In this document: positions 1 through 64,000 of the stretch, piece after piece
Position numbering within the stretch: position 1 is the first letter of the stretch
Layout: every line of letters starts with the position of its first letter
Assembly: GCF_024346315.1 (NCBI RefSeq)
Contig: NZ_JAGQCS010000002.1
Span: 372,001 to 436,000, forward strand
DNA from: Cyanobium sp. ATX 6F1
GTDB taxonomy: Bacteria; Cyanobacteriota; Cyanobacteriia; PCC-6307; Cyanobiaceae
Direction of reading: 5' to 3'
Length of the DNA stretch: 64,000 bases
Program-made: the position numbers and the translations under genes
The notes under the pieces: generated by a model
Database searches by the model: none
What the model was told of the DNA's origin: nothing
What the model saw: the letters and a program-made list of their open reading frames with translations, nothing else

Positions 1-80
1 AGTTGCCTCCCCAGGCCAAGCACCACAGCCGATTTGCCACTGAACGGGTGACAGGAACCAATCAGAAGCGTGGGGGCCAT

Positions 81-485
81 CTAGAGCACAGGACTGTGGG
101 GGATCTCACCGACCAGAAGCCAGCGCCAGAAGTTCTCAGGCAGGTCGGGTTCAGCACCCCCGTCACGGTCCTGGATCAGATCCATCAGCCAGAGCACCAG
201 CTGGTGGGTGGGAACGGAAAAGCTGTAGAGCACTTCGGGCAGCTGGGGAAAGCTCAGCTGACAGCTGCTGCGTTCCTGGGGGGAGGTGCCGGCTTGCCAG
301 CGCAGCTCGAACACGTGCGGTGTCCCGAACTTCAGCACCCGTTGGCCGCTCACCCGTCCTTGATCGAGCAGATGGATGGCCTGATCCAGCACCCCCTCCC
401 GGCTGACCCCACTGCAATAGGGGGCATAGAGCGCCACCTGGGCGGCGTCATGGGAGGCCACATCCGTGGGGTTGTTGGAGGCCAT
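81..485 (-). CDS. Conserved hypothetical protein, 134 aa
   Basis: I do not recognise a named family. The start at 485 gives a protein beginning MASNNPTD. The open frame continues upstream to 695, but that extension is proline-rich, overlaps the divergent dehydrogenase gene and looks non-coding. The product is soluble, with no signal peptide or membrane helix, and its C-terminal half is rich in Trp, Leu and Phe (LWLMDLI, ENFWRWLLVGE). It is transcribed away from the dehydrogenase at 569, with 83 nt between the two starts. It is probably a cyanobacterial conserved protein, judged from reading-frame quality and composition only. Confidence 0.6.
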   Translation of the reverse strand: MASNNPTDVASHDAAQVALYAPYCSGVSREGVLDQAIHLLDQGRVSGQRVLKFGTPHVFELRWQAGTSPQERSSCQLSFPQLPEVLYSFSVPTHQLVLWLMDLIQDRDGGAEPDLPENFWRWLLVGEIPHSPVL

Positions 486-568
486 CCGTGCGTCGGTCGC
501 CGCGAGCGCTATAAGAATGCCCCATGCTGCCAGCCTGTGGGGCGTTCGCCCACCGATGGGGCCCAGCG

Positions 569-1342
569 ATGAATCTGCTTGAGGCGCTCCTGGGCCGGGC
601 CCTGCCCCTGGCGGGCCGGCGGGTGGCGGTGAGCGGAGCGGGGGGAAGCCTTGGCCGGGCGCTGCTGCTGGAGCTCCAGCGCCGCGGCGCCACACCGATC
701 GCCCTCACCAGTTCGGCGGCGCCCCTGGAGCTGCGGGACAGCGAAGGCCAGCTGCTGGCTCTCGAGCAGGTGCCCTGGCGCTGCGGCGAGGAGAGCGCCC
801 TGGCGCAGCTGCTGGAGGGGGTGGACATCCTGGTGATCAACCACGGCATCAATGTCCATGGGGAGCGCAGCCCCGGGGCGGTGGAGCGCTCCCTGGAAGT
901 GAATGCCCTGAGCGCCTGGCGACTGCTGGAGCTGTTCGTGGCGACCTGCGAACGCCAGGGCCGGCCCGATCCGGCCGCGCCGATCAAGGAGGTGTGGGTG
1001 AACACCTCGGAGGCGGAGGTGCAGCCGGCGTTGAGTCCGCTCTATGAGCTCAGCAAGCGCCTGCTGGGGGAACTGCTGAGCCTGCGTCAGCTGGATGCCC
1101 CGGGGGCCCCCTGGCGCCTGCGGCGGCTGGTGCTGGGGCCGTTCCGCTCCGCCCTCAACCCGATCGGGGTGATGCCGGCGGGCTTCGTGGCCCGCCAAGT
1201 GCTGGCCCAGGCCAGCTGCGGCCTCGGGCTGATCATCGTCACCCCCAATCTGCTCACCTACCTCACGATGCCCCTGGCTGCGGTGTGGCGGCGGCTTTAC
1301 TTCGGTCTGGTCACCCGGCGCCAAACGGACGCTGGGCCCTAG
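569..1342 (+). CDS. Short-chain dehydrogenase/reductase (SDR)
   Basis: A 257-aa Rossmann-fold oxidoreductase. The nucleotide-binding glycine motif SGAGGSLG lies near residue 23, a LVINHGI segment replaces the usual NNAG, and the catalytic YxxxK pair is present as YELSK. The C-terminus is hydrophobic ([20 protein letters not shown]) and may touch a membrane. Cyanobacterial relatives are often annotated as short-chain dehydrogenases fused to a sterol desaturase domain; this protein has only the dehydrogenase part. The start at 569 (MNLLEALLG) is preferred to the upstream ATG at 524, which adds residues unlike the family. The 3' end overlaps map by 4 nt, sharing a palindromic CTAG. The substrate is unknown. 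Confidence 0.75.
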
Positions 1343-2202
1343 AAATCCCGGTCGGTGAGGATCTCGCAGCCGTCACTGGTGACGGCGATGGTGTGCTCCC
1401 ACTGGGCGGAATAGGAGCCGTCCACGGTGACCACGGTCCAACGGTCCTTGAGGGTGCGGCAGTCCTTGGAACCGGCGTTGAGGATCGGCTCCACCGCCAG
1501 GGTCATGCCGGCGCGCAGCTTCATGTTGGGCAGGTCTTTGGTGCGGAAGTTGAACACCGAAGGCTCTTCGTGCAGGTTGCGGCCGACGCCATGGCCGGTG
1601 TAGTCCTCCACCACGGCATAGCCGTGGGCCTCGACGTGATCCTGAACGGCCCCGGCGATGTCGAGCAAGGTGTTGCCGGCCTTGATCTGGGCCAGACCCT
1701 TCATCAGTGATTCCTGGGCCACACGGCTGAGGCGGCGGGTCTCCTCGCTGATGCCCTCCCCGACGCAGAGGGTGATGCAGCTGTCGCCGTGGTAACCCTC
1801 GAAGTAGGCGCCGGTGTCGATCTTGACCAGATCACCGGCCTTGATCACCCGTTTGGCGCTGGGGATCCCATGCACCACTTCGTTGTTGATCGAGGCGCAG
1901 ATGCTGGCGGGGAAGCCGTGGTAGCCCTTGAAGCTCGGCGTGGCGCCCAGCTCACGGATGCGCTGCTCGGCGTGGCGATCGAGATCGGCGGTGGAGAGGC
2001 CCGGCGCCGCCAACTCGGTGATCTCGCGCAGCACCGTGGCCACGATGCGGCTGGCGCGGCGCATCGTCTCGATCTCCCGGGCCGATTTGATCTCCACCCC
2101 GCGGCGGCTCTTCTGGATCCGCGGACCCACCTGGGTGGCGCTGCTGGCCGCCTTGGTGGCCGCAGCGTTGGTGGAGGCCAGCAGTTCCGCGAAGAGATTC
2201 AT
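1339..2202 (-). CDS. map: Type I methionine aminopeptidase
   Basis: Removes the initiator methionine from nascent proteins in the cytoplasm. The 287-aa product carries all metal ligands and catalytic residues of the family: NNEVVHGIP (catalytic His), [16 protein letters not shown] (two Asp), [12 protein letters not shown] (His), LAVEPIL (Glu) and QWEHTIAVT (Glu). About 45 residues precede the catalytic core, an N-terminal extension that I recall from cyanobacterial enzymes. I chose the start [10 protein letters not shown] at 2202; the frame stays open to 2244 but that adds an atypical segment. It lies close to rplS, as expected for a translation-related core neighbourhood. Confidence 0.95.
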
Positions 2203-2273
2203 CCGAAAACGCCCGTAGCGGTCCTTCAAGTTATCAACCGCCACACTGGACCGCTTGAACCTCCCGCCAGCCC

Positions 2274-2573
2274 ATGGCCACCCCGGCGCCGTTCCGCCGC
2301 CTCCATGGCCTGATCGCCCCGGTGGTGCTCACACCGCTGCTGCTCACGGTCTGCAGCGGCATGGCCTACCGCCTGCTCAAGGACTGGGCCGGCCTGAGCC
2401 GCGACCAGGTGCACCTGCTGATGGTGCTGCACGAGGGGGAATGGCTGGGCAGCCGCTTCGAGAGCGTCTACGTGCTGCTCAACGGCCTCGGGCTGCTGTG
2501 GATGCTGGCGACCGGGGCGGGGCTGCTGGTGCAGAAGTGGCGTAAGCCAGCTCCCAGAAAAGCGGAACCCTGA
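2274..2573 (+). CDS. Small PepSY-like membrane protein
   Basis: A 99-aa protein with two predicted membrane helices, around residues 14-33 ([20 protein letters not shown]) and 68-87 ([20 protein letters not shown]). Between them is a short extracytoplasmic loop, HEGEWLGS. This arrangement resembles the minimal PepSY-associated transmembrane proteins found next to rplS or map in cyanobacteria. The tail is basic. It ends 44 nt before the rplS start and is on the same strand, so the two may be cotranscribed. The biochemical role is unknown; the family call rests on topology and the helix-HEGEW-helix pattern. Confidence 0.65.
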
Positions 2574-2617
2574 GCCGGTACACTCCTTGTTTGGTCAGGC
2601 GTATACGGAACCGGAAG

Positions 2618-3058
2618 ATGGCAGCGGAATCCAACGAGTTGAACGAAACGGCAGCTGTTGCCGTGGCCGAGCCCCCGGCGACGGCGGTGAAAACCGGCAA
2701 GCTCAGCGCCTACGAGCTGATCCGCGCCTTCGAAGCCGAGCAGCTCAAGAGCGACCTGCCTGAGATCTACGTGGGCGACACCGTGCGGGTCGGTGTACGC
2801 ATCAGTGAGGGCAACAAGGAGCGCATCCAGCCCTACGAGGGCGTGGTGATCGCCAAGCGCCACGGTGGCCTCAACGAGACCATCACCGTGCGCCGCATCT
2901 TCCAGGGCATCGGCGTGGAGCGGGTGTTCATGCTCCACAGCCCCCAGGTGGCTTCCGTGAAGGTGGAGCGGCGCGGTAAGGTGCGTCGAGCGAAGCTCTT
3001 TTATCTGCGCGATCGGGTGGGCAAGGCCACCCGCGTCAAGCAGCGCTTCGATCGCTGA
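2618..3058 (+). CDS. rplS: 50S ribosomal protein L19
   Basis: A component of the large ribosomal subunit at the 30S-50S interface. The 146-aa product has the full L19 signature: [20 protein letters not shown], then [31 protein letters not shown], and a C-terminal [17 protein letters not shown]. The first 35 residues are a cyanobacterial-type Ala/Glu-rich extension not found in E. coli L19. Start chosen at ATG 2618; an in-frame TTG at 2591 is less likely. tRNA-Trp follows 77 nt downstream on the same strand. Confidence 0.97.
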
Positions 3059-3135
3059 GGCCTTCCTCCTCGTTCACCCAGGCCGCTTCTTTCCTCAGCA
3101 GCGGCCCAAGGGTTTCGCCCCAAGGGTTTCGCCTT

Positions 3136-3208
3136 GCGCCGTTAGTTCAGTTGGTAGAACGCAGGTCTCCAAAACCTGATGTCGGGGGTTCAAGTCCTCC
3201 ACGGCGCG
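3136..3208 (+). tRNA. trnW: tRNA-Trp (anticodon CCA)
   Basis: A 73-nt cloverleaf. The acceptor stem GCGCCGT pairs with ACGGCGC, and G is the discriminator base. The anticodon stem CAGGT/ACCTG closes the loop CTCCAAA, which gives anticodon CCA. The T arm contains GTTCAAGTC. CCA is not encoded at the 3' end. The gene lies between rplS and the PSHCP gene, both on the same strand. Confidence 0.96.
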
Positions 3209-3244
3209 TCCGACTACCCCCTCTGCAGTTTCGCGGTTCCGGAT

Positions 3245-3433
3245 ATGGAGTTGGATCTACAACCCGGTGATGTGGTCAAGGTGCTCGAATCCGCCGCCCT
3301 CGGCTGGGTTCGGGCCCGGGTGATCCGGGTCAAATCAGGCGGGCGTGTGGTCGTCCAGAGCGACCAGGGTCGGGAATTCACCGCCCGCGGCAACCAGGTG
3401 CGGCTGATCGAGCCGGCAGGGTTCCGCCCCTGA
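3245..3433 (+). CDS. PSHCP, picocyanobacterial hyper-conserved protein (Tudor-like, RNA-binding)
   Basis: A 62-aa protein starting MELDLQPGDVVKVL and ending RLIEPAGFRP. Length and sequence match, from memory, the Prochlorococcus/Synechococcus hyper-conserved protein, which is almost invariant in that clade and reported to have a Tudor/SH3-like fold and to bind RNA. Visible features fit a small beta barrel: short strands (VVKVL, ARVIRVK, GRVVVQS, GNQVRLI) and a basic face (RARVIRVK, R in GREFTARGNQ). It starts 36 nt after tRNA-Trp, so it may be read from the same transcript. The frame is open upstream to 3179 but that part lies inside the tRNA. No clear Shine-Dalgarno sequence precedes the ATG. 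Confidence 0.88.
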   Translation: MELDLQPGDVVKVLESAALGWVRARVIRVKSGGRVVVQSDQGREFTARGNQVRLIEPAGFRP

Positions 3434-3463
3434 GGGCCAGCCCCTGAGCCCCGCGGCAGTTCC

Positions 3464-3970
3464 ATGCTCATCCTCACGGCCAGCAACGGCAAGAATCGCG
3501 CCCTGGCGGAGCTGGTGGCCGAGCGCGCCCAGGCCCTGGGCCACGGCTCCGAGCTGATTGATCTGGTGGCGCTCGATCTGCCGCTGTTCACCCCGGTGCG
3601 CCAGGCCGCGGGCGCAGGCGAGCCCCTGGAGATCCTGGCGGCGGTCCTGCGTCAGCAGCAGCGCCTCTGGGTCTGCGCGCCGGAATACAACGGCAGCCTG
3701 CCCCCCACCTTGGTGAACGCGATCGCCTGGCTCTCCACCAGCACGGCCGATTTCCGCGCCCTGTTCCAGGGGGTGCCGGTGGCCCTCTCCAGCCACAGCG
3801 GCGGCGGCGGCCAGAAGGTGGTCAGCGCTATGCGCCTGCAGTTCGCCCATCTGGGGGCCGTGGTGATCGGCCGCGAACTGCTCAGCTCCGCCACCAAAGC
3901 GGCGAACCCCGAGAGCATCGACGCCATGGTCAGCGAACTGCACCGACTGGAGCCCCCGGCCCTCGGTTGA
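3464..3970 (+). CDS. NADPH-dependent FMN reductase family protein
   Basis: A 168-aa flavodoxin-like flavin reductase. It begins with strand-loop LILTASNGKNRALAEL, where the loop would bind the FMN phosphate. The family motif CAPEYNGSLPPTLVNAIAWL and the later VALSSHSGGGGQ segment are both present, as in NAD(P)H:quinone or FMN reductases of the ArsH/SsuE-like superfamily. It probably reduces flavin or quinone with NADPH in the cytoplasm. It lies 30 nt after the PSHCP gene and before tRNA-Asp, all on the plus strand. The physiological substrate cannot be told from the sequence. Confidence 0.85.
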   Translation: MLILTASNGKNRALAELVAERAQALGHGSELIDLVALDLPLFTPVRQAAGAGEPLEILAAVLRQQQRLWVCAPEYNGSLPPTLVNAIAWLSTSTADFRALFQGVPVALSSHSGGGGQKVVSAMRLQFAHLGAVVIGRELLSSATKAANPESIDAMVSELHRLEPPALG

Positions 3971-4039
3971 CGTCGGGACCCGTGATCACAGATACTCATC
4001 CAGTTGCCAGCGCAACACAGGACGGCCAAAAGCCCGACT

Positions 4040-4113
4040 GGGACTGTAGTTCAACCGGTTAGAGCACCGCCCTGTCACGGCGGAAGTTGCGGGTTCGAAT
4101 CCCGTCAGTCCCG
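4040..4113 (+). tRNA. trnD: tRNA-Asp (anticodon GTC)
   Basis: A 74-nt cloverleaf. The acceptor GGGACTG pairs with CAGTCCC, with discriminator G. The anticodon stem CCGCC/GGCGG encloses the loop CTGTCAC, giving anticodon GTC. The T-loop is TTCGAAT. CCA is not encoded. It ends 26 nt before the gltX start codon. Confidence 0.97.
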
Positions 4114-4139
4114 TTCACTCATCTGTTGGAGAGCCTCAC

Positions 4140-5597
4140 GTGGCGGTTGCCGGACCTGTTCGGGTGCGCCTGGCCCCCAGTCCCACCGGCACCCTGCACA
4201 TCGGCACCGCCCGCACGGCGGTGTTCAACTGGCTGTTCGCCCGCCGCCACGGGGGCCAGTTCCTGCTGCGCATCGAGGACACCGACCGGGAGCGCTCCAG
4301 GCCGGAATTCACCACCAACATCCTTGAGGGCCTCTCCTGGCTGGGGCTGTCCTGGGACGGCGAACCGGTGATCCAGAGCGAGCGGATCGAGGCCCACCGC
4401 CAGGCGATCGCGCAGCTGCTGGAGAGCGGCCACGCCTACCGCTGCTACGCCAGCGAGGCGGAACTCACGGCGATGCGCGAGGCCCAGGCCGCCGCCAGCA
4501 AAGCCCCGCGCTACGACAACCGCCACCGGGACCTGAGCACCGAGCAGGAGCAGGCCTTCATCGCCGAGGGCCGCCCGAGCGTGATCCGCTTCCGCATCGA
4601 CGACGCCGCCACGGTCGAATGGAACGACCTGGTGCGCGGGGCGATGCGCTGGGCCGGCGCCGACCTGGGGGGCGACATGGTGATCGCCCGGCGCGCCCCT
4701 GCTGGCGCCATCGGCGATCCCCTCTACAACCTGGTGGTGGTGGTGGACGACGCGGCGATGGCGATCAGCCACGTGATCCGCGGCGAGGACCACATCGCCA
4801 ACACCGCCAAGCAGATCCTGCTGTATCAGGCCCTGGGCCTGGCGCTGCCGCAGTTCGCCCACACGCCCCTGATCCTCAACCAGGAGGGCCGCAAGCTCTC
4901 CAAGCGCGACGGCGTCACCTCCGTGTCGGAGTTCCGCGCCATGGGCTACACCGCCGAAGCCCTGGCCAACTACATGACCCTGCTGGGCTGGTCGCCGCCG
5001 GAGGGCATGGGGGAGCGCTTCAGCCTGGAGCAGGCGGCGGCGGTGTTCGATTTCGAGCGCGTGAACCGGGCCGGGGCCCGCTTCGACTGGGACAAGCTGA
5101 ACTGGATCAACGGCCAGGTGCTGCACGGCCTCGGGGCCGCCGAGTTGCGCCGCCAGCTGCTGCCGCTGTGGCAGGCGCAAGGTTGGGGCGCTGACGGGGC
5201 GATCGGGAGCGATCCGGGGTGGCAGGAGCAGCTCACGGAGCTGCTGGGGCCCTCACTCACCCTGCTGGCCGATGGCGTCGAGCAGGCCAGGCCCTTCTTC
5301 GAGCGGCCGGAACTGAACGAGGCCGCCCGCGCCCAGCTGGAAACCGAGGGGGCCAGGCCGGCGCTGGCGGCGCTGCGGGCGGCGCTGGCGGCCCAGGGGG
5401 CGGCGTCCCTGGGGCCCGAAGAGGCCCAGGCGCTTCTGGGGGCCGCGGCCACCGCCGCGGGCGTCAAGAAAGGGGTGCTGATGAAAAGCCTGCGGGCCGC
5501 CCTGCTCGGCAGCCTGCAGGGCCCCGATCTGGTGGCCACCTGGTGCCTACTCCACCCCAGTGGCGAGGACCTCGCCCGGCTCGGGCGCAGCCTCTGA
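4140..5597 (+). CDS. gltX: Glutamyl-tRNA synthetase
   Basis: Charges tRNA-Glu with glutamate; in cyanobacteria this enzyme is usually non-discriminating and also feeds tetrapyrrole synthesis. The 485-aa product has the class I HIGH motif ([14 protein letters not shown]), the glutamate-binding LLRIEDTD segment, DNLAN-type [14 protein letters not shown], and the KMSKS-equivalent KLSKRDG near residue 252. The C-terminal half is the helical anticodon-binding domain. The GTG start at 4140 is supported by a Shine-Dalgarno GGAGAG at 4128-4133. The last 51 nt overlap the convergent antiporter gene. No frame damage is seen. Confidence 0.97.
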
Positions 5598-6836
5598 GGC
5601 GCCGTTGGCCGAGCCGCCTGCGGTGGCTTCGGGTTCGGGATCCACGAGCTCCAGGCGCCGGGCCAGGGCCGGGGCGGTGAAGCCCTGGAGCCCCACGGTG
5701 AGCAGGATCGTCAGGAACACCAGGCCCTTGAGCAGGCTGGCCCCTGGCACCCCGGCCTCCTCGAGGCGGATGGCGAACAGGCTGGCCACGGCGGCGGTGA
5801 CGATACCCCGGGGGGCGATCCAGCTCAGCAGGAGCTTCTCGCGGCCGCCCAGGGGCAGGCCCACGCCCGCCACCTGCACCAGCAGCAGCCGCAGCAGCAT
5901 CAGCCCGAGCACGCAGCCCACGCCGCCCCAGCCCAGGGGGCTCAGCTCCCCCCAGGAGACATCCGCCGCCAGCAACGGGAACAGCATCGTGATCGCCAGC
6001 TGGGCCATCTGACGGATTAGGACATCGAGCTGATCGGCTTCGGTATCGAGGCGCCAACCCACCACCACCCCAGCGGTGACGGCGGCCGGCAGCCCCGCCT
6101 CGGGCAGCAGGGCCTCAGCGCCGCTGAACAGCAGAAACAGCACGCCAAGGGTGACCTGCAGGCGCACCATGCCGCTGCGCTCGCCGGTGACGGGCAGGCG
6201 CTGGAGCACGGCCGCCAGCAGGAAGCCCGCCAGGGCGCCGGCGAGGGCACCACCGCCGATCCGCAGGACCAGGGCACCGGCGAGATCCCCCCAGCTGTCC
6301 AGTTCACCGAGGGCGAGCTCCAGCAGCAGGGCCGCCAGCACGGCGCTGAACGGTTCGAGCACGAGGCCTTCGGCCTCCAGCACCTGGGCCAGGGAGGCCT
6401 TCAGGCGCATCTGCTGCACCATCGGTGTGATCACCGTGGGGCCGGTGGCCAGCACGATCGCCCCGAACACCAGGGCCACGGGCCAGTCGAGGCCGGCCAG
6501 ATCGTGGGCCAGGGCGGCGCTGCCCACGAGCCCCAGCAGGCCCCGCACCAGCACGATCCGCAGCAGGGTCTGGCGGGGCTCGCGGCCCGCCAGGCGCAGG
6601 TTGAGCCCGCCATCGAACAGCACCAGACTCACCAGCAGCCCCACGATCGGCTCGAGGCCGGAGCCGAGCAGCTCAGGATCGACCAGGTCGAAGCCGGCGC
6701 GGCCGATCAGCAGGCCCGAGGCCAGCAGCAGCACCACCGTGGGCAGCCCGCTGAGCTGAGCGAGCAGCTGGGCCATGGAGCCCGCGAAGACGGTGAGGCC
6801 CCAGAGCAGGCCGAGGCGGTCGCTGCTGAGACTCAA
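5547..6836 (-). CDS. Cation/proton antiporter, CPA1-type
   Basis: A 429-aa inner-membrane Na+(K+)/H+ exchanger with about 11-12 hydrophobic helices. Typical CPA1 features are the early [15 protein letters not shown] helix, the ion-binding [11 protein letters not shown] motif in the TM5 region, and [20 protein letters not shown] near residue 350. It should support pH and sodium homeostasis. The C-terminal 35 residues after the last helix are a short acidic tail ([19 protein letters not shown]). The start overlaps the upstream 80-aa gene by 4 nt (ATGA), which suggests coupling. The 3' end overlaps gltX by 51 nt on the opposite strand. Ion specificity cannot be decided. Confidence 0.88.
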
Positions 6837-7075
6837 TCCTCGTTCACGGCAAACTGCGGTTCGACCCGGATCCCGACGATGGCGCTGGGGCGCACCACCA
6901 GGTATTCACCCTGCAGGTCGTTGATCGGCACGTTCACGTAGGCCTCCGGCGGGCCGGCGTTGAGCACACCGGAATACCACTGCTGGAAGGCCTCGAGGGT
7001 GGCGAAGTTCACCACCTCGCGATGGCCACCGCTGAACAGCAGATGCACGGCGAAGCGTCGGGGGGTCCTGGGCAT
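6833..7075 (-). CDS. Conserved small protein, 80 aa
   Basis: A soluble 80-aa protein with an alternating beta-strand pattern: FAVHLLFSGGHREVVNF, EAYVNVPINDL, GEYLVVRPSAIVGIRVEP. It has no signal peptide or membrane helix. Strong in-frame GC3 and good fit between neighbours support a real gene. It starts 20 nt after the DUF1643 gene and its stop overlaps the antiporter start (ATGA), so the three genes probably form one transcript. I recognise it only as a conserved cyanobacterial hypothetical; a regulatory link with the antiporter is speculation. Confidence 0.7.
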   Translation of the reverse strand: MPRTPRRFAVHLLFSGGHREVVNFATLEAFQQWYSGVLNAGPPEAYVNVPINDLQGEYLVVRPSAIVGIRVEPQFAVNED

Positions 7076-7095
7076 GGCGGCGGTTCAACGCGTGC

Positions 7096-7680
7096 TCAGA
7101 ATGCCGCAGGCTGACGGGATTGCGCCAGAACCAGGGGCTGCAGAGCCCCAACACCTGGGGCATAGAGGGGATGGCGGGGCTGGCCGGAGGCGGTGAGGCC
7201 CAGGGCCCTGAGTTGATCGGCGCCGCCGACGGCCTGCAGCAGCTCCAGCACCTGCTGATCGCGCCCCCGCCAGCGGCCACCGTTGCCCCAGCCCAGCCAG
7301 AGGCTGGCGGGGGAAGGAGCTTCCAGGGCTTCGTTCAGCGAACGGATGATCCAGTCGTCATTGGCTGCGCCGATTGGATCGGCGCAGCGGCGCAGGGCCG
7401 CCGGGCTTGGGCTGATGCGGGCGAACAGGTTCACCACCGTGAGCGAGCCGTGGCCCCAGCGCCGGGCGAAACCGAGCAGGCGCCGCAGGGTCGGGTCGTC
7501 GCGGCGGCCATCGGCGCGGGAGGGGTTGAGGCCGATGAACAGCAGAGCTGGCCGGCTGGGGTCCCAGCTTCGGCGCAGCTGCCAGCGGTAGGCACCGCAG
7601 GGGCTGATCTCGGCACCCCCGCCTGCGGGAACGCCCTCCACCTGGGGGGTGGTGGCAGGCTGTGACGACGGTTCGGACAT
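7096..7680 (-). CDS. DUF1643 domain protein
   Basis: A 194-aa cytoplasmic protein. It shows the DUF1643 hallmarks: a YRWQLRRSW strand, then LLFIGLNPSRADGRRDDPTLRRLLGFARRWG, SLTVVNLFA, and a later LWLGWGNGG segment. The family is found in bacteria and phages and has no established biochemical function. I took the start at 7680 (MSEPSSQPAT), 14 nt from the divergent polA start at 7695; the frame stays open to 7722 but would overlap polA. The C-terminus ends in a variable stretch. It heads a likely three-gene minus-strand unit with the 80-aa gene and the antiporter. Confidence 0.8.
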   Translation of the reverse strand: MSEPSSQPATTPQVEGVPAGGGAEISPCGAYRWQLRRSWDPSRPALLFIGLNPSRADGRRDDPTLRRLLGFARRWGHGSLTVVNLFARISPSPAALRRCADPIGAANDDWIIRSLNEALEAPSPASLWLGWGNGGRWRGRDQQVLELLQAVGGADQLRALGLTASGQPRHPLYAPGVGALQPLVLAQSRQPAAF

Positions 7681-7694
7681 GGCGCGGAGAGCGG

Positions 7695-10682
7695 ATGGCG
7701 GCGAAGCAGAAGCCCGAGGCACCCATGCTGCTGCTGGTGGACGGCCATTCCCTGGCCTTCCGCAGCTTCTACGCCTTTGCCAAGGGGGGCGATGGGGGCC
7801 TGGCCACCGCCGAGGGCGTGCCCACCAGCGTCACCTACGGCTTCCTCAAGGCACTGCTGGAGAACGTCAAGGGGCTGACACCCCAGGGGGTGGTGATCGC
7901 CTTCGACACGGCCGAACCCACCTTTCGCCACCTGGCGGATGTCAACTACAAGGCCCACCGCGACGTGGCGCCGGAGCACTTCTTCACCGACCTGGACAAC
8001 CTGCGCGAGATCCTGGCGGGCCCCTTGAACCTGTCGTTGTGCCTGGCCCCCGGCTACGAGGCCGACGATGTGCTCGGCACCCTGGCGAATCGGGCGGCGA
8101 ATGACGGCTGGCGGGTGCGCATCCTCTCGGGTGACCGCGACCTGTTCCAGCTCGTCGACGACGAACGGGACATCGCCGTGCTCTACATGGGCGGCGGTGG
8201 GCCCTACGCCAAGACCGCCGGCCCGGTGGTGATCGATCGCGAAGGGGTGATCGCCAAGCTGGGGGTCACCCCTGAAGGGGTGGTGGACCTCAAGGCGCTC
8301 ACGGGTGATTCCAGCGACAACATCCCCGGCGTGAAGGGGGTGGGCCCGAAGACGGCGATCACGTTGCTCAAGGAGAACGGAACCCTCGATGGCGTCTACG
8401 CCGCCCTCGAAGCGCTCAGCGATGAAAAGGCCAGCCAGGGGGCGCTCAAGGGGGCGCTCAAGGCCAAGCTCAGCGCCGACAAGGCGAACGCCTACCTCTC
8501 GCGCCACCTGGCCGAGATCCTGATCGACATCCCCTTGCCGAGCGAACCGCGGCTTGAGCTGGCGGAGGTGGATGGCGGCGCCCTGGCCCGGCGGCTGACG
8601 GAGCTGGAGCTGCACAGCCTGGTGCGGCAGCTGGGGGCGTTCGAGCGCGCCTTCTCGGCCGATCACATCCCCCACACCGACCCTGCGGCGGCGCTGGCGG
8701 CGCCTGAGGCCACAGCCACCCCAACGCCCAACACCGCTCTACCGTCCTCCGGAGACGAACCGGCCCCAGCCGGCGCCCTGCCGGCGTTGCGGCCGCAGAT
8801 CATCTCGACGCCCGAGCAACTGGAGGCCCTGGTGGCGCGGCTGCTGACGGCCAGCGATCCCGCCGCGCCCGTGGCCCTCGACACCGAAACCACCGCCCTC
8901 AACCCCTTCCAGGCCGAACTGGTGGGGATCGGGGTGTGCTGGGGCGAGGCGCTCGATGCGCTCGCCTACATCCCGATCGGCCACCAGCCACCGATGGCCG
9001 CCGATCTGCTCAGCGCCCCGCCCGAGGCGCCGGCCCAGCTCCCCCTGGAGGCGGTGCTGGGGGCGCTGGCCCCCTGGCTGGCGAGCGCCGAGCACCCCAA
9101 GGCGCTTCAGAACGCCAAGTACGACCGGCTGGTGCTGCTGCGCCACGGCCTGCCCCTGGCCGGGGTGGTGATGGACACGCTGCTGGCGGATTACCTGCGC
9201 GATGCCAACGCCAAGCACGGCCTCGAAGCGATGGCCGAGCGGGAATTCGGCTTTTCGCCCACCGCCTACGGCGATCTGGTGGCCAAGGGGGAAACCTTCG
9301 CCTCGGTGCCGATCGAGGCGGCGGCGCTCTACTGCGGCATGGACGTGCACCTCACCCGCCGACTCGCGCTGGTGCTGGCGGCGGAGCTGGCGGCCCTGGG
9401 GCCGGCGCTGCCGGCGCTGCTGGCGGAGGTGGAGCTGCCCCTGGAGCCGGTGCTGGCGCTGATGGAGGCCACGGGCATCCGCATCGACACGGCCTACCTG
9501 GCGGAGCTGAGCGTGGAACTCGGCGACCAGCTCGAGAAGCTGGTGAACGAAGCCCAGGAGCTGGCGGGGGTGGCCTTCAACCTCGCCTCCCCCAAACAGC
9601 TGGGGGAGCTGCTGTTCGAGACCCTGGGGCTCGACCGCAAGAAATCAAGGAAAACGAAAACCGGCTGGAGCACCGATGCGGCCGTGCTCGAGAAGCTCGA
9701 AGCCGACCACCCAGTGGTGGCCAAGCTGCTGGAGCACCGCATCCTCAGCAAGCTCAAGAGCACCTACGTCGATGCGCTGCCGCTGCTGGTGGAGCCGGAA
9801 ACCGGCCGCGTGCACACCGACTTCAACCAGGCGGTGACCGCCACCGGGCGCCTGAGCAGCAGCAACCCCAACCTGCAGAACATCCCCATCCGCACGGCCT
9901 ACTCTCGGCGGATCCGCAAGGCCTTCCTGCCCGAGGAGGGCTGGAGCCTGATCAGCGCCGACTACAGCCAGATCGAGCTGCGCATCCTAACCCACCTCTC
10001 GGGCGAGGAGGTGCTGGTGGAGGCCTACCGCCGCGGCGACGACGTGCATGCGCTCACCGCCCGGCTGCTGCTGGAAAAGGATGAGGTGAGCGCCGATGAA
10101 CGGCGCCTGGGCAAGACGATCAACTTCGGGGTGATCTACGGCATGGGCGCCCAGCGGCTGGCGCGGGAAACAGCCCTCAGCCAGGCCCAGGCCAAGGAGT
10201 TTTTGAGCAAGTACAAGCAGCGCTACCCGAAGGTGTTCGCCTTCCTGGAGTTGCAGGAACGGCTCGCCCTCAGCCGCGGCTACGTGGAGACGATCCTGGG
10301 GCGGCGGCGCCCGTTTGAGTTCGATCCCAACGGCCTCGGGCGGCTCAAGGGCAAGGACCCGCTGGAGATCGAGCTGGAGGTGGCGCGCCGGGGCGGCATG
10401 GAGGCCCAGCAGCTGCGGGCGGCGGCCAACGCCCCGATCCAGGGCTCGTCCGCCGACATCATCAAGCTGGCGATGGTGCAACTGCACCACGAGCTGATCG
10501 CCCGGCAACTCCCAGCGGCGCTGCTGCTGCAGGTGCACGATGAACTGGTGCTGGAGGCCGCCCCCGAGGCGCTCGAAACGGTGCGCGAGCTCACCCGCAC
10601 GGTGATGGAGAACGCCGTTCAGCTCAGCGTGCCGTTGGTAGTGGAGACGGGCGTGGGGCCGAACTGGATGGAGGCGAAGTGA
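7695..10682 (+). CDS. polA: DNA polymerase I
   Basis: A repair and Okazaki-fragment-processing polymerase of 995 aa. Domains in order are the 5' nuclease (residues about 10-290; LLVDGHSLAFRSFYA, YEADDVLGTLA, GDSSDNIPGVKGVGPKTA), a 3'-5' exonuclease, and the family A polymerase. The exonuclease acidic residues are kept: DTET (D396, E398), NAKYDRLVL and YCGMDVHL, so proofreading is probably active, unlike in Taq. Polymerase motifs A (DYSQIELR, D756), B (RRLGKTINFGVIYGMG) and C (QVHDELV, D949) are intact. Start at MAAKQKPE; an upstream in-frame ATG at 7662 would overlap the divergent gene. Its last 59 nt overlap the exosortase-associated gene. Confidence 0.97.
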   Translation: MAAKQKPEAPMLLLVDGHSLAFRSFYAFAKGGDGGLATAEGVPTSVTYGFLKALLENVKGLTPQGVVIAFDTAEPTFRHLADVNYKAHRDVAPEHFFTDLDNLREILAGPLNLSLCLAPGYEADDVLGTLANRAANDGWRVRILSGDRDLFQLVDDERDIAVLYMGGGGPYAKTAGPVVIDREGVIAKLGVTPEGVVDLKALTGDSSDNIPGVKGVGPKTAITLLKENGTLDGVYAALEALSDEKASQGALKGALKAKLSADKANAYLSRHLAEILIDIPLPSEPRLELAEVDGGALARRLTELELHSLVRQLGAFERAFSADHIPHTDPAAALAAPEATATPTPNTALPSSGDEPAPAGALPALRPQIISTPEQLEALVARLLTASDPAAPVALDTETTALNPFQAELVGIGVCWGEALDALAYIPIGHQPPMAADLLSAPPEAPAQLPLEAVLGALAPWLASAEHPKALQNAKYDRLVLLRHGLPLAGVVMDTLLADYLRDANAKHGLEAMAEREFGFSPTAYGDLVAKGETFASVPIEAAALYCGMDVHLTRRLALVLAAELAALGPALPALLAEVELPLEPVLALMEATGIRIDTAYLAELSVELGDQLEKLVNEAQELAGVAFNLASPKQLGELLFETLGLDRKKSRKTKTGWSTDAAVLEKLEADHPVVAKLLEHRILSKLKSTYVDALPLLVEPETGRVHTDFNQAVTATGRLSSSNPNLQNIPIRTAYSRRIRKAFLPEEGWSLISADYSQIELRILTHLSGEEVLVEAYRRGDDVHALTARLLLEKDEVSADERRLGKTINFGVIYGMGAQRLARETALSQAQAKEFLSKYKQRYPKVFAFLELQERLALSRGYVETILGRRRPFEFDPNGLGRLKGKDPLEIELEVARRGGMEAQQLRAAANAPIQGSSADIIKLAMVQLHHELIARQLPAALLLQVHDELVLEAAPEALETVRELTRTVMENAVQLSVPLVVETGVGPNWMEAK

Positions 10683-11226
10683 GGCTCGTTGGTGGGGCAG
10701 CCGTGCGGCCGATCCACAGGCAAGCGTTGCTTCGCTGAGGCCGAAGCCCCGCCAGCCAGAGCCCCTGCTCGCCGCCCGTGGGCTGGCGGGCGCCGAGGGC
10801 GCGGCTCAGCTCGGCATTGGTGCGCAGCTCGGGGGAACCCAGGCCAAGCCTTGGCGGCAGCTGGCAGCTGCCCCGGGCTCCGGGCCCCAGCAGCGCCGGG
10901 GCGATCTTGCTGAGCTCGAAATCAACGCCGCGGCCGGAGGAGCCATGGCTGATCCAGCGCAGGGCCATGCGGGCGCCATCGGGGGCGCGGTAATCGGCGC
11001 CGGCCAGGGCGAACAGCTGGCCCGGCAAGGGCTTGCGGTTGGCGCCCAGGGGCACCCGGGCGAAGATCCGGCCGCCCTCCACCAGCTGAGCAGGAAACGG
11101 GGGCGATGCCTCCACGCCCGGGAGGCGGAACCAGCTCTCGAGGCTGAGCAGTGTCGCCCAGCCCGTGAACAGCACCAAAACCCCCGAGCGCAGATCCAGA
11201 CGCAGACCCGACCACTGACCGGCCAT
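10624..11226 (-). CDS. Cyanoexosortase-associated protein
   Basis: A 200-aa protein with one N-terminal membrane anchor (VLVLFTGWATLLSLESWF, residues about 16-33) and a periplasmic-type domain. It lies 1 nt downstream of the exosortase on the same strand. Small single-anchor proteins of about 200 aa are known partners of cyanobacterial exosortases, and position, size and topology fit that group. Visible landmarks are RIFARVPLGANRKPL, ALRWISHGSSGRG and GSCQLPPR. The last 20 residues (proline and serine rich) lie over the 3' end of polA on the other strand and may be a recent extension. The family call is by context; the exact role in sorting is unknown. Confidence 0.65.
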   Translation of the reverse strand: MAGQWSGLRLDLRSGVLVLFTGWATLLSLESWFRLPGVEASPPFPAQLVEGGRIFARVPLGANRKPLPGQLFALAGADYRAPDGARMALRWISHGSSGRGVDFELSKIAPALLGPGARGSCQLPPRLGLGSPELRTNAELSRALGARQPTGGEQGLWLAGLRPQRSNACLWIGRTAAPPTSLTSPPSSSAPRPSPLPTAR

Positions 11227-11227
11227 C

Positions 11228-12082
11228 TCAGCCTCCGGAGCGCTGGCGGCTCAGCTTCCACTCCAGGGAGGCCACCACCAGGGCGGTGGTGCCGCCCATG
11301 GCCAGGAGTGAGAACAGGCTGGAGCCCAGGCCGATGTGCCAGAAGTCAAAGCCGCGCAGCTCGTTCCACCAGCCCGGGGCGGGCTCGGGATCGGTGAAGC
11401 CCAGCAGCGCCACCCGAAACCCATTGACCACAAAGGCCACCAGCACAGCGCCGGCCGCCAGGGCCAGCTGGGTGCGGAGCCGGTGGGCGGGCACCAGCAG
11501 GGCAAACAGCACCACCGCCGCCACGCAGAGGCTGATGGTGTTGAGCCCGAGGCAACCCTGGCCGACCTCGAGGCTGCGGCCGGGCAGCTGCACCACGATC
11601 CCCTCGGCCAGGGCCGGCTGGCCGCCGAGCCAGAGCAGGAAAGCCGAGAACTGGGCGGTGAGCCGCGCCAGGCCATCCGGGGGCAGCAGCGCCTGAAACA
11701 GCAGCATCGCCGGCGGCAACAGCCCCAGCAGCAGCAGCTGGCGGAACAGCCGCGCGCGCGGGCCGGCGGCCGACACCAGCGCCAGACCCAACAGTGCCGC
11801 CAGGGGCAGCAGGTGCACGAGCGGGTCATAGAGCCGCATCGCGAAGCTGAGCACCAGCAGGCACCAGAGCAGCAGCAGCAGCCCCGGCAGCAGCAGGGCG
11901 GGCGGAGCGGGGGGGAAGCGGCGCTGGTCGCGGTCGTCGTGCAGCAGCACGGCTCCCCCCAGCCAGACCAGGGCGGCCATGATCGCGTAATCGCCGGCGC
12001 CGGGGCCGCTGCGGGTCATCAAGGTGAGCTGGCATGCGGCCAGCCCAGCCAACAGAACCAGGGGCAGATCAGCCGGCTTCAT
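11228..12082 (-). CDS. Exosortase (cyanoexosortase type)
   Basis: A polytopic inner-membrane transpeptidase-like enzyme that processes proteins with PEP-CTERM tails. The 284-aa product has about eight helices and the three conserved residues in the right order: C177 in EVGQGCLGLN, R223 in NGFRVALLGF and H249 in DFWHIGLGSS. The cysteine motif reads CLG rather than the common CSG. The start at 12082 (MKPADLPLV) overlaps the upstream HpsJ-like gene by 14 nt, implying coupled translation; the frame is open to 12100. Next comes the associated protein at 10624. A plausible substrate is encoded at 17007-17684. I believe it is cyanoexosortase A-like, but subtype needs a profile comparison. Confidence 0.88.
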   Translation of the reverse strand: MKPADLPLVLLAGLAACQLTLMTRSGPGAGDYAIMAALVWLGGAVLLHDDRDQRRFPPAPPALLLPGLLLLLWCLLVLSFAMRLYDPLVHLLPLAALLGLALVSAAGPRARLFRQLLLLGLLPPAMLLFQALLPPDGLARLTAQFSAFLLWLGGQPALAEGIVVQLPGRSLEVGQGCLGLNTISLCVAAVVLFALLVPAHRLRTQLALAAGAVLVAFVVNGFRVALLGFTDPEPAPGWWNELRGFDFWHIGLGSSLFSLLAMGGTTALVVASLEWKLSRQRSGG

Positions 12083-12869
12083 CCGCCTCGGCTTCAGCAA
12101 GGTCCCGCGCCTGGCGGGTGGCCTTGATCTGATCGATCCACGATCCCAGGCGCCGCGGCCAGAGCAGGCTGACCAGGAGGTAGAAGCAGGCGTAGGTGGT
12201 TGCGGTCAGGGCGAGGCGCAGGTTCTCCTTGAACAGGTTGCCGGCGGCGTCGGAGCGACGGCGCAGGTCATCGGCGCGGAGGTTGGCCTCGGCCCGATCC
12301 AGCAGCAGCAGGGCCGCCTGGCGCTGCCGGGCGACGGTGGCATTGGCGTTGGCCAGGGGGGAGCTGGGATCGGCCAGAACGGCGCGGAAGGGGGGCTGCT
12401 GCTCGAGCAGACGGCGCAGGACGGTGGCGTCGGGGGCGGCGTTGAACTGCTGGCGCAGTTCGGCGAGGCCTGTGAGGTTGGCCTGCAGCTGCCCCTTGAA
12501 CTGGGCCAGGCCCTGGCTCTGCACCTCCCCGGCCACCGCCACGATCGCCACGGCGGTGAGCAGATAGAGCAGGGCCACCAGCCGCAGCAGCGGTCGCAAC
12601 CAGATGGCCAGGCGCGCCTCCCACAGCGACGGCGCCGCCTCACCGGAAAGGCCTGCATAAAGCACCACCAATGCCACCACCGGCAAGGTGGAGCGCTCCA
12701 GAATCTCGCGCAGGCTGCCGAACAGCCGCTCGGGCTGGGCGAGGGCAAAGGGCAAGGCCGCCGGCACGGCGCTGACCAGGAACAGGGCCAGCAGGGTGTA
12801 GGCGGTGACGCGTGCGAAGGTGCGGCCACGGCGCCCGCTGAACCCGGCCGAAGCGGAAGGGTCGGTCAT
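12069..12869 (-). CDS. HpsJ-like membrane protein, exosortase-linked
   Basis: A 266-aa protein with four likely membrane helices: residues about 22-44 (AYTLLALFLVSAVPAALPF), 62-75 (LPVVALVVLYAGL), 93-113 (LLRLVALLYLLTAVAIVAVAG) and near 220 (ATTYACFYLLVSLLW). Between helices 3 and 4 is a long soluble helical loop with a coiled-coil look (LAQFKGQLQANLTGLAEL, RQRQAALLLLDRAEANLRADD). This topology and its position upstream of an exosortase fit the HpsJ-like, cyanoexosortase-associated family; HpsJ belongs to the hormogonium polysaccharide locus of filamentous cyanobacteria. It is divergent from the tyrosine autokinase, with 78 nt between the starts, suggesting shared control. Confidence 0.62.
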   Translation of the reverse strand: MTDPSASAGFSGRRGRTFARVTAYTLLALFLVSAVPAALPFALAQPERLFGSLREILERSTLPVVALVVLYAGLSGEAAPSLWEARLAIWLRPLLRLVALLYLLTAVAIVAVAGEVQSQGLAQFKGQLQANLTGLAELRQQFNAAPDATVLRRLLEQQPPFRAVLADPSSPLANANATVARQRQAALLLLDRAEANLRADDLRRRSDAAGNLFKENLRLALTATTYACFYLLVSLLWPRRLGSWIDQIKATRQARDLAEAEADEAG

Positions 12870-12947
12870 GGCCGGGAGCCTATGGCAGTCGGATCAAGAC
12901 GGCCAGCCTTGCGGGGCCCCATACGATGCAGCCACGATGGCAACCCC

Positions 12948-15398
12948 ATGACCCGCAGCAGCGCCCCTGAACAGGTGACCTGGGAGGGCGGCGGCGCGCC
13001 GAACCCGGAGCTGCACGCCCCCCGGGAGCTGCCGAAGGCGGAGAAGGAGTCGTTCAACCTCACCACTCTGCTGCGGGTGATCCGGCGGCGGCGGCGGCCG
13101 TTCCTGCTCACCGTGGTGGTGGTGACCCTGTTTCAGGTGTCGCAGACGCTCTACAAGCTCTACTTCGATCCGGTGTACCAGGGGGGCTTCACCCTGCTGA
13201 TCTCCCATCCAGTCAACGACCGTCCCAGTGCCAGCGGTGGCGGCAGTGGCGGCAGCGCCGGCAGCGATGGCGGCGGCGCGATCGAATCACTGGCGCGCAA
13301 CAGCTTCTCGATCGATGTGCCCACCTTGATCAAGGTGCTCGAGAGCGGCGCGGTGCTCGAACCGGTGTATCTGGAACTGGGCAAGCAGGGCGTCAAACCG
13401 AGGCTGCTGCCGAGCATCAATGTGTCGCTGGTGCCGGTGGATGCGGTGCAGAAAAGCGGCCTGGTCGCCCCCGGGGTGCTCAACATCAGCGGCAAGGGCT
13501 CCGACCAGCAGGTGGTGGAGAAGGCCCTGAAGCTGGCCGAAACCACCTACCTGAGCTGGGCCACCAGCCAGCGCCAGGAGCGCCTCAACGATGGTCTGCG
13601 CTTCCTCGATCGCCAGGCGCCCCTGCTGCAGGCCAAGAGCAACGAGGTGCAGCTGGAGCTGGAGCAGTTCCGCAAGGCCAACAACCTGCTGCAACCCAGC
13701 GAGGAGGCCCAGGCCCTGCGCCAGCAGATGGAGACCCTGAGCACCCAGCTGCTCACCCAGGGCAGCGAGCGCAAGCAGTTGCTGGAACTGCAGCGCGACG
13801 TGGCCAGCGGCCGGCTCAGCGCCCGCAGCTTCTCGATCGGTTCCGGCTCGGGCGCCAATGGAAGCGGTGCCAGCACGGGCGGCACCGGCACCACGGCCAA
13901 CAGCCTCGCGGCCAACCTGCCCAACCAGGCGCTGCTGGATGAACTGCAGCGCCTGGAGCAGGAGATCGCCGAAGCCCGCTCCCGCTATCAGCCCAACTCA
14001 CCGGTGCTGGTGAGCCTGCTGGCGGCCCGCGACCAGCTCAAGCCGCAGCTGCAGCGCAAGCAGATGGAGGCGGTGGACGCCGCCCTGCGTCAGAACGCCA
14101 ACGCGACGGCCTCCAGCCGCGCCCAGATGGGGCGGATGGTGGGGCAGTTCCAGCTGCAGCCGGCGCTGCTGCGCGAGTTCGACGCCCTCAAGCAGAAGCT
14201 GGAGATCGCCGACGGCAACCTGGCCAACTACCTGCGCACGCGCGAGCAGTTTCAGCTGGAGCTGGCCCAGCGCAGCACCCCCTGGAAGGTGATCTCCCCC
14301 ACCAGCGTTTCGCTCACCCCGGTGGAGCCCTCCTTGAACAAGGGGCTGATCCAGGGGCTGCTGCTGGGGCTGGTGGCGGGCGCGGGCGTGGCGCTGCTGC
14401 GCGACCGACTCGACCATGTGTTCCACAGCCCCCAGGAGGTGCGCGAAGACCTCAAGGTGCCGCTGCTGGGCCACATGCCCTACGTGAGCTTCTTCGACGG
14501 GGTGCGGCGCGACAAGCGCTTCCTGCTCCAGGAACTCGACTTGCAGACTGACGAGGTGGGTGGCTACCAGCGCTTTTTTTACCAGGAGGCCCTGCGCAAC
14601 CTGTTCACCAGCCTGCGCTTCCTCAACACCGACACGCCGCTGCGCTCGGTGGCGTTCACCAGTTCGGTGCCCTCTGAGGGCAAGAGCCTGCTGAACGTGC
14701 TGCTGGCCAAGACGCTCTCGGAGCTGGGGCAGCGCGTGCTGCTGGTGGACGCCGACCTGCGCAAACCGCAGATCCACCACCGGCTCGGGCTCGACAACCT
14801 GCGCGGGCTCAGCAACCTGCTCACCGAAGAGGCGATCGACTGGCGCGAGCTGCTGCAGGAGGTGCCCAACTATCCCGGCTGGAGTGTGATCACCGCCGGA
14901 CGCCGCCCCCCCGATCCGCCGCGGCTGCTGGGCTCGGAGCGCATGGGCGAGATCGTGCGCACGTTCAAGGACAGCGGCGACTTCGACCTGATCCTGTATG
15001 ACACCCCGCCGGCCCTGGGGCTGGCGGATGCGGCCCTGGTGGCGCAGCACCTGGAGGGCATCGTGCTGCTGGTGAGCCTGAACCGGGTGGATCGCTCGAT
15101 GCCGGCGGAGGCGGTGGAGCGGATCCGCGATGCGGGTGTGCCGCTGCTGGGGGTGGTGAGCAATGCAAGGCGGCCCAGGGGCGAGAAGGCGGGGGCCTAC
15201 GCCTACGGCTACGGCTATGGCTACGCCAGCGCCCGCTCCTACCAGGGGTACGGAGGCTTCGATCCCGGCTCGGCCTACAGCTACTACGAGAGCAAGGGCG
15301 CCGACCCCGACGCCGACGAAGGGGCCCTGGCCAAGGTGCCCCTCAGCCGGCGCCTGGACTCCTGGAAGCGAAAGCTCAGCCGCTGGCTGGATGGGTGA
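12948..15398 (+). CDS. Wzc-type polysaccharide tyrosine autokinase (BY-kinase)
   Basis: An 816-aa inner-membrane regulator of polysaccharide chain length and export. An N-terminal cytoplasmic arm leads to TM1 (FLLTVVVVTLFQVSQTLY), then a Wzz-like periplasmic domain with coiled coils (residues about 190-440) interrupted by a Ser/Gly linker near residue 300, then TM2 (GLIQGLLLGLVAGAGVALL). The cytoplasmic kinase has Walker A VPSEGKS (K579), Walker A' LLVDADLRKP (D601, D603) and Walker B LILYDTPP (D685). Residues about 748-785 carry ten tyrosines, the expected autophosphorylation cluster. Start at ATG 12948; the frame runs open upstream to 12024 across the antisense HpsJ-like gene, which I reject as coding. 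Confidence 0.93.
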   Translation: MTRSSAPEQVTWEGGGAPNPELHAPRELPKAEKESFNLTTLLRVIRRRRRPFLLTVVVVTLFQVSQTLYKLYFDPVYQGGFTLLISHPVNDRPSASGGGSGGSAGSDGGGAIESLARNSFSIDVPTLIKVLESGAVLEPVYLELGKQGVKPRLLPSINVSLVPVDAVQKSGLVAPGVLNISGKGSDQQVVEKALKLAETTYLSWATSQRQERLNDGLRFLDRQAPLLQAKSNEVQLELEQFRKANNLLQPSEEAQALRQQMETLSTQLLTQGSERKQLLELQRDVASGRLSARSFSIGSGSGANGSGASTGGTGTTANSLAANLPNQALLDELQRLEQEIAEARSRYQPNSPVLVSLLAARDQLKPQLQRKQMEAVDAALRQNANATASSRAQMGRMVGQFQLQPALLREFDALKQKLEIADGNLANYLRTREQFQLELAQRSTPWKVISPTSVSLTPVEPSLNKGLIQGLLLGLVAGAGVALLRDRLDHVFHSPQEVREDLKVPLLGHMPYVSFFDGVRRDKRFLLQELDLQTDEVGGYQRFFYQEALRNLFTSLRFLNTDTPLRSVAFTSSVPSEGKSLLNVLLAKTLSELGQRVLLVDADLRKPQIHHRLGLDNLRGLSNLLTEEAIDWRELLQEVPNYPGWSVITAGRRPPDPPRLLGSERMGEIVRTFKDSGDFDLILYDTPPALGLADAALVAQHLEGIVLLVSLNRVDRSMPAEAVERIRDAGVPLLGVVSNARRPRGEKAGAYAYGYGYGYASARSYQGYGGFDPGSAYSYYESKGADPDADEGALAKVPLSRRLDSWKRKLSRWLDG

Positions 15399-15413
15399 AC
15401 AGGGGGCATGGCC

Positions 15414-15824
15414 TCATTCGCTTGGATCAGCCTTCCAATTCTCGATGGCGAGCTCCTGCACGCGTCTGAACTCCCGCTCGTTGTTGGTCACCAAGGTGAG
15501 GCCCCGGCTGAGGGCTTGGGCCGCGATCAAGGTATCGAGGGGCCCGATGGGTTGGCCCCGTTGTTCGAGGCGGGCGCGGACATCGCCGTAGACCATCGCG
15601 TCCTCGGAGTTGAACGGAAGGATGGCGATGGGCGAGAGAAAGGCCTCCAATCGCTGCAGGGTGGCCTGAGGGGAGTTGCTCTTGGACGCCCCTGACCTGA
15701 GCTCTGCTTCCGTGATCACGCTGATCGCCACATCCCAACGGCTCACCGAAAGGAGCCGTTTCAGCACCAGGCTGTTCCCTTTGATGGCGAAGATGCAGGT
15801 GTCGGTGTCCAGCAGATAGATCAA
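15414..15824 (-). CDS. VapC-type toxin (PIN-domain RNase)
   Basis: A 136-aa PIN-domain endoribonuclease that would inhibit translation when not bound by its antitoxin. The acidic active-site residues are present: D in LLDTDTCIF, E in ITEAELRSG, D in GPLDTLIAAQAL, and a TNN segment at the last site (LTLVTNNEREF), where family members usually have TRN or TDD. The start overlaps the antitoxin gene by 4 nt (ATGA). It converges with the autokinase gene, 15 nt apart. Confidence 0.9.
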   Translation of the reverse strand: MIYLLDTDTCIFAIKGNSLVLKRLLSVSRWDVAISVITEAELRSGASKSNSPQATLQRLEAFLSPIAILPFNSEDAMVYGDVRARLEQRGQPIGPLDTLIAAQALSRGLTLVTNNEREFRRVQELAIENWKADPSE

Positions 15825-16057
15825 ACCAGCCGTTCCCGTTCGTCCAGAAGCCCCTGATCAGGCCGAACGAAGTCGTCTCCAACACCTTGGAACGACTCCA
15901 GATAATCCTCGGGCCAATCCTCCAGCGGCTCAAGGATCACCGCTCGACCTTGCCTCCGCACCAGCACGGACTCGCCGGAAAACCGAAACTCCTTCGGCAG
16001 TCGCACCGCCTGGCTGCGGCTGGTCCAGAACAACTTGGCGATCTTGGCTTCGTCCAT
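15821..16057 (-). CDS. VapB-type antitoxin (AbrB/SpoVT fold)
   Basis: A 78-aa partner of the VapC at 15414. The DNA-binding swapped-hairpin segment is clear: AKLFWTSRSQAVRLPKEFRFSGESVLVRRQG, with the typical QAVRLPKEFRF core. The C-terminal part (DWPEDYLESFQGVGDDF) would wrap the toxin. I chose MDEAKIAKLF at 16057, which matches the usual antitoxin length; in-frame ATGs at 16081 and 16111 are alternatives. It overlaps vapC by 4 nt. Confidence 0.87.
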   Translation of the reverse strand: MDEAKIAKLFWTSRSQAVRLPKEFRFSGESVLVRRQGRAVILEPLEDWPEDYLESFQGVGDDFVRPDQGLLDERERLV

Positions 16058-16117
16058 CGGCGGATCGCTGGTAGATACCATGATACGCACCACCGCAACA
16101 GAGTCTGCCACGCCCGA

Positions 16118-16507
16118 TCAGCCCAACCACTCCTGATCCAGGCGCTGGATCGCCTTGAACTCCGGGTCCTTGTGCACGAGCACGGCACCCTGGGTGAGGG
16201 CCGCAGCGGCGATCCAGGCATCCACTACCGATAGGGCGTGGGTGGCCTTGATCCGCGCGGCCTCGCTCAGCAGAGGTTCGCTGGACTCGATCCAGCCCAG
16301 CGGCAAGGAGCAGAGCTGCTCATAGGCCAGGCGGCCAGCCTGCTCCCCTTCGTCTTTCCAGACCCGGTAAAGCACCTCCATGCGGGTCATGAAACAGGCC
16401 AGGCAGCGTTGCGGGCCGCCCAGCAGGGCCTCAACCCGTTCAGCGCCGGCCTCGTCGTCCCGCAGGGCGAGCAGGGCTGAGCTGTCGAGCAGCACCAGCG
16501 TGCCCAT
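16118..16507 (-). CDS. PIN-domain toxin
   Basis: A 129-aa PIN nuclease starting MGTLVLLDSSALLALRDDE. It keeps D in LLDSSAL, E in RMEVLYRVWK, D in SVVDAWIAAAAL and D in VHKDPEFKAI, so it should be active. The stop of the AbrB-like antitoxin shares one base with this start (TGATG), showing the pair is coupled. The frame is open to 16954, but the extra part covers the antitoxin gene on the same strand in another frame and is rejected. The second toxin-antitoxin pair in a row. Confidence 0.88.
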   Translation of the reverse strand: MGTLVLLDSSALLALRDDEAGAERVEALLGGPQRCLACFMTRMEVLYRVWKDEGEQAGRLAYEQLCSLPLGWIESSEPLLSEAARIKATHALSVVDAWIAAAALTQGAVLVHKDPEFKAIQRLDQEWLG

Positions 16508-16740
16508 CAGCTCTCCAGCGAAGCGTCCCGCCTGCGCTCGGCCAGCAACCGGGCAACAGCGCCTCCTTGCTTGCCCTGGCCCCGAAAGGCCTGCACCGGT
16601 GAGGGATCCACCGGCACGACCCGGATCGTGCCGTCGCTCTCCACGCTCCACTCGAGCCGCTGGGAAGGCCCCAGCGCGAACCGCTGGCGGATGGCCGCCG
16701 GAATCACGGTCTGACCACGGGCGGTGATCGTGCTGCGCAT
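16507..16740 (-). CDS. AbrB-family antitoxin
   Basis: A 77-aa antitoxin starting MRSTITARGQTVIPAAIRQRFAL, the standard AbrB/MazE N-terminal hairpin (TITARGQTVIPAAIR). The C-terminal half (SPVQAFRGQGKQGGAVARLLAERRRD) should bind the PIN toxin encoded immediately downstream with a 1-nt overlap. An inverted repeat just upstream (16751-16773) is a likely autoregulatory operator. Confidence 0.88.
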   Translation of the reverse strand: MRSTITARGQTVIPAAIRQRFALGPSQRLEWSVESDGTIRVVPVDPSPVQAFRGQGKQGGAVARLLAERRRDASLES

Positions 16741-16750
16741 GGTGAAGTAC

Positions 16751-16773
16751 TGAATTGGCTCTATGGTAATTCA
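16751..16773. promoter_or_regulatory. Inverted repeat upstream of AbrB/PIN pair, putative operator
   Basis: The arms TGAATT and AATTCA are perfect inverted repeats separated by 11 nt, centred about 22 nt upstream of the antitoxin start. AbrB-type antitoxins normally repress their own operon by binding such sites. Binding is inferred. Confidence 0.4.
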
Positions 16774-17006
16774 TTTCAGCCTGTGCGACCCAGCTGACAG
16801 GCCTCAAGCCGTGGCTGGGGCGGCAGCAGGGGCGCCAGAGGCCTGCGGGATCCCTCATCGCAAGCTCTCGCCGAGCGGACCAACGAGCGGCGCTGAACGC
16901 TGATGGCGGCTCGGTTCTCAGGCGTTGCTCAGGTTGTTCTGAGCCTGGGCCCAAGCTTGGAGGTTGACGGTTGAACTAAGCTCGAGCCAACGATAAGTAT
17001 TTTGAC

Positions 17007-17684
17007 TTGAAGGCCCTCCTGCCAACCCTGCTCGGTGCCGGCTGTGTGGCGGGGCTGGTGTTGGGGGTGAGCAGCCCGGCGGAGGCGATTACTTATTGGA
17101 TCAGGAGCGGAACCTACACCTATTCCGGCTCGACTGGAGCACCAACATTCAGTGGCTATTTCGACTGGGATGGTTCTGCGCTCAGCGGTGGATCGCTGAC
17201 TGTTAGCGGCTCCAATCCTTTAGGTGGCACCAGTACAACGTATTCAAACGTTGCCTACAACGCCAGCAATCCTGTATCACCAAATTCATTCCTTACCTTC
17301 TTCAACAACCCTGGCCAGACTCCTTCAGGCATCACATTTCAGCTGACAGGCGTACTTTCTGCAGCCCCTAACGGCACTTCCACGGCAACATTTTCCCCTA
17401 CCCTGACAAATACTTACTTTTGTAGCGATTATAAGTCAGGCAATAAGGTCCTAAATGCCAATACTGTAACCACAGGCAACGGAACCAATGGTATCAATAC
17501 AGATAATGCACCTGTTGGGGGTTGCGAAGGCAATAAAACTGCACTAACCAGCCTCAGCGGCACGATCGCCGCTCCGGCCCCCACGTCCTGGCTGGGTCTC
17601 ATTGTCTTGGCTCCTCTGTTTGCCCTTCGCCGTCGCTACGCCGACCTCAAGACCAAACTGGCCTCTTCCCCAGGCCTTGCCTGA
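17007..17684 (+). CDS. Secreted PEP-CTERM-like protein, putative exosortase substrate
   Basis: A 225-aa protein with an N-terminal signal peptide (MKALLPTLLGAGCVAGLVLG, cleavage after SPAEA) and a Ser/Thr/Gly/Asn-rich beta-type body. The C-terminal tail has the tripartite PEP-CTERM arrangement: PAPTSWLGL, a hydrophobic stretch IVLAPLFA, then the basic cluster LRRRY, followed here by an unusual 15-residue extension. Four cysteines are present: one in the signal peptide (C13) and three in the secreted part. Translation must start at TTG 17007, since no in-frame ATG or GTG precedes a full signal peptide. It stands alone, about 5 kb from the exosortase genes, and its base composition is more AT-rich than theirs. 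Function of the body is unknown; the tail motif is slightly off consensus. Confidence 0.72.
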   Translation: MKALLPTLLGAGCVAGLVLGVSSPAEAITYWIRSGTYTYSGSTGAPTFSGYFDWDGSALSGGSLTVSGSNPLGGTSTTYSNVAYNASNPVSPNSFLTFFNNPGQTPSGITFQLTGVLSAAPNGTSTATFSPTLTNTYFCSDYKSGNKVLNANTVTTGNGTNGINTDNAPVGGCEGNKTALTSLSGTIAAPAPTSWLGLIVLAPLFALRRRYADLKTKLASSPGLA

Positions 17685-18400
17685 GCTGAGGTCAAAAGCT
17701 CACACTCTTCCTGTTCGATTTGTTGGGCAATGGCAGAGCATCTTTCGTGATTGGAGTTGTCACCAACGATTGAGCCCAGCCCATCAATGCATCAGGCCAG
17801 TAAACCTCGATGGATGGATGCTCGATCCAACGATCTTGTTGCCCGATTCAGCACCCTTCAGATCACGATTCCCCCGATAGGTAGGAAGCACGCCCTCATG
17901 GAGCCAGGGAAATCACGGCCCGCTGCCAGGAATGGGCCCATCGTGCCGAAGGCTCCCAGCCGTTGATTCAGCTGGTGCAGCTAGTGCGGCTGGTGCAGCT
18001 GGTCGGGAGGTTGCTCCACCATCACCCAGGGCAACGCTGGGAATCCCAGGTTCACTGAAGCGATCTGGCAAGGAGCCGCTATCAAAGCCATGGCTCCCCA
18101 TCGCCGTGAATCAGGCGATGAAAGCCCCGAAGCATTCGAGCTCAAGGTCCGCTCGATCCTTGTGGCCCACGACCAGAGCAAAGGTCTTGAGACCTTCATG
18201 GGCCGCAGCGGCCGGGTTTCAGAGCGGCTGAATCGATCGAGGCCCCTCAGCCTTGCCTGGATGGAAACCCTGCCGTTCGGCCCGGGGAGTCCTGCTGAGC
18301 TGCTCGTATACAACACCCATCCAACCGCCCGGGCAACAACGAACCGGCCGTCGGGGGCGAAGGTGGGGGCATCGAGAGGCGCAGATCCAATCAGGCGATG
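17685..18400. other. Intergenic region without a supported gene
   Basis: About 700 nt between the PEP-CTERM gene and the MazEF operator. Two mid-size open frames overlap on opposite strands (18090-18401 plus and 17981-18316 minus), but neither has a recognisable domain or clearly biased third positions. A short imperfect repeat built on GTGCAGCT/GTGCGGCT units lies near 17970-18000. I see no RNA gene. Confidence 0.5.
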
Positions 18401-18429
18401 ACGACGTGATTACAATGTGATTACGTCGT
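18401..18429. promoter_or_regulatory. Putative MazEF promoter/operator
   Basis: Arms ACGACGT (18401-18407) and ACGTCGT (18423-18429) form a perfect inverted repeat with GTGATTAC-type direct repeats inside. TACAAT at 18411-18416 could be the -10 box, so antitoxin binding would cover it. A Shine-Dalgarno GGGAGGG at 18431-18437 follows and precedes the TTG start at 18443. Inferred from position and symmetry. Confidence 0.45.
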
Positions 18430-18442
18430 AGGGAGGGATGCC

Positions 18443-18682
18443 TTGAGGGCCAAGCTCATCAACATCGGCAACTCGAGGGGGATTCGCCTCTCCAAGCCCC
18501 TGCTGCAGGAAGCTGGATTGACGGATGAAGTCGAGATCCACGCTGCCCCAGGCCTGCTGACGATCACGCCCGTTGCATCAGGCCGTGCCGGCTGGGCTGA
18601 GGCGGCGGCCAGCTTGGGGGCCGAAACACTCCTGGATGAACCCAGCGCCACCCTCTTCGACGCTGGGGAATGGGTCTGGTGA
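18443..18682 (+). CDS. MazE-like antitoxin
   Basis: A 79-aa antitoxin with the AbrB/MazE hairpin KLINIGNSRGIRLSKPLLQEAGL at the N-terminus and an acidic C-terminal tail (DEPSATLFDAGEWVW), which typically occupies the MazF groove. It starts at TTG 18443, five bases after GGGAGGG; the ATG at 18438 runs straight into a stop codon. Overlaps the toxin gene by 13 nt. Confidence 0.87.
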   Translation: MRAKLINIGNSRGIRLSKPLLQEAGLTDEVEIHAAPGLLTITPVASGRAGWAEAAASLGAETLLDEPSATLFDAGEWVW

Positions 18683-19011
18683 GCGGCCTCCCTGTGGCCC
18701 GTGGGGATGTCTTTCTCGTGGCCTTGAATCCCACGCGCGGCCCGGAGATCACCAAGACCAGGCCCGCCTTGATCGTCTCCCCCGATGAACTGAATGCCCA
18801 CCTTCGCACCTTCATCGTTGCGCCCCTGACAACCGGAGGGCACCCCTATCCGTTTCGAATCGCCTGCCGCTTCGAGGGCAAGGCTGGTCATCTCGTCCCC
18901 GATCAGTTGCGCACCGTCGATCGAGAACGGTTGGTCAAGAAGCTGGGCGTACTGCCTGAAGAAACGGTGTTACGCGTTCTTGAGGTCTTGCAGGCGATGT
19001 TTGCTCCTTGA
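18670..19011 (+). CDS. MazF-like mRNA interferase toxin
   Basis: A 113-aa PemK/MazF-fold endoribonuclease. Landmarks are the N-terminal RGDVFLVALNPTRGPEITKTRPALIVS, which holds the catalytic Arg and the P-x-x-G-x-E loop, then FIVAPLTTG with the catalytic Thr, and LVPDQLRTVDRERL near the end. It would cleave specific mRNA sequences when freed from MazE. The start overlaps the antitoxin gene by 13 nt. Confidence 0.9.
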   Translation: MGLVSGLPVARGDVFLVALNPTRGPEITKTRPALIVSPDELNAHLRTFIVAPLTTGGHPYPFRIACRFEGKAGHLVPDQLRTVDRERLVKKLGVLPEETVLRVLEVLQAMFAP

Positions 19012-19049
19012 TCAGTCCATTCCCAGCCTGTAGCGATGCAGCAGCCAGC

Positions 19050-19232
19050 TCACCGATCCGCCCACTCCTGGCGCAGCTGATCCTCGAGCGTCAGAGCATC
19101 GCCTGGCCGATCGCTCCAGAGCCCGAACACAGTGCCGTGGCTGGGCTGCTGGCAGAGGGCCTCCAGCTGCCGCCGCTCCTCCTCGGGCCAATCGATGCTG
19201 CTGCCCACAATGACGTGATCTGGTGTCGACAT
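19050..19232 (-). CDS. Small hypothetical protein, 60 aa
   Basis: A short frame beginning MSTPDHVIVGSSIDW and ending LRQEWADR. I do not recognise a family. Its third codon positions are mostly G or C, as in the local high-GC genes, and the composition is protein-like (acidic, many Glu and Gln). It is divergent from the CHAP gene at 19287. It might be a small antitoxin-like protein given its surroundings, but nothing in the sequence proves this. Confidence 0.42.
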   Translation of the reverse strand: MSTPDHVIVGSSIDWPEEERRQLEALCQQPSHGTVFGLWSDRPGDALTLEDQLRQEWADR

Positions 19233-19286
19233 TTTATGGAGGTCAGCCCCTAGATTCCGCCGTCGGTTCACGCCCCAGCCACCACC

Positions 19287-20081
19287 ATGACCACCGCCGC
19301 CGACGTGTTGCGCCTCGCCGCCGGGGAGATCGGCTTTGGGGAAACCGCCTCCAACAACATCACCAAGTACGGCGCCTGGTACGGCCTGCAGTCGGAATGG
19401 TGCGGCCTGTTCTGCTCCTATGTGTTCCACCAGGCGGGTCTGCCCCTACAGGTCACCACCGCCAAGGGTTTCAGTTATTGCCCCTTTGCCGTGGCCTGGT
19501 TCAAAGAACGGGGCTGGTGGATTGAACCCCGAGCCGGCGCCCAACCCGGGGATCTGGTCTTCTTCGATTGGTACCCGGGAACGGCCGATTCCGATGCCTG
19601 GCATGTGGGCCTGGTGGAATCGATTCAGCCCAGCGGCCAGGTGATCTGCATCAACGGCAATATCGGCCCCTTCCCCGCCCGCGTGCGCCGCGATCGCCAT
19701 CCGATGGCGAACGTCTACGGCTACGGCCGGCCCCGCTTCGATGGGCTCAGCGCGCCGGCGGAAATCACGGGCGCCCCCGCCTGGCCAGGGATCTACCGCA
19801 GCCTCACCAGTCCGCTCAGCGCCGGCCAGGACGTGCTCGCCTGGCAGCGGCGCCTGATCCAGCTGGGCTGGAACCTGGGCGCGTCCGGCCCCACCGGCCA
19901 GGGCGATGACGGCAGCTTCGGCCCTGTGTCCTACCAGCAGCTCATGGCCTTCCAGCGCGCCGCCGGCCTGGAGGTGGATGGCATTTTGGGCCCCGAATCC
20001 TGGCGGCTGGCCTTTGCTGAGAACGCGCCCAGGGGAGCCGAAATAGGATCCAACGCACAAGCGAGCAAGACGGCGGAGTGA
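19287..20081 (+). CDS. CHAP amidase with peptidoglycan-binding domain
   Basis: A 264-aa cell-wall hydrolase-like protein. The N-terminal CHAP domain has its catalytic Cys in SEWCGLFCSYVF (residues about 36-45) and the His in DAWHVGLVES, with the usual PGDLVFFDW strand between. The C-terminal region (residues about 180-245; VLAWQRRLIQLGWN, DGSFGPVSYQQLMAFQRAAGLEVDG) is a peptidoglycan-binding 1 domain. No signal peptide is seen, so release would need lysis, a holin or non-classical export, as for phage endolysins. It sits alone between toxin-antitoxin pairs and may be a domesticated phage or mobile-element gene. Confidence 0.85.
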   Translation: MTTAADVLRLAAGEIGFGETASNNITKYGAWYGLQSEWCGLFCSYVFHQAGLPLQVTTAKGFSYCPFAVAWFKERGWWIEPRAGAQPGDLVFFDWYPGTADSDAWHVGLVESIQPSGQVICINGNIGPFPARVRRDRHPMANVYGYGRPRFDGLSAPAEITGAPAWPGIYRSLTSPLSAGQDVLAWQRRLIQLGWNLGASGPTGQGDDGSFGPVSYQQLMAFQRAAGLEVDGILGPESWRLAFAENAPRGAEIGSNAQASKTAE

Positions 20082-20097
20082 GGGCAACAGAGCAACG

Positions 20098-20490
20098 TCA
20101 CCACAGCCGTTGAACAGGAAAGGGCTCCAGGGCTGGATCCGCCGAGATCAGCACCAGTTGCTCCAGTTCCCCCTGGGCGGCCAGCAGGCGATCAAACGGA
20201 TCGCGATGGGCCTGGCCGTAGGACCCTGCCCGCAGGCCATGGGCCGCTGAAATCGAAAGATGTCGAAAGCCCTGGCGATCCAGCAGACCCTGGTAATCCC
20301 CCAACAGCACGGCCGCCGTCGGCAGTTTGCCCAGGCGGTGCTTGGTGGCGATTTCCCAGGCGCTCGCGGCGCTGACGAGGACGTCTGAACCGGGGTCGTT
20401 CAACACGGCCAGCACCTTCGCGCTCAGGCGCTCCGGTTCGGCGAGCCACCACAGCAGCACATGGGTGTCGAGCAAATGACGCCGAGCCAT
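20098..20490 (-). CDS. VapC-type toxin (PIN domain)
   Basis: A 130-aa PIN nuclease starting MARRHLLDTHVLLWWLAEPERL. Active-site acids are D in LLDTHVLLW, E in SAASAWEIATKHRLGKL and D in HRDPFDRLLAAQ, a pattern of the LDTHxxLW subgroup. Its ATG shares one base with the stop of the Phd-type antitoxin (TGATG). Confidence 0.92.
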   Translation of the reverse strand: MARRHLLDTHVLLWWLAEPERLSAKVLAVLNDPGSDVLVSAASAWEIATKHRLGKLPTAAVLLGDYQGLLDRQGFRHLSISAAHGLRAGSYGQAHRDPFDRLLAAQGELEQLVLISADPALEPFPVQRLW

Positions 20491-20747
20491 CAAAGCTGGG
20501 GAAACAGCGCGCCTTCAAAGGCGTCAAGTTCCGCTTCGCTCAGCGGTTCCAGCAACACATCCGGTGGGGGGAGCGGCATCCGATCCCTGAGCACGCCCGG
20601 TTGGCGCCAACCGGCTTCCCCGTCTAACGGCATCAGCCGGGCCCAGGGCTTGCCAGCCTTGGCCAGCACAATCGTTTCGCCGCCATGGGCCGCATCCAAC
20701 AGCTGGGAGAGCTGGGTCTTGGCCTGGTGAACGTTGACCGTGCGCAT
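20490..20747 (-). CDS. Phd/YefM-family antitoxin
   Basis: An 85-aa antitoxin. The N-terminal DNA-binding region MRTVNVHQAKTQLSQLLDAAHGGETIVLAKAGKPWARLMP is a textbook Phd/YefM start, and the C-terminal tail (DVLLEPLSEAELDAFEGALF) is the toxin-binding part. I chose the start at 20747; the open frame reaches 20792. Upstream, the AT-rich stretch 20757-20783 with GACTTAGCTTAGTC is the likely promoter and operator. Confidence 0.9.
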   Translation of the reverse strand: MRTVNVHQAKTQLSQLLDAAHGGETIVLAKAGKPWARLMPLDGEAGWRQPGVLRDRMPLPPPDVLLEPLSEAELDAFEGALFPQL

Positions 20748-20815
20748 GGGACTGACACGTCTAACTTGACTTAGCTTAGTCCGGTTGATCAAGCCGTCAT
20801 GTGAGCTTCCCTGAC

Positions 20816-22324
20816 CTACACGGCCAGGGCATCAAACTCCTTTGCAGATCGTTCCTCGACCTCCTCATCCAGGCGGCGGGTTTCTTCAATCGCCACGAGC
20901 TTTTCGAGCGGCAGGTGACGGCGAATCAGGCTCCAGTACCTGTCGGTGACCAGCTCCGGGGAGGCCTCGGCCAGCAGCAGCTGCCGGGCCGCCTCGCCAT
21001 GGCACTGGGCCACCTCGGGATGGTCGACCAGGTGGCGGATCCAATCGGCCAGGGCATCGGAATCGCCGTTGGCGAACCAGGCGCCGCAGCCGCTGGAGCG
21101 CACCAACTGCTGCAATTCAGAGCCCTCGGGCGTGATCGCGGCGATCGGGGTGCCCGCCGCCAGGTGGCCGTAGAGCTTGCTGGGGGCCACGAGCCCCTCC
21201 GCCTCGATGCCCAGGCTCACCACCGCCAGATCGGCGGCGGTGAGCGAATAGGGCAACACCTCCAGATCCTGGTAGGGGAGGAACGCACAGTTGCTCAGGC
21301 CCCAGTCGCTGACCAGAGCCCTGAGGCGCTCCCGCTGGGGGCCGGAGCCGATGAACAGAAAGCGGATGCGCCCGTCGTGGCGGAGCAGCAGGGCCGCCGC
21401 CATCAACGTGACCAGGTCGTGACAGCGGCCCTGGTTGCCGGAGTAGAGCACCGTGAAGCCGTTCTCCAGGCCGTGCTCGCGCACGAAGGGATTGTCGGCC
21501 TTGGCCAGGGGCTGGATGCGCACGGGATCCGCCCAGCTGGGAATCACCGACAGCTTGCTCGCCACCTCGGGGCAGAAGCGCGTCACCCGCGCCTTCATCG
21601 ACTCGCTGAGCACGATCAGTTCCTCGGCCTCGGCAAACACCCAGCGGTTCAATTCACGCCAGGTGCGCGTGAGCCAGTGGCGCTCGCCCAGCACCTTGAG
21701 CTCCACCAGCACGTCGGGGTAGAGGTCGTAGAGCAGCACCATGTAGGGGGTGCGGGTGAACAGGTGCAGCAGCCAGCCGACCACCGGCAGGTAGGCGGGT
21801 TCGGTGGTGTAGAGGATCAGATCGCCGCGACGGGCATAGCGCAGCAGCCGGGCGCTGGTGCGCAGGCAGAACAGCAGCCCGTTGACGGCGCGGCCGCGGA
21901 TGCGCCTGGGCCAGAGCCGCGAGACGCGCGTGCGGCGGATGCAGCGGTTGGGCAGGAACTCCAGGCCCGGGGCGTCCTTCTGGCGGAAGGCATAGGCAGG
22001 CTGGCCGCTGACCACCTGCACCTGGAGGCCCCGCTGGGCGAGGCGCACGCTCAGATCATCCAGCAGTTGGCCGGTGGCGGCGAAATCGGGGGGAAAGAAC
22101 TGGCTCACCACCGTGAGCCGGGCGGTGCGGCTGACGCTGGAGCGCCAGGCCCAGCGGTGACGCAACTGGGCGCTCAGGCGGCGCAGGCCCCACAGGGGGG
22201 CTGCAGAGGCGCCGGAGGGTGGTGGGGAAAGACCGTTGCTCACGGTTTCAGGCGGCCGGTGGGTGCTGGGGGCAGCCTGGGGGATAGGAGTCGCTGCATC
22301 CTTAAGCCCCGGTGAGCACTTCAT
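20816..22324 (-). CDS. Glycosyltransferase family 4, WbuB-like
   Basis: A 502-aa GT-B enzyme. The donor-site helix is GLVAPSKLYGHLAAGTPIAAI with the E-x7-E-like region shifted to EAEGLVAPSKLYG, and the N-terminal domain begins LTVVSQFFPPDFAATGQLLDDLS, as in WbuB-type fucosamine transferases of O-antigen clusters. Residues 1-65 are variable; an in-frame GTG at 22243 is a possible alternative start. It is the last gene of the minus-strand glycan island and would act in the cytoplasm on a lipid-linked glycan. Sugar specificity is unknown. Confidence 0.85.
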   Translation of the reverse strand: MKCSPGLKDAATPIPQAAPSTHRPPETVSNGLSPPPSGASAAPLWGLRRLSAQLRHRWAWRSSVSRTARLTVVSQFFPPDFAATGQLLDDLSVRLAQRGLQVQVVSGQPAYAFRQKDAPGLEFLPNRCIRRTRVSRLWPRRIRGRAVNGLLFCLRTSARLLRYARRGDLILYTTEPAYLPVVGWLLHLFTRTPYMVLLYDLYPDVLVELKVLGERHWLTRTWRELNRWVFAEAEELIVLSESMKARVTRFCPEVASKLSVIPSWADPVRIQPLAKADNPFVREHGLENGFTVLYSGNQGRCHDLVTLMAAALLLRHDGRIRFLFIGSGPQRERLRALVSDWGLSNCAFLPYQDLEVLPYSLTAADLAVVSLGIEAEGLVAPSKLYGHLAAGTPIAAITPEGSELQQLVRSSGCGAWFANGDSDALADWIRHLVDHPEVAQCHGEAARQLLLAEASPELVTDRYWSLIRRHLPLEKLVAIEETRRLDEEVEERSAKEFDALAV

Positions 22325-22362
22325 TACATCTGGCCCTGCTCAGGGCGTCAATGCTGGGGTGC

Positions 22363-22905
22363 TCAGCGGGGGCCGCTCAGGCGGGCCGGGTGCCCGGCAT
22401 AGATCGCTCCCGGCTCAAGCACGCCACTGGCCACCGCCGCCAGGGCGACCACGGTGCCGGCGCCCACCCGGGTGCCGGGGGCGAGCACGGCCCGAGCACC
22501 GATCCAGACGTCATCGCCCAGTTCGATCGGCCCCAGCAGCAGATCAAACGTGGGCTGACGGAAATCATGGTTGCCGGTGCAGAGGTAGGCCCCCTGGGAG
22601 AGGCAGACTCGGTCGCCGAGGCGCACCAGGGCCAGGTTGTCGATCCACACCGCTTCCCCCAGCCAGCAGGCCTGACCCACCACCAGCTGCCAGGGGTACT
22701 TCACCCGCAGGCCGGGCTTGATCCGGCAGCCCCGCCCCAGCCGCGCCCCGAAGGCCCGCAGCAGGGCCACACGCCAGGCCGAACCCGGCAACCAGCGCGC
22801 CGCCAGCAGCGGGCTGCCGGCGCAGAACCACAGCAGCTGCACCGGCTTGGGGGCCCCGACGGAGAAGTCGGGAGGCAGGCGGTAGGCGGCGAGGTCTTGG
22901 AGCAT
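22363..22905 (-). CDS. WcaF-like hexapeptide acetyltransferase
   Basis: A 180-aa left-handed beta-helix acetyltransferase that would O-acetylate a sugar from acetyl-CoA. Hexapeptide turns are visible from ARLGRGCRIKPGLRVKYPWQ onward. The catalytic His is in YLCTGNHDFR, and the end DVWIGARAVLAPGTRVGAGTVVALAAVASG closes the helix. The layout, including the WLGEAVWIDNLA segment, is that of putative colanic acid acetyltransferase WcaF. Start at 22905 (MLQDLAAYRL). It lies 38 nt upstream of the WbuB-like gene in the same direction. Confidence 0.85.
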   Translation of the reverse strand: MLQDLAAYRLPPDFSVGAPKPVQLLWFCAGSPLLAARWLPGSAWRVALLRAFGARLGRGCRIKPGLRVKYPWQLVVGQACWLGEAVWIDNLALVRLGDRVCLSQGAYLCTGNHDFRQPTFDLLLGPIELGDDVWIGARAVLAPGTRVGAGTVVALAAVASGVLEPGAIYAGHPARLSGPR

Positions 22906-22977
22906 GGGGGGTGTGGGGCCTGATCGAGCGGTTGAATCACCGCAAGGGCCCACCGGGGAGATCAGCCAGTTCAGCAG

Positions 22978-23319
22978 CTACGAGTTCGAGGAATCGCCGG
23001 TGGAGAGGAGAGGGGTCGAGCCAGACAAGTGCTCCCGCTCGAAGCGCTCTAGCCTGGAGTTGATCGCAGCGAGACGAGCGTTCTCGCTCTCGATCTGCAC
23101 GATCTCGCTCTCGATCTGCGCGATCTCGTTCTCGAGCCGCTGCATCCGCTGCTCGCGCTCGATCGCTTTCTGCTCGAGCGCGTATAGCTGAATCCGCTTT
23201 TCGATCGTCGGATGCCAATTTAAGTTCGCCAAAAGCCGCCGCCAGGGCGACAGCGATGCAAGGAATTCCTGCTTGCTGCGGTAGTGGGAAGGAAGTGGCG
23301 ACTCCAGGGACATCGACAT
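22978..23319 (-). CDS. Coiled-coil hypothetical protein
   Basis: A 113-aa protein of unknown function. Residues about 45-95 form a heptad-patterned coiled coil built from repeats of QIESEI and QIESEN (LENEIAQIESEIVQIESENARL). No membrane helix or signal peptide is visible. About 80% of the third positions I checked are G or C. The competing frame on the same strand (22937-23416, Arg/Asp-rich) has low GC3 in the shared part, which marks it as the shadow. The N-terminal part of that other frame looks more coding-like and membrane-spanning, so an old frameshift or a small overlapping gene is possible. Confidence 0.6.
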   Translation of the reverse strand: MSMSLESPLPSHYRSKQEFLASLSPWRRLLANLNWHPTIEKRIQLYALEQKAIEREQRMQRLENEIAQIESEIVQIESENARLAAINSRLERFEREHLSGSTPLLSTGDSSNS

Positions 23320-23504
23320 GGTCGTAGCTCGTCAACAGGGTGATCAAAGCCAGCAGGATGGCGCCGCCAAAGGCTGCCCAGGCTTGACGATCGAGAAACC
23401 ACACCGTAGCCAGCACCGAAGCTCACCACATAATAGTACAGACGTACTGCAAGTCTGAGCGGGGGTGCTTGAAACGCCCAGTGAAGCGGATCTAACCTGA
23501 GGCC

Positions 23505-23912
23505 ATGGCTGTGATCCCAACGCCTCCGGCCCTTCCCTGGGAGCATCCCACCGACCTGCCTGCGGGGCTGGAGCTGGGCCCTGGGCTGGATGGCGATCGA
23601 CTGCGCTCCGGGTTGTTGGCGCTGATCGCCGAGCCGGAGGTGAAGGCCGTGGTGGGGTTCGGCTCCAGAGCCCGCGGTGAGGCCCGCAGCGACTCGGATC
23701 TGGATCTGGTGGTGATCACCCGCAGCGCCCAGCTCACGCCCCAGCAGAAGCTGGCGGGCTGGCGCCGCTACCGGTCGCTGCTGGGCTCGGTGCCGGTGGG
23801 CGTTGATCTGCTGGTGACCGGCTGGCAGGACGCTGCGCGCATGGCCGGCTCCCGTTGGCACGTGATGGGCGACGTGGCACGGGAAGGGAAAGTGCTCTAT
23901 GCCACCGGCTGA
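23505..23912 (+). CDS. MNT-type nucleotidyltransferase (antitoxin of HEPN/MNT system)
   Basis: A 135-aa minimal nucleotidyltransferase. The signature GS-x10-DxD is present as GFGSRARGEARSDSDLDLVV, where the Asp pair binds metal and ATP. In HEPN/MNT toxin-antitoxin systems this enzyme inactivates the HEPN RNase toxin by adding AMP groups. The expected HEPN partner begins at 23899 with a 14-nt overlap but is cut short. The plus-strand module has landed at the end of the minus-strand methyltransferase gene. Confidence 0.85.
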   Translation: MAVIPTPPALPWEHPTDLPAGLELGPGLDGDRLRSGLLALIAEPEVKAVVGFGSRARGEARSDSDLDLVVITRSAQLTPQQKLAGWRRYRSLLGSVPVGVDLLVTGWQDAARMAGSRWHVMGDVAREGKVLYATG

Positions 23913-23970
23913 CTTGCTCGCTCTCCAGGTGTTTGCGGTGGAGGCCCGCTACGAGGAGGGGCCATTTCCG
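23899..23970 (+). pseudogene. Truncated HEPN toxin remnant
   Basis: The frame starting MPPADLLALQVFAVEARYEE overlaps the MNT stop by 14 nt, exactly where the HEPN partner should begin, and the first 24 or so residues look like a HEPN N-terminus. After about 23970 the frame runs antisense over the methyltransferase coding region (to 24219) and loses sense. The characteristic R-x(4-6)-H motif is absent. The cut-off point is my estimate from where protein-like sequence ends. Confidence 0.5.
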
Positions 23971-24647
23971 TTGCCCGCCAGCTGTTTGGAGGCGGTGCGC
24001 AGGGCGGCTGGTTCGTTGGTGCGGGCCCGCAGGAGCATCGACTTCCAGAGGAGCGGCAGCCGGCCGGCACCACGGAACGCCTCCAGCTCGAAGCCCGCCT
24101 CCACCAGCAGCTGGCCGAGGCTGCGGCGGCTCCAGAACTTGACGTGGCCCCCATCCCAGAGGGCCGTGAAGTGGGCGTCGAGCTGGCCTGTGGCGGCGAG
24201 CGCAAGGTTCTTGAGGTAGCCGTGGTACGGCGTAGAAACGATGAGTTGGCCGCCGGGGCGCAAGGCGCTGAAGGCCGCCGCCGCCCAGTCGCGGGGGGCG
24301 TAGCAGTGCTCCACCACCTCCAGGCTCACCACCAGATCAAACGGCGCTTCGCCCAACGTTTCCAGGAGCTGCGGCGTGGCGATGAGGGGCTCAAAGCGCA
24401 GCTGGGGATGGGCGCGCCGGGCCTCGGCGATCCCGGAGGCGCTCGGGTCCACCCCCACCACCTGGAAGCCGCGCCCGGCCAGCCAGCCGCTCAACCAGCC
24501 GTTGCCGCAGCCCAGATCAAGCACCCGCAACGGACCCTGCGGCCCCTGGGCGGCCGGTAGCAGCTGTGCCAGGGGCGCCAGCAGGAAGGCCTCCTCAGAG
24601 GGAATCCGCTGGCTCCAGCCGTAGTCGCCGATCGCGGGTGCCGTCAC
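23949..24647 (-). CDS. Class I SAM-dependent methyltransferase
   Basis: A 232-aa cytoplasmic methyltransferase. Motif I is VLDLGCGNGWLSGWLAGRGF, followed by VVGVDPSASGI, and the post-motif LVVSLEVVEHCYAP is typical of the UbiG-like group (Methyltransf_11/23). It starts at GTG 24647, overlapping the stop of the upstream glycosyltransferase (GTGA), so the two are probably coupled. The substrate is most likely a sugar or lipid-linked glycan of the surface polymer. The last ~20 residues coincide with the MNT/HEPN insertion edge and may not be original. Confidence 0.85.
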   Translation of the reverse strand: MTAPAIGDYGWSQRIPSEEAFLLAPLAQLLPAAQGPQGPLRVLDLGCGNGWLSGWLAGRGFQVVGVDPSASGIAEARRAHPQLRFEPLIATPQLLETLGEAPFDLVVSLEVVEHCYAPRDWAAAAFSALRPGGQLIVSTPYHGYLKNLALAATGQLDAHFTALWDGGHVKFWSRRSLGQLLVEAGFELEAFRGAGRLPLLWKSMLLRARTNEPAALRTASKQLAGNGNGPSS

Positions 24648-25438
24648 ATCCGGGCCTCCCAGAGCATCAGGCTTAGCAGGATTTCGGCATACATCCGCTG
24701 GAAGGCATAGAACCAGCCGCGCCAGCCATCGAGCAGGCCGCCCTTGAGCACCAGACACACCAGCAGCACCGCAAACGGGGCGAGCACATGGGTCTTGCGC
24801 AGGCGATCGGCGGCGGAGAGCTGACCATGGGGAGTGGTGAGCAACTTGCTGGCTTCCTGTTGGAGATAACCCTCCTGGGAACGCAGCCAACGGGCAAGAG
24901 GTTTGCGGTCGTCGTGGAGGATCGGCTGATTCAGCAAAGCTGATGCACCCTGGAGCTCATAGCGATGGGCATGGCCGTCGTTGACGTAGCGGCCGGAACC
25001 CAGCCGGTACAAGGCCAGTCGAGGGGGGAGAATGGATCCCCGCAAAGGCTTTCCATCGACGCAATAGCGAAAGGGAATGCGGAAACCTTTGATGGCATCA
25101 GAGACTTCAGCCAAGGCTGCTCGGATTTCAGCAACGAGCCCTAGGGAAATCCGGTAATCGGCATCAAGGCTGAGCACCCATGAGGTATTGATCTGTGTGA
25201 GGCCGAAGTTGCACTGCTCAGCAAACGAATCGAAGGCGCGGTGGACGACTTCCACCCGAGAATGGAGCGCCAGGATCTCCAGGGTGCGATCGGTGCTGCC
25301 GCTGTCGATGACCACGATCCGCTGCGCCCAGGTCAGGCCCTCGAGGGTACGGGCGATGTTGGGCTCCTCATTGTAAGTGAGCAGCAGTGGCGTGATCCCA
25401 TCCAGAACCGAGCTGCAGTCAACCACGCCGAAATACAT
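24644..25438 (-). CDS. Glycosyltransferase family 2
   Basis: A 264-aa GT-A enzyme related to the WaaE/KdtX lipooligosaccharide glucosyltransferase group: PLLLTYNEEPNIARTLEGL, VIDSGSTDRTLEIL and the DxD-type LSLDADYRIS. The C-terminal third contains a hydrophobic segment (VLAPFAVLLVCLVLKGGLLDG) for membrane contact. The start at 25438 overlaps the upstream gene by 20 nt; a GTG at 25426 is an alternative. Followed by the coupled methyltransferase. Confidence 0.88.
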   Translation of the reverse strand: MYFGVVDCSSVLDGITPLLLTYNEEPNIARTLEGLTWAQRIVVIDSGSTDRTLEILALHSRVEVVHRAFDSFAEQCNFGLTQINTSWVLSLDADYRISLGLVAEIRAALAEVSDAIKGFRIPFRYCVDGKPLRGSILPPRLALYRLGSGRYVNDGHAHRYELQGASALLNQPILHDDRKPLARWLRSQEGYLQQEASKLLTTPHGQLSAADRLRKTHVLAPFAVLLVCLVLKGGLLDGWRGWFYAFQRMYAEILLSLMLWEARM

Positions 25439-26357
25439 TAAGCAGAAGTAATCTCAGGGCCAACAGCAACTTAGCCACTAAATTAATGGGCGGATCCGGA
25501 TGGGCACACAACAGAATAGGTTCGCTGTCCGCAGAGAAAGGGCGATTTCTGTCGACATAGATTACATCGAAATGCTGCTTAGAGAGACCAGAGAGATGCA
25601 ACACCGGTGATGAGCCAGCCTGGGCAATCAGTTGCTGAGCCGTAAGCCGTTGCTTGGAGGAGATGAACTTAACCCGATTGGCTCGCACGTCCGCAGCGGA
25701 ACGGGTGGCGAACCCTGAGAGAACGCAGGCCGACTGACCATCGAAGAACCTCGGCTCCACGTCACGCCCCGCCAGCAGCGACCAAGCTGATTGCTCGGAC
25801 CACCATTTGTTGCGTAAACCCGCGAAGTAGCGCCTGACCGTGCGCTCGAGGAAATGGAGATCAATCGCGGCGGGCTGCAGCAGCACAAAACCTGCATTAA
25901 ACGACAGCACCATCGCTTCCCGCAACGGCATTGTCCAATGAGCCCGGTAGGCCGGCACGTCCTCTCGCAGGTAATGGAGGCATGTTCCCTCGGGGAGCCG
26001 CACAGGGCAACGGATCAGAACATCGGTATCGATCAGCAGCACCCGTTCCAGATCTGCTCCGATCACCGCGACATCGAGAATCTTGCGCCAAGTGAGATCC
26101 TCCGCACGGATCTGACGCAGTAAAGGAAAGGGTTCCAACGCCACCGCAACGCGTTGCTCCTGATCCAGTTCGATGCGAAAGCGGAGGTGTCTGGGCAGCA
26201 CAGACAGCGCCTCTGGCGTGAGTTCGCCGCCCCCATCGGAAAGCAGAAGAATCTCGTCCGAGCATCCTTCCATCAGCCCCCAGGACCGCACGCAATCGGG
26301 TACCCAGGAGTGCTGCAGGGGCCAAAGGCCAATCAATGAGACCAAGGTTGTGTTCAT
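25419..26357 (-). CDS. Putative glycosyltransferase (GT-A fold)
   Basis: A 312-aa protein of uncertain family. The segment LERVLLIDTDVLIRCPV carries a DTD motif like the metal-binding DxD of retaining GT-A enzymes, and LSFNAGFVLLQPAAID matches the NxGxxL element seen after it in GT8-like proteins. GLSKQHFDVIYVD may be the C-terminal metal His. The end is hydrophobic (NLVAKLLLALRLLLLNVF). Its place in the cluster supports a role in sugar transfer; donor and acceptor are unknown. Confidence 0.65.
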   Translation of the reverse strand: MNTTLVSLIGLWPLQHSWVPDCVRSWGLMEGCSDEILLLSDGGGELTPEALSVLPRHLRFRIELDQEQRVAVALEPFPLLRQIRAEDLTWRKILDVAVIGADLERVLLIDTDVLIRCPVRLPEGTCLHYLREDVPAYRAHWTMPLREAMVLSFNAGFVLLQPAAIDLHFLERTVRRYFAGLRNKWWSEQSAWSLLAGRDVEPRFFDGQSACVLSGFATRSAADVRANRVKFISSKQRLTAQQLIAQAGSSPVLHLSGLSKQHFDVIYVDRNRPFSADSEPILLCAHPDPPINLVAKLLLALRLLLLNVFRRG

Positions 26358-26463
26358 GAACGCAGGAGTTCTCGCTGGGACAGCTGGGGGCCTGCATGGC
26401 TCACCATGGATTGATCAGGCTGTCGGGTAACCACGAATGGATCGATGAGATAAACACAGGCCT

Positions 26464-27696
26464 TTAGATTTCAGTCCTTAGAGGGGATCGGGCCGATGGT
26501 CGACGCCCACCAGCGCCAGAGAAGTCCTTGAGGATCTCCTGGTAGTACTGCTCCAGCTGAGCAACAATCGATCCCCAGCAGTAAATGTTCGTGGCCAGAA
26601 GGCGCGCCGCCTCCGTCATCGCGGCAGGTGGTTGTTCCAGGGCGCGCTTTAACGCCCCGGCCAGGGCCTCCAAGTCGGCCTCCACCACCACACCCGCCCC
26701 AGCCCGTTCCACCGCAGCGGCGATGGCTACGCCTGGACAGAGAATCACGGGGGTGCCAGCGGCGAGGGCTTCGGCGGCGGCGATGCCGAAGTTTTCTGAA
26801 GCCGAGGGCAGCACGAACCAGTCGGCGCGCTGCAGCAGCTCCAGTTTGCGGGCACCAGCCACAAAACCCAGCCACTGGCAGCGTTCGGCAAGGCCCAGCC
26901 GCTGAGCGAGGGCCCTGAGCTCGGCCAGATAGGCGGGCTCCCCCTCCCCGGCGATCTGCAGCGTCCAGGGGGCCTCGGGGCGCTGGAGTTGCAGGGCGGC
27001 GAGGGCCTCCAGCAGCAGCGGCAGTTGCTTCTTGGGATGGAGGCGAGAAAGGAACAAAAAGACAATCCGATCAGACGCCCCACGCTCCCGCGCCAGCAGC
27101 AACTCCGGCAACTCCGGCAGCTCCACCCCCAGGGGCAACACGAAGGACGGGGTGGCCAGGCCCAGATCCGCCGCTTCCTGCTGCTCGGCGTCACTGGTGA
27201 AGTGCAAGGCCGCCGCCCCCTCCAGGTTGCGGCGCTCGATCAGCCTGAGCAGCAGCCGCTTGCGGCCAGGGCTCTGCTTCAGGCTCCAGCGGTTGAGCTG
27301 GCCGATGCTGCGCAGCAGGTAGGGCACCTTCAGGGCCCGGGCGACGGCCATGCCGCTGGTGGAGGGATAGGAGAACAGCGCATGCACGTGCAGCAGATCG
27401 AACTCACGCAGGTGGGCCCGCAGCCAGCGCGTGAGCCCAGGGGCCACGGCGAATTCCCGCAGGGGCCCCAGGGGCGGACTCCAGCGGGGAAAGGCCAGCA
27501 CGGGTACGCCCTGGCGTTCGTGCCACTCGCCCAGGGGCAGATCCGCCAGCAGCCCCGGCCCGTCGTCGTTGGTGGTGAGGATGCGGGCGTCCACCCCCTG
27601 GCGGCGCAGCTCGGCGGCCATCGCCAGCACCGCCTGGCTGGGGCCACCGCGCAAGGGACTGATCGAGGGGATGAGGTGGAGGATTCTCAGCAACAT
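26464..27696 (-). CDS. Glycosyltransferase family 4
   Basis: A 410-aa GT-B enzyme. The N-terminal acceptor domain begins ILHLIPSISPLRGGPSQAVLAMAAELRR. The C-terminal donor domain has FLFLSRLHPKKQLPLLLEAL and the retaining E-x7-E motif in SASENFGIAAAEALAAGTPVI. The first ~32 codons are duplicated at 28898-28991, upstream of an imported acyltransferase gene. It is separated from that gene by only 37 nt. Confidence 0.92.
   Translation of the reverse strand: MLLRILHLIPSISPLRGGPSQAVLAMAAELRRQGVDARILTTNDDGPGLLADLPLGEWHERQGVPVLAFPRWSPPLGPLREFAVAPGLTRWLRAHLREFDLLHVHALFSYPSTSGMAVARALKVPYLLRSIGQLNRWSLKQSPGRKRLLLRLIERRNLEGAAALHFTSDAEQQEAADLGLATPSFVLPLGVELPELPELLLARERGASDRIVFLFLSRLHPKKQLPLLLEALAALQLQRPEAPWTLQIAGEGEPAYLAELRALAQRLGLAERCQWLGFVAGARKLELLQRADWFVLPSASENFGIAAAEALAAGTPVILCPGVAIAAAVERAGAGVVVEADLEALAGALKRALEQPPAAMTEAARLLATNIYCWGSIVAQLEQYYQEILKDFSGAGGRRPSARSPLRTEI
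27591..27684. repeat. Direct repeat copy A (5' end of glycosyltransferase gene)
   Basis: These 94 nt match 28898-28991 in the same orientation with 8 mismatches by my count. The copy lies inside the intact glycosyltransferase gene at 26464. Together the two copies flank the AT-rich acyltransferase gene. Confidence 0.85.
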
Positions 27697-27733
27697 GTAC
27701 CAAGCCGAAACGATCGAATCCCAAAAGCTTGAA

Positions 27734-28840
27734 TCACTCCCTTCTCAACGAGGCGCGTACGGAGAAAAACGGTTTCTCAAGCAAGGAATAAGATGCGACT
27801 GCTACTACAAAGGAAGGCACAAGCCAAATCCTCCAATCCCACAGGAATGGAATGGAGTAATCCTGAGAATGGCCGAAGAAGAAGTGCGAGAGAAAAAGTA
27901 CGTGCCAAACATAAAGAGAATAGCTAATGACACCGATACTGATCAACCATTTAGCGGATAACGCCCTTACCAAAATCCCGCCTGTTTCCGAGCAGGCCAA
28001 AAATATTTCAAATAACATGATCAAACCGATCAGGGGCTGCCTCAGTGCATCGAGCAATAGTGGCCCCGCATGATAACAGTCCAGGAAGAACATGACAGGA
28101 ACGAGAAGGATTCCTGCAACTTGAGCCTCCCCCGCGGAAAAGAATTTAGCAATCGACGAATTATTTAATCTTCTCCAAAGATAGGCGCCTGCGACGCCAA
28201 TTACAAGAGAATCTGCATAACGCATCAAACCGCGGGGCCCCAGCAATCTTGCGATAACTGAACCGCCGGCCCCAGGATCTGGAGCGGCCAGTCGAACCAA
28301 TACCACAACGGAAACGATTAAAAATATGCCTACGATGGCTTTCCTTGGTGAACCAAAGCCAAAGAGAATAAACATCATGGGCCACAACGCATAAAACTGC
28401 CACTCAACAGAAAGACTCCAGAAATGAACTGTCGCCGAGTTGCCAACACCAAGATAATTCCTTGTTTGACTCAAAGCACCTGCATACGAAGAAAGACTGT
28501 CCGAATAAATCAAAACGAGATCAAGAAGCATAAGAGTGGCAATGTAGACGACACAGACCGGCAGCAACCGATACGCACGTCGCAGGTAAAACTTGCGGAG
28601 ATCCACAGACCCCTTGCATTGGAGCTCATCCAACAAAATACCTGAAATTAAAAATCCAGACAAGACAAGGAAAATTCTTACTCCAAGATCGCCAAAAGAA
28701 AATACCCAATGATAAGCATTGGCAATTTGCACAGGAAAATTGTTGGCATAAGGGAAGTGAGAGATCAATACCAAAATAATAGCGACTCCTCTAATACCAT
28801 CCAAGCTCTTAATGCGCCCTGACTTTCTAAGGGAATTCAT
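27734..28840 (-). CDS. Acyltransferase-3 family membrane protein
   Basis: A 368-aa inner-membrane enzyme that would O-acylate (usually acetylate) extracytoplasmic sugars. It starts MNSLRKSGRIKSLDGIRGVAIILVLISHFPY; the LDGIRG and early His are standard for the family, as are RIFLVLSGFLISGIL and RKFYLRRAYRLLPV. About ten helices follow. The gene is clearly more AT-rich than its neighbours on both sides and sits between two copies of a glycosyltransferase 5' end, so it was probably acquired separately. The frame reaches 28849, but the ATG at 28840 is the better start. Confidence 0.9.
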   Translation of the reverse strand: MNSLRKSGRIKSLDGIRGVAIILVLISHFPYANNFPVQIANAYHWVFSFGDLGVRIFLVLSGFLISGILLDELQCKGSVDLRKFYLRRAYRLLPVCVVYIATLMLLDLVLIYSDSLSSYAGALSQTRNYLGVGNSATVHFWSLSVEWQFYALWPMMFILFGFGSPRKAIVGIFLIVSVVVLVRLAAPDPGAGGSVIARLLGPRGLMRYADSLVIGVAGAYLWRRLNNSSIAKFFSAGEAQVAGILLVPVMFFLDCYHAGPLLLDALRQPLIGLIMLFEIFLACSETGGILVRALSAKWLISIGVISYSLYVWHVLFLSHFFFGHSQDYSIPFLWDWRIWLVPSFVVAVASYSLLEKPFFSVRASLRRE

Positions 28841-28865
28841 TTGAAGCAAATTCGTTGTTTATTGG

Positions 28866-28997
28866 TCATGAATTCAAGAGTTTAACTTGAACAAATTCCA
28901 CCCCCTCACGGCGCAGCTCGGCGGTCATCGCCAGCACCGCCTGGCTGGGGCCGCCGCGCAGAGGGCTAATCGAGGGGATGAGGTGGAGGATGTTCAT
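28866..28997 (-). pseudogene. 5' remnant of a glycosyltransferase gene
   Basis: Encodes MNILHLIPSISPLRGGPSQ and about 16 further matching residues (to REGVEF), then diverges to VQVKLLNS and a stop after 43 codons. The matched part is the N-terminus of the GT4 gene at 26464. A full gene of about 1.2 kb must have been lost or replaced here. The remnant starts 7 nt after the FkbM gene. Confidence 0.82.
28898..28991. repeat. Direct repeat copy B (glycosyltransferase remnant)
   Basis: Matches 27591-27684 with 8 mismatches in 94 positions. The similarity ends abruptly at 28898, where AT-rich sequence of the acyltransferase segment begins. Confidence 0.85.
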
Positions 28998-29004
28998 GCC
29001 GGCC

Positions 29005-29856
29005 TCAGATCGAAAGGCCCAGCACATCGAAGCAGGGCGCTGAGGCCACCCGGCCGCGGGCCCAGGTGAGATCTCGGATCCAGATCTGGTTGCCGGTGCG
29101 GGCATGGGGATCAACCGTGATCGTCCGGGTCCAGGGGTCGTAGCCGCAGGCCTGGTAGCCATGGCCCAACAGCACGCTCTGCACATCCGGGCTGCGGTCT
29201 TCGATCAACAGCGCCATCGGCGGCGCCTCAGCCAGGGTCTGCCGGGCTCCGCGCAGCACCTCCCGTTCGTGGCCTTCCACATCGAGCTTCCAGAGCGCGG
29301 CCTGGCGCAACCCCGCAATGGCATCGATCGGCAGCACCTCGACGCCGGCGGCGTGCCCGGCGTAGTCGTCTCCCACCACCTGATTCATTGGACCGCGATC
29401 GAGGCTGAAGCGCAGGTGGCCTGGCTCACTGCCGAGGGCGGCCTGATAGGCGCTGACCTGATCGAGCAGGCCATTGAAGGCGAGATTGCGCTGCAGCCAG
29501 GAGAAGGTGGCGGGGGCCGGCTCGAAGCTCAGCGAACAGCAGCCCACGGCCCCCGAAGCCAGCACGGTGTAGCTGCCCACGTTGGCTCCCAGGTCGGCGA
29601 AGCTGTCCGCAGGCCGGAGGAGATGCAGCACAAAGGCCATGTCGGGCCATTCATGCAGACCGCAGTAGAAGTTGCCGGTGGCGCCGGTCATGCCGCGGGT
29701 GATCACGAGGCTGGTGCCATTGACCCAGGGCACGGCCACGGGCCAGGGCAAGAGCCGGGCGCCGGGCTGCCAGCGCAGATAGCGGCCGGTCGCCTGAAGC
29801 CGGTCGCGACGGCTGAGCGGATGGCGCCAGATGTAGGGCAGGCCCCTTTGGAACAT
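29005..29856 (-). CDS. FkbM-family methyltransferase
   Basis: A 283-aa SAM-dependent methyltransferase. The SAM-binding start is FADLGANVGSYTVLAS, then LSFEPAPATFSWLQRNL, and the family motif ALWKLDVEGHEREVLRGA near residue 200. It probably O-methylates a sugar hydroxyl. The start at 29856 (MFQRGLPYIW) shares one base with the asnB stop (TGATG). The first of four FkbM-type enzymes in the island. Confidence 0.9.
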   Translation of the reverse strand: MFQRGLPYIWRHPLSRRDRLQATGRYLRWQPGARLLPWPVAVPWVNGTSLVITRGMTGATGNFYCGLHEWPDMAFVLHLLRPADSFADLGANVGSYTVLASGAVGCCSLSFEPAPATFSWLQRNLAFNGLLDQVSAYQAALGSEPGHLRFSLDRGPMNQVVGDDYAGHAAGVEVLPIDAIAGLRQAALWKLDVEGHEREVLRGARQTLAEAPPMALLIEDRSPDVQSVLLGHGYQACGYDPWTRTITVDPHARTGNQIWIRDLTWARGRVASAPCFDVLGLSI

Positions 29857-31658
29857 CACGTCAGCTCCACCCCCAGGTGCCGCTCCAGCCAATCGCTGAG
29901 CACCAGCAGCCCCCAGCGGCGGGCCCAGGGGCGCAGGTCGAGGTCGGCGGGGGTGGGGGGCAGCGGCGGCAGCCCCCAGGCGCGGGGTTGGAAGTCGTTG
30001 GCGTCGAACCAGCGCTGGAAGGGGAAGGAGAAGCCCTGCTTGGGGGCCCGGCCCACCAGCGCTTCGGCCTCGGGCACCGCCTGGCGCAACAGGCGCTTAC
30101 GCGCCGCCAGGCGCTGGGCGGCCGGCTGACCGGCCACGGCCCGCAGCAGCTCCGCATCCACCAGCGGCAGGCGCAACTCCAGCGCGTGGGCCATCGCCAT
30201 CCCATCGCTGTCGATCAGCAGTTGCTGGCCCATGTAGAGGCTGCTCTCCAGCCAGGCGATCTGATCCGCGGCGCTGGGGAAGCGGGAGGAATCCTCCACG
30301 GGTGAGGCCTCAGGGCCTTGCGGCTCCGGGGGCTCCAGGCCCCAGTGGCGCAGCAGGCGGGCCACCTCGCTGGGGGAGAAGATGCCGCGCAGGGAGCGGT
30401 AGCTGCTCTCGATCGAGGCCGGCCGGCGCAGGCCGTCGGCGATCCGCTGGGCACCGGCGCGGTGGCTGCGGCCGAGGGCGGCGGCGGCCAACGGAGCCAG
30501 GGCCTGCAGGCCGCGGTGCAGCCGCCAGGCCCGGGGCAGGCGCTGGAAGCTGGGGTAGCCACCAAACAATTCATCGCCGCCCAGGCCGCTGAGCACCACC
30601 TTGAGCCCCAGCCCCGCCGCCAGCTTGGAGACGCCGTAGGTGTTGAAGCCATCGACGCTGGGCTGATCGATCGCCCCCAGGAAGCCGGGGATGTGGGCGG
30701 CCGCATCGGCGGCGCGGAGCTGCACGTTGTGGTGGGTGGCGCCGAACTGACGGGCGAGGGCGGCGGCACGCCCGGATTCATCGAAGCCGGCCTCGGCGAA
30801 GCCGATCGAGATGGTGGTGAGCGGCTGCTCCGCCAACGCGAGCACGGCGGCGGAATCAAGACCACCGGAGAGGAACAGGCCCACGGGCACATCGCTGAGC
30901 AGGTGGGCCCGCACCGAGGCGCCCAGGGCCGTGCGGGTGTGGGCCACCAGATCGGGGCCCTCCAGCACCCCATCGGGGGCGTAGCTGGGCTGCCAGTGGC
31001 GCTGGATCTGCCAGCGGCCCTCCTGCCAGAGGCCCAGGTGGCCGGGGGGCAGCGGGGTGATCCCCTCCACCAGGGTGCGGTGGTGGGGGAGGCTGCCCTG
31101 GCTCAGGAAATCGGCCAGCCCCTGCCGATCCAGCCGCCGCGGCACCCGCCCGGTGGCCAGCAGGGCGCGCAGCTCGGAGGCGAACAGCAGTTCGCCATGG
31201 CTGCCGTGGTGCAGGTAGAGGGGCTTGATGCCGTAGGGATCGCGGGCCAGCAGGGCGCGGCGTTCCTGGCGATCCCAGAGGCAGAAGGCGTACATGCCCC
31301 GTAGCCGCTGCAGGGCGCCGAGGCCATAGCGCGCATAGAGCTCCAGCAGCACTTCGGTGTCGCTGCTCGAATGGAAGCGGTGGCCCAGGCGCTCCAGCTG
31401 ACAGCGCAGCTCGCGCTGGTTGTAGATCTCGCCGTTGAACACCACCACGTAGCGCCCGCAGGCCGAGGGCATCGGCTGGTGGCCGGCGGGGGAGAGGTCC
31501 TGGATCGCCAGGCGCCGGTGAACCAGGGTGATGCCCCGCTCACTCCAGACACCGGCGTCATCGGGGCCGCGGTGGGCGAGGGCCTGGTCGAGGGCCGCCA
31601 CCAGATCGGGAGCCGATGGCTCGGCGGAGGGAGACAACAGGCCAGCGATGCCGCACAT
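29856..31658 (-). CDS. asnB: Asparagine synthase (glutamine-hydrolysing) / glycan amidotransferase
   Basis: A 600-aa two-domain protein. The N-terminal class II glutaminase begins MCGIAGLLSP with Cys2 as nucleophile, and has HRRLAIQDLSPAG and FNGEIYN. The C-terminal synthetase has the pyrophosphate loop LFLSGGLDSAAVLAL and a KVVLSGLGGDELFGGY segment. Cells need only one asparagine synthase; copies inside polysaccharide clusters are thought to amidate uronic or amino sugars or other glycan parts, and a family of such enzymes accompanies exosortase/EPS loci. Which role applies cannot be told here. Coupled to the FkbM gene downstream and 3 nt from the glycosyltransferase upstream. Confidence 0.88.
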   Translation of the reverse strand: MCGIAGLLSPSAEPSAPDLVAALDQALAHRGPDDAGVWSERGITLVHRRLAIQDLSPAGHQPMPSACGRYVVVFNGEIYNQRELRCQLERLGHRFHSSSDTEVLLELYARYGLGALQRLRGMYAFCLWDRQERRALLARDPYGIKPLYLHHGSHGELLFASELRALLATGRVPRRLDRQGLADFLSQGSLPHHRTLVEGITPLPPGHLGLWQEGRWQIQRHWQPSYAPDGVLEGPDLVAHTRTALGASVRAHLLSDVPVGLFLSGGLDSAAVLALAEQPLTTISIGFAEAGFDESGRAAALARQFGATHHNVQLRAADAAAHIPGFLGAIDQPSVDGFNTYGVSKLAAGLGLKVVLSGLGGDELFGGYPSFQRLPRAWRLHRGLQALAPLAAAALGRSHRAGAQRIADGLRRPASIESSYRSLRGIFSPSEVARLLRHWGLEPPEPQGPEASPVEDSSRFPSAADQIAWLESSLYMGQQLLIDSDGMAMAHALELRLPLVDAELLRAVAGQPAAQRLAARKRLLRQAVPEAEALVGRAPKQGFSFPFQRWFDANDFQPRAWGLPPLPPTPADLDLRPWARRWGLLVLSDWLERHLGVELT

Positions 31659-31661
31659 CGC

Positions 31662-32834
31662 TCAGGTCTCCCGCACAAGCGCCGGCACATCAGCCAGCAA
31701 CGTCCGCAGCCGCCCACAGAACGCCTCAAAGCCAAAGCGCTCCGCCACCGCCGCCGCCAGGGCCTCACGCTGATGCCAGAGGGGCTCGCCGTAGCCCTCG
31801 AGCAGGGCCTGGATGGGCGGGGCCAGGGGCAGGCGCGGGTCCACCAGGCAGCCGAAGGCGCCATCGGCGAGCGGATCCACCGAGCCATCGCGGTTACCGG
31901 CCAACACGGGCGTGCCGCAGCCGGCAGCCTCGAGAAACACGATGCCGAAGCCTTCTTTTTCACTGGGCAGCGCAAACAGGCTGGCAAGGCGGTAGTGGTC
32001 GGCCAGTTCAGCGGCGGCGATCCGGCCGGGCAACTGCACGGAATCGCTGAGATTCAGGGAGCGCAACAGGGCCCGCAGGCGGAGGACGTCATCGCCCTCT
32101 CCGCCGATCAGCAGGCGCAGGGCGGGGCGGCTGAGCAACAGCTCGGGCATGGCCGCGATCAGGCCGTCAACGTGCTTATAGCGATCGAGGCTGGAGAGCC
32201 GCGTGAGGCAGAAGATCAGCGGCTGATCGGGCTCCAAGCCATAGCGTTCGAGCAGATGGGGGGGCCGAGGGCCCGGGCAGAAGGTCCAATCGCTGTAGGT
32301 GTTGGGCAGCACCACCAGCTCCGGGCAGGGGCCGACTCGCCTGGAGCCCAGCTGGCGGCGTAGCTGGTGCTCGGTGTAGCGGCTCACCGGCAGCAGCCGC
32401 GACAGTCGGCGCAGGGCCCAGCGGCGCGGCCCCGGCCGCAGGTTCCAGACGTCGATGCCATGGGCCGAGGCCCAGGTGGGGCAGCCCGCCAGCCGCCCCA
32501 GCAGCAGTTGGATCGGGGCGAAGTTGGGATGGGTGGCGATCAGCAGGGCGGGTCGCTGGCGCCGGAGCGACGCCAGAAGGGCGCCGATGAAGCGCAGAAA
32601 GGCCCAGCCCCTGACGGGCGAACCCAGCAGGTGCAGCTCGATGCGGGGATCCAGCTGCGCGGGGCGGTGGCGGGGGCGGTCGTTGCGCACAAACACCCGC
32701 AGGCGAACGGCCGGGGGCAGCACCTGCAGCAGGCCGCGGATCATGGTGCGGCTGTAGATCTGCACGCCGCCGTCGCTGGCGTAGAGCTCAGGCACGATCA
32801 GGTCCACCACCGGAGCCGGTGAGCGGCGGGCCAT
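31662..32834 (-). CDS. Glycosyltransferase family 4
   Basis: A 390-aa GT-B enzyme. Acceptor domain: ELYASDGGVQIYSRTMIRGL. Donor domain: FCLTRLSSLDRYKHVDGLIAAMPEL and the E-x7-E motif PSEKEGFGIVFLEAAGCGTPVLAGNRDGS. LPNTYSDW precedes the donor domain as in mannosyl or rhamnosyl transferases of this family. The start shares one base with the upstream gene's stop (TGATG). The sugar is unknown. Confidence 0.9.
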   Translation of the reverse strand: MARRSPAPVVDLIVPELYASDGGVQIYSRTMIRGLLQVLPPAVRLRVFVRNDRPRHRPAQLDPRIELHLLGSPVRGWAFLRFIGALLASLRRQRPALLIATHPNFAPIQLLLGRLAGCPTWASAHGIDVWNLRPGPRRWALRRLSRLLPVSRYTEHQLRRQLGSRRVGPCPELVVLPNTYSDWTFCPGPRPPHLLERYGLEPDQPLIFCLTRLSSLDRYKHVDGLIAAMPELLLSRPALRLLIGGEGDDVLRLRALLRSLNLSDSVQLPGRIAAAELADHYRLASLFALPSEKEGFGIVFLEAAGCGTPVLAGNRDGSVDPLADGAFGCLVDPRLPLAPPIQALLEGYGEPLWHQREALAAAVAERFGFEAFCGRLRTLLADVPALVRET

Positions 32835-34018
32835 CAGGCCACCCCCGCGATCGCCAGGGCCCGGCGCAGGCCGGCGGTGGCGGCCGCGTAGCTGAAGCCC
32901 TCGATGTGGGCGCGGGCCGCCTGGCCCATCCGCCGCAGGCGCGCAGGGTCGGCCAGGGCCTCGGCCAGGGCGGCGCGCAGGGCGATGGAATCGCCGGCGG
33001 GAAACACCCAGCCTGTGACCCCGGGGATCACCAAATCGGGGCCGCCGCCCACATGGCTGCTCACCAGCACGGGCCGCGCCAGGTTCATCGCCTCGTTGAT
33101 CGCCAACCCCCAGGTTTCGCCAGGCCCCAGGGAGGGAAGCACGAACAGATCGCCCGTGGCATAGGTGCGCGGCATCGCCGACTGGTTCTGGAAGCCGGCG
33201 ATCACCACCCGGCCGGGTGCCAGGGCGGCGGCGGCCTCCCGCAGCTGGCGCTCCAGCACCCCGGCGCCCACCAGCAGCAGCACGGCGGTGGGGTGGTTCA
33301 GGGCGGCAAAGGCCGCCAGGAGTTGCAGGGGTTGCTTCTTGGGTTCGAACTTCCCGGCGATCAGCACCACCGGCGCCCCCGGGGCGATGCCGAGCTCGGC
33401 GCGCCAGGCACGGGCCTCACGCTCGGCCTGGGGCGCGGCGGCCTGGAAACGGGCGTTGTCGACGGCGTGGGGGGCGATCACGATCCGCTGCGCCGACACT
33501 CCGGAGGCCCGCAGCCAGGCGACGTTGGCCGAACCCACAGCCAGGGCAACGGCCAGCCGGCGGAACAGCAGGCGCCGCAACAGGCGGGCCAGGCTTTGCC
33601 GCCAGCCCCTTGGCGCCACCAGATCATGGGAATCACCACGAAACAGGATCGGAATCGTCCTCAGGCGCGGATCGAGCAGCAGGCTCACGTGGGTGCGCCA
33701 GCCGTAGCCGAAGAGCAGCACGGCCTGGGGCCGCCAGGCCAGCAGCTCCAGCACCAGGGAGGGGTTGTGGAGCCCGCCGAAGTGGTGGGTGCCGGGGTCG
33801 AGGGAGACGTTGGCGACGAAACGGCTCGTGTAGCCCTCCAGTAGGGGCAGATCCCACTGGAGACTCTGGCCGAAGCCCCGGTCCAGTTGCTGGGTGACAC
33901 CGAAATCCCAGAGGTGGAACACCTCGATCACCAGATCAGGCTCAGCCGCCAGCGCGGCAAACCAGGGGGCGTAGTACTGGATCGGATGGCTGACGACGAT
34001 CGCAAGACGGGTGCTCAC
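32834..34018 (-). CDS. Glycosyltransferase family 4
   Basis: A 394-aa GT-B enzyme. It starts at GTG 34018, overlapping the Wzy stop (GTGA). N-terminus: RLAIVVSHPIQYYAPWFAAL. Donor domain: VVLIAGKFEPKKQPLQLLAAF and PSLGPGETWGLAINEAMNLARPVLVS, in which the E-x7-E motif reads ETWGLAINE. It has a typical SHVGGGPDLV loop at the end of the domain. The open frame extends to 34072 inside the polymerase gene and is rejected. Confidence 0.9.
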   Translation of the reverse strand: MSTRLAIVVSHPIQYYAPWFAALAAEPDLVIEVFHLWDFGVTQQLDRGFGQSLQWDLPLLEGYTSRFVANVSLDPGTHHFGGLHNPSLVLELLAWRPQAVLLFGYGWRTHVSLLLDPRLRTIPILFRGDSHDLVAPRGWRQSLARLLRRLLFRRLAVALAVGSANVAWLRASGVSAQRIVIAPHAVDNARFQAAAPQAEREARAWRAELGIAPGAPVVLIAGKFEPKKQPLQLLAAFAALNHPTAVLLLVGAGVLERQLREAAAALAPGRVVIAGFQNQSAMPRTYATGDLFVLPSLGPGETWGLAINEAMNLARPVLVSSHVGGGPDLVIPGVTGWVFPAGDSIALRAALAEALADPARLRRMGQAARAHIEGFSYAAATAGLRRALAIAGVA

Positions 34019-35451
34019 GCCGGCAGGAACTTGCGCACCAGCCAGATCACGGCCGAATACATCACCACCCACTGGAAGGCGGCGGCGGCGAAGGTGCTGG
34101 CCACGAATTCGTAGGAGACCACCCAGAGCAGCAGCAGGGTGAGGCTGATCACGCCCGGAGAGGTGAGCAGCAGCTGCTGGCGGCCCAGATTGGCGCTCAG
34201 GCGCAGCAGGGCGCCGCAGCTGATGCCCACCAGTAGGGGGCCGAAGAAGTCGCCGAAATTGCCGAGCGCTTCCGCCAGAAACCCCCAGGCGATGTAGGTG
34301 GTTTCGGTCTGCTCGCGGGTGGCCTGGCGGCCGAAGTGGAGGTTGAGCCGCACCTGGCCCTCCTGGCTGCGGACCTTCTCAGTGGCCAGCACCCGGGGCA
34401 CCAGCACCTGGGGGATCAGCCCATAGCTTTCACCCTCCATCGGGGGAACCCCGGCGGCCAGCTGCCCCTGGATGAAGATCACGTTCTGCAGCGTGTTGAG
34501 GCGCTCGGTGGCCTGCTGGCCGGTGCCGGCGGCCTCTGAGGCGGTGCTGGCGGCGATCCATTCACTGATCAGTTCGATCGGGTTGGAGGGCAGGGGCAGT
34601 CCGCCGCCCCAGTAACGCTCACGGAGCACGAACTTGCCCTGGTTGAGGAAGGCCAGCAGCAGCAGCAGGGCCACTGTGATCGGCAGGGCCCGGCGGGCGG
34701 AGGCCAGCCACAACCCGAAGATCGTGCTCAACAGCATCGCCTGGCTGCTGGATAGCAGGAGCGAGAAGAGGCTCTGACCCACGATCGCCGCCCACAGGGC
34801 CCACCAGACGGCAGCGTTCTGGAGGCGGCCGGCGCCGAACTCGAGGGCACCGAGGAAACCGCCGATCAGCTCCATGGCTGCCGCCAGGGTGCGCACGGGT
34901 GAGAGCAGGGTGCTTCCCAAGCCACCCGCCAGCTGCCAGTAGATCCCTGAGCTGAGCAGCAGATCGATCAGCAGGCCGGCCGCCAGCAGGCCGTGGGGCA
35001 GCAGGGCCAGGCGGCGGGCATTGAGGGGCAGGGGCGGAGCCGGGCGCAACTGGAACCAGCTGGGCTGCACCAGCCACCAGCCCACGAGGAGGCTCAGGAG
35101 CCAGAGGGCCACCGCAAAGCCTGCCGCCACGATCTGGGATCCGCTGGAGTCATCCAGAGCCGCCGTGCTGAGGAGAAGCGGCAGGCCGAAGAGCAGGGTC
35201 TGGAAGCTGACATAGACGGGCAGAATGGGTAGTTCCAGGCCAGCGGAGCGCTCCCAGAGCACAAGCACGCTCCAGCAGGCGGCCAGGATCAGCGCCAGGG
35301 CCAGGGCCTGATCGAAGGAGCGGGACGCCACAAAGGCCACCGACACGAGGCTGCCGGCACCGAACCACTGCAGCAGCGGTTGCTGCAACGCTCGGTAGGA
35401 ACGGGAGAGGTCTTCCGTGGTGGCGGTGGTGAGGGGCGGAAAGCCGGTCAT
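34015..35451 (-). CDS. Wzy-like O-antigen/EPS polymerase
   Basis: A 478-aa integral membrane protein with about 11-12 hydrophobic helices and one large loop around residues 290-390 (LRERYWGGGLPLPSNPIELIS, then EKVRSQEGQVRLNLHFGRQ), the usual place of the periplasmic catalytic loop in Wzy proteins. Wzy sequences are poorly conserved, so the call rests on topology and on its position among glycosyltransferases. It would join repeat units on the periplasmic face. The start at 35451 overlaps the upstream gene by 4 nt (ATGA). Confidence 0.75.
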   Translation of the reverse strand: MTGFPPLTTATTEDLSRSYRALQQPLLQWFGAGSLVSVAFVASRSFDQALALALILAACWSVLVLWERSAGLELPILPVYVSFQTLLFGLPLLLSTAALDDSSGSQIVAAGFAVALWLLSLLVGWWLVQPSWFQLRPAPPLPLNARRLALLPHGLLAAGLLIDLLLSSGIYWQLAGGLGSTLLSPVRTLAAAMELIGGFLGALEFGAGRLQNAAVWWALWAAIVGQSLFSLLLSSSQAMLLSTIFGLWLASARRALPITVALLLLLAFLNQGKFVLRERYWGGGLPLPSNPIELISEWIAASTASEAAGTGQQATERLNTLQNVIFIQGQLAAGVPPMEGESYGLIPQVLVPRVLATEKVRSQEGQVRLNLHFGRQATREQTETTYIAWGFLAEALGNFGDFFGPLLVGISCGALLRLSANLGRQQLLLTSPGVISLTLLLLWVVSYEFVASTFAAAAFQWVVMYSAVIWLVRKFLPA

Positions 35452-36752
35452 CGGCAGCGGCGCAGGAAGTCCATCAACTGGGCGGCCTGGGCGGCGGCGG
35501 TGTGGGGTCTGATCGCCTGCGGATCGAGGGGCACGGGGGTGGCGTACTGATCCCGCTGCAGCCAGGCGTGGTCGATGGCGGCCGCAAGGGTGCCTGGGCT
35601 TTCGCCGCTGGGGAACGGCACCACCGTGCCGCCCCCGCAGCATCTGATCAAGGGCACCACCGGGCTGCGCTCGTGCATCAGCGCCAGCAGGGGGCGGCGG
35701 GCCAGCAGGTAGGGGATGAGCTTGGAGGCGGTGTAGGCCGGATCATCGGAGCCGATCACCAGCAGGGCATCGGCGGCCCTGAGGCTGGCGAGGGTGAGCG
35801 AGAGGGGCAGGCGATCGGTGCGCTCCTCCACCAGGTGGCCCAGCCCGAGGCGCTCGGCAACGGGGCGAATGCTGGGGATCCCGGACCCTGCGGCGGCGTA
35901 GGAGGTGCCGAGGAAATGGAGCCGCAGGCGGCTCAGCAGGCTTGCTGAAGCATGGCGCTTGAGGGCGAGGAACAGGCCCTCGAGCGCCGTGGTGAGATCA
36001 GCGCCGCCCCGGCCGATCGACAGCCAGTGGATCAGCCCGTCGCCGGGATCAAAGGGCAGGGCGCCGGGGGGGATCGCCTCCAGGCGTTCGAAATCCTCGG
36101 GCGCACCGGGAAACGGCAGCTCAAGGGAGGGCCGCCCAACGGTGAAGGGATAACGCCGATGCAGATCGTCGAGGTAGGCCGCACTGACGGCGATCAAACC
36201 GGAGCAGGTCTGCAGCACCCGGGGTTCGCGGCTGCGATTCAGGCGATCGGCGAGGGCGTATTTGAGGCGGCCGCCGGGCGGGCTGATCTGGGGGTGATCG
36301 CGGTAGTAGTCGTTGACCCAGGGATCCTGGTAATCCAGCACGAACGGCACCCCGAAGCGCTGGCGCCAGCGGGGCCCGAGGCGGAAGCAGCCGAAGGCGG
36401 TGCTGGAGACCAGCACCCGATCGAAGGGGCGCTCGTTGAGCAGACGATCACCGGCCGCAGCCAGGGCCCCGAGGCAGCGGGCCTCGACGCTGCCCAGGCC
36501 GGGCACACGGCTCCAGCGCAGGCTGCGGCCGCGGACCCGGTGGATCGGCACGGTGGCCGGCAGAGCGTCCGCCTGCCAGGGATCCATTGGGGAGGCCACG
36601 CAGACGGGATCCACCGCCAGCACCTCCGCCTCCACCCCCTGGGCGGCGAAGTGGGGCAGCAGCATGCGCAGACGCTGGCTGTCGGCGGCGCTGGTGGGGG
36701 GAAAGCGGGGGGAGACCAGAAGAACTCTCAAGATTGGCCCACCAGCAAGCAA
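35448..36752 (-). CDS. Glycosyltransferase, GT4-like
   Basis: A protein of up to 434 aa with a GT-B pattern. N-terminal: LRVLLVSPRFPPTSAADSQRLRMLL, then VLDYQDPWVNDYY, a motif common in the acceptor domains of WbuB-like enzymes. Donor domain: LIHWLSIGRGGADLTTAL and SDDPAYTASKLIPYLLARRPLLALM, where SKLIPYL corresponds to the donor-binding helix. It starts with TTG at either 36752 or 36731; the latter begins at LRVLLVS and fits the family better. Upstream lies AT-rich sequence, so this may be the first gene of a transcript. Confidence 0.82.
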   Translation of the reverse strand: MLAGGPILRVLLVSPRFPPTSAADSQRLRMLLPHFAAQGVEAEVLAVDPVCVASPMDPWQADALPATVPIHRVRGRSLRWSRVPGLGSVEARCLGALAAAGDRLLNERPFDRVLVSSTAFGCFRLGPRWRQRFGVPFVLDYQDPWVNDYYRDHPQISPPGGRLKYALADRLNRSREPRVLQTCSGLIAVSAAYLDDLHRRYPFTVGRPSLELPFPGAPEDFERLEAIPPGALPFDPGDGLIHWLSIGRGGADLTTALEGLFLALKRHASASLLSRLRLHFLGTSYAAAGSGIPSIRPVAERLGLGHLVEERTDRLPLSLTLASLRAADALLVIGSDDPAYTASKLIPYLLARRPLLALMHERSPVVPLIRCCGGGTVVPFPSGESPGTLAAAIDHAWLQRDQYATPVPLDPQAIRPHTAAAQAAQLMDFLRRCR

Positions 36753-36969
36753 GACTGAATTCCGGTCAAATACTCCGAGCCTCTATCACTTAAAATCTCA
36801 AAAATCAGTCATGGTAACGGCATGCACTTGTCGTTGATTGAATCAACCGCGAACAGTTTATGCGTGCTCCGACACTGCAGACGAAAACCCAGATCAGCTA
36901 AAAGAATTGATTCGATATTGTCAAAAGCTGAATTATGCACAATCTCAAACATGAATACTGGCAAGTATC

Positions 36970-37593
36970 TCAACGCTTGCGCACAAGCAGACCTTCGTAG
37001 ACACCAACTTGAGCAGGAACATAATCGACAAAGTTCTGACAAGAAGAAATCTCCTCGATCAAATCAACCAGAATATAGTCCCGGCTCTTGCCCCAAAAAT
37101 CATCATTGTCCCAGTTATCGCAATAAATAAATCCCCCCTTCTTTACCTTTGGAAATCCTTTTGTAAAGCATTCTGATCTTGGGCCTCCATCAATAAACAA
37201 TAGATCTAAATGTCCATCAGGAAGCTCGGAAAAATCCGACATCACGCTTCCACGCCATTCATACCTTAAATCTACATTATCGATTTTCTCGCCTTCTATC
37301 ATTATACATAGTAACTTAAACCATTCCTCCGAAGCTTCAATGCTGACTAAGGACTGAACGCGATCCGAGAGCCAAAGAGTACTAAAACCTGAGCCTACTT
37401 CCCATACCTTCCAATTACTCCGCAGAATCTCGTCTAATTTCTTGGAGGCGGCAAAAGGTATCCAAGGCTGTCGAGGAAAACGCCCGAAAAACTTACGTCG
37501 CAAAGCCTGAGAAAAAGAGGTTAGAGAGTGCGGAAGATTCTTCCAACCCACAAACTGACCCTTTCCAGTTTTCAAGCGACCCATAAATAGCAA
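36970..37593 (-). CDS. Class I methyltransferase-like protein
   Basis: A 207-aa protein with a Rossmann methyltransferase core: VWEVGSGFSTLWLSDRVQ (motif I), LVSIEASEEWFKLL (acidic motif II) and LDLLFIDGGPRSE, then GGFIYCDNWDN. This order is seen in small SAM-dependent methyltransferases of surface glycan clusters. The gene is AT-rich and flanked by AT-rich intergenic DNA, suggesting recent arrival. Start may be ATG 37593 or 37584. Substrate unknown. Confidence 0.78.
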   Translation of the reverse strand: MLFMGRLKTGKGQFVGWKNLPHSLTSFSQALRRKFFGRFPRQPWIPFAASKKLDEILRSNWKVWEVGSGFSTLWLSDRVQSLVSIEASEEWFKLLCIMIEGEKIDNVDLRYEWRGSVMSDFSELPDGHLDLLFIDGGPRSECFTKGFPKVKKGGFIYCDNWDNDDFWGKSRDYILVDLIEEISSCQNFVDYVPAQVGVYEGLLVRKR

Positions 37594-37906
37594 ATCAGTA
37601 GTTTGGCTTAAGCCAAGAAATGACTTCTTAAAGACAGTGAGATTGACCAGAAACCATCACAAGCATGTTTACCATAAACAAGCAAGCAACGTATGTAAAT
37701 TACACCCACGAGAAATGCATGGACAATATCAAAAGCTTGAATCGGAGCAGGTGATTGTTAATTATCGTTCTAGATCTTCGTGCTAGCAATGCGGAAAGCG
37801 GCCGCAGCTCAGTGGACCGAACACCAGGCGTCGAAATAGGTCAGTGTCATGCTCACGCGCTGGCTGTCGACGGGGGGGGGGGGGGGCAGCAGCAGCAGGA
37901 GGCGCA
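37594..37906. other. Intergenic region with a 15-G homopolymer
   Basis: About 310 nt between the methyltransferase and the vapC pseudogene. The left part is AT-rich. The right part is GC-rich and holds a run of 15 G (37872-37886) followed by CAG repeats. On the minus strand, the sequence past the tract reads as a short protein-like tail (VDSQRVSMTLTYFDAWCSVH then stop), possibly a gene remnant. No intact gene is seen. Confidence 0.5.
37872..37886. repeat. Poly-G tract, 15 nt
   Basis: Fifteen consecutive G followed by a short CAG repeat. Such runs are hot spots for slippage and for assembly error. Confidence 0.85.
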
Positions 37907-38308
37907 CTAGGCGGGGCAGATGATTTTTAGACCAGGAAAGGCCTGGCGGTAGCGGCTCTGATCACGGGTGAGGAAGGGAATCCCTTCCACCAGGGCATGG
38001 GCACCGATGAGGAAGTCTGGAAGGATCATTCGCCGCTGGCCGCCACGTTCGAGATAGGCCGCGTGGGCCCTGGCCGCCAGAAACGAGGTCTCTTTCGGAA
38101 TGGGGCGGTAGTCGTAGAGATGGGCGGGCAGAACGTGCTCAACCTCTTCGATGCGCTGCACCGCAAAGGAAATTTTTGCGTACACGATCGCATTGATAAC
38201 AACCGGGCCGGCATTCAGATGGTGCTAATATATCTAATTGCTCCAGAAACACCAGCTGGGATCAGCGGTGAACACATCCAGCAGCACACTGGAATCCACC
38301 AACACCAT
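37907..38308 (-). pseudogene. Broken vapC toxin gene
   Basis: The gene starts at 38308, sharing a base with the antitoxin stop (TGATG), and reads MVLVDSSVLLDVFTADPSW, the normal PIN N-terminus. It then hits a TAG at 38234. The rest of a PIN protein continues in another frame from about 38215 (VVINAIVYAKISFAVQRIEEVEH, LPDFLIGAHALVEGIPFLTRD) to 37907. A frameshift plus a small deletion near 38215-38250 separates the two parts. In the remainder, the usual active-site E of the second segment reads K (YAKISFA). The toxin should be inactive. Confidence 0.82.
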
Positions 38309-38544
38309 CAGGAGGCTTCTCCCCTGGTGAGGGAAAGCAATTCCTCAGTGGTCAGGCGGGTGCGCAGGCGAGCCTCACGCAGCCGGCGAATGCCCTCGTA
38401 GCCACGACTGGGCTGGTCGTCGTCCTTTTCGATCACCACGTGACCGTTCTCTTCCCGAAAGCTAACGGCCGTGTGGGGGAACAGCCCGAAGCGCTCCAGG
38501 ATGGCCTGGGGGATCGTGACCTGGCCCTTGCTGGTGATGCGCAT
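38308..38544 (-). CDS. AbrB-family antitoxin, partner of broken vapC
   Basis: A 78-aa intact antitoxin starting MRITSKGQVTIPQAILERFGL, the AbrB DNA-binding hairpin. The tail (GIRRLREARLRTRLTTEELLSLTRGE) is the toxin-binding half. It survives although its toxin gene is broken, so it may be a harmless relic or could still neutralise a related toxin. Confidence 0.87.
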   Translation of the reverse strand: MRITSKGQVTIPQAILERFGLFPHTAVSFREENGHVVIEKDDDQPSRGYEGIRRLREARLRTRLTTEELLSLTRGEAS

Positions 38545-38584
38545 GTCCGCCCATCAAGTGTAAGAATCTTACTGTTGATGGGCC

Positions 38585-39688
38585 CTACGCCTGCAGCTGC
38601 GGCCGGCGGCTGAAGCGATGGCTTGGCCGCTCGATCAGAGCCCAGAACCCCCAGGCCACCAGCACCGACAGCACCAGGGCCAGCAGACACACCAGCAACT
38701 GAGACAGCGGAGAGAGTGGCCAGCGGCTGAGCAGATTCACCACGCGCCCGCCGATGGGCACGTGAGTGAGAAAGAGCGAATAGGAGATGCCCCCGAACCA
38801 GAGCAACGGCGCCGGGCCAAAGGCCGGAGCCGCCAGGGCCAGGTGCAGCAGCGCAACGCACACCGCGGCCACCAAGGCCTGCTCGATGCCGGCCAGCCTG
38901 GCCAGAAGGAGCAGCAGCCAGGCCATCGCCAGCCAGTGCAACGGCCGGGGCCGCATGGCCTGGTGGGCCGTGACCCAGCCGAGCGCGAACACCGGCAGCA
39001 CCCGGAACACCAGCGTGTTCTGGGGGATCAGCACCGCCAGGGCCGAAACGGCCGCCACCCCCAGTGCGTAGAGCCAGGGTGAAAGAGCCTCACGCTGGGC
39101 GGGCCGGGCCCAGGGTTCGATCAGGCCGGCCACGGCGTAGAACTGCACCTCCAGGGCGAGGGTCCAGGCCACCACCAGGATCCAGCTGCCGCCCAGCAGG
39201 CCGGTGAGGTAGAGGTTGTCGCTGAGCAGGGCCGTGAACGCCTGCGGAACGGTGACGCTGAAGCTGCCCTGATACCCCGGTGCCAGGGTGGAGAGACAGT
39301 TGAGGCCCAGCGCCAGCACAGAGGCCACGGCGTAGGGAGGCTGGAGGCGCAACAGGCGGCGCATCAGAAACGAAGGCAGATCGCGAAGCGAACCCAGCAG
39401 ACCATCCACCGGGGGTGCATTGCGGATGCTCCAGGGAATCACGAAGCCGGTGAGCACGAAGAAGAGCGTGATGCCGTGAAAGCCGATCGCGCCTAGGGCC
39501 GAGGCGGCCTGGAGGAGCGGGCTGGCGGCACCGGCCAACAGCTTGCCGCCGTGGGTGATGTGAAACCAGGCCACGGCAAGGGCCGCCACGCAACGAAGCA
39601 CCTCCAGCGAGTGGATGCGGCCGGATGTGCTCACAGCGTTGAGCGCGCGAACAACTGCTTGGCCCGCAGACCGGGCCTCTCGATCCAT
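38585..39688 (-). CDS. Acyltransferase-3 family membrane protein
   Basis: A 367-aa polytopic membrane acyltransferase. Family elements: RIHSLEVLRCVAALAVAWFHITHG near the start with the conserved His, GITLFFVLTGFVIPWSIR, and FLMRRLLRLQPPY. About ten helices follow. Unlike the acyltransferase at 27734 it has the high GC of the core genome. It would transfer acetyl or another acyl group to extracytoplasmic sugars. Start at ATG 39688, 10 nt after the upstream FkbM gene; an ATG at 39721 would overlap it. Confidence 0.88.
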   Translation of the reverse strand: MDREARSAGQAVVRALNAVSTSGRIHSLEVLRCVAALAVAWFHITHGGKLLAGAASPLLQAASALGAIGFHGITLFFVLTGFVIPWSIRNAPPVDGLLGSLRDLPSFLMRRLLRLQPPYAVASVLALGLNCLSTLAPGYQGSFSVTVPQAFTALLSDNLYLTGLLGGSWILVVAWTLALEVQFYAVAGLIEPWARPAQREALSPWLYALGVAAVSALAVLIPQNTLVFRVLPVFALGWVTAHQAMRPRPLHWLAMAWLLLLLARLAGIEQALVAAVCVALLHLALAAPAFGPAPLLWFGGISYSLFLTHVPIGGRVVNLLSRWPLSPLSQLLVCLLALVLSVLVAWGFWALIERPSHRFSRRPQLQA

Positions 39689-39698
39689 TGGGTTGTCA

Positions 39699-40415
39699 TC
39701 AGTCCCAAGCCGCCGAGGCAATCAGGTCAGAGCCTTGCCGTACATAGAAAGCATCCAGTTGCCACAGGGCCCCATCAAGCGGCCGGTCGTACTGAGGCAG
39801 CACGTCGTAAAGCCGGTAGCCATTTTCTTCGAAGAAACGGTTCACCTCCGCAAAGGTCGGCACATCGCCAATGGGGATCACTGAGAGTTCACAGATGATC
39901 ACCTCAAAGGGTGAGAGGTGATCTACGGCTCCATGCAGAGCCTGCAGCTCATGGCCCTGGAGATCCAACTTCAGCAGATTGGGCAAAAACCCCGGCCGAT
40001 CCTGCAGGATCGCCGCGAGGGTGGCGCAAGGAACCGTGATGCTCCCTTCATCAGGCGATCCGCCCTGTCGGATGCCGCTGTTGGACTCTTGCAGATGAAA
40101 GATGACCGAACCAGCCTGGTCCGACAGAGCTGCCGCGAGCACCTCACTCCCTGCCACCGATGCAGCCAGATCACGAAGCTGTGATTGAGGTTCTGGCTGG
40201 GGCTCAATCATCAGCACCGGCACCTGGGGAAACACATCCCAGAATTCACGCGTCCAGTCGCCGCGATAGGCAACGGCATCGATCGCACCACTGCAACGGA
40301 AGCCCGCCCGTCTGAGCTGCTGCAGGCGGGTGGTCATGTCGCGCACGGCGAACAGGCGACGCTTCAGCGCCTGGCGCCAGTGGTGCGGCACCAAAGTGAA
40401 GAACCTATTCATCAC
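39699..40415 (-). CDS. FkbM-family methyltransferase
   Basis: A 238-aa SAM-dependent methyltransferase of the short FkbM type. GAIDAVAYRGDWTREFWDVFP replaces the usual GxxG start, followed by VLMIEPQPEPQSQL, and the family motif LLKLDLQGHELQALHGA (residues about 150-166). Probably methylates a sugar or a glycan-linked group. It lies between another FkbM gene and an acyltransferase, all on the same strand. Confidence 0.87.
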   Translation of the reverse strand: MMNRFFTLVPHHWRQALKRRLFAVRDMTTRLQQLRRAGFRCSGAIDAVAYRGDWTREFWDVFPQVPVLMIEPQPEPQSQLRDLAASVAGSEVLAAALSDQAGSVIFHLQESNSGIRQGGSPDEGSITVPCATLAAILQDRPGFLPNLLKLDLQGHELQALHGAVDHLSPFEVIICELSVIPIGDVPTFAEVNRFFEENGYRLYDVLPQYDRPLDGALWQLDAFYVRQGSDLIASAAWD

Positions 40416-40459
40416 TGCCGTTGAGGAAACGATTTGCCTTCATGGCATTATACCTAATT

Positions 40460-41329
40460 TTATATAAACACAAAATTCCCGATTCGGCCAAGATCATCCA
40501 CCGGACAGGCTAGGTAGTTGCATCGGCTGATCAGCGGATAGACCTCACCAACCTCGTGGAACAACAAATAACCCTCATCGGTGAATGAGAACAGACGGTA
40601 GCCCAAATCATTCTGCACTCTCAACAGCAATTGGCGGCCATCGTGCCCCCATTCCTTGCAGACATCATCAATCGATTCGATGATTAACAGGGGGCGAAAT
40701 CTCCGGATGGTGTCGGTAGCACCATCGAGAAACTGCATTTCAGCCCCCTCAACATCCAGCTTGATCAGATCGATTTGCTCGATACGAGCAGCAGCGACCA
40801 CATGGTCGAGGGTGTCGAGCCGCACCTGAATCGCCTTGAAGCGGCTCCGCGAATCGTTCGGGCGGCGCAGGCTGGCCGTGGTGCGCACACCGCTGACGGG
40901 CACGTGGAAGGTCACCTCTCCGGAGCGGTCGGCCAGGGCCAGGGGCTCGACGCGGAGGCGACCAAGGCCATTGAGGCAGGCATGCCAACGGAGGCGCCGG
41001 GCATCGGAAGGGTTCGGTTCGAAGGCCACCACTCGCCCGTTCGGACCACTCCTGCGGGCGGCGACCAGGGCATAGAGCCCATGGTGGGCGCCCACATCGA
41101 GCACGGTCATCCCCGGTCTCACGAAGCGCCACAGGAAGCGCAGCTCGTTGACATCCCAACCCCAGAGGTCATGGTTGAGCAGACCCTTAGACGCATCGAA
41201 GAAGGGCATCACCTTGGTCCACACCAGGCGGGTGAACAGCTCGTTCCGCCAACGCAGCGTGTAGACGACTGGAAGGAAGGGGAGCTTGGAGAGAGCGAAG
41301 CGGAGCTTGCAGCTCAGGCGGGTCAGCAC
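40460..41329 (-). CDS. FkbM-family methyltransferase
   Basis: A 289-aa enzyme with motif I VLDVGAHHGLYALVAARRSG, then VVAFEPNPSDARRLRWH and the FkbM core LIKLDVEGAEMQFLDGA. About 70 residues precede the SAM domain. It is encoded 24 nt downstream of the exostosin-like gene. Likely role is O-methylation of the surface glycan. The second of three adjacent modification genes. Confidence 0.9.
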   Translation of the reverse strand: MLTRLSCKLRFALSKLPFLPVVYTLRWRNELFTRLVWTKVMPFFDASKGLLNHDLWGWDVNELRFLWRFVRPGMTVLDVGAHHGLYALVAARRSGPNGRVVAFEPNPSDARRLRWHACLNGLGRLRVEPLALADRSGEVTFHVPVSGVRTTASLRRPNDSRSRFKAIQVRLDTLDHVVAAARIEQIDLIKLDVEGAEMQFLDGATDTIRRFRPLLIIESIDDVCKEWGHDGRQLLLRVQNDLGYRLFSFTDEGYLLFHEVGEVYPLISRCNYLACPVDDLGRIGNFVFI

Positions 41330-41353
41330 AGGGGAATGGCGATGGTCAGAAGC

Positions 41354-42442
41354 TCAAGAAAAGACCCGTTCACGGGTGATCGCCTCAGCATCGGCAACGG
41401 TGCGTAGGCAATTGCTTCGCTCGACAATCTCCCGGCAGGTGGCCTCCATGGTGAAGTAGGCCGGCACGACCTCCACCAGGCGGCGCTGCATGGCGCGGAT
41501 GTGCTCGGGGGAGAGCGCCGCCAGCCGATCCGGCAGTTCATCCATGGCATCGATCGGCAGGCTGATGGCGAATTCACTCCAATCAAGGCGGTCCTGGAAG
41601 GGAAGCCATTCGCGGTCGTCCCAGATGTAGATGGGGATCGAGCCCAGGGCCATCGCTTCGTAGAGACGGAAGCTGGCACGCCCGAGGCCCCGGGGACAGA
41701 GCGAAAAGGTGGAGCGGGCCATCCCATCACGCCAGTGGGGCCCCCTGCCGAAGAAGGCGAGATCCTTGAGTGCCGCATGCATCCTGGAGCGCACCTGGTT
41801 GAAGTCGCTTGGCCCTTCAAGAGATCCGAAAAACGAAACGGCGATGTCACGCTCGCCTTTGGCAGGTCTCGAGATGGAGCCAGGAAGGAGGGGAATCGGC
41901 AGGTCGCCTCCTCCATTCGCACTGAACACCACGACATTGCATGGGAAGGCATGCCAGTCCCAGATTGGAAAGTCATACATGCCCAGCACCGTGAAGTAGG
42001 GCTTGCTGGGATCCAGACCTGCCAGCGTCTCCTTCAGGGCCCGCTGGGTGCGCTCGAACCGGGAGGGCGTGTATTTGTGGGACTGGACCTGAAAGAAGAA
42101 GGGATCGAAGAAGATCGGCAGGTAGGTGGCCGCCGATCGGGCTCCGTTTCGCAGCCAGTGCTCGAAGAAGTACGACTCGATCCAGGGGCCCCGCAGGGCG
42201 CCGTAGCGGTAAGGGGGCGGCTGCAGGAGGGCGGGCACGTCGACCATCCCGCCAACCCAGTCCAATGACTTCTGGCGCTTGAGGGCAGCGAGCTGGCGGC
42301 GGTAGCGCCAGCACTGCACCCGGAACAGGGCCGCGCGCAGCCGGTGCTTGATCGGTTCAGCCGCCAGCCGCGCCCGGTAGCCCTCGGCGTAGGAACGGTT
42401 GGCGCCCTGGTTGGCGTCGTCATCAGGCCGGGGGGCGCTCAC
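41354..42442 (-). CDS. Exostosin-like glycosyltransferase (GT47)
   Basis: A 362-aa protein with a clear exostosin domain in its C-terminal half: DIAVSFFGSLEG, then FSLCPRGLGRASFRLYEAMALGSIPIYIWDD and DWSEFAISLP. In animals and plants this family makes heparan sulfate and cell-wall polymers; in bacteria it occurs mainly in surface-glycan clusters. The mapped donor-binding Glu is in RLYEAMA. The start overlaps the upstream glycosyltransferase by 4 nt (ATGA). Donor unknown. Confidence 0.87.
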   Translation of the reverse strand: MSAPRPDDDANQGANRSYAEGYRARLAAEPIKHRLRAALFRVQCWRYRRQLAALKRQKSLDWVGGMVDVPALLQPPPYRYGALRGPWIESYFFEHWLRNGARSAATYLPIFFDPFFFQVQSHKYTPSRFERTQRALKETLAGLDPSKPYFTVLGMYDFPIWDWHAFPCNVVVFSANGGGDLPIPLLPGSISRPAKGERDIAVSFFGSLEGPSDFNQVRSRMHAALKDLAFFGRGPHWRDGMARSTFSLCPRGLGRASFRLYEAMALGSIPIYIWDDREWLPFQDRLDWSEFAISLPIDAMDELPDRLAALSPEHIRAMQRRLVEVVPAYFTMEATCREIVERSNCLRTVADAEAITRERVFS

Positions 42443-43707
42443 GGGTGAGTCTTCGCACCTTCAGCGGCTCCTGGAGCCAGGGCATCCTCCACCGCATCGA
42501 GCAGGCGAGCCTGCTCCAGCTCCCAGTTCAACCGTTCTTGCCCCAGTCGAAACGCCGCCAGCCTGGCCTGCGCCAAGGGGGCGCCCTCGTCTCCCCAGAT
42601 AGCGTCGATGGCGGAGGCCAGGGAGCGGGGATTCTCCGTGGCGAACAGCCGCACCGACTCCCCTGCGGACTCGGCATAGCTCCGATGGGCGGGGATGTCG
42701 CTGATCAGAGCCGGAACCCCGGCCAGTACATAAGTAAAAAGCTTGTTGGCGAGGGCAATGCGGTGATTGGGGGTGGCTCCAGTTTCGGCCACCAGGCCCA
42801 GGTCGTAGGAGGCAGCCAGCCGCTCCATCTGCGGCGGCGGGGCAGGCGGGAGGAGGTGGACCCGATCCTCCACATCCTCAGCACGCGCCAAAGAGGCCAG
42901 GCGCTGGCGGTAGCCATCACTGATAAAGCCCCGAAGATAGAGGTGAGGCCGACACTCAGCCAGAGCAATAGAGCGAACAGCACACTCCAAGCCGCGATCG
43001 GGGCCAATGGTCTGGGAGAACCAATAGAGCGAGGGACCCGGTATTGCATTGCCCCTTGGGGTAGGGCCCTCAGGAGCGTGGGCTAAGGGAGAAACGTTTC
43101 GCAGCACTACTGGCAGCGTAATTCCGTAAGTATTAGCGTAAGCCGTTGCAATGCCCTGTGAAGAAGCGGTGATGAACGTGCAGCCAGGCAGATAGCGAGC
43201 TTCGAGCCGGTGCAACAACTGCCGTTGGATGTCGTAGGCTGGCTCTTCAGGAAAATCACCAAGATGAAAATCTTCGGCATCAAAGGCATAGCAGGCCCCA
43301 TGGGCCCGGGCAGCCAGCGCCGCTGCAGGGAGGGCCGCCGGGTAGTGGGCTATATAGAGGTCAGCGTGAACACTCTGGGCTGCACGAATGAGTTCGGGAC
43401 AGGCCGGATGCCAAGCGCGTAAAACCAAGGTCTGAGGTTCGATCTCTAGGCGGTAAAGCACCTTCGCAAGCTCTTGACGTAGACGCTGATACCAACGTAT
43501 CAACCACGGGGCCAAGGAACCGAACCTTACTCTGGCTACCACTTGCCAAGAGCGTTGCGAGTAGGAAAGGATCTCATTGGCATAAGGTGGGAAGGAGTGC
43601 CCAATTATCACCAGAACTCGGTAACCAGCACCCGCGAGAGCATCGGCCTCTTTGATCAGCCGCGGATTGCTGCTGAGATGGCCGGGGCTAATCAGGCAAA
43701 TTTTCAC
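42439..43707 (-). CDS. Glycosyltransferase, GT4-like
   Basis: A 422-aa GT-B enzyme starting KICLISPGHLSSNPRLIKEADAL. A YAFDAEDFHLGDF segment and YWFSQTIGPDRGLE mark the domain boundary. The donor domain ends with a NHRIALANKLFTYVLAGVPALISDIPAH helix, where the usual E-x7-E is replaced by NKLFTY, as in a subgroup of GT4-like enzymes. The gene overlaps the exostosin-like gene by 4 nt. GC content returns to typical values here. Confidence 0.82.
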   Translation of the reverse strand: MKICLISPGHLSSNPRLIKEADALAGAGYRVLVIIGHSFPPYANEILSYSQRSWQVVARVRFGSLAPWLIRWYQRLRQELAKVLYRLEIEPQTLVLRAWHPACPELIRAAQSVHADLYIAHYPAALPAAALAARAHGACYAFDAEDFHLGDFPEEPAYDIQRQLLHRLEARYLPGCTFITASSQGIATAYANTYGITLPVVLRNVSPLAHAPEGPTPRGNAIPGPSLYWFSQTIGPDRGLECAVRSIALAECRPHLYLRGFISDGYRQRLASLARAEDVEDRVHLLPPAPPPQMERLAASYDLGLVAETGATPNHRIALANKLFTYVLAGVPALISDIPAHRSYAESAGESVRLFATENPRSLASAIDAIWGDEGAPLAQARLAAFRLGQERLNWELEQARLLDAVEDALAPGAAEGAKTHP

Positions 43708-43906
43708 AGATTACAGCCACAAGGATTGCTAGAGTCGTTCACGGCATCGCCATAAATATCTTAAACAATTAATCTTTACTTTTATCACCAGGGATATCTT
43801 TTAGGAACAGAATAAAGCAGAGCCACTGCCTTCATGATAAGCTCTCTCTGCACGCCAATAACTTTTGCCAGCGATGGGCCTTAAGGCAAAAAGGCTATCA
43901 TACTAA

Positions 43907-44839
43907 TCATGAAACAATCTGAGACCTAAAGGCCAATACAAGAGCCAAAGCTTTAAGATACAGAGCCTCAACATATGAAATTCCGAAAAGAAGAATTAGG
44001 CCAAAAGACAATGGAATTAAGCTGTGACTCTTTTCAAGATTTACAGGATAGTCATGAGATCCATGAAAATATCGAATATCTCTTCTAACATTTAGCAGAA
44101 TGGGGCTTGGCTGTATAGATAAATAAGCGCCCCACAATGGAAGGTCTCCCCAGCGATTTATGTGAATACAGCCAGAATCAATAACACGAGATGCGAATTC
44201 ATGAAAAAGGCTGTCCTGCGCAAAGTGTGTTCGATTTATAATCATTACATTGGTGTATGGATTCATGTTGTAACTTGGTTTTCGCAAGCCATCATTATCG
44301 GAGCAGAAGTCATCCACAAACTCACTGAGCCCGATCGTGACATCCGAATCGTCTCTTGGACCTAATGAAGAACATATAAATGCTGATTTCTCTGAATCGA
44401 GTTCCTCGAGAATTTCATCCCATGGGCAAGACTCTATAAGGCAATCATCATCGATACGCGCAACATATCTGCAGCCTTTCGTTTCAGCTAAAAAATCATA
44501 AAACCAGAAAGAACACATGCACCTATAACCATACGAAGCTGCCCTTGAAAGTTTCGTTGCCCAGCAGTATTTGCTTGTCCTTGATTGCTCCTTCCATTTA
44601 AAAAGATGATCAACTGTCCTAAAATCTAGTCTCATTGGAAGCGAGAAGAGCTGTATCAACATCTTATGCCATATTAACATAGAGGTCTCACAAAAAATAA
44701 TATGCCTAATCATACGATTACGCTGAACTGATGATCCATAAAGAGACCTTTGAATTGCGATATTTCTAGTGATAAGTGGAATATATTCCTTGAGGCGTGA
44801 ATGGCTTCTTGCTAGAACACAGATCGTTAGCGAGTTCAT
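43907..44839 (-). CDS. GT15-like glycosyltransferase
   Basis: A 310-aa protein from AT-rich DNA. SYGYRCMCSFWFYDFL, CRYVARIDDDCLIE and CIHINRWGDLPLWGAYL follow the order and spacing of the fungal GT15 (Ktr/Mnt1) alpha-mannosyltransferases, whose hallmarks are YRHMCRF, a WRVEPDV-like acidic segment and RWGDAP. Here the acidic segment reads RIDDD. A hydrophobic C-terminal end (LIPLSFGLILLFGISYVEA) is present. The functional sugar is inferred only from family knowledge. Likely horizontally acquired. Confidence 0.68.
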   Translation of the reverse strand: MNSLTICVLARSHSRLKEYIPLITRNIAIQRSLYGSSVQRNRMIRHIIFCETSMLIWHKMLIQLFSLPMRLDFRTVDHLFKWKEQSRTSKYCWATKLSRAASYGYRCMCSFWFYDFLAETKGCRYVARIDDDCLIESCPWDEILEELDSEKSAFICSSLGPRDDSDVTIGLSEFVDDFCSDNDGLRKPSYNMNPYTNVMIINRTHFAQDSLFHEFASRVIDSGCIHINRWGDLPLWGAYLSIQPSPILLNVRRDIRYFHGSHDYPVNLEKSHSLIPLSFGLILLFGISYVEALYLKALALVLAFRSQIVS

Positions 44840-44898
44840 TGTAATACTCCAAAAAGCGTTTAGCTAAAATGAGCAAATCTAGCGTTATGACTGCCCGC

Positions 44899-45930
44899 CT
44901 AGCAATTCTTAGACATAAAAAAGGTTAAGCGATCAAGATAGCGTATACCGAATCGTAAAAGCTTCATCAGGAATCGCATTGGTCCACCCATAATGACCAT
45001 AATCCGAGAGCCAATAATAATTGCTCTCCCATTATTTAAGCGTTCGACTAATCTGTGATTTCCACGCAAAATATTTGTCGCAAGCTTAAACCTTTTAGAA
45101 TGCACGTGAAGATTATAACACTTATATGTACTCAAAGTAGCCAAATCTAGCATTGAAAGAGAATCGTAATCTGCAATAAAATTATACTTGCTCCAATCTA
45201 TAAGGCAGTTTTCATTTTTAAAACCATTGCGCTTGACTTGTAAGGGACAATTACGAGGATCGATGCCTAGCAGATATTGCCCTATCGCTGCCGCATCAAA
45301 TATGCCTCGAGTATATTGTGGAGAGATCTGGTTCCACATATCTCTACTGATCGAAAATGATTCCGTAGGAAGGCTGAAAAAATGTCTACTATTCTGAGCC
45401 ATAAGACCAAGCGCTTCCATTTCATTTGATGCATTAAATGGGGGCAAAAAAAACTTAAACACTTCGTACAGGACAGACGGCTTGTTTATGTAAACAAAGC
45501 TAGCAAGCGCTCTATTAAGAGAATCTCTAGGCGCAAAGATTCCTTGACCTAATAAGTCTAGGCACTCGTGAAGATTATCAAGGTCAAACACAACATTGTC
45601 GACTTCAGCATGATAAAAAGAGTTTATGCCATTCTGAATTGTAAAATCGGCTAGGATCGATAAACGCAAGGCGGTATGCCTCCAAAAAGTGTCAGAAGGT
45701 AGACCCTGCCAATCGTGATACTTCTCATACTGGTCAATATTTATCTTTCGTACAGACACTCTTGGATGCAATGGCTTTTTAAGCCCAGAATACTTATCAA
45801 TCAGTAAAATAACCTCAGTCTCTGGATTTAGTAAGGCAGAATACTTTATCAACCAAATACAATTGGAGGGGAGCCTTGACCCAGTCCATGAATAGATCAA
45901 TGGTGGTTTAGCAAAACACAAGGCTCTCAT
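44899..45930 (-). CDS. Putative glycosyltransferase, AT-rich
   Basis: A 343-aa protein I cannot assign to a named family. It has an N-terminal IYSWTGSRLPSNCIWLIKYS segment and HAEVDNVVFDLDNL, which looks like a DxD-type metal site, then FAPRDSLNRALASFVYINK. These resemble sugar-nucleotide transferases of capsule clusters. It lies between the GT15-like gene and a GT2 gene, all on the same strand and all AT-rich. The Lys/Arg-rich C-terminus could touch the membrane. Confidence 0.58.
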   Translation of the reverse strand: MRALCFAKPPLIYSWTGSRLPSNCIWLIKYSALLNPETEVILLIDKYSGLKKPLHPRVSVRKINIDQYEKYHDWQGLPSDTFWRHTALRLSILADFTIQNGINSFYHAEVDNVVFDLDNLHECLDLLGQGIFAPRDSLNRALASFVYINKPSVLYEVFKFFLPPFNASNEMEALGLMAQNSRHFFSLPTESFSISRDMWNQISPQYTRGIFDAAAIGQYLLGIDPRNCPLQVKRNGFKNENCLIDWSKYNFIADYDSLSMLDLATLSTYKCYNLHVHSKRFKLATNILRGNHRLVERLNNGRAIIIGSRIMVIMGGPMRFLMKLLRFGIRYLDRLTFFMSKNC

Positions 45931-45988
45931 AAATGGTACATGAGTATATCTATAAGCACATCATTCAACTTAATAAGTATTTTGAATG

Positions 45989-46924
45989 TCAATTCCATCG
46001 CCTGCTAGCAATTTTTAGTTCATAAAGAGCCTTTCTTATTCGATTCTTTGAAGAGAGCTTATGCAGTGATTCTAGAAACTTACGTTCGAGATCAACTAAG
46101 GGTTTCGGGCTAAAAAGCCAAGGGTACAGAATGCCATTTAGAGCAGCATCACTCTGCCATGAGTCTGCCCATCTAGAAGAGTAAGACTTAGCATTAGAGT
46201 GAATTCTTACTGCTCCGATTGGGCGAGGAATATAACGTCTGTTAGATTGGGGCACGATACGAAGCCACAACTCATAATCCATGGCACACTGGTATCTTTC
46301 ATCAAGCGGTTGATGAATAGATGCTGACCAGAAAGTTGCATGGGATGCAAGAAGGCCGCCATCCTTAAGATATCGATCTCTAATCAAAGGATTCAAGTGA
46401 TAGCTTATCTTAGTTCCTTCGGAATTCATTAAAACACTATCTGCATAAACTAAACTATATTTCCTACGCTGGAAGCAGGTCGCAACATAATTTAGTGCAT
46501 TTGGCAGATAAATATCATCTGAATTGAGCCAGCCAAGCAAAGCTGATGCTGAGTGATATCTGGAAAGAAAAAGATCAAAGCCCTCATTAATGGCCGCTGA
46601 TTGACCGTCATCTGGGCCGATTCGAATGTGAGACAGCCATGGTTTATACCTATTTAAAACTTCTGTGGTTTCATCAGAGGATCCCCCATCAATGACAGCA
46701 AAAAAAAGCCTGGGATAATTTTGAAGAAGCACAGATCGTATTGATTCTTCAATATAGCATCCCTGATTGTACGATGGCATTATTACAGCTATAGCTGGCA
46801 GTAGTTTGTTTGTTTTATTGTTATATGCTGAGGATTGCTCGGACCAAGGCCATCCACGAACTTTGCTGACGGGTGATGGCAAGTATTTGAGATTGCCCTC
46901 AGGGTGGCAGGGTACTAACTTCAT
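45989..46924 (-). CDS. Glycosyltransferase family 2
   Basis: A 311-aa GT-A enzyme. AVIMPSYNQGCYIEESIRSVLLQNYP, FAVIDGGSSDETTEVLNRY and the DxD-like LLGWLNSDDIYLPNAL are diagnostic. The later CAMDYELWLRIVP has the ED-like catalytic region. From AT-rich DNA, with a 42-aa N-terminal extension. First gene of its AT-rich block in the direction of transcription. Confidence 0.9.
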   Translation of the reverse strand: MKLVPCHPEGNLKYLPSPVSKVRGWPWSEQSSAYNNKTNKLLPAIAVIMPSYNQGCYIEESIRSVLLQNYPRLFFAVIDGGSSDETTEVLNRYKPWLSHIRIGPDDGQSAAINEGFDLFLSRYHSASALLGWLNSDDIYLPNALNYVATCFQRRKYSLVYADSVLMNSEGTKISYHLNPLIRDRYLKDGGLLASHATFWSASIHQPLDERYQCAMDYELWLRIVPQSNRRYIPRPIGAVRIHSNAKSYSSRWADSWQSDAALNGILYPWLFSPKPLVDLERKFLESLHKLSSKNRIRKALYELKIASRRWN

Positions 46925-47332
46925 TTTTTATGGTTTAATAAGCCATTTTTGGTGCTAGATAGAAAAGTAAAAATGATATCTTACTGGAATTGGCGGATCT
47001 GTAGCCGACATTGCATTGGACCGAAAATATTTGGTATTATCTTTCATACTTGAAAGCTTGTCAAGCACACTTCCCACCAATCCCGAAACAGATTCCAATC
47101 TCATGCGAAAGCGATTTCAGGCTTATTCAATATCTTAAAAGATCCTAACAGCCATATTCTTCGCAAGGAGAGAGTCATGAAATCTAAGTTAGTGTTGCAA
47201 ATACATTCTCGTAAAACAGTCATTGAGGCTATCGCTCTTCATGAGTCTATCCGTTGCAGCCAATCAGGCAAGTAAAGCAGCATTTTGTGGCATTCATTAA
47301 GAAGCCTACATTTAACGCTTTGATAATCATCC
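46925..47332. other. Intergenic region, about 400 nt
   Basis: AT-rich sequence between a GT2 gene and a GT4 gene, both on the minus strand. I see no convincing gene, RNA or repeat. It marks the right edge of the 43.9-46.9 kb AT-rich block and could hold the promoter for it. Confidence 0.5.
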
Positions 47333-48607
47333 TCATGATGAATCAGCTAAAGCGATCCAGCCCTGCACAGCTTTTGAAATGCTCTTGCGATAGTCACTCC
47401 ACTGCCATGAAGCAGCTGATATCAATGCAGCTGCTCGCATAGCCTGGAGCTGGCTGCGATTGGTAAGAACGGAGTAAATCACATCTGCAATAGCTTCGCA
47501 GCTGCCAGCTTCGATGAGGAAACCATTCACACCTGTCGTTATCAGGTCAGCGGCACCGGCTCGATCAGTTGTTATTACTGGGAGGCCACATGAGAGGGCT
47601 TCATTGACCACCAACCCAAAGCCATCGCAAAGGGTGGGAAAGATCAGGGCATCAGCCTTTGCCATGTACTCAAGGAGTTCAGACCGGGGGATGCTGCCAC
47701 AGAAGCGCAGCGATTTCGGCGCACGATCCAGCATGGCTTGGGGCAGAGCCTGGGCGCCATAGACCTCCACCACTAGGTGATCAGCCGAAGCGGCAAGCGC
47801 CACTAATGCTTCCACCAGCAGATGGGCTCCCTTTCGGATTGAGAAGGTGCCTGCCCAAACCAGCCGCAGCGGGCCATCGGTTGGCCGCTCCACAGGCTGG
47901 GCGATCAGTGGGGGGGCTCCATAGGGCACTACGGCTACTGGCTTGTCAACCCAGCCGGCGGCCTGCCAGCTGTTAGCCGTAAAGCTGGAGTTGGCGATCA
48001 CCAGATCGGAAAGCTCCCACTCCCGGTGCCGGCGTTCGGTGCGCTCCGCCTGACGTGCGGCGATGTGGCGGCGGTAGGGGGTGATCAGCTCAGGAAAGCG
48101 CTCATACTCGGGGGCGAGCAGCCGCTCAACGAAATCGTGCTCCGGCGAAGGCAGATCGTAGACGGTGCGAATCCCCAAGCGCTTGGCCTCTCTGAAGATC
48201 TGGAGCGATCCGTATTCATAGCCATAAATAAGTTCCAGGCCATCGCGCTGGAGTTCCTCCAGCTGGCCCGCCACCCAGGCTTCGAAGCCATCGCGCGCCC
48301 AGTGGAAGATCCGATCGCCCAGCACTGGATCCCCCAGCAACCGCACCTGGGCCATGCGTAGCAGCTCGCGGCGGCCATGGCTGCGCACGCGCTCGACCGG
48401 CACCTCCGTTACCGCGCGGCGGGCGAGATCCCGGCCCAGATCCACGCCCACGGCGCCAGCCAGGCCCGTGGCCAGGCGCTGCCAGGGGGCTTCAGGCTGA
48501 TCCACCAGCGTGCAGAAGAAGGCAGCCAGGGCGCCGCGCTCATCAAAAGCCCGCGCCACCTGCTGGGTAAAAGGCGCCGGGTTCAGGTGGGCGACGGCGG
48601 CCTTCAC
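47333..48607 (-). CDS. Glycosyltransferase family 4
   Basis: A 424-aa GT-B enzyme. LIYGYEYGSLQIFREAKRLGIRTVYDLPSPEHDF in the acceptor domain, RLVWAGTFSIRKGAHLLVEAL and PTLCDGFGLVVNEALSCGLPVITTDRAGAADLI in the donor domain; the E-x7-E position reads DGFGLVVNE. Typical of transferases adding sugars to a growing repeat unit. The start overlaps the upstream gene's stop by 4 nt (ATGA). Confidence 0.9.
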   Translation of the reverse strand: MKAAVAHLNPAPFTQQVARAFDERGALAAFFCTLVDQPEAPWQRLATGLAGAVGVDLGRDLARRAVTEVPVERVRSHGRRELLRMAQVRLLGDPVLGDRIFHWARDGFEAWVAGQLEELQRDGLELIYGYEYGSLQIFREAKRLGIRTVYDLPSPEHDFVERLLAPEYERFPELITPYRRHIAARQAERTERRHREWELSDLVIANSSFTANSWQAAGWVDKPVAVVPYGAPPLIAQPVERPTDGPLRLVWAGTFSIRKGAHLLVEALVALAASADHLVVEVYGAQALPQAMLDRAPKSLRFCGSIPRSELLEYMAKADALIFPTLCDGFGLVVNEALSCGLPVITTDRAGAADLITTGVNGFLIEAGSCEAIADVIYSVLTNRSQLQAMRAAALISAASWQWSDYRKSISKAVQGWIALADSS

Positions 48608-49647
48608 GGCTGGCCTCGCTGGGCCATCGCCACACCATTCAGCATCTGGCCGTAGACATCCAGATACCCCTGGGCCACCGCTTCGGCTGAGTAAAACTGC
48701 TCCACCCGCTCACGGCTGGCCTGGCGGTGGCGGGGCTCCAGCTGGCCAACCGCCTCGGAGAGGGCCTCCACGCCCTCCAGCACGAAACCGCAGACGCCGT
48801 GCTCCACCACCTCGGGCACCGACCCACGGGGGAAACCGAGCACCGGCGTGCCGCAGGCCATCGCCTCGGCCATCACGATGCCGAAGGGTTCATCCCAGAG
48901 GATCGGCATCAGCAATGCCCGAGCGGAGCCCAGGAGCTGGGCCTTCTGGACGTCGTCAACGGGGCCGATGTAGGTGATCTGGCTGTCGAGTTGCGGGGCG
49001 ATCGTGGCTTCGAACCAACCCTGGTGCTCAGCCGGCACATTGCCAGCTAGCACCAATGGCAGGCCGGCGCGCCTGGCCACCTCGATCGCAAGGTGGGGCC
49101 CCTTGATCGCCTCCATACGGCCTAGGAACACCAACGGCGCCTTGGGGCCGGGATCGGCAACAAAGGGATAGGTGGCAAGCTCCACGCCGTTGGGCACCAG
49201 ATGCCAGCGGCCGATGTCGGCCACCGGCTGCAGCATCCAGAGGCTGATGGCGGTGAGGGTCAGTGTGCCGTGGGAGAGCCGATGGGCCAGCTGCACCGGG
49301 CGGCGGCTGATCGGCCGCTGGTAGCTCATCAGCTTGGGAATCGGCAGGGGCAGCAGTGGCAGCAGGTAGGCGATACGCGAAAAGGAATGCACCAGATCAA
49401 AACGGCCCCGCAGCACAGCCGCCGCAAGGGTGGAGGCATTGAGCAGGGTGTCTGCGCGGGAACGGCTGGAACGCCCCGGCCAGGGCACCAGCTCGGCGGC
49501 GGTGTGCGAATCGGGATGGGCGAACAGGGTGACTGCATGGCCCCGATGGGTGAGTTCGCGGGCCAACAGATCGATGATGCGCTCGATGCCGCCATAGAGC
49601 CGGGGCGGCACCGGCAGCTCAGGATCAGCGGTGAGGGCGATGCGCAT
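48604..49647 (-). CDS. Glycosyltransferase family 4
   Basis: A 347-aa GT-B enzyme starting MRIALTADPELPVPPRLYGGIERIIDLLARELTHRGH. The donor domain has VFLGRMEAIKGPHLAIEVAR and PILWDEPFGIVMAEAMACGTPVLGFPRGSVPEVV with the retaining E-x7-E motif (EPFGIVMAE). The sequence resembles the AviGT4-like group. An in-frame ATG at 49653 is an alternative start. Coupled to the next gene by ATGA. Confidence 0.92.
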   Translation of the reverse strand: MRIALTADPELPVPPRLYGGIERIIDLLARELTHRGHAVTLFAHPDSHTAAELVPWPGRSSRSRADTLLNASTLAAAVLRGRFDLVHSFSRIAYLLPLLPLPIPKLMSYQRPISRRPVQLAHRLSHGTLTLTAISLWMLQPVADIGRWHLVPNGVELATYPFVADPGPKAPLVFLGRMEAIKGPHLAIEVARRAGLPLVLAGNVPAEHQGWFEATIAPQLDSQITYIGPVDDVQKAQLLGSARALLMPILWDEPFGIVMAEAMACGTPVLGFPRGSVPEVVEHGVCGFVLEGVEALSEAVGQLEPRHRQASRERVEQFYSAEAVAQGYLDVYGQMLNGVAMAQRGQP

Positions 49648-49746
49648 TACCACCGATGAAACCTATACTTACTAGCCAAGTTATAGCGGGCTGCTCTAGA
49701 GAGAAATGAAATTGACTCATGCGTGAAGTGCCTGCCAAGTGATGAC

Positions 49747-50508
49747 CTAAATCTCAATGGATGAATAAGGTCTTGAGATCTCTACAATTTTCTCCCACCA
49801 GTCAGAATCAACCTTACCATTATACTTGGCTCGTCGAAGCAGCCTCACGAGAGAATCGGTTGTCCTGTCCCAAAGCTCGAATTCAACCTGCGCCGCATAC
49901 TCTTGAGCAACACTTGAACATAGATCAACTTGGTCATACATACAAGAGTTGATTGAGCCTTTCCAGTAGTACTGGCTGCTTTGTTTATGACCATTTCGGA
50001 ACATGCGCTCCGAGACTCGAAAAGGTATTTGCGAGCTACTCTCAAGTTTACTGGAATCTTTCGAGTAAAGATAAAGCTGCTCAGCCGTTACATCGACAAT
50101 CCAATGATGATGCTGATAACCAACAATTTTACTCATCCGGTCTGAGATGCCGATTGTTTGCTCTGCAAGGCGAGAAGGGCATTCAATAACTCCCGCTTTT
50201 CCGACCCTGGTCATTTCATTGAGCACCGGCCTGGGGTTGATCAGATCCTCAATTGTATGGCCACACAAAACCAGGTCAAAGAAGTCATCCTCAAATGGCA
50301 TACGAAAATTTGGATCCAAGAAATTGGCTTGGAACCATGTTTCTTTTGAAAAGTTTTCATCAGCTTGCTGTTCAGCACACAGCCTTGCACCCCTAGTCTC
50401 CCACGGCATTAAGTCTATAACATGAGAAGCTATTGATGCTGGCTTAAACCATCCCCCAACGTCTAATATTCTTTTGGATTCGGCAATAATAGAATCAGGA
50501 AGCTTCAT
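49747..50508 (-). CDS. Class I methyltransferase-like protein
   Basis: A 253-aa protein with a methyltransferase core: RILDVGGWFKPASIASHVIDLMPWE for motif I and the acidic loop, then FEDDFFDLVLCGHTIEDLINP, the usual post-II motif (D-x-V-x-x-x-x-x-x-E). The Gly motif is slightly altered (DVGGWFKP). From AT-rich DNA, between high-GC genes on both sides. The start overlaps the upstream GT2 gene by 4 nt. Substrate unknown. Confidence 0.75.
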   Translation of the reverse strand: MKLPDSIIAESKRILDVGGWFKPASIASHVIDLMPWETRGARLCAEQQADENFSKETWFQANFLDPNFRMPFEDDFFDLVLCGHTIEDLINPRPVLNEMTRVGKAGVIECPSRLAEQTIGISDRMSKIVGYQHHHWIVDVTAEQLYLYSKDSSKLESSSQIPFRVSERMFRNGHKQSSQYYWKGSINSCMYDQVDLCSSVAQEYAAQVEFELWDRTTDSLVRLLRRAKYNGKVDSDWWEKIVEISRPYSSIEI

Positions 50509-51470
50509 TGGAAGCGGTACTTAGAGGTGAACTTCTGTAGACGTCGGGCTGCTTTCCAGCCGAACAGGCGCCGGACATGCTGGAACCATGGGCCGCCAGG
50601 CGGGGGCAAATGACTGCCGCCCAGCTTGGCTATCTGTATGCTCATGGCGGCACGCAGGCCGGGATACTCCGGATAGAAGGTGTATAAAAAGTTCTGCATA
50701 ACGTTTGCGCACGACAATCTGGCTTCGACATCAGAACGGCGGATGAGCAGGTGGCCAGTTCCCCTGAGAATCGAGTTGAAGGCAGATTCAGCGGCAACCT
50801 GAGTTTTGCAGGATGAGAGGCTGCCGGGAATGCCCGAGCGGTAGTAGAGGCAAGCACTAGGAGTGAAGCGCACCTCCTCGGCATGACAGAGCACACGGGC
50901 AAAGAATTCAAAATCATCGATCAACGAGAGCGATTCATCCCAACCGCCCGCCAGCTCGAGCAGGGTTCTCGGGATCAAAAACATGCCGGGCTGGGTCATC
51001 GGCTGGGCATCACGCCAAGCTTCCACCAACCAATCCGTAGCCTGCATGTCACGCCATACGCTTTGGGGATTGGGCTGAAAGCTGGCAGGGTCGTCGCGAA
51101 AAAAGCGCCCCCAGCTCGCCATGGCCACCGCATCGCTACGGCCAGCCAGGCGATTCAGCAGGGCCTCGAGCGCTGAGGGCGACAAGAGATCATCGGCATC
51201 AAAAAAGATGATGTAGCTGCCCTGGGAAGCGGCAAAGGCAACATTGCGGGCGCGGGCGGCTGAGCCGTAGCGGCCTGAAAGAATCCGCAGACGCGGATCA
51301 CTGAACAAACGGATCCGCGCCAGGCTGTGATCGGTGGAACCATCATTGACCACGATCAACTCCAACTGCCTCCAGCTCTGCTGCAGCACCGAATCAATCG
51401 CTGCCGCCACATAGGGCCCTGCGTTGCGGCAGGGCATGCAGACAGACACCAGGGTGTTCTGATGAACCAT
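50505..51470 (-). CDS. Glycosyltransferase family 2
   Basis: A 321-aa GT-A enzyme with SVCMPCRNAGPYVAAAIDSVLQQSW, LIVVNDGSTDHSL, and the DxD motif in FFDADDLLSP. The segment LSLIDDFEFFARVL holds the catalytic-base region (ED-type). The start at 51470 (MVHQNTL) shares one base with the upstream stop (TGATG). Confidence 0.92.
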   Translation of the reverse strand: MVHQNTLVSVCMPCRNAGPYVAAAIDSVLQQSWRQLELIVVNDGSTDHSLARIRLFSDPRLRILSGRYGSAARARNVAFAASQGSYIIFFDADDLLSPSALEALLNRLAGRSDAVAMASWGRFFRDDPASFQPNPQSVWRDMQATDWLVEAWRDAQPMTQPGMFLIPRTLLELAGGWDESLSLIDDFEFFARVLCHAEEVRFTPSACLYYRSGIPGSLSSCKTQVAAESAFNSILRGTGHLLIRRSDVEARLSCANVMQNFLYTFYPEYPGLRAAMSIQIAKLGGSHLPPPGGPWFQHVRRLFGWKAARRLQKFTSKYRFQ

Positions 51471-52438
51471 CAGCGGCTCGCCAACCTCCAAGCCTCCCGG
51501 AAGTACCAGGGCTTGCTATCAGCCACGTAGTGCTGCAGCACCCCCAGCCGCGCCAGGGTCTGGGGGCGGCTGGGGAAGGTGATGTACTGCTCCCGAGGCA
51601 GCACGTTGGGGGAAAGCCGGGCCGCCAGCATCGCCACCAGGGCCTGCTCCAGGTAGTAGCTGGTGCCTTCGCATTCCCTAAGGGTGTGGCACCAGCTCTC
51701 CAGCTCATCCCAGTCCAGCGTCTCGCTGGAGAGCCCGCAAACCCCCACATTCAGCAGTGGTGGAATCGGCACCCCCGCCAGCTCCCGCATCAGCTCTGGC
51801 GAATAGCCGTAGGCCTCCTCGCAATCCACCATCAGGCACGGCTGCACCGGTTCCCCGGCCGCCGCTGACGTCAACGTCCCATCCCACCAGCTGAGCAAAG
51901 CGTTTGGCCGGGCGAAAAAGAGCATGTCTGAATCGAGCAAAAGCTTTGGGCCGCTGCTGCCCAGATGAATGGCGGTGAGCTTGTGCAGGTTGATGTAGTC
52001 GTGCCAGCGGGCGTGCAGGGTGGGGTAGCGAGGCTCCGGCAACAGATGCTGGAACTGCTCGCTACTGGTGTGCCGCCAGATGGTCTTGCCAAGGGTAAAC
52101 AAGCGCCGCAGCGCCTGCTCCTGGGCAATGCTGAGGCTGCCGTCATCGGCCAGGTTGAGCACCAGCCGGCGGCCGCTCCAGCGGGCGAGGGTCCAGGCGC
52201 AGAACGCCGTCTGGTACCAGAAGCGCGCCCCGGTGAGGTACCACACCTCCAGAGGGGGAGCCCCCGGATCCGTGGCCACCAAGGGCGGCAGCCGATGGGC
52301 CGCCGTCTCCATGCGTGCCTGCCAGGCACCGAGGCGCAGGTAGGCGTGGGGGCCCCAACGGCGCAGACGGCGCAGTTCGTCCTTGGGCTTGCGGTAGAGG
52401 GCCGTTTTGAGGTCGCTCAGCAAGGTGCGTGCGCTCAC
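51470..52438 (-). CDS. Putative glycosyltransferase
   Basis: A 322-aa protein of uncertain family. LLLDSDMLFFARP is a DxD-like metal site (DSD), and PPLLNVGVCGLSSET matches the N-x-G segment after it in GT-A-type retaining enzymes. VWYLTGARFWYQTAFCAWTLARW near residue 64 is distinctive, as is YYLEQALVAMLAA. It is similar in plan to the gene at 25419. Cluster position supports a sugar-transfer role. Confidence 0.62.
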   Translation of the reverse strand: MSARTLLSDLKTALYRKPKDELRRLRRWGPHAYLRLGAWQARMETAAHRLPPLVATDPGAPPLEVWYLTGARFWYQTAFCAWTLARWSGRRLVLNLADDGSLSIAQEQALRRLFTLGKTIWRHTSSEQFQHLLPEPRYPTLHARWHDYINLHKLTAIHLGSSGPKLLLDSDMLFFARPNALLSWWDGTLTSAAAGEPVQPCLMVDCEEAYGYSPELMRELAGVPIPPLLNVGVCGLSSETLDWDELESWCHTLRECEGTSYYLEQALVAMLAARLSPNVLPREQYITFPSRPQTLARLGVLQHYVADSKPWYFREAWRLASR

Positions 52439-52441
52439 CGT

Positions 52442-53383
52442 TCAGCGCCTGAGCAACGAAGCCCTGCCCTCGTACTGGCCGATGGCTGACTGCCAACGCA
52501 GGCGTTCCCTGGGGCCGCTCCAGACCCTGTAGCTGAACCAGGCCTTCAGAGCCCGAAGGGGAATCGACCAGCCTGGAATGGCGCTCCAGGGCCGTAGACC
52601 GTGGAGATCGAGCACCCGAATGAAATCACGGTAGGCCGCTCGAGAAATGGCCTCCAGATACCCAGGATCGACACGACCAGCAGCCATCAGGTGGGTCAGC
52701 GAGAGGGAAGGGACATAGCCAACGGACCAGCCGCTCTCCAGCACGTGCAACACCAGATCGCAATCTCCTGCAGAACTCAGCGAATTGCCGCGACGATCCG
52801 TCACGGGTGACTCCAACGCCGTGGCCAACCAGCTGTCAACAGCCGACCTGCGTAATGCCATCCCCGCACCGATGGGTGCAAACGGTGGATAAGCCGGTTG
52901 GCGTGCATAGTGGCTGCCGTCCATGATTTGTTCCTCGTTCCCCAGATCCCGACATCCCAGGGGAGCCGCCCCCTCCTCAAACCATGGAGGTGGTGACACT
53001 TCATAGGCAGGCAGGGCCTTCCCTCCAGCGGCCCCCAGCTTCGGACAACGATCAAAGGCACGGCACACCTCCTCGAGATAGGAGGGATCAAGCACGTTGT
53101 CGTCATCCACAAGAACGATCAACCCTGCAGAAGCTTCTGAGATGCCCCGCCAACGGGCAGTGGTGAGTCCAAGCCGTGGTTCGCGGATGAGTTTCAAAAA
53201 GGGCTGGTCGTTCGCCTGATCCGCTGACAGCTCGATGGGTGTTGAAGAGGCATTATCAACAATCACCAGTTCCCACTGCTCCAGCGGCAACGTTTGCTGG
53301 CGGAGTGCCTTGAGGACCTGCCCAAAGCGGAGGGGATGGGGATTATGGGTCGGGATGACGACCGATACCGCCAGGGGCTTCAT
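52442..53383 (-). CDS. Glycosyltransferase family 2
   Basis: A 313-aa GT-A enzyme starting MKPLAVSVVIPTHNPHPLRFG. Motifs are LVIVDNASSTPIEL, LIVLVDDDNVLDPSYLEEV (DDD metal site) and SSAGDCDLVLHVLESG, which holds the ED-like acidic pair. Start chosen at 53383, overlapping the upstream stop by 4 nt (ATGA); ATG 53389 is the alternative. Confidence 0.92.
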   Translation of the reverse strand: MKPLAVSVVIPTHNPHPLRFGQVLKALRQQTLPLEQWELVIVDNASSTPIELSADQANDQPFLKLIREPRLGLTTARWRGISEASAGLIVLVDDDNVLDPSYLEEVCRAFDRCPKLGAAGGKALPAYEVSPPPWFEEGAAPLGCRDLGNEEQIMDGSHYARQPAYPPFAPIGAGMALRRSAVDSWLATALESPVTDRRGNSLSSAGDCDLVLHVLESGWSVGYVPSLSLTHLMAAGRVDPGYLEAISRAAYRDFIRVLDLHGLRPWSAIPGWSIPLRALKAWFSYRVWSGPRERLRWQSAIGQYEGRASLLRR

Positions 53384-53973
53384 CGCCATGGCCCCGATGC
53401 ATCAACGACAGCACCAGGGCGATAACGGACCACACGAGCAGGCACACCAACAGCGATGGCGTGGGCAGGTAAGTCATGGGTTACGACGGCTCCTGCGCCG
53501 ACAATGGCACCTGTGTGAATGTGCACCCCCCCCAACACCGTGACACCCGCTCCTAGCCAAACATCATCGCCGATCACAGTGGGTTGCAGCACATCTGGCT
53601 GAGATCGGATGGACACGCCTATGGGAGGGATGGTGTGATTGGAAGAAAGAACTCGGGAATGCATGGAGATCAGGCAGTTTCGACCAATCTGTACACCACC
53701 GTGACCATAAATCACCACGTAGGGGCCAACAAAGGTGTTTTCTTTCAATTCGATGCTGCCTCCCCACGTCTCCAATCTTGCGCCATCCTGGATGTCGCAC
53801 CCTCTGCCCACACGGATGGATCCTGTCTTGGAGTCTTGGCGCGTTCGCAGCACCACCCAGCGTCCAATCCGAACATCAGAATCAAAGGAGGCCTGCGGGT
53901 AACGCAGCTGGAGAATCCTGGAATCCATTCGCTTGCGAAGAGCAAATAGCCAATTTCGAAAGCGTAAAATCAC
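53380..53973 (-). CDS. Hexapeptide acetyltransferase
   Basis: A 197-aa left-handed beta-helix protein of the maltose/galactoside acetyltransferase type. Repeats run from SIRVGRGCDIQDGARLE to DVWLGAGVTVLGGVHIHTGAIVGAGAVVTHDLP, the standard C-terminal signature. The catalytic His is in VLSSNHTIPP. It starts at GTG 53973, overlapping the GT2 stop (GTGA); the frame is open to 54015. Likely O-acetylates a sugar precursor. Confidence 0.87.
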   Translation of the reverse strand: MILRFRNWLFALRKRMDSRILQLRYPQASFDSDVRIGRWVVLRTRQDSKTGSIRVGRGCDIQDGARLETWGGSIELKENTFVGPYVVIYGHGGVQIGRNCLISMHSRVLSSNHTIPPIGVSIRSQPDVLQPTVIGDDVWLGAGVTVLGGVHIHTGAIVGAGAVVTHDLPAHAIAVGVPARVVRYRPGAVVDASGPWR

Positions 53974-54890
53974 TTCTGAACTTTGAAGTATTGCCCCAGC
54001 GTCTGCCGCAGCCACTGCTGCAGCATGATGGCCAAGGGGGGTGGCAGAAAAGCCATAAGGCGGCGGACCAATGCTCGGTTTGATTTGGGTTGAATGGGGT
54101 GAGCACGGTGGGCCAACTGGAACGCTTCCAAGGCCTCGCCATAGCGGCGCTCCCCAAGAAGCAAATTGCCGATGGCCAAAAACTCATTGGCCATGGCCGC
54201 AGGTTCAATCGGCAGTTGCTGCTGGGCGTAACGCTTTAGAAACGCAAGGCGGCAACGGTGACAGTACAAATGATTGGAAGAGGCACCACGATCATGGCGA
54301 ATTGCCGTCGTCAGAACATCATCCATAACAGCTATCCGAGCTCCATGCGCGACCAATCGAAGATGAAGGTCGCCATCCTCCCAGCAACGACAAGAAGAAT
54401 CGAAACCACCAACGGCGCGAAACTTATCAATACGCACAATAGAACAGCAGGTGGGAATGGGTGAAGTCAAGGTATAGAGCAAGGGGTCTTCGGCAATATC
54501 CTCCAGACTGAACGACCATTCGCTGAGGAGAGCATCACTGCGTTCATCGACCCAGCTGGCACCAATCAAGAGAACATCTACAGAAGTACAGAGATAGCTT
54601 TGACTCTTACGCAAGACGGCAGCCGACAGTACATCATCCGCATCAAGAAAATGAACCCATTCACCACTCAGTCGCTCAACGCCATAGTTGCGTGCCCCGC
54701 CAGGGCCCAAATTGCGTGGGGTTTGGATGATTGGAAGCCCAAGGGCCACCGCCTTTTGATGGCTATCGTCGGTGCTGCAGTCATCAACCAGAAGGATCTC
54801 ACCGGCAAAAGGAGAAATGTGGGCAATAGTTTCCGCCAAACGCGACAGGTACCGGGACGCATTAAAACATGGAATAACAATGCTAATCAC
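53970..54890 (-). CDS. Glycosyltransferase family 2
   Basis: A 306-aa GT-A enzyme: SIVIPCFNASRYLSRLAETI, ILLVDDCSTDDSHQKAV, VHFLDADDVLSAAVL (DxD), and CWEDGDLHLRLVAHG (acidic catalytic pair). The C-terminal 60 residues contain a short helical repeat-like segment (ERRYGEALEAFQLAHRAHP). Its stop overlaps the acetyltransferase start. Confidence 0.92.
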   Translation of the reverse strand: MISIVIPCFNASRYLSRLAETIAHISPFAGEILLVDDCSTDDSHQKAVALGLPIIQTPRNLGPGGARNYGVERLSGEWVHFLDADDVLSAAVLRKSQSYLCTSVDVLLIGASWVDERSDALLSEWSFSLEDIAEDPLLYTLTSPIPTCCSIVRIDKFRAVGGFDSSCRCWEDGDLHLRLVAHGARIAVMDDVLTTAIRHDRGASSNHLYCHRCRLAFLKRYAQQQLPIEPAAMANEFLAIGNLLLGERRYGEALEAFQLAHRAHPIQPKSNRALVRRLMAFLPPPLAIMLQQWLRQTLGQYFKVQK

Positions 54891-54932
54891 AACAGGTTTT
54901 GATTAACCATAAATTGATTCACTGCCACAAGT

Positions 54933-56288
54933 TCAGGGAGAATCAAACAATGCATGGAGAGGCATCTGGGCTTGCTTCATCGCAATGGCTTTTTCATAAA
55001 GAGCCACATGATGATTCATTAATCGGTCCGAGCGATAACAGCTCTCATATCTTTGCTGTGCAGCATGGCCCAGTTGTTGGCGAAGCTTAGAATCACTGAT
55101 CAAGCGCTGAATGGCTGCTCGAAGAGGCCGATAACGGCCAGGCGGCACCAATAAGCCGCTTTGACCATCACGAAGCATCTCGGCCATGCCGCCACTGCGG
55201 GTAGCCACGATGGCCTTGCCTACCGCCATCGCTTCCAAACAGGCTCCAGGAAAATTGTCATAGCGGCTAGGAAAGACACAAAGATGGGCCTTTGCCACCA
55301 GCTGCTGAATCTCCCCGCTGGTCTGCCACGGAAGGATCCTCACAGCGGACCCGAGCTTGGCTGTCTTGGCCTCCAACCAGGGCAGCATCTCTCGCCACTG
55401 ACAGATGGTTCCTCTAAGAAAATCGGAAAAGCTGATATTTGCCAGGGGAGAAGGAGATGAGCCGCCCGCTAGGGTCAACCTAAGCCTTGGGTTACGGCGC
55501 AGAAGAGGAGCCATCGCCCTTACGAGCACATCAACCCCCTTTAAAGTCTTCAAACCTCCGTAGTAAAGCACCTCAATGGTGCGATCACTGCTAGGTGTCT
55601 TGCCAGATTCAAGCAAAAGCTGGTTGGTTTCCTCATCCAGAAGATGCTGACGCAATGGATTTGGTGAAACCTCAACACTTTGGCTAGGCAGGTGCCAGAT
55701 CTTCTCCACCTTCCTCGCTAGCATTGCAGAGGGCGACACAAGGAGCGTGGCCCGCAACGCGGCTTGACGTTCAGGATCCAACAAGGGATCGTAGAAAGAG
55801 CTTGGATTCCATCGTCCTCGGGCCATCCGTAGGGCAACAACTGGATAGCGTCCGTGGATCAATTCGGAAAGACCCACCCGCACAATCTGAAGGCCAACCG
55901 CAACCCAGGGCAACGTACTCGCATCAACCCAGGCGCTCACCACCAAGGGCGTATGGAGGCGCATGACACTGGGGAGAGCAGGGAATTCAAACAGAGCAGA
56001 GAGCCCTTCGGCGTATAGATCGGGAACCTCCAGAACATCAAACGACTGGCTGTCCAGAAGAGTGGTCAAAGCCTTAGTGGCAGCTCTGTGGAATCCTTGC
56101 CTGTCTGCGCAGTCAACTGGATAGACATATGCACCATCAATGGGACCAAGAATCGGCTCTTGGCCATAACAGATCACGGTGACCTCATGGCCCGCATCTG
56201 CCAACATGCGAGAAGCATGGTGGACGTAGGTTCCGATTCCTCCCATGGATGAGGGAAGAAACTCAAAGCTAATAAAAACAACCCTCAT
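54933..56288 (-). CDS. Glycosyltransferase family 4
   Basis: A 451-aa GT-B enzyme starting MRVVFISFEFLPSSMGGIGTYVHHASRMLADAGHEV. The donor domain has VLYYGGLKTLKGVDVLVRAM and PSRYDNFPGACLEAMAVGKAIVATRSGGMAEML, where the E-x7-E motif reads DNFPGACLE. The open frame reaches 56357, but the ATG at 56288 gives the family start. It is separated from the downstream GT2 gene by 42 nt. Confidence 0.92.
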   Translation of the reverse strand: MRVVFISFEFLPSSMGGIGTYVHHASRMLADAGHEVTVICYGQEPILGPIDGAYVYPVDCADRQGFHRAATKALTTLLDSQSFDVLEVPDLYAEGLSALFEFPALPSVMRLHTPLVVSAWVDASTLPWVAVGLQIVRVGLSELIHGRYPVVALRMARGRWNPSSFYDPLLDPERQAALRATLLVSPSAMLARKVEKIWHLPSQSVEVSPNPLRQHLLDEETNQLLLESGKTPSSDRTIEVLYYGGLKTLKGVDVLVRAMAPLLRRNPRLRLTLAGGSSPSPLANISFSDFLRGTICQWREMLPWLEAKTAKLGSAVRILPWQTSGEIQQLVAKAHLCVFPSRYDNFPGACLEAMAVGKAIVATRSGGMAEMLRDGQSGLLVPPGRYRPLRAAIQRLISDSKLRQQLGHAAQQRYESCYRSDRLMNHHVALYEKAIAMKQAQMPLHALFDSP

Positions 56289-56426
56289 CAGCTTTGACGG
56301 CAGGCCGATCCTGGCGTTCCAGGAGAATGCCTCAAATCGATGAGATCTAATGAGCAAGCGATATTAACAACCTTGTGGAGAAGCAGAGAAAAAGCCATGG
56401 CATATGAGCTGATCACAGACACCAAC

Positions 56427-57257
56427 CTAAGCTCGAATGAAATAGGCATCCGCTTCAATCAAACCGAGACCATCTTTTGTGAAGGCAATCGGGAAAAATC
56501 CAGCAAGGATGAATCCTTGATCGGCAAGAAACGAGACGATCTTGTTTGCGTTTGCTTCAGTGCTGTAGATCGGTGCGTAAGAAACTTCCACAAGCACGAT
56601 GGCAGCAAGGCTGAGAATTCCACCAGCCCCTTGAAGCACCTCCAGATCATTCCCTTGGGTATCAGATTTCAACAAGATACGGCCAGGCTCAGGCAGGGGT
56701 ATCGCTTCCTGCTCAAGCCATGAGTCCAAGCGCTGGGCGTAGGCCCGAATCAACTGCTGGCTCGATAGAAACTCACCAAATTCCCGCATCCCGAGCGGAG
56801 ACGGGCTGTGAAGAGATGAAAAGTCAGAACTACCAAACACGTGGAACTCACGCTCTCCAGGATCGATGTCCACCAATCCTTCAATCACATTCCAGCAGGG
56901 GGCATCCTTGGCGCGCCTGAGCAATTCCTGGGCCAGCCAGGGAATGGGCTCAATCGAAACCAATTGACGGCGATAACTAAGCTCTCGCATCATGGCAACG
57001 AACTGCCCTTCATTGGCCCCTACATCAATGCAGAGATCGATGGTGTAGCGGCGTAGAAGTTGCTGGAGATACAAGGCACTGAACACCTTGCCGGCGCGCC
57101 CCAACCGAATTGAAATCGGCTCAGATGAGGCCTCCAGAGTTCCGTAGCAGGAGAGAAGCAGCCTGTCTGATGGGCCACTGGGGCTTCGCAGAAGCTGATA
57201 TCCAGCATGTGAAGCGAGAGTCTGAGCGATGCGTGAAAGGATCGATTTCAAGCCCAT
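56427..57257 (-). CDS. FkbM-family methyltransferase
   Basis: A 276-aa enzyme. SAM-binding motif CIDVGANEGQFVAMMREL, VSIEPIPWLAQELLRRA, and LLKSDTQGNDLEVLQGAGG, in which the usual LDVEG is replaced by SDTQG. The SGSSDFSSLHSPS-like segment FGSSDFSSLHSPSPLG is typical of the group. It starts at ATG 57257, 13 nt from the end of a truncated glycosyltransferase; the upstream frame reaching 57380 overlaps that fragment. Fourth FkbM-type gene of the island. Confidence 0.88.
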   Translation of the reverse strand: MGLKSILSRIAQTLASHAGYQLLRSPSGPSDRLLLSCYGTLEASSEPISIRLGRAGKVFSALYLQQLLRRYTIDLCIDVGANEGQFVAMMRELSYRRQLVSIEPIPWLAQELLRRAKDAPCWNVIEGLVDIDPGEREFHVFGSSDFSSLHSPSPLGMREFGEFLSSQQLIRAYAQRLDSWLEQEAIPLPEPGRILLKSDTQGNDLEVLQGAGGILSLAAIVLVEVSYAPIYSTEANANKIVSFLADQGFILAGFFPIAFTKDGLGLIEADAYFIRA

Positions 57258-57270
57258 ACGATAAACTTTT

Positions 57271-57645
57271 CTACCGAATAAACTCAGAGATTTGCAGAGC
57301 AGTCTTATCCCAGCCAAATCGCCTTTCCGCATGAGCACGGCAATTCTTTCCGAGCTCGGCAAGATAATGCCTGTCATCAAGAAGACTCAGCACTGCAAAA
57401 GCATGAGCCTCAGGTGATCCAGATTCCACCAAAACCCCTACCGATGAATCCACATAATCACGCACCGATCCAACATCCGACACAACGACTGGAACACCAC
57501 ATGCAGTGGATTCCAGGATTGCATTGTTTGCCACAGTGTCAATCAAGGGGAGCAGTAAAAGATCTGAATCGTGATAAAGGTCTCTAAGCTCAAGAGAGGA
57601 AAGACCCGCGTGGAAATGACAATGACGGTTAGATGTGTTTTCTCA
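57271..57645 (-). pseudogene. 5'-truncated glycosyltransferase family 4
   Basis: The C-terminal part of a GT4 enzyme. In frame from about 57645 it reads HFHAGLSSLELRDLYHDSDLLLLPL, then NNAILESTACGVPVVVSDVGSVRDYV and the final helices to RFGWDKTALQISEFIR. The donor-domain E is in LESTACG. The N-terminal ~250 residues are missing and the frame closes at a TGA, next to the transposase wreck. It lies 13 nt upstream of the FkbM gene. Confidence 0.8.
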
Positions 57646-57719
57646 CCTGGTTATTCAGCAATCAGCAGCCGCTGGAGGCACTGCTGAGAGCTGAGGCTAC
57701 TAAGAGCCATATGGCACCT

Positions 57720-58328
57720 GTTGCCCCATTACAGATGCCGAGATAGCCGGGTAGCCTGCGGCCTGGAACAGGCGCGCAGGCCAAGTGGTTCCCATTTTAC
57801 CGTTGCGAGGGCAAGGAGTAAGACTTATCGGTACTCTGCTCAAAAAGTGGTACCAATGGAGAAGCGGACGCCATCAGGCCACCTTGACGGCCGGCACCAT
57901 CCAAGGGCCGACCAAGTTACTGCTGTCCACCTTGGTTCCTCGCTTTCTAACTGATTGGACAGGCCAAGACCGGCATTTCTTATCTCGCCCTGATGCGCAA
58001 CCTCGGGGTGAACTGCTGCACAGCAGAGTTGGTTTAGAAATAGATCATGTAGGCGATGAGCAAGCGGGAGGAAATCAATCGTCTGTGGGGAAAAGCAAAG
58101 GTGGAATATGCTTGCCTTGGCAGAAAATACTATGCGAGCATGGCAGGTCGCGGATCAGAGAAAAAGGTGCCGATCGTGGCGGCCGTCGAACTCGATGACA
58201 CAGGTCAATCCCGACACGAGAAGCTTGCCATTATGGCATTCTTCTTCTTCGCCGCCATCGCTGACAGGGCGCACAATTCACTCGCGATGGAATGTGAGAC
58301 GATCTCTGACGAGCTTTTCTGCTTCTAG
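57720..58328 (+). pseudogene. Degenerate IS1595-family transposase
   Basis: Transposase-like pieces occur in several frames along the plus strand: KKWYQWRSGRHQATLTAGTI, then LALMRNLGVNC, then AMSKREEINRLWGKAKVEY, and EKKVPIVAAVELDDTGQSRHEKLAI ending ETISDELFCF. The order matches IS1595-type transposases (zinc-ribbon, TLTAGTIF, LMRxLGV, EVDDAY, SENKVPFVAAV, VVSDGLACF). At least three frame breaks and in-frame stops are visible, and the DDE metal residues are partly changed (EYACLG in place of EVDDAYLGG). No terminal inverted repeats were identified. Confidence 0.75.
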
Positions 58329-58330
58329 TC

Positions 58331-58631
58331 TTTGGAAGAAGTCAGTTGCTTCCATCACCTATGGTCGCGAAGTACCGCTATCCTATCAACTGCGTGAATC
58401 TCGCTGAATCAACACAGCACTGGCAACCCAAAAACCAGCATCACCGGCACTTTTCCCACATTGCGCTTCGAAAAGTACGCTGAACATTACCCAGGAGCCT
58501 TCAATTGCCACTTCAATCAGTGCTTAAGTTTGGCAACGATTACTGAGCAAGTAGTCTATGCTGTTGCAGCTGCAGTGCACGACCAAAATATTTTTAAAAA
58601 ACCGCTATTTTATCCCTCTATTCAAGAAAAA
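58331..58631. other. Intergenic region after the transposase remnant
   Basis: About 300 nt with no supported gene. It might hold the decayed end of the insertion sequence, but I cannot recognise inverted repeats. A short open frame (58461-58676) has no recognisable domain and runs into the antisense of the next gene. Confidence 0.45.
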
Positions 58632-59633
58632 TTATGCAGTAAATATACTAGTTGCAGTAAATATGCGTCTTCTTAGCCAACCCAGAGACATTCTTATTAT
58701 CATTACTTTTTTATAAACATCAATTCGCACTAGAATCAGGCTAGAAAACCTCAGCATAGCAACGAGCGGGCCTTGCACTTGGCAAGAGTGGCTGACGTGC
58801 CTAAACACCAAATTCCACCAATTGGAGCCCAATGAATGTTCAACCACTACTTCTTCCTGAGCAGAACAAAAGGCCCAATAGCATCCAGGCCATACAAATG
58901 AATCAACGAGAATCTTATTTTTATGTATCACCGGATGTGCAAACATTGCCAGTATTCGATCCAAATAGTCCAAGCGACTCCATCGAATTTCGGGCCGTGT
59001 GTTGATCAACTTTCCTCTACATATCATCAATGAGTTGCGACTCTCACATAGTGAAACGATATGAATAATTGCTTGCGAAACTCGCGTGAAGGAATAGTCG
59101 ACTAGGATTTCTAGATTTTCCCGTAGATACTTCGCCTTCCAAATGTTAGCTGATATAAATAGGCAATCAGAGAATCCAGAAACAACAGAAAAGTTGTGAA
59201 AAGTTCTTACATGAAACCACTTACTATCAAAAGGTTCAGAAAAATGATTAAAAATTGCAGCGCTAGCCGAGAATGTACTGCATTTCTCTATTGCCATACT
59301 TATTAGCTCATATGCATCACTCCTCAGGAGATCGTCATCCCCAAGGATCCAGACATATTCGGTTGAAACGGAGCCAAGTCCTTGCAATATATTAACAACA
59401 AATCCGTGATTAACAGCATTTTCAAATATCGCCGTGTTTGCCATTGACGCAGGCACATCTATATCATCTGAGTTATACAGTCCAGGATTAACTTGAACGA
59501 CAACACATGTATTGGCGCCAAAAAACTTATTTATCTCTTGCAGCCTGCTTGATACCTCTGCCGGTCGATCCCAGGTGGGTATTAAGATTGTGAGACTTGA
59601 TAATAAATCAGGCCCATTGTAATCTTGATCCAT
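58632..59633 (-). CDS. Glycosyltransferase family 2-like
   Basis: A 333-aa GT-A-like enzyme from AT-rich DNA. SLTILIPTWDRPAEVSSRLQEI and YVWILGDDDLLRSDAYELI (DDD site) are typical of the group; the middle is not strongly conserved. Near the end is a hydrophobic stretch (PLVAMLRFSSLILVRIDV). It is the most upstream gene of the minus-strand glycan island. Confidence 0.82.
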   Translation of the reverse strand: MDQDYNGPDLLSSLTILIPTWDRPAEVSSRLQEINKFFGANTCVVVQVNPGLYNSDDIDVPASMANTAIFENAVNHGFVVNILQGLGSVSTEYVWILGDDDLLRSDAYELISMAIEKCSTFSASAAIFNHFSEPFDSKWFHVRTFHNFSVVSGFSDCLFISANIWKAKYLRENLEILVDYSFTRVSQAIIHIVSLCESRNSLMICRGKLINTRPEIRWSRLDYLDRILAMFAHPVIHKNKILVDSFVWPGCYWAFCSAQEEVVVEHSLGSNWWNLVFRHVSHSCQVQGPLVAMLRFSSLILVRIDVYKKVMIIRMSLGWLRRRIFTATSIFTA

Positions 59634-60115
59634 TAGAAAAACTCCAGCAGGCTGACGGCTTACATCAAATTATTTTCGTTTCCTAATGTTGCATATTTTA
59701 CTAATATTTTTCAATGTTTTTGCTCTCCACAACTTGTACATATCGGGCTAGCTTCTATCTCAATCCGCTCAGCGTTGTCAAGAATTGAGAGTGCCAGCAT
59801 GTCTGTCATTCAAGCAGCTCGCTTAGCCTAGGCCTCGACCTTCTATCGGCATCTAGAGGCTCGATATCCTTGACAATCATTTGCCCGGCAGTACTCTTGC
59901 TCAATACGATTTATAAATAAAAGACTGATTCAACTGATTTGATGGATGGATTTTGGGTGTAGTCACCCATCAATCGACGACATAACTAGGCACTTGATCT
60001 CACCAGTCGAGAGCGTGTTGAGGGCGTACTTACTGAGTTAAGGCATAACCTCACCCCACCCAAGGCCCCATCTGATTGAGCCACAGCTGCCGAACCAAAC
60101 TCCCTGCCCGGGCGC
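59634..60115. other. Intergenic boundary of the glycan island
   Basis: About 480 nt without a gene. The left part is AT-rich and should contain the promoter for the glycosyltransferase at 58632. Near 60047-60059 the sequence AACCTCACCCCAC also occurs at 62582-62594, in front of the second copy of the HEPN module, so similarity between the two loci starts slightly before the gene ends. Confidence 0.5.
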
Positions 60116-60512
60116 TCAGGCTACGGGTTGATCCAACTTCTCCAACACCCCGATCACCGCTCCTGCCGTTGCCAGGGCCTCAACCGCATCGCGGCTCTCG
60201 AACAGCTCCGATGGCGGCGTTGCGTCGATCGGGTAACGGCTGGTGATCGTCATCCGCGTGAGCGCTTTCAGGGGCGAGCGTTCATGGCCTGTGGACCACC
60301 AACGGACGGGCCTCCCGGAAGATCCTGCGCCCATGGGGCGGATGGACATCAGTCACCAAGGGCCCTGGAGCCAGACAGCAAGACCTCGACGCCCCCTCTC
60401 GTCTCCAGAGGAGTGGCCTCCAGGCTCGCCTGCACCCGCTCCCTGAGCGCCACCTCAAAGCGTTCCTGGACACCCTCGCGGAGCTTCGCGTAGGTGGAAC
60501 GGGCGGAAATGG
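60116..60512 (-). pseudogene. Decayed HEPN/MNT module (copy 1)
   Basis: A deletion derivative of the intact module at 62604-63373. Segment 60124-60274 matches 62612-62762 (HEPN C-terminus, LKALTRMTITSRYPIDAT). Segment 60275-60340 matches 62992-63057 (MNT end/HEPN start). Segment 60350-60538 matches 63206-63395 (MNT N-terminal half, VQASLEATPL). The joins remove about 229 nt of HEPN, at a GGGG present at both ends, and about 140 nt of MNT. The R-x-H motif of HEPN is lost and the MNT GS-x10-DxD region is broken. Neither protein can be functional. Confidence 0.85.
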
Positions 60513-60515
60513 GTA

Positions 60516-60941
60516 TTATTCAACGCTGATGGGGTCCTGATGCCAGGGATTCAAGGTGGCCACACCCGTGGGCTGAAAGTGCTCCAGATTTCGGGTCACC
60601 ACCGTGAGGCGCCGCTCCAGGGCCGTCGCCGCGATCATCAGGTCAGCACCGCCGTGGCCCAGCTTGGCCGACAAGCTTCCCCATCGCCGGGCGATGGCCA
60701 GGTCAACAGGGAGGATGCGTTGCCCATAGGCCTGCAACAATCCATCCAGCCAGCTCGAAAGTCGTGCGGCAAAGGCCGGATCCTGCGAACGCTTCCTGCT
60801 GATGCCCCGCTCAATCTCGCCGAGGGTGATCACGCTCAGGAAGAGATCCTCGCTGCGTTGGCCCGACAACCACGACACCACCCCGCGATGGCGCTCCCGG
60901 CGCCTGAGTTCCGAGATCACCATCGTGTCGATCAGGAACAT
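60516..60941 (-). CDS. VapC-type toxin (PIN domain)
   Basis: A 141-aa PIN nuclease starting MFLIDTMVISELRRRERHRG. Active-site residues D in LIDTMVISE, E in ITLGEIERGI, D in GGADLMIAATAL and the TRN in LTVVTRNLEHF are all present. It is the classic VapC/FitB arrangement and should be active. The start overlaps the Phd-type antitoxin by 10 nt. A deletion remnant of the same gene is found at 63385-63427. Confidence 0.93.
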   Translation of the reverse strand: MFLIDTMVISELRRRERHRGVVSWLSGQRSEDLFLSVITLGEIERGISRKRSQDPAFAARLSSWLDGLLQAYGQRILPVDLAIARRWGSLSAKLGHGGADLMIAATALERRLTVVTRNLEHFQPTGVATLNPWHQDPISVE

Positions 60942-61195
60942 TCCAGTTCGCGGGCGTTGATCTCCAGCCGCTCAAAGGCTTCATCGTCCTGGGGGATCTC
61001 CATCAGCAGGGCGGGCAAGGAGGGGGCCATCGCCTGTTCCAGGCGGCTCAGCCGCTCGAACGCATCGGCTGAGATCACCACACTGACCAGGCGCCCTCGG
61101 CGCGTGACCATCTGGGGTGTGCCAGCCAGGGCGGCCTCCACGACGGCACTGAAACGGTTCTTGGCGTCCTGGAGCGTCCAGACGGGACGGTTCAC
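60932..61195 (-). CDS. Phd/YefM-family antitoxin
   Basis: An 87-aa antitoxin starting at GTG 61195: MNRPVWTLQDAKNRFSAVVEAALAGTPQMVTRRGRLVSVVI. This is the usual Phd/YefM DNA-binding region; the C-terminus (PSLPALLMEIPQDDEAFERLE) binds the toxin. An inverted repeat lies just upstream. Overlaps vapC by 10 nt. Confidence 0.92.
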   Translation of the reverse strand: MNRPVWTLQDAKNRFSAVVEAALAGTPQMVTRRGRLVSVVISADAFERLSRLEQAMAPSLPALLMEIPQDDEAFERLEINARELECS

Positions 61196-61207
61196 GGGGA
61201 CCTGACT

Positions 61208-61228
61208 GGCTAGCTGATCGATCTAGCC
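61208..61228. promoter_or_regulatory. Inverted repeat upstream of phd/vapC, putative operator
   Basis: GGCTAG and CTAGCC are perfect arms separated by 9 nt, 13-33 nt upstream of the antitoxin start. Further CTAGAT/TCTAGA half-sites are next to it. Phd-type antitoxins repress their own operon through such palindromes. Confidence 0.45.
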
Positions 61229-61281
61229 TATCTAGACGGCGGGCGATGCCCTCGAGCACGTGGGGGCGGCGCTGCCGTCCT

Positions 61282-61914
61282 TCAGGCCTGCCAGATCTCC
61301 GCGAGGTTCAAGCGAAGCCCCGGCAGCCCATCGCCACCATCAAGTTCTCTGGCACCCTCCAGTCGCTGCATCTCACCATGGGCTGGCCAGATCTCCACGG
61401 CCTGCTCCTCGGGTAGCAGCAACCAGCCCAGCTGGGCGCCGTTGGCCTGGTAGGCGGCCAGCTTGCGCCGCAGGGCGCTGATGCCACGGGGACCCTGATC
61501 GCTGGGGCTGGCCAGCTCCACCACCAGATCGGGGCAGAGGGGCGCGAAGCCACGGCGCTGCTTTGGGGTGAGCGACTCCCAGCGCTCCGTGCGCACCATG
61601 GAAGCGTCGGGGCTGAGCACCGAACCATCGGGAAGGAGGAAGCCTGCACAGCTGTCGAACACCTTCCAGCCGCCGTGCTGATCGGCCCAGAGGAGCAGGC
61701 GCATCACCAGCCGGGAGTTTCGGGCGCCGGTTTCGCTTCCTGTCGGGGTCATCGAGATCACGCGGCCATCGGCGGCCAGCTCCAGCACCGCCTCACGGTT
61801 TTCGGAGCACACCAGCGCGAACTGCTCAGGCGTGAGTGGCAGATCAGCAGGCAACCGCAGCGGAGCCGGGGCATCAAACGAGAGGCTGGTGGCTGGGCTG
61901 GTGGTGAACGTCAT
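61282..61914 (-). CDS. Uma2-family (DUF820) restriction-like nuclease
   Basis: A 210-aa protein of a family that is abundant in cyanobacteria and has a PD-(D/E)xK nuclease fold. Landmarks are VLELAADGRVISMTPTG, the Asp in LLPDGSVLSPDASMV, the E-x-E-type LCPDLVVELASPSD, and the Lys in LRRKLAAYQANGAQLGWLL. Start at 61914 (MTFTTSPATS); the open frame goes up to 62157 without family similarity. The biological role of Uma2 proteins is unclear; many sit near mobile or toxin-antitoxin genes, as here. Confidence 0.9.
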   Translation of the reverse strand: MTFTTSPATSLSFDAPAPLRLPADLPLTPEQFALVCSENREAVLELAADGRVISMTPTGSETGARNSRLVMRLLLWADQHGGWKVFDSCAGFLLPDGSVLSPDASMVRTERWESLTPKQRRGFAPLCPDLVVELASPSDQGPRGISALRRKLAAYQANGAQLGWLLLPEEQAVEIWPAHGEMQRLEGARELDGGDGLPGLRLNLAEIWQA

Positions 61915-62107
61915 CGCCGAAGGCCGGCTGAGGATTTCAGCGTAGCGAGGTTGACTTGGATCGCTCCAGCAAGACTGCGACGCTGCCTGCCGGCGCCGAT
62001 CAGGCAGCGTATCTCGACATCCTCTCTGTGATCGCCAACCTGGCTCACGAACGGTGAAGGCCTCAGATCGCGGGGTCGATCCATGGGCACGGCAGAGCGT
62101 GGCACCA

Positions 62108-62420
62108 TTAAGCCAGCAGCCGCACCTCAAGCCCCTCCAGCCTCTGGAACGCCGCATCTCCTGTGAGCATCCATGCCTGGTTTCGTCCCAGCAGCTGACA
62201 GCAGGCTGCCTGCAGGGCGTCGGGTGTGCGCAGGCCGTAGCTCAACCTCAGCTCAGTCGCGGCTTCCACCACCGAACGGGTGAGTTCCACCCAATGCAGA
62301 TCAGGCCTTGCAAAGAAGGCATCAAACCCACGCGGCATTCAAGCCAGGTGAGCCGGCTCAATCCAAGCTGCACATCCCCATGCCGCTCCACCAGATCGGC
62401 GAGCACACCTAGGCAACGGG
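62108..62420 (-). pseudogene. Broken PIN-domain (vapC) gene
   Basis: The C-terminal part of a PIN protein is open from 62338 to 62108: FDAFFARPDLHWVELT, LRTPDALQAACCQLLG (with the active-site Asp) and WMLTGDAAFQRLEGLEVRLLA. The part before it continues in another frame (VERHGDVQLGLSRLTWLECRV with the second acidic residue), so there is a frameshift or small deletion near 62330-62345. I cannot find the N-terminal LLDSN segment or an antitoxin in the 180 nt upstream. Non-functional. Confidence 0.72.
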
Positions 62421-62603
62421 CCAAGAAGGGAGATCACCAAGCCCACCCATCCGTGAGTTCGGCATCGATGCCGGTTTTCGATCGGCTGCCACTGGAAAGG
62501 GTTGGACAACAACCACACCGGTGACTCCATGGGCCTGTGGCGAACCGCAGGTCAGATGTAATCAGTACCGAAAACAGAAACAACCTCACCCCACTCCGGG
62601 CGG

Positions 62604-63002
62604 TCAGGGTGCGGGTTGATCCAACCGCTCCAGCAACGCAATCACCGCCCCTGCCGTTGCCAGGGCCTGAACCGCATCGCTGCTCTCGAACAGCTCCGAT
62701 GGCGGCGTTGCGTCGATCGGGTTGCGGCTGGTGATCGTCATCCGCGTGAGCGCTTTCAGGGGTAACTCCACCAGCTCGTCCACGTCCACACCCTGATCCC
62801 GAAGCGCCGCCACCAGATCAGGAAGCACATGAGTATGCGGCGGCTCCCGTCCCAGTTCCAACAGGGCACCCTTGAGTGCTTTCTCCGCCGCCTGGGCGGC
62901 GAAGTAACAGGCCTGGGCGTGAAATCCGTTGTCCGTGGCCAGACGGGCCATCGCCAGATCATTGTTCGCCTGACTTAGCCAGGCCTGGGGGCGAGCGTTC
63001 AT
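62604..63002 (-). CDS. HEPN-domain toxin
   Basis: A 132-aa all-helical HEPN protein starting MNARPQAWLSQANNDLAMARL. The segment GFHAQACYFAAQAAEKALKGAL is the family helix 2, and REPPHTH carries the R-x(4-6)-H RNase motif. HEPN toxins of this kind cut RNA (often tRNA). It overlaps the upstream MNT gene by 4 nt (ATGA) in the order MNT then HEPN. A deletion copy lies at 60116. Confidence 0.88.
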   Translation of the reverse strand: MNARPQAWLSQANNDLAMARLATDNGFHAQACYFAAQAAEKALKGALLELGREPPHTHVLPDLVAALRDQGVDVDELVELPLKALTRMTITSRNPIDATPPSELFESSDAVQALATAGAVIALLERLDQPAP

Positions 63003-63373
63003 GGTCTGTGGACCACCAACGGACGGGCCTCCCGGAAGATCCTGCGCCAATGGGGCGAATCGCCCCTGGCCATGGCCTGCCAGCGCCCGCGGCTGAGGGC
63101 GATCACATCGGCACCGAGCCCTGCGTCCAGCAGGGCATCCGCCACGCCATCAGCCTGCACCTGGGTATCAGCCACCACCAGCAGATCGGTGTCGGAACAA
63201 CCGTCCCAGTCACCACGGGCCCTCGAGCCAAACAGCAAGACCTCGACGCCCCCTCCGGGCTCCAGTGGGGTGGCCTCCAGGCTCGCCTGTACCCGCTCCC
63301 TGAGCGCCACCTCAAAGCGTTCCTGGACACCCTCGCGGAGCTTCGCGAAGGTGGAACGGGTGGAAATGGGCAT
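62999..63373 (-). CDS. MNT-type nucleotidyltransferase antitoxin
   Basis: A 124-aa nucleotidyltransferase with the GS-x10-DxD signature GSRARGDWDGCSDTDLLVVAD (residues about 48-67), the donor-binding core. It should AMPylate and silence the HEPN toxin encoded downstream with a 4-nt overlap. ATG start at 63373; a TTG at 63376 is in frame. N-terminal residues FAKLREGVQERFEVALRERV form a helix before the catalytic sheet. Confidence 0.88.
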   Translation of the reverse strand: MPISTRSTFAKLREGVQERFEVALRERVQASLEATPLEPGGGVEVLLFGSRARGDWDGCSDTDLLVVADTQVQADGVADALLDAGLGADVIALSRGRWQAMARGDSPHWRRIFREARPLVVHRP

Positions 63374-63384
63374 CAAATCACGCT

Positions 63385-63427
63385 AATGGGGTCCTATTGA
63401 TTCAGCCAGCTCGAAAGTCGTGCGGCA
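63385..63427 (-). pseudogene. Short remnant of vapC (copy 2)
   Basis: 63385-63395 matches the end of the vapC at 60516 (GGGGTCCT) and 63403-63427 matches 60747-60771 (25 nt, identical as far as I can see). The ~208 nt between them in the intact gene are missing and the rest of the gene is gone. This shows the segment downstream of this MNT gene was once the same as in copy 1. Confidence 0.75.
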
Positions 63428-63522
63428 GCTGGATTCACCGCCAGTGGCTCAGGGAATGGAGCTCAAGGTTGATCACGTCGCTTCAGGGGAGCCTGCGGAA
63501 TGGTTGGCAGGTCCACCATGGT

Positions 63523-63915
63523 TCAAGGAAGCACTTGCTCGGCCAGGCGTTGGAGACGACGATCAGCCGTGAGCAGCACGGCGGCTTCCCGCCGTGCCAG
63601 GGCGAGATAGAGACAGTCATACACGGGATGATCCAGATGACAGGCCAACGCCAGGGCCTCGGCCTGAAGCACGCGATCAGGCTCCACATGATTGATCAGG
63701 TCACGGGCATCGTGAAGCAGATCTTGGGGATCGATGCCCCCAAGAGCCTGAGCCCGTTGCAGCTTCCACAGCACATTGCTCACTTCAGTAAGCATTAGTT
63801 CCGGCGCGATCACGAGGGAGGCGGTGGCCAACGCTTCGATGCACACCTGAGCTTCCGGGTGGGCCGTGATGATTCTCACAACCGCTGAAGCATCGATCAC
63901 ACAAGCTGGGGCCAT
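63523..63915 (-). CDS. PIN-domain toxin
   Basis: A 130-aa PIN nuclease starting MAPACVIDASAVVRIITAHPEAQ. Active-site acids: D in VIDASAVV, E in LMLTEVSNVLWK, D in HPVYDCLYLALARREAAVLLTADRRL (two Asp). This is the VapC subgroup with the YDCLYLALA motif. Its ATG shares one base with the stop of the upstream antitoxin (TGATG). Confidence 0.9.
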   Translation of the reverse strand: MAPACVIDASAVVRIITAHPEAQVCIEALATASLVIAPELMLTEVSNVLWKLQRAQALGGIDPQDLLHDARDLINHVEPDRVLQAEALALACHLDHPVYDCLYLALARREAAVLLTADRRLQRLAEQVLP

Positions 63916-64000
63916 CAGCGCTCGCGGTCCTCACGAATCAAGGCTTCCGGCGAACGGGGCCACTCAATCGAGGGCCGCTCACTCCAGCGACGGGAGATGC
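63915..64000 (-). CDS. Antitoxin C-terminus, partial at window end
   Basis: The last ~28 codons of a minus-strand gene, ending SPEALIREDRER and a stop that overlaps the PIN toxin start (TGATG). Position and the short charged tail mark it as the cognate antitoxin; the rest lies beyond the window, so its family cannot be named. Confidence 0.6.
   Translation of the reverse strand, partial: ISRRWSERPSIEWPRSPEALIREDRER

Follow-up and report, generated by a model that had tools for sequence, protein, structure and literature searches.

How did an AT-rich acyltransferase gene come to lie between two copies of the start of a glycosyltransferase gene? The arrangement belongs to a minus-strand glycan gene cluster in the 64,000-nucleotide stretch of DNA analysed here (the window), part of a 2.96-Mb genome of 17 contigs. 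An FkbM-type methyltransferase gene identified by Pfam (29005–29892) is followed by a 43-codon frame (28997–28866), an acyltransferase-3 gene (27734–28849) and a complete GT4-type glycosyltransferase gene encoding 410 amino acids (26464–27696), all on the minus strand, with positions 26464 and 28866 being 3′ ends. A Pfam scan of ten cluster proteins identified three GT4-type and one GT2-type glycosyltransferases, one asparagine synthase-like protein (asnB), one FkbM protein and two acyltransferase-3 proteins, with no match for the 43-codon remnant or for a 312-aa protein. Promoter-like sites (one at 27650–29050 against 1.5 expected) and terminator-like sites (five in the same interval against 2.3 expected, sd 1.5) were not used as support.

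The initial annotation had described a near-identical repeat with eight mismatches, shared by the start of the GT4 gene and the 43-codon remnant, and an AT-rich acyltransferase between the two copies. Both observations were borne out. A blastn search of the remnant against the whole window aligned 95 nt without gaps and with eight mismatches (28897–28991 against 27590–27684, E = 6e-35), the next-best match being 25 nt long (E = 0.002), and a repeat search of the window recovered the same pair as 100 nt at 90% identity. The repeat covers the first codons of the GT4 gene (start at 27696), where we call it F (27590–27684, minus strand), and of the 43-codon frame. The latter is a real frame; its first 101 nt (33 codons and two bases, 28897–28997, minus strand; hereafter R), running from an ATG at 28997 that lies 7 nt behind FkbM, are GT4-like, whereas the rest (28866–28896; one base, nine codons and a stop) has no match to F or to the congener described below beyond 28897. 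Among the matches listed for the window's own genome, only R and F cover the GT4 N-terminus, and the repeat did not turn up elsewhere as an ordinary mobile sequence; its occurrence as one would, in the terms of the initial annotation, have refuted that reading.

The block between the copies (27697–28896, minus strand) is 1200 nt long and has a GC content of 0.449, compared with 0.622 for the window. Its acyltransferase gene has a GC content of 0.456, compared with 0.682 for FkbM and 0.685 for GT4, and has an intact frame of 371 aa starting from TTG. The protein matches PF01757 over residues 14–352 (E = 7.9e-25, 88 bits against a cut-off of 31) and also exceeds the cut-off for PF07786 (HGSNAT_cat; 27.2 against 22). 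It contains R20-X10-H31, the sequence FLVLSG at residue 60 (a loose match to the FFXISG-type motif) and RAYR at residue 91 (RXXR). Searches of 300 family genomes at E = 1e-30 and of 386 phylum genomes at E = 1e-40 detected no match in the 299 and 385 genomes other than the window's own; at E = 1e-10, ten other genomes of 292 matched with 30–38% identity. None of the solved structures matched by sequence at 1e-3. The inserted gene is thus probably foreign and, judging from its family and motifs, probably encodes a membrane enzyme that acylates a surface glycan, which makes remodelling of the glycan plausible. The cluster has a second acyltransferase-3 gene (38585–39721) with a GC content of 0.682, which is distant from the inserted one (29% identity over 171 aa). 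Another AT-rich gene (36970–37593, GC content 0.433) lies just past the end, at 36722, of a blastn match to a stretch of the congener's cluster (L052).

Comparison with a strain lacking the acyltransferase, which the initial annotation had proposed, proved informative. The genus is represented by two genomes including our own, so the congener comparison uses one genome, Cyanobium sp. Morenito 9A2 (Morenito). Its gene order is asnB–FkbM–GT4–GT2–methyltransferase; there is one GT4 gene, and the acyltransferase and the remnant are both missing from this position. Morenito's own acyltransferase-3 gene sits elsewhere in its cluster (L052:833–1909), and its product is 31.5% identical to the inserted one (blastp), too weak a similarity to register in the 1e-30 search. 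In 20-nt steps against Morenito, R agrees at 14–20 of 20 positions over a stretch that begins 109 nt ahead of the anchor motif and includes the head, and then at 4, whereas F agrees at 2–6 of 20 before the GT4 start and at 16–20 after it. The window is therefore Morenito-like through FkbM and the remnant and departs about 100 nt into GT4, and the complete GT4 gene is Morenito-like from its own start onward. The edge on the F side falls at the GT4 start codon, and similarity on the R side stops at 28897. These two edges mirror each other with respect to Morenito; the remnant is thus where the single GT4 gene formerly began, and the start carried by the complete gene is the added one. On this alignment the change is best described as a 1.2-kb insertion with a duplicated GT4 head, R being the orphaned original start.

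To place this comparison more widely, we used a family search in which 36 of 300 genomes matched; 30 loci were taken, one being the window's own, leaving 29 relatives' loci. FkbM lies directly before GT4, with no acyltransferase, in L024 (as two tblastn pieces), L025, L038 and L044, which are four genomes of three other genera, and asnB lies directly before GT4 in L026, L032, L046 and L047. Together with Morenito's, these are the loci among the 29 that could be classified by the window's genes. The FkbM–GT4 order in three other genera suggests that the state without the acyltransferase is ancestral and that an insertion occurred in the window's lineage, rather than a loss in Morenito. A head-motif scan found one head in each of 40 loci (33 distinct places, since L052 repeats L004 and L077–L082 repeat six others) and two in the window; the scan reached about 1.5 kb upstream of GT4 in most loci and 74 nt in L054, and a head lacking the motif would escape it. 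The full-length second GT4 gene behind FkbM that the initial annotation had suggested looking for was thus not seen, with no second head in the 33 distinct relatives' loci. Nor did a relative carrying the remnant without the acyltransferase turn up (with one congener available), which would have spoken against the annotation.

From the aligned sequences, we consider it fairly probable that an FkbM–GT4 ancestor gained the acyltransferase through recombination that used the conserved GT4 start as anchor on one side and was completed by a non-homologous join on the other. In the ancestor a single GT4 gene would have come immediately after FkbM, the order still seen in Morenito; this step is supported by the comparison. 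Incoming DNA would have carried the acyltransferase gene ahead of a GT4 start. Pairing between this start and the resident one would have allowed a crossover into the resident gene, and the other end of the incoming DNA would have become attached, without homology, at a point about 100 nt into that gene; both joins are inferred. The product would be FkbM, a broken GT4 start, the acyltransferase and a complete GT4 gene, so that the host would still have its glycosyltransferase, and the broken start may have undergone later decay. The F edge at the start codon is what a donor with a GT4 start of its own after the acyltransferase would be expected to leave, and the shared 95-nt head provides a homologous stretch on one side of the insert. 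We found no donor with an acyltransferase–GT4 arrangement, so the crossover is not directly visible. ComEC and DprA domains are encoded in the window's own genome; however, ComEC is also matched in 10 and DprA in 11 of the 14 control genomes, E. coli included, and matches this common do not show competence. Of the two routes offered by the initial annotation, Morenito and the four genomes of three other genera favour the one in which the gene arrived by recombination in the conserved start.

The other route, in which GT4 was duplicated in tandem behind FkbM and the acyltransferase then took the place of most of the first copy, seems quite unlikely. It would explain why two adjacent bases are common to F and R but different in Morenito, as expected of copies made within a lineage, but it needs an extra step, the block has no match to any other piece of a first GT4 copy, and the relatives' loci, each with a single head, lend it no support. 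A single crossover of circular DNA carrying the acyltransferase and a fragment of a GT4 head would leave the same order of head, payload and head, and is in keeping with the apparent absence of any loss of resident sequence at the junction relative to Morenito. We regard it as unlikely: such a circle would have to carry no more of a GT4 gene than about its first 100 nt, and no plasmid with a close acyltransferase was found (3 of 72,556 plasmid records matched at E = 1e-20, the best with 30% identity).

Two further explanations appear very improbable. Insertion of a mobile element with a long target duplication would account for the direct repeats that flank the block, but usual target duplications are far shorter than the about 95 nt seen here, one edge of the block falls at a start codon, and the acyltransferase is the sole frame of at least 90 aa wholly inside it. 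Inverted repeats in and around the block are only 10–15 nt long at 80–92% identity, the pair nearest both ends being 12 nt at 83%. We give similarly little credence to the reverse direction, in which the acyltransferase arrangement came first and the two repeats later recombined in Morenito, removing the block. Such recombination would leave exactly the FkbM–GT4 arrangement of Morenito, and direction cannot be set from one congener alone; against it stand the FkbM–GT4 loci without the acyltransferase outside the genus and a block that is foreign in GC content and without close relatives in the genomes searched.

Insertion anchored in the GT4 start leaves two heads whose histories can be compared. 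Over 96 nt, F and R differ at nine sites, F and Morenito at eight, and R and Morenito at 12. The two adjacent bases shared by F and R are the last two of one codon (GCC/ACC), and at these 26 and 27 of 32 outgroups side with Morenito. This single codon points to an origin of both heads in the window's lineage or in a near relative, and F and R may be old copies that arose inside the lineage. The divergence between them also suggests that the event was not very recent. Private differences number six in R and two in F, a difference that is not significant in a relative-rate test (p = 0.29). Changes private to F are found towards the 5′ end of the repeat and most of those private to R towards its 3′ end (4:1 against 0:5, p = 0.048, counting two sites just 5′ of the core; 2:1 against 0:5, p = 0.11, without them), as a crossover inside the repeat would give, although the pattern is weak, with ten sites and a split chosen after looking. 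A further candidate signal was set aside: GT4 codons 1–195 are nearer to Morenito, with 18 of 104 fourfold sites differing compared with 27 of 77 in codons 196–340 (p = 0.009; p = 0.019 against five neighbouring genes), but this split was also picked after looking and asnB is similarly low (60 of 348).

The complete GT4 protein is related to HpsP but scores 279.5 bits against NF038295, for which the equivalog cut-off is 550, and we do not file it as HpsP. Its identity to Morenito falls from 59 of 70 residues in codons 251–320 to 17 of 55 in codons 341–395. Behind it lies the gene for the 312-aa protein (25419–26357, minus strand), which has no NCBIfam match either. Morenito does not have this gene at the corresponding position, and a search of 300 family genomes at 1e-15 gave no match in the 299 other than the window's own. 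The GT4 C-terminus, from about codon 336 (26464–26690, minus strand), was probably replaced together with this gene, making a probable second exchanged module (25400–26690). The GT4 tail is variable across the family (31–44% identity to the window's tail in the 32 other relatives), so fast change rather than exchange may explain the divergence; but Morenito is much closer than these 32 in codons 1–190 and no closer in the tail. A search for traces of the Morenito tail at 25300–26700 gave no clear match (best E = 0.11). The genes behind GT4 vary among the relatives. A GT2 gene follows directly or within about 100 nt in Morenito, L038, L044, L054 and L056, a long hydrophobic frame follows in L057, and proteins of 480–488 aa without a Pfam match, 42–80% identical to one another, are encoded directly behind GT4 in L077 (7754–9205), L078 (10818–12260), L079 (7963–9411) and L080 (10956–12422). 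This variety suggests that the neighbours of GT4 change while GT4 stays. The 480–488 aa proteins are hydrophobic and give the impression of Wzy-type polymerases.

Glycan clusters are known mosaics, and the acquisition described here is of an ordinary kind, but a scar marking the point at which a gene entered is seldom left, and this one is unusually readable. The former start, the payload and the complete gene are neighbours, and together with the empty site in a congener they make the route of a likely glycan change in a cyanobacterium readable. The presence of a surface acyltransferase might affect how cells are grazed or how phages attach to them. Literature searches on acyltransferase insertion or a truncated glycosyltransferase with recombination, and on cyanobacterial polysaccharide clusters, gave no recognisable instance of the same case among the matches listed, which is no proof of its absence from print.

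The inserted enzyme resembles OafA, OafB and Oac as described in two papers (PMC7448272, PMC9558356). There, R/K-X10-H in TMH1, an FFXISG-type motif and RXXR are given as motifs of OafA-type acyltransferase-3 proteins; the inserted enzyme shares PF01757, R/K-X10-H, RXXR and an F..SG motif with them but differs in that Pfam finds no SGNH domain in its 371 aa. The proposed route resembles homology-facilitated illegitimate recombination, which is named for Acinetobacter, Streptococcus and Pseudomonas, is proposed for Vibrio cholerae T6SS effector modules and is described as orders of magnitude rarer than ordinary homologous recombination (PMC5361080). Common to that account and ours are a conserved anchor, a non-homologous payload and displaced remnants of the old gene beside the new one; here, by contrast, the remnant is a gene start, the resident gene is whole and the case is known from sequence alone.

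A broader and rather doubtful possibility is that the conserved start and end of GT4 are recurrent anchors by which picocyanobacterial glycan clusters take up genes. On that reading GT4 would be a constant gene whose neighbours are exchangeable, with a role much like that of the constant effector starts in T6SS and Rhs loci.
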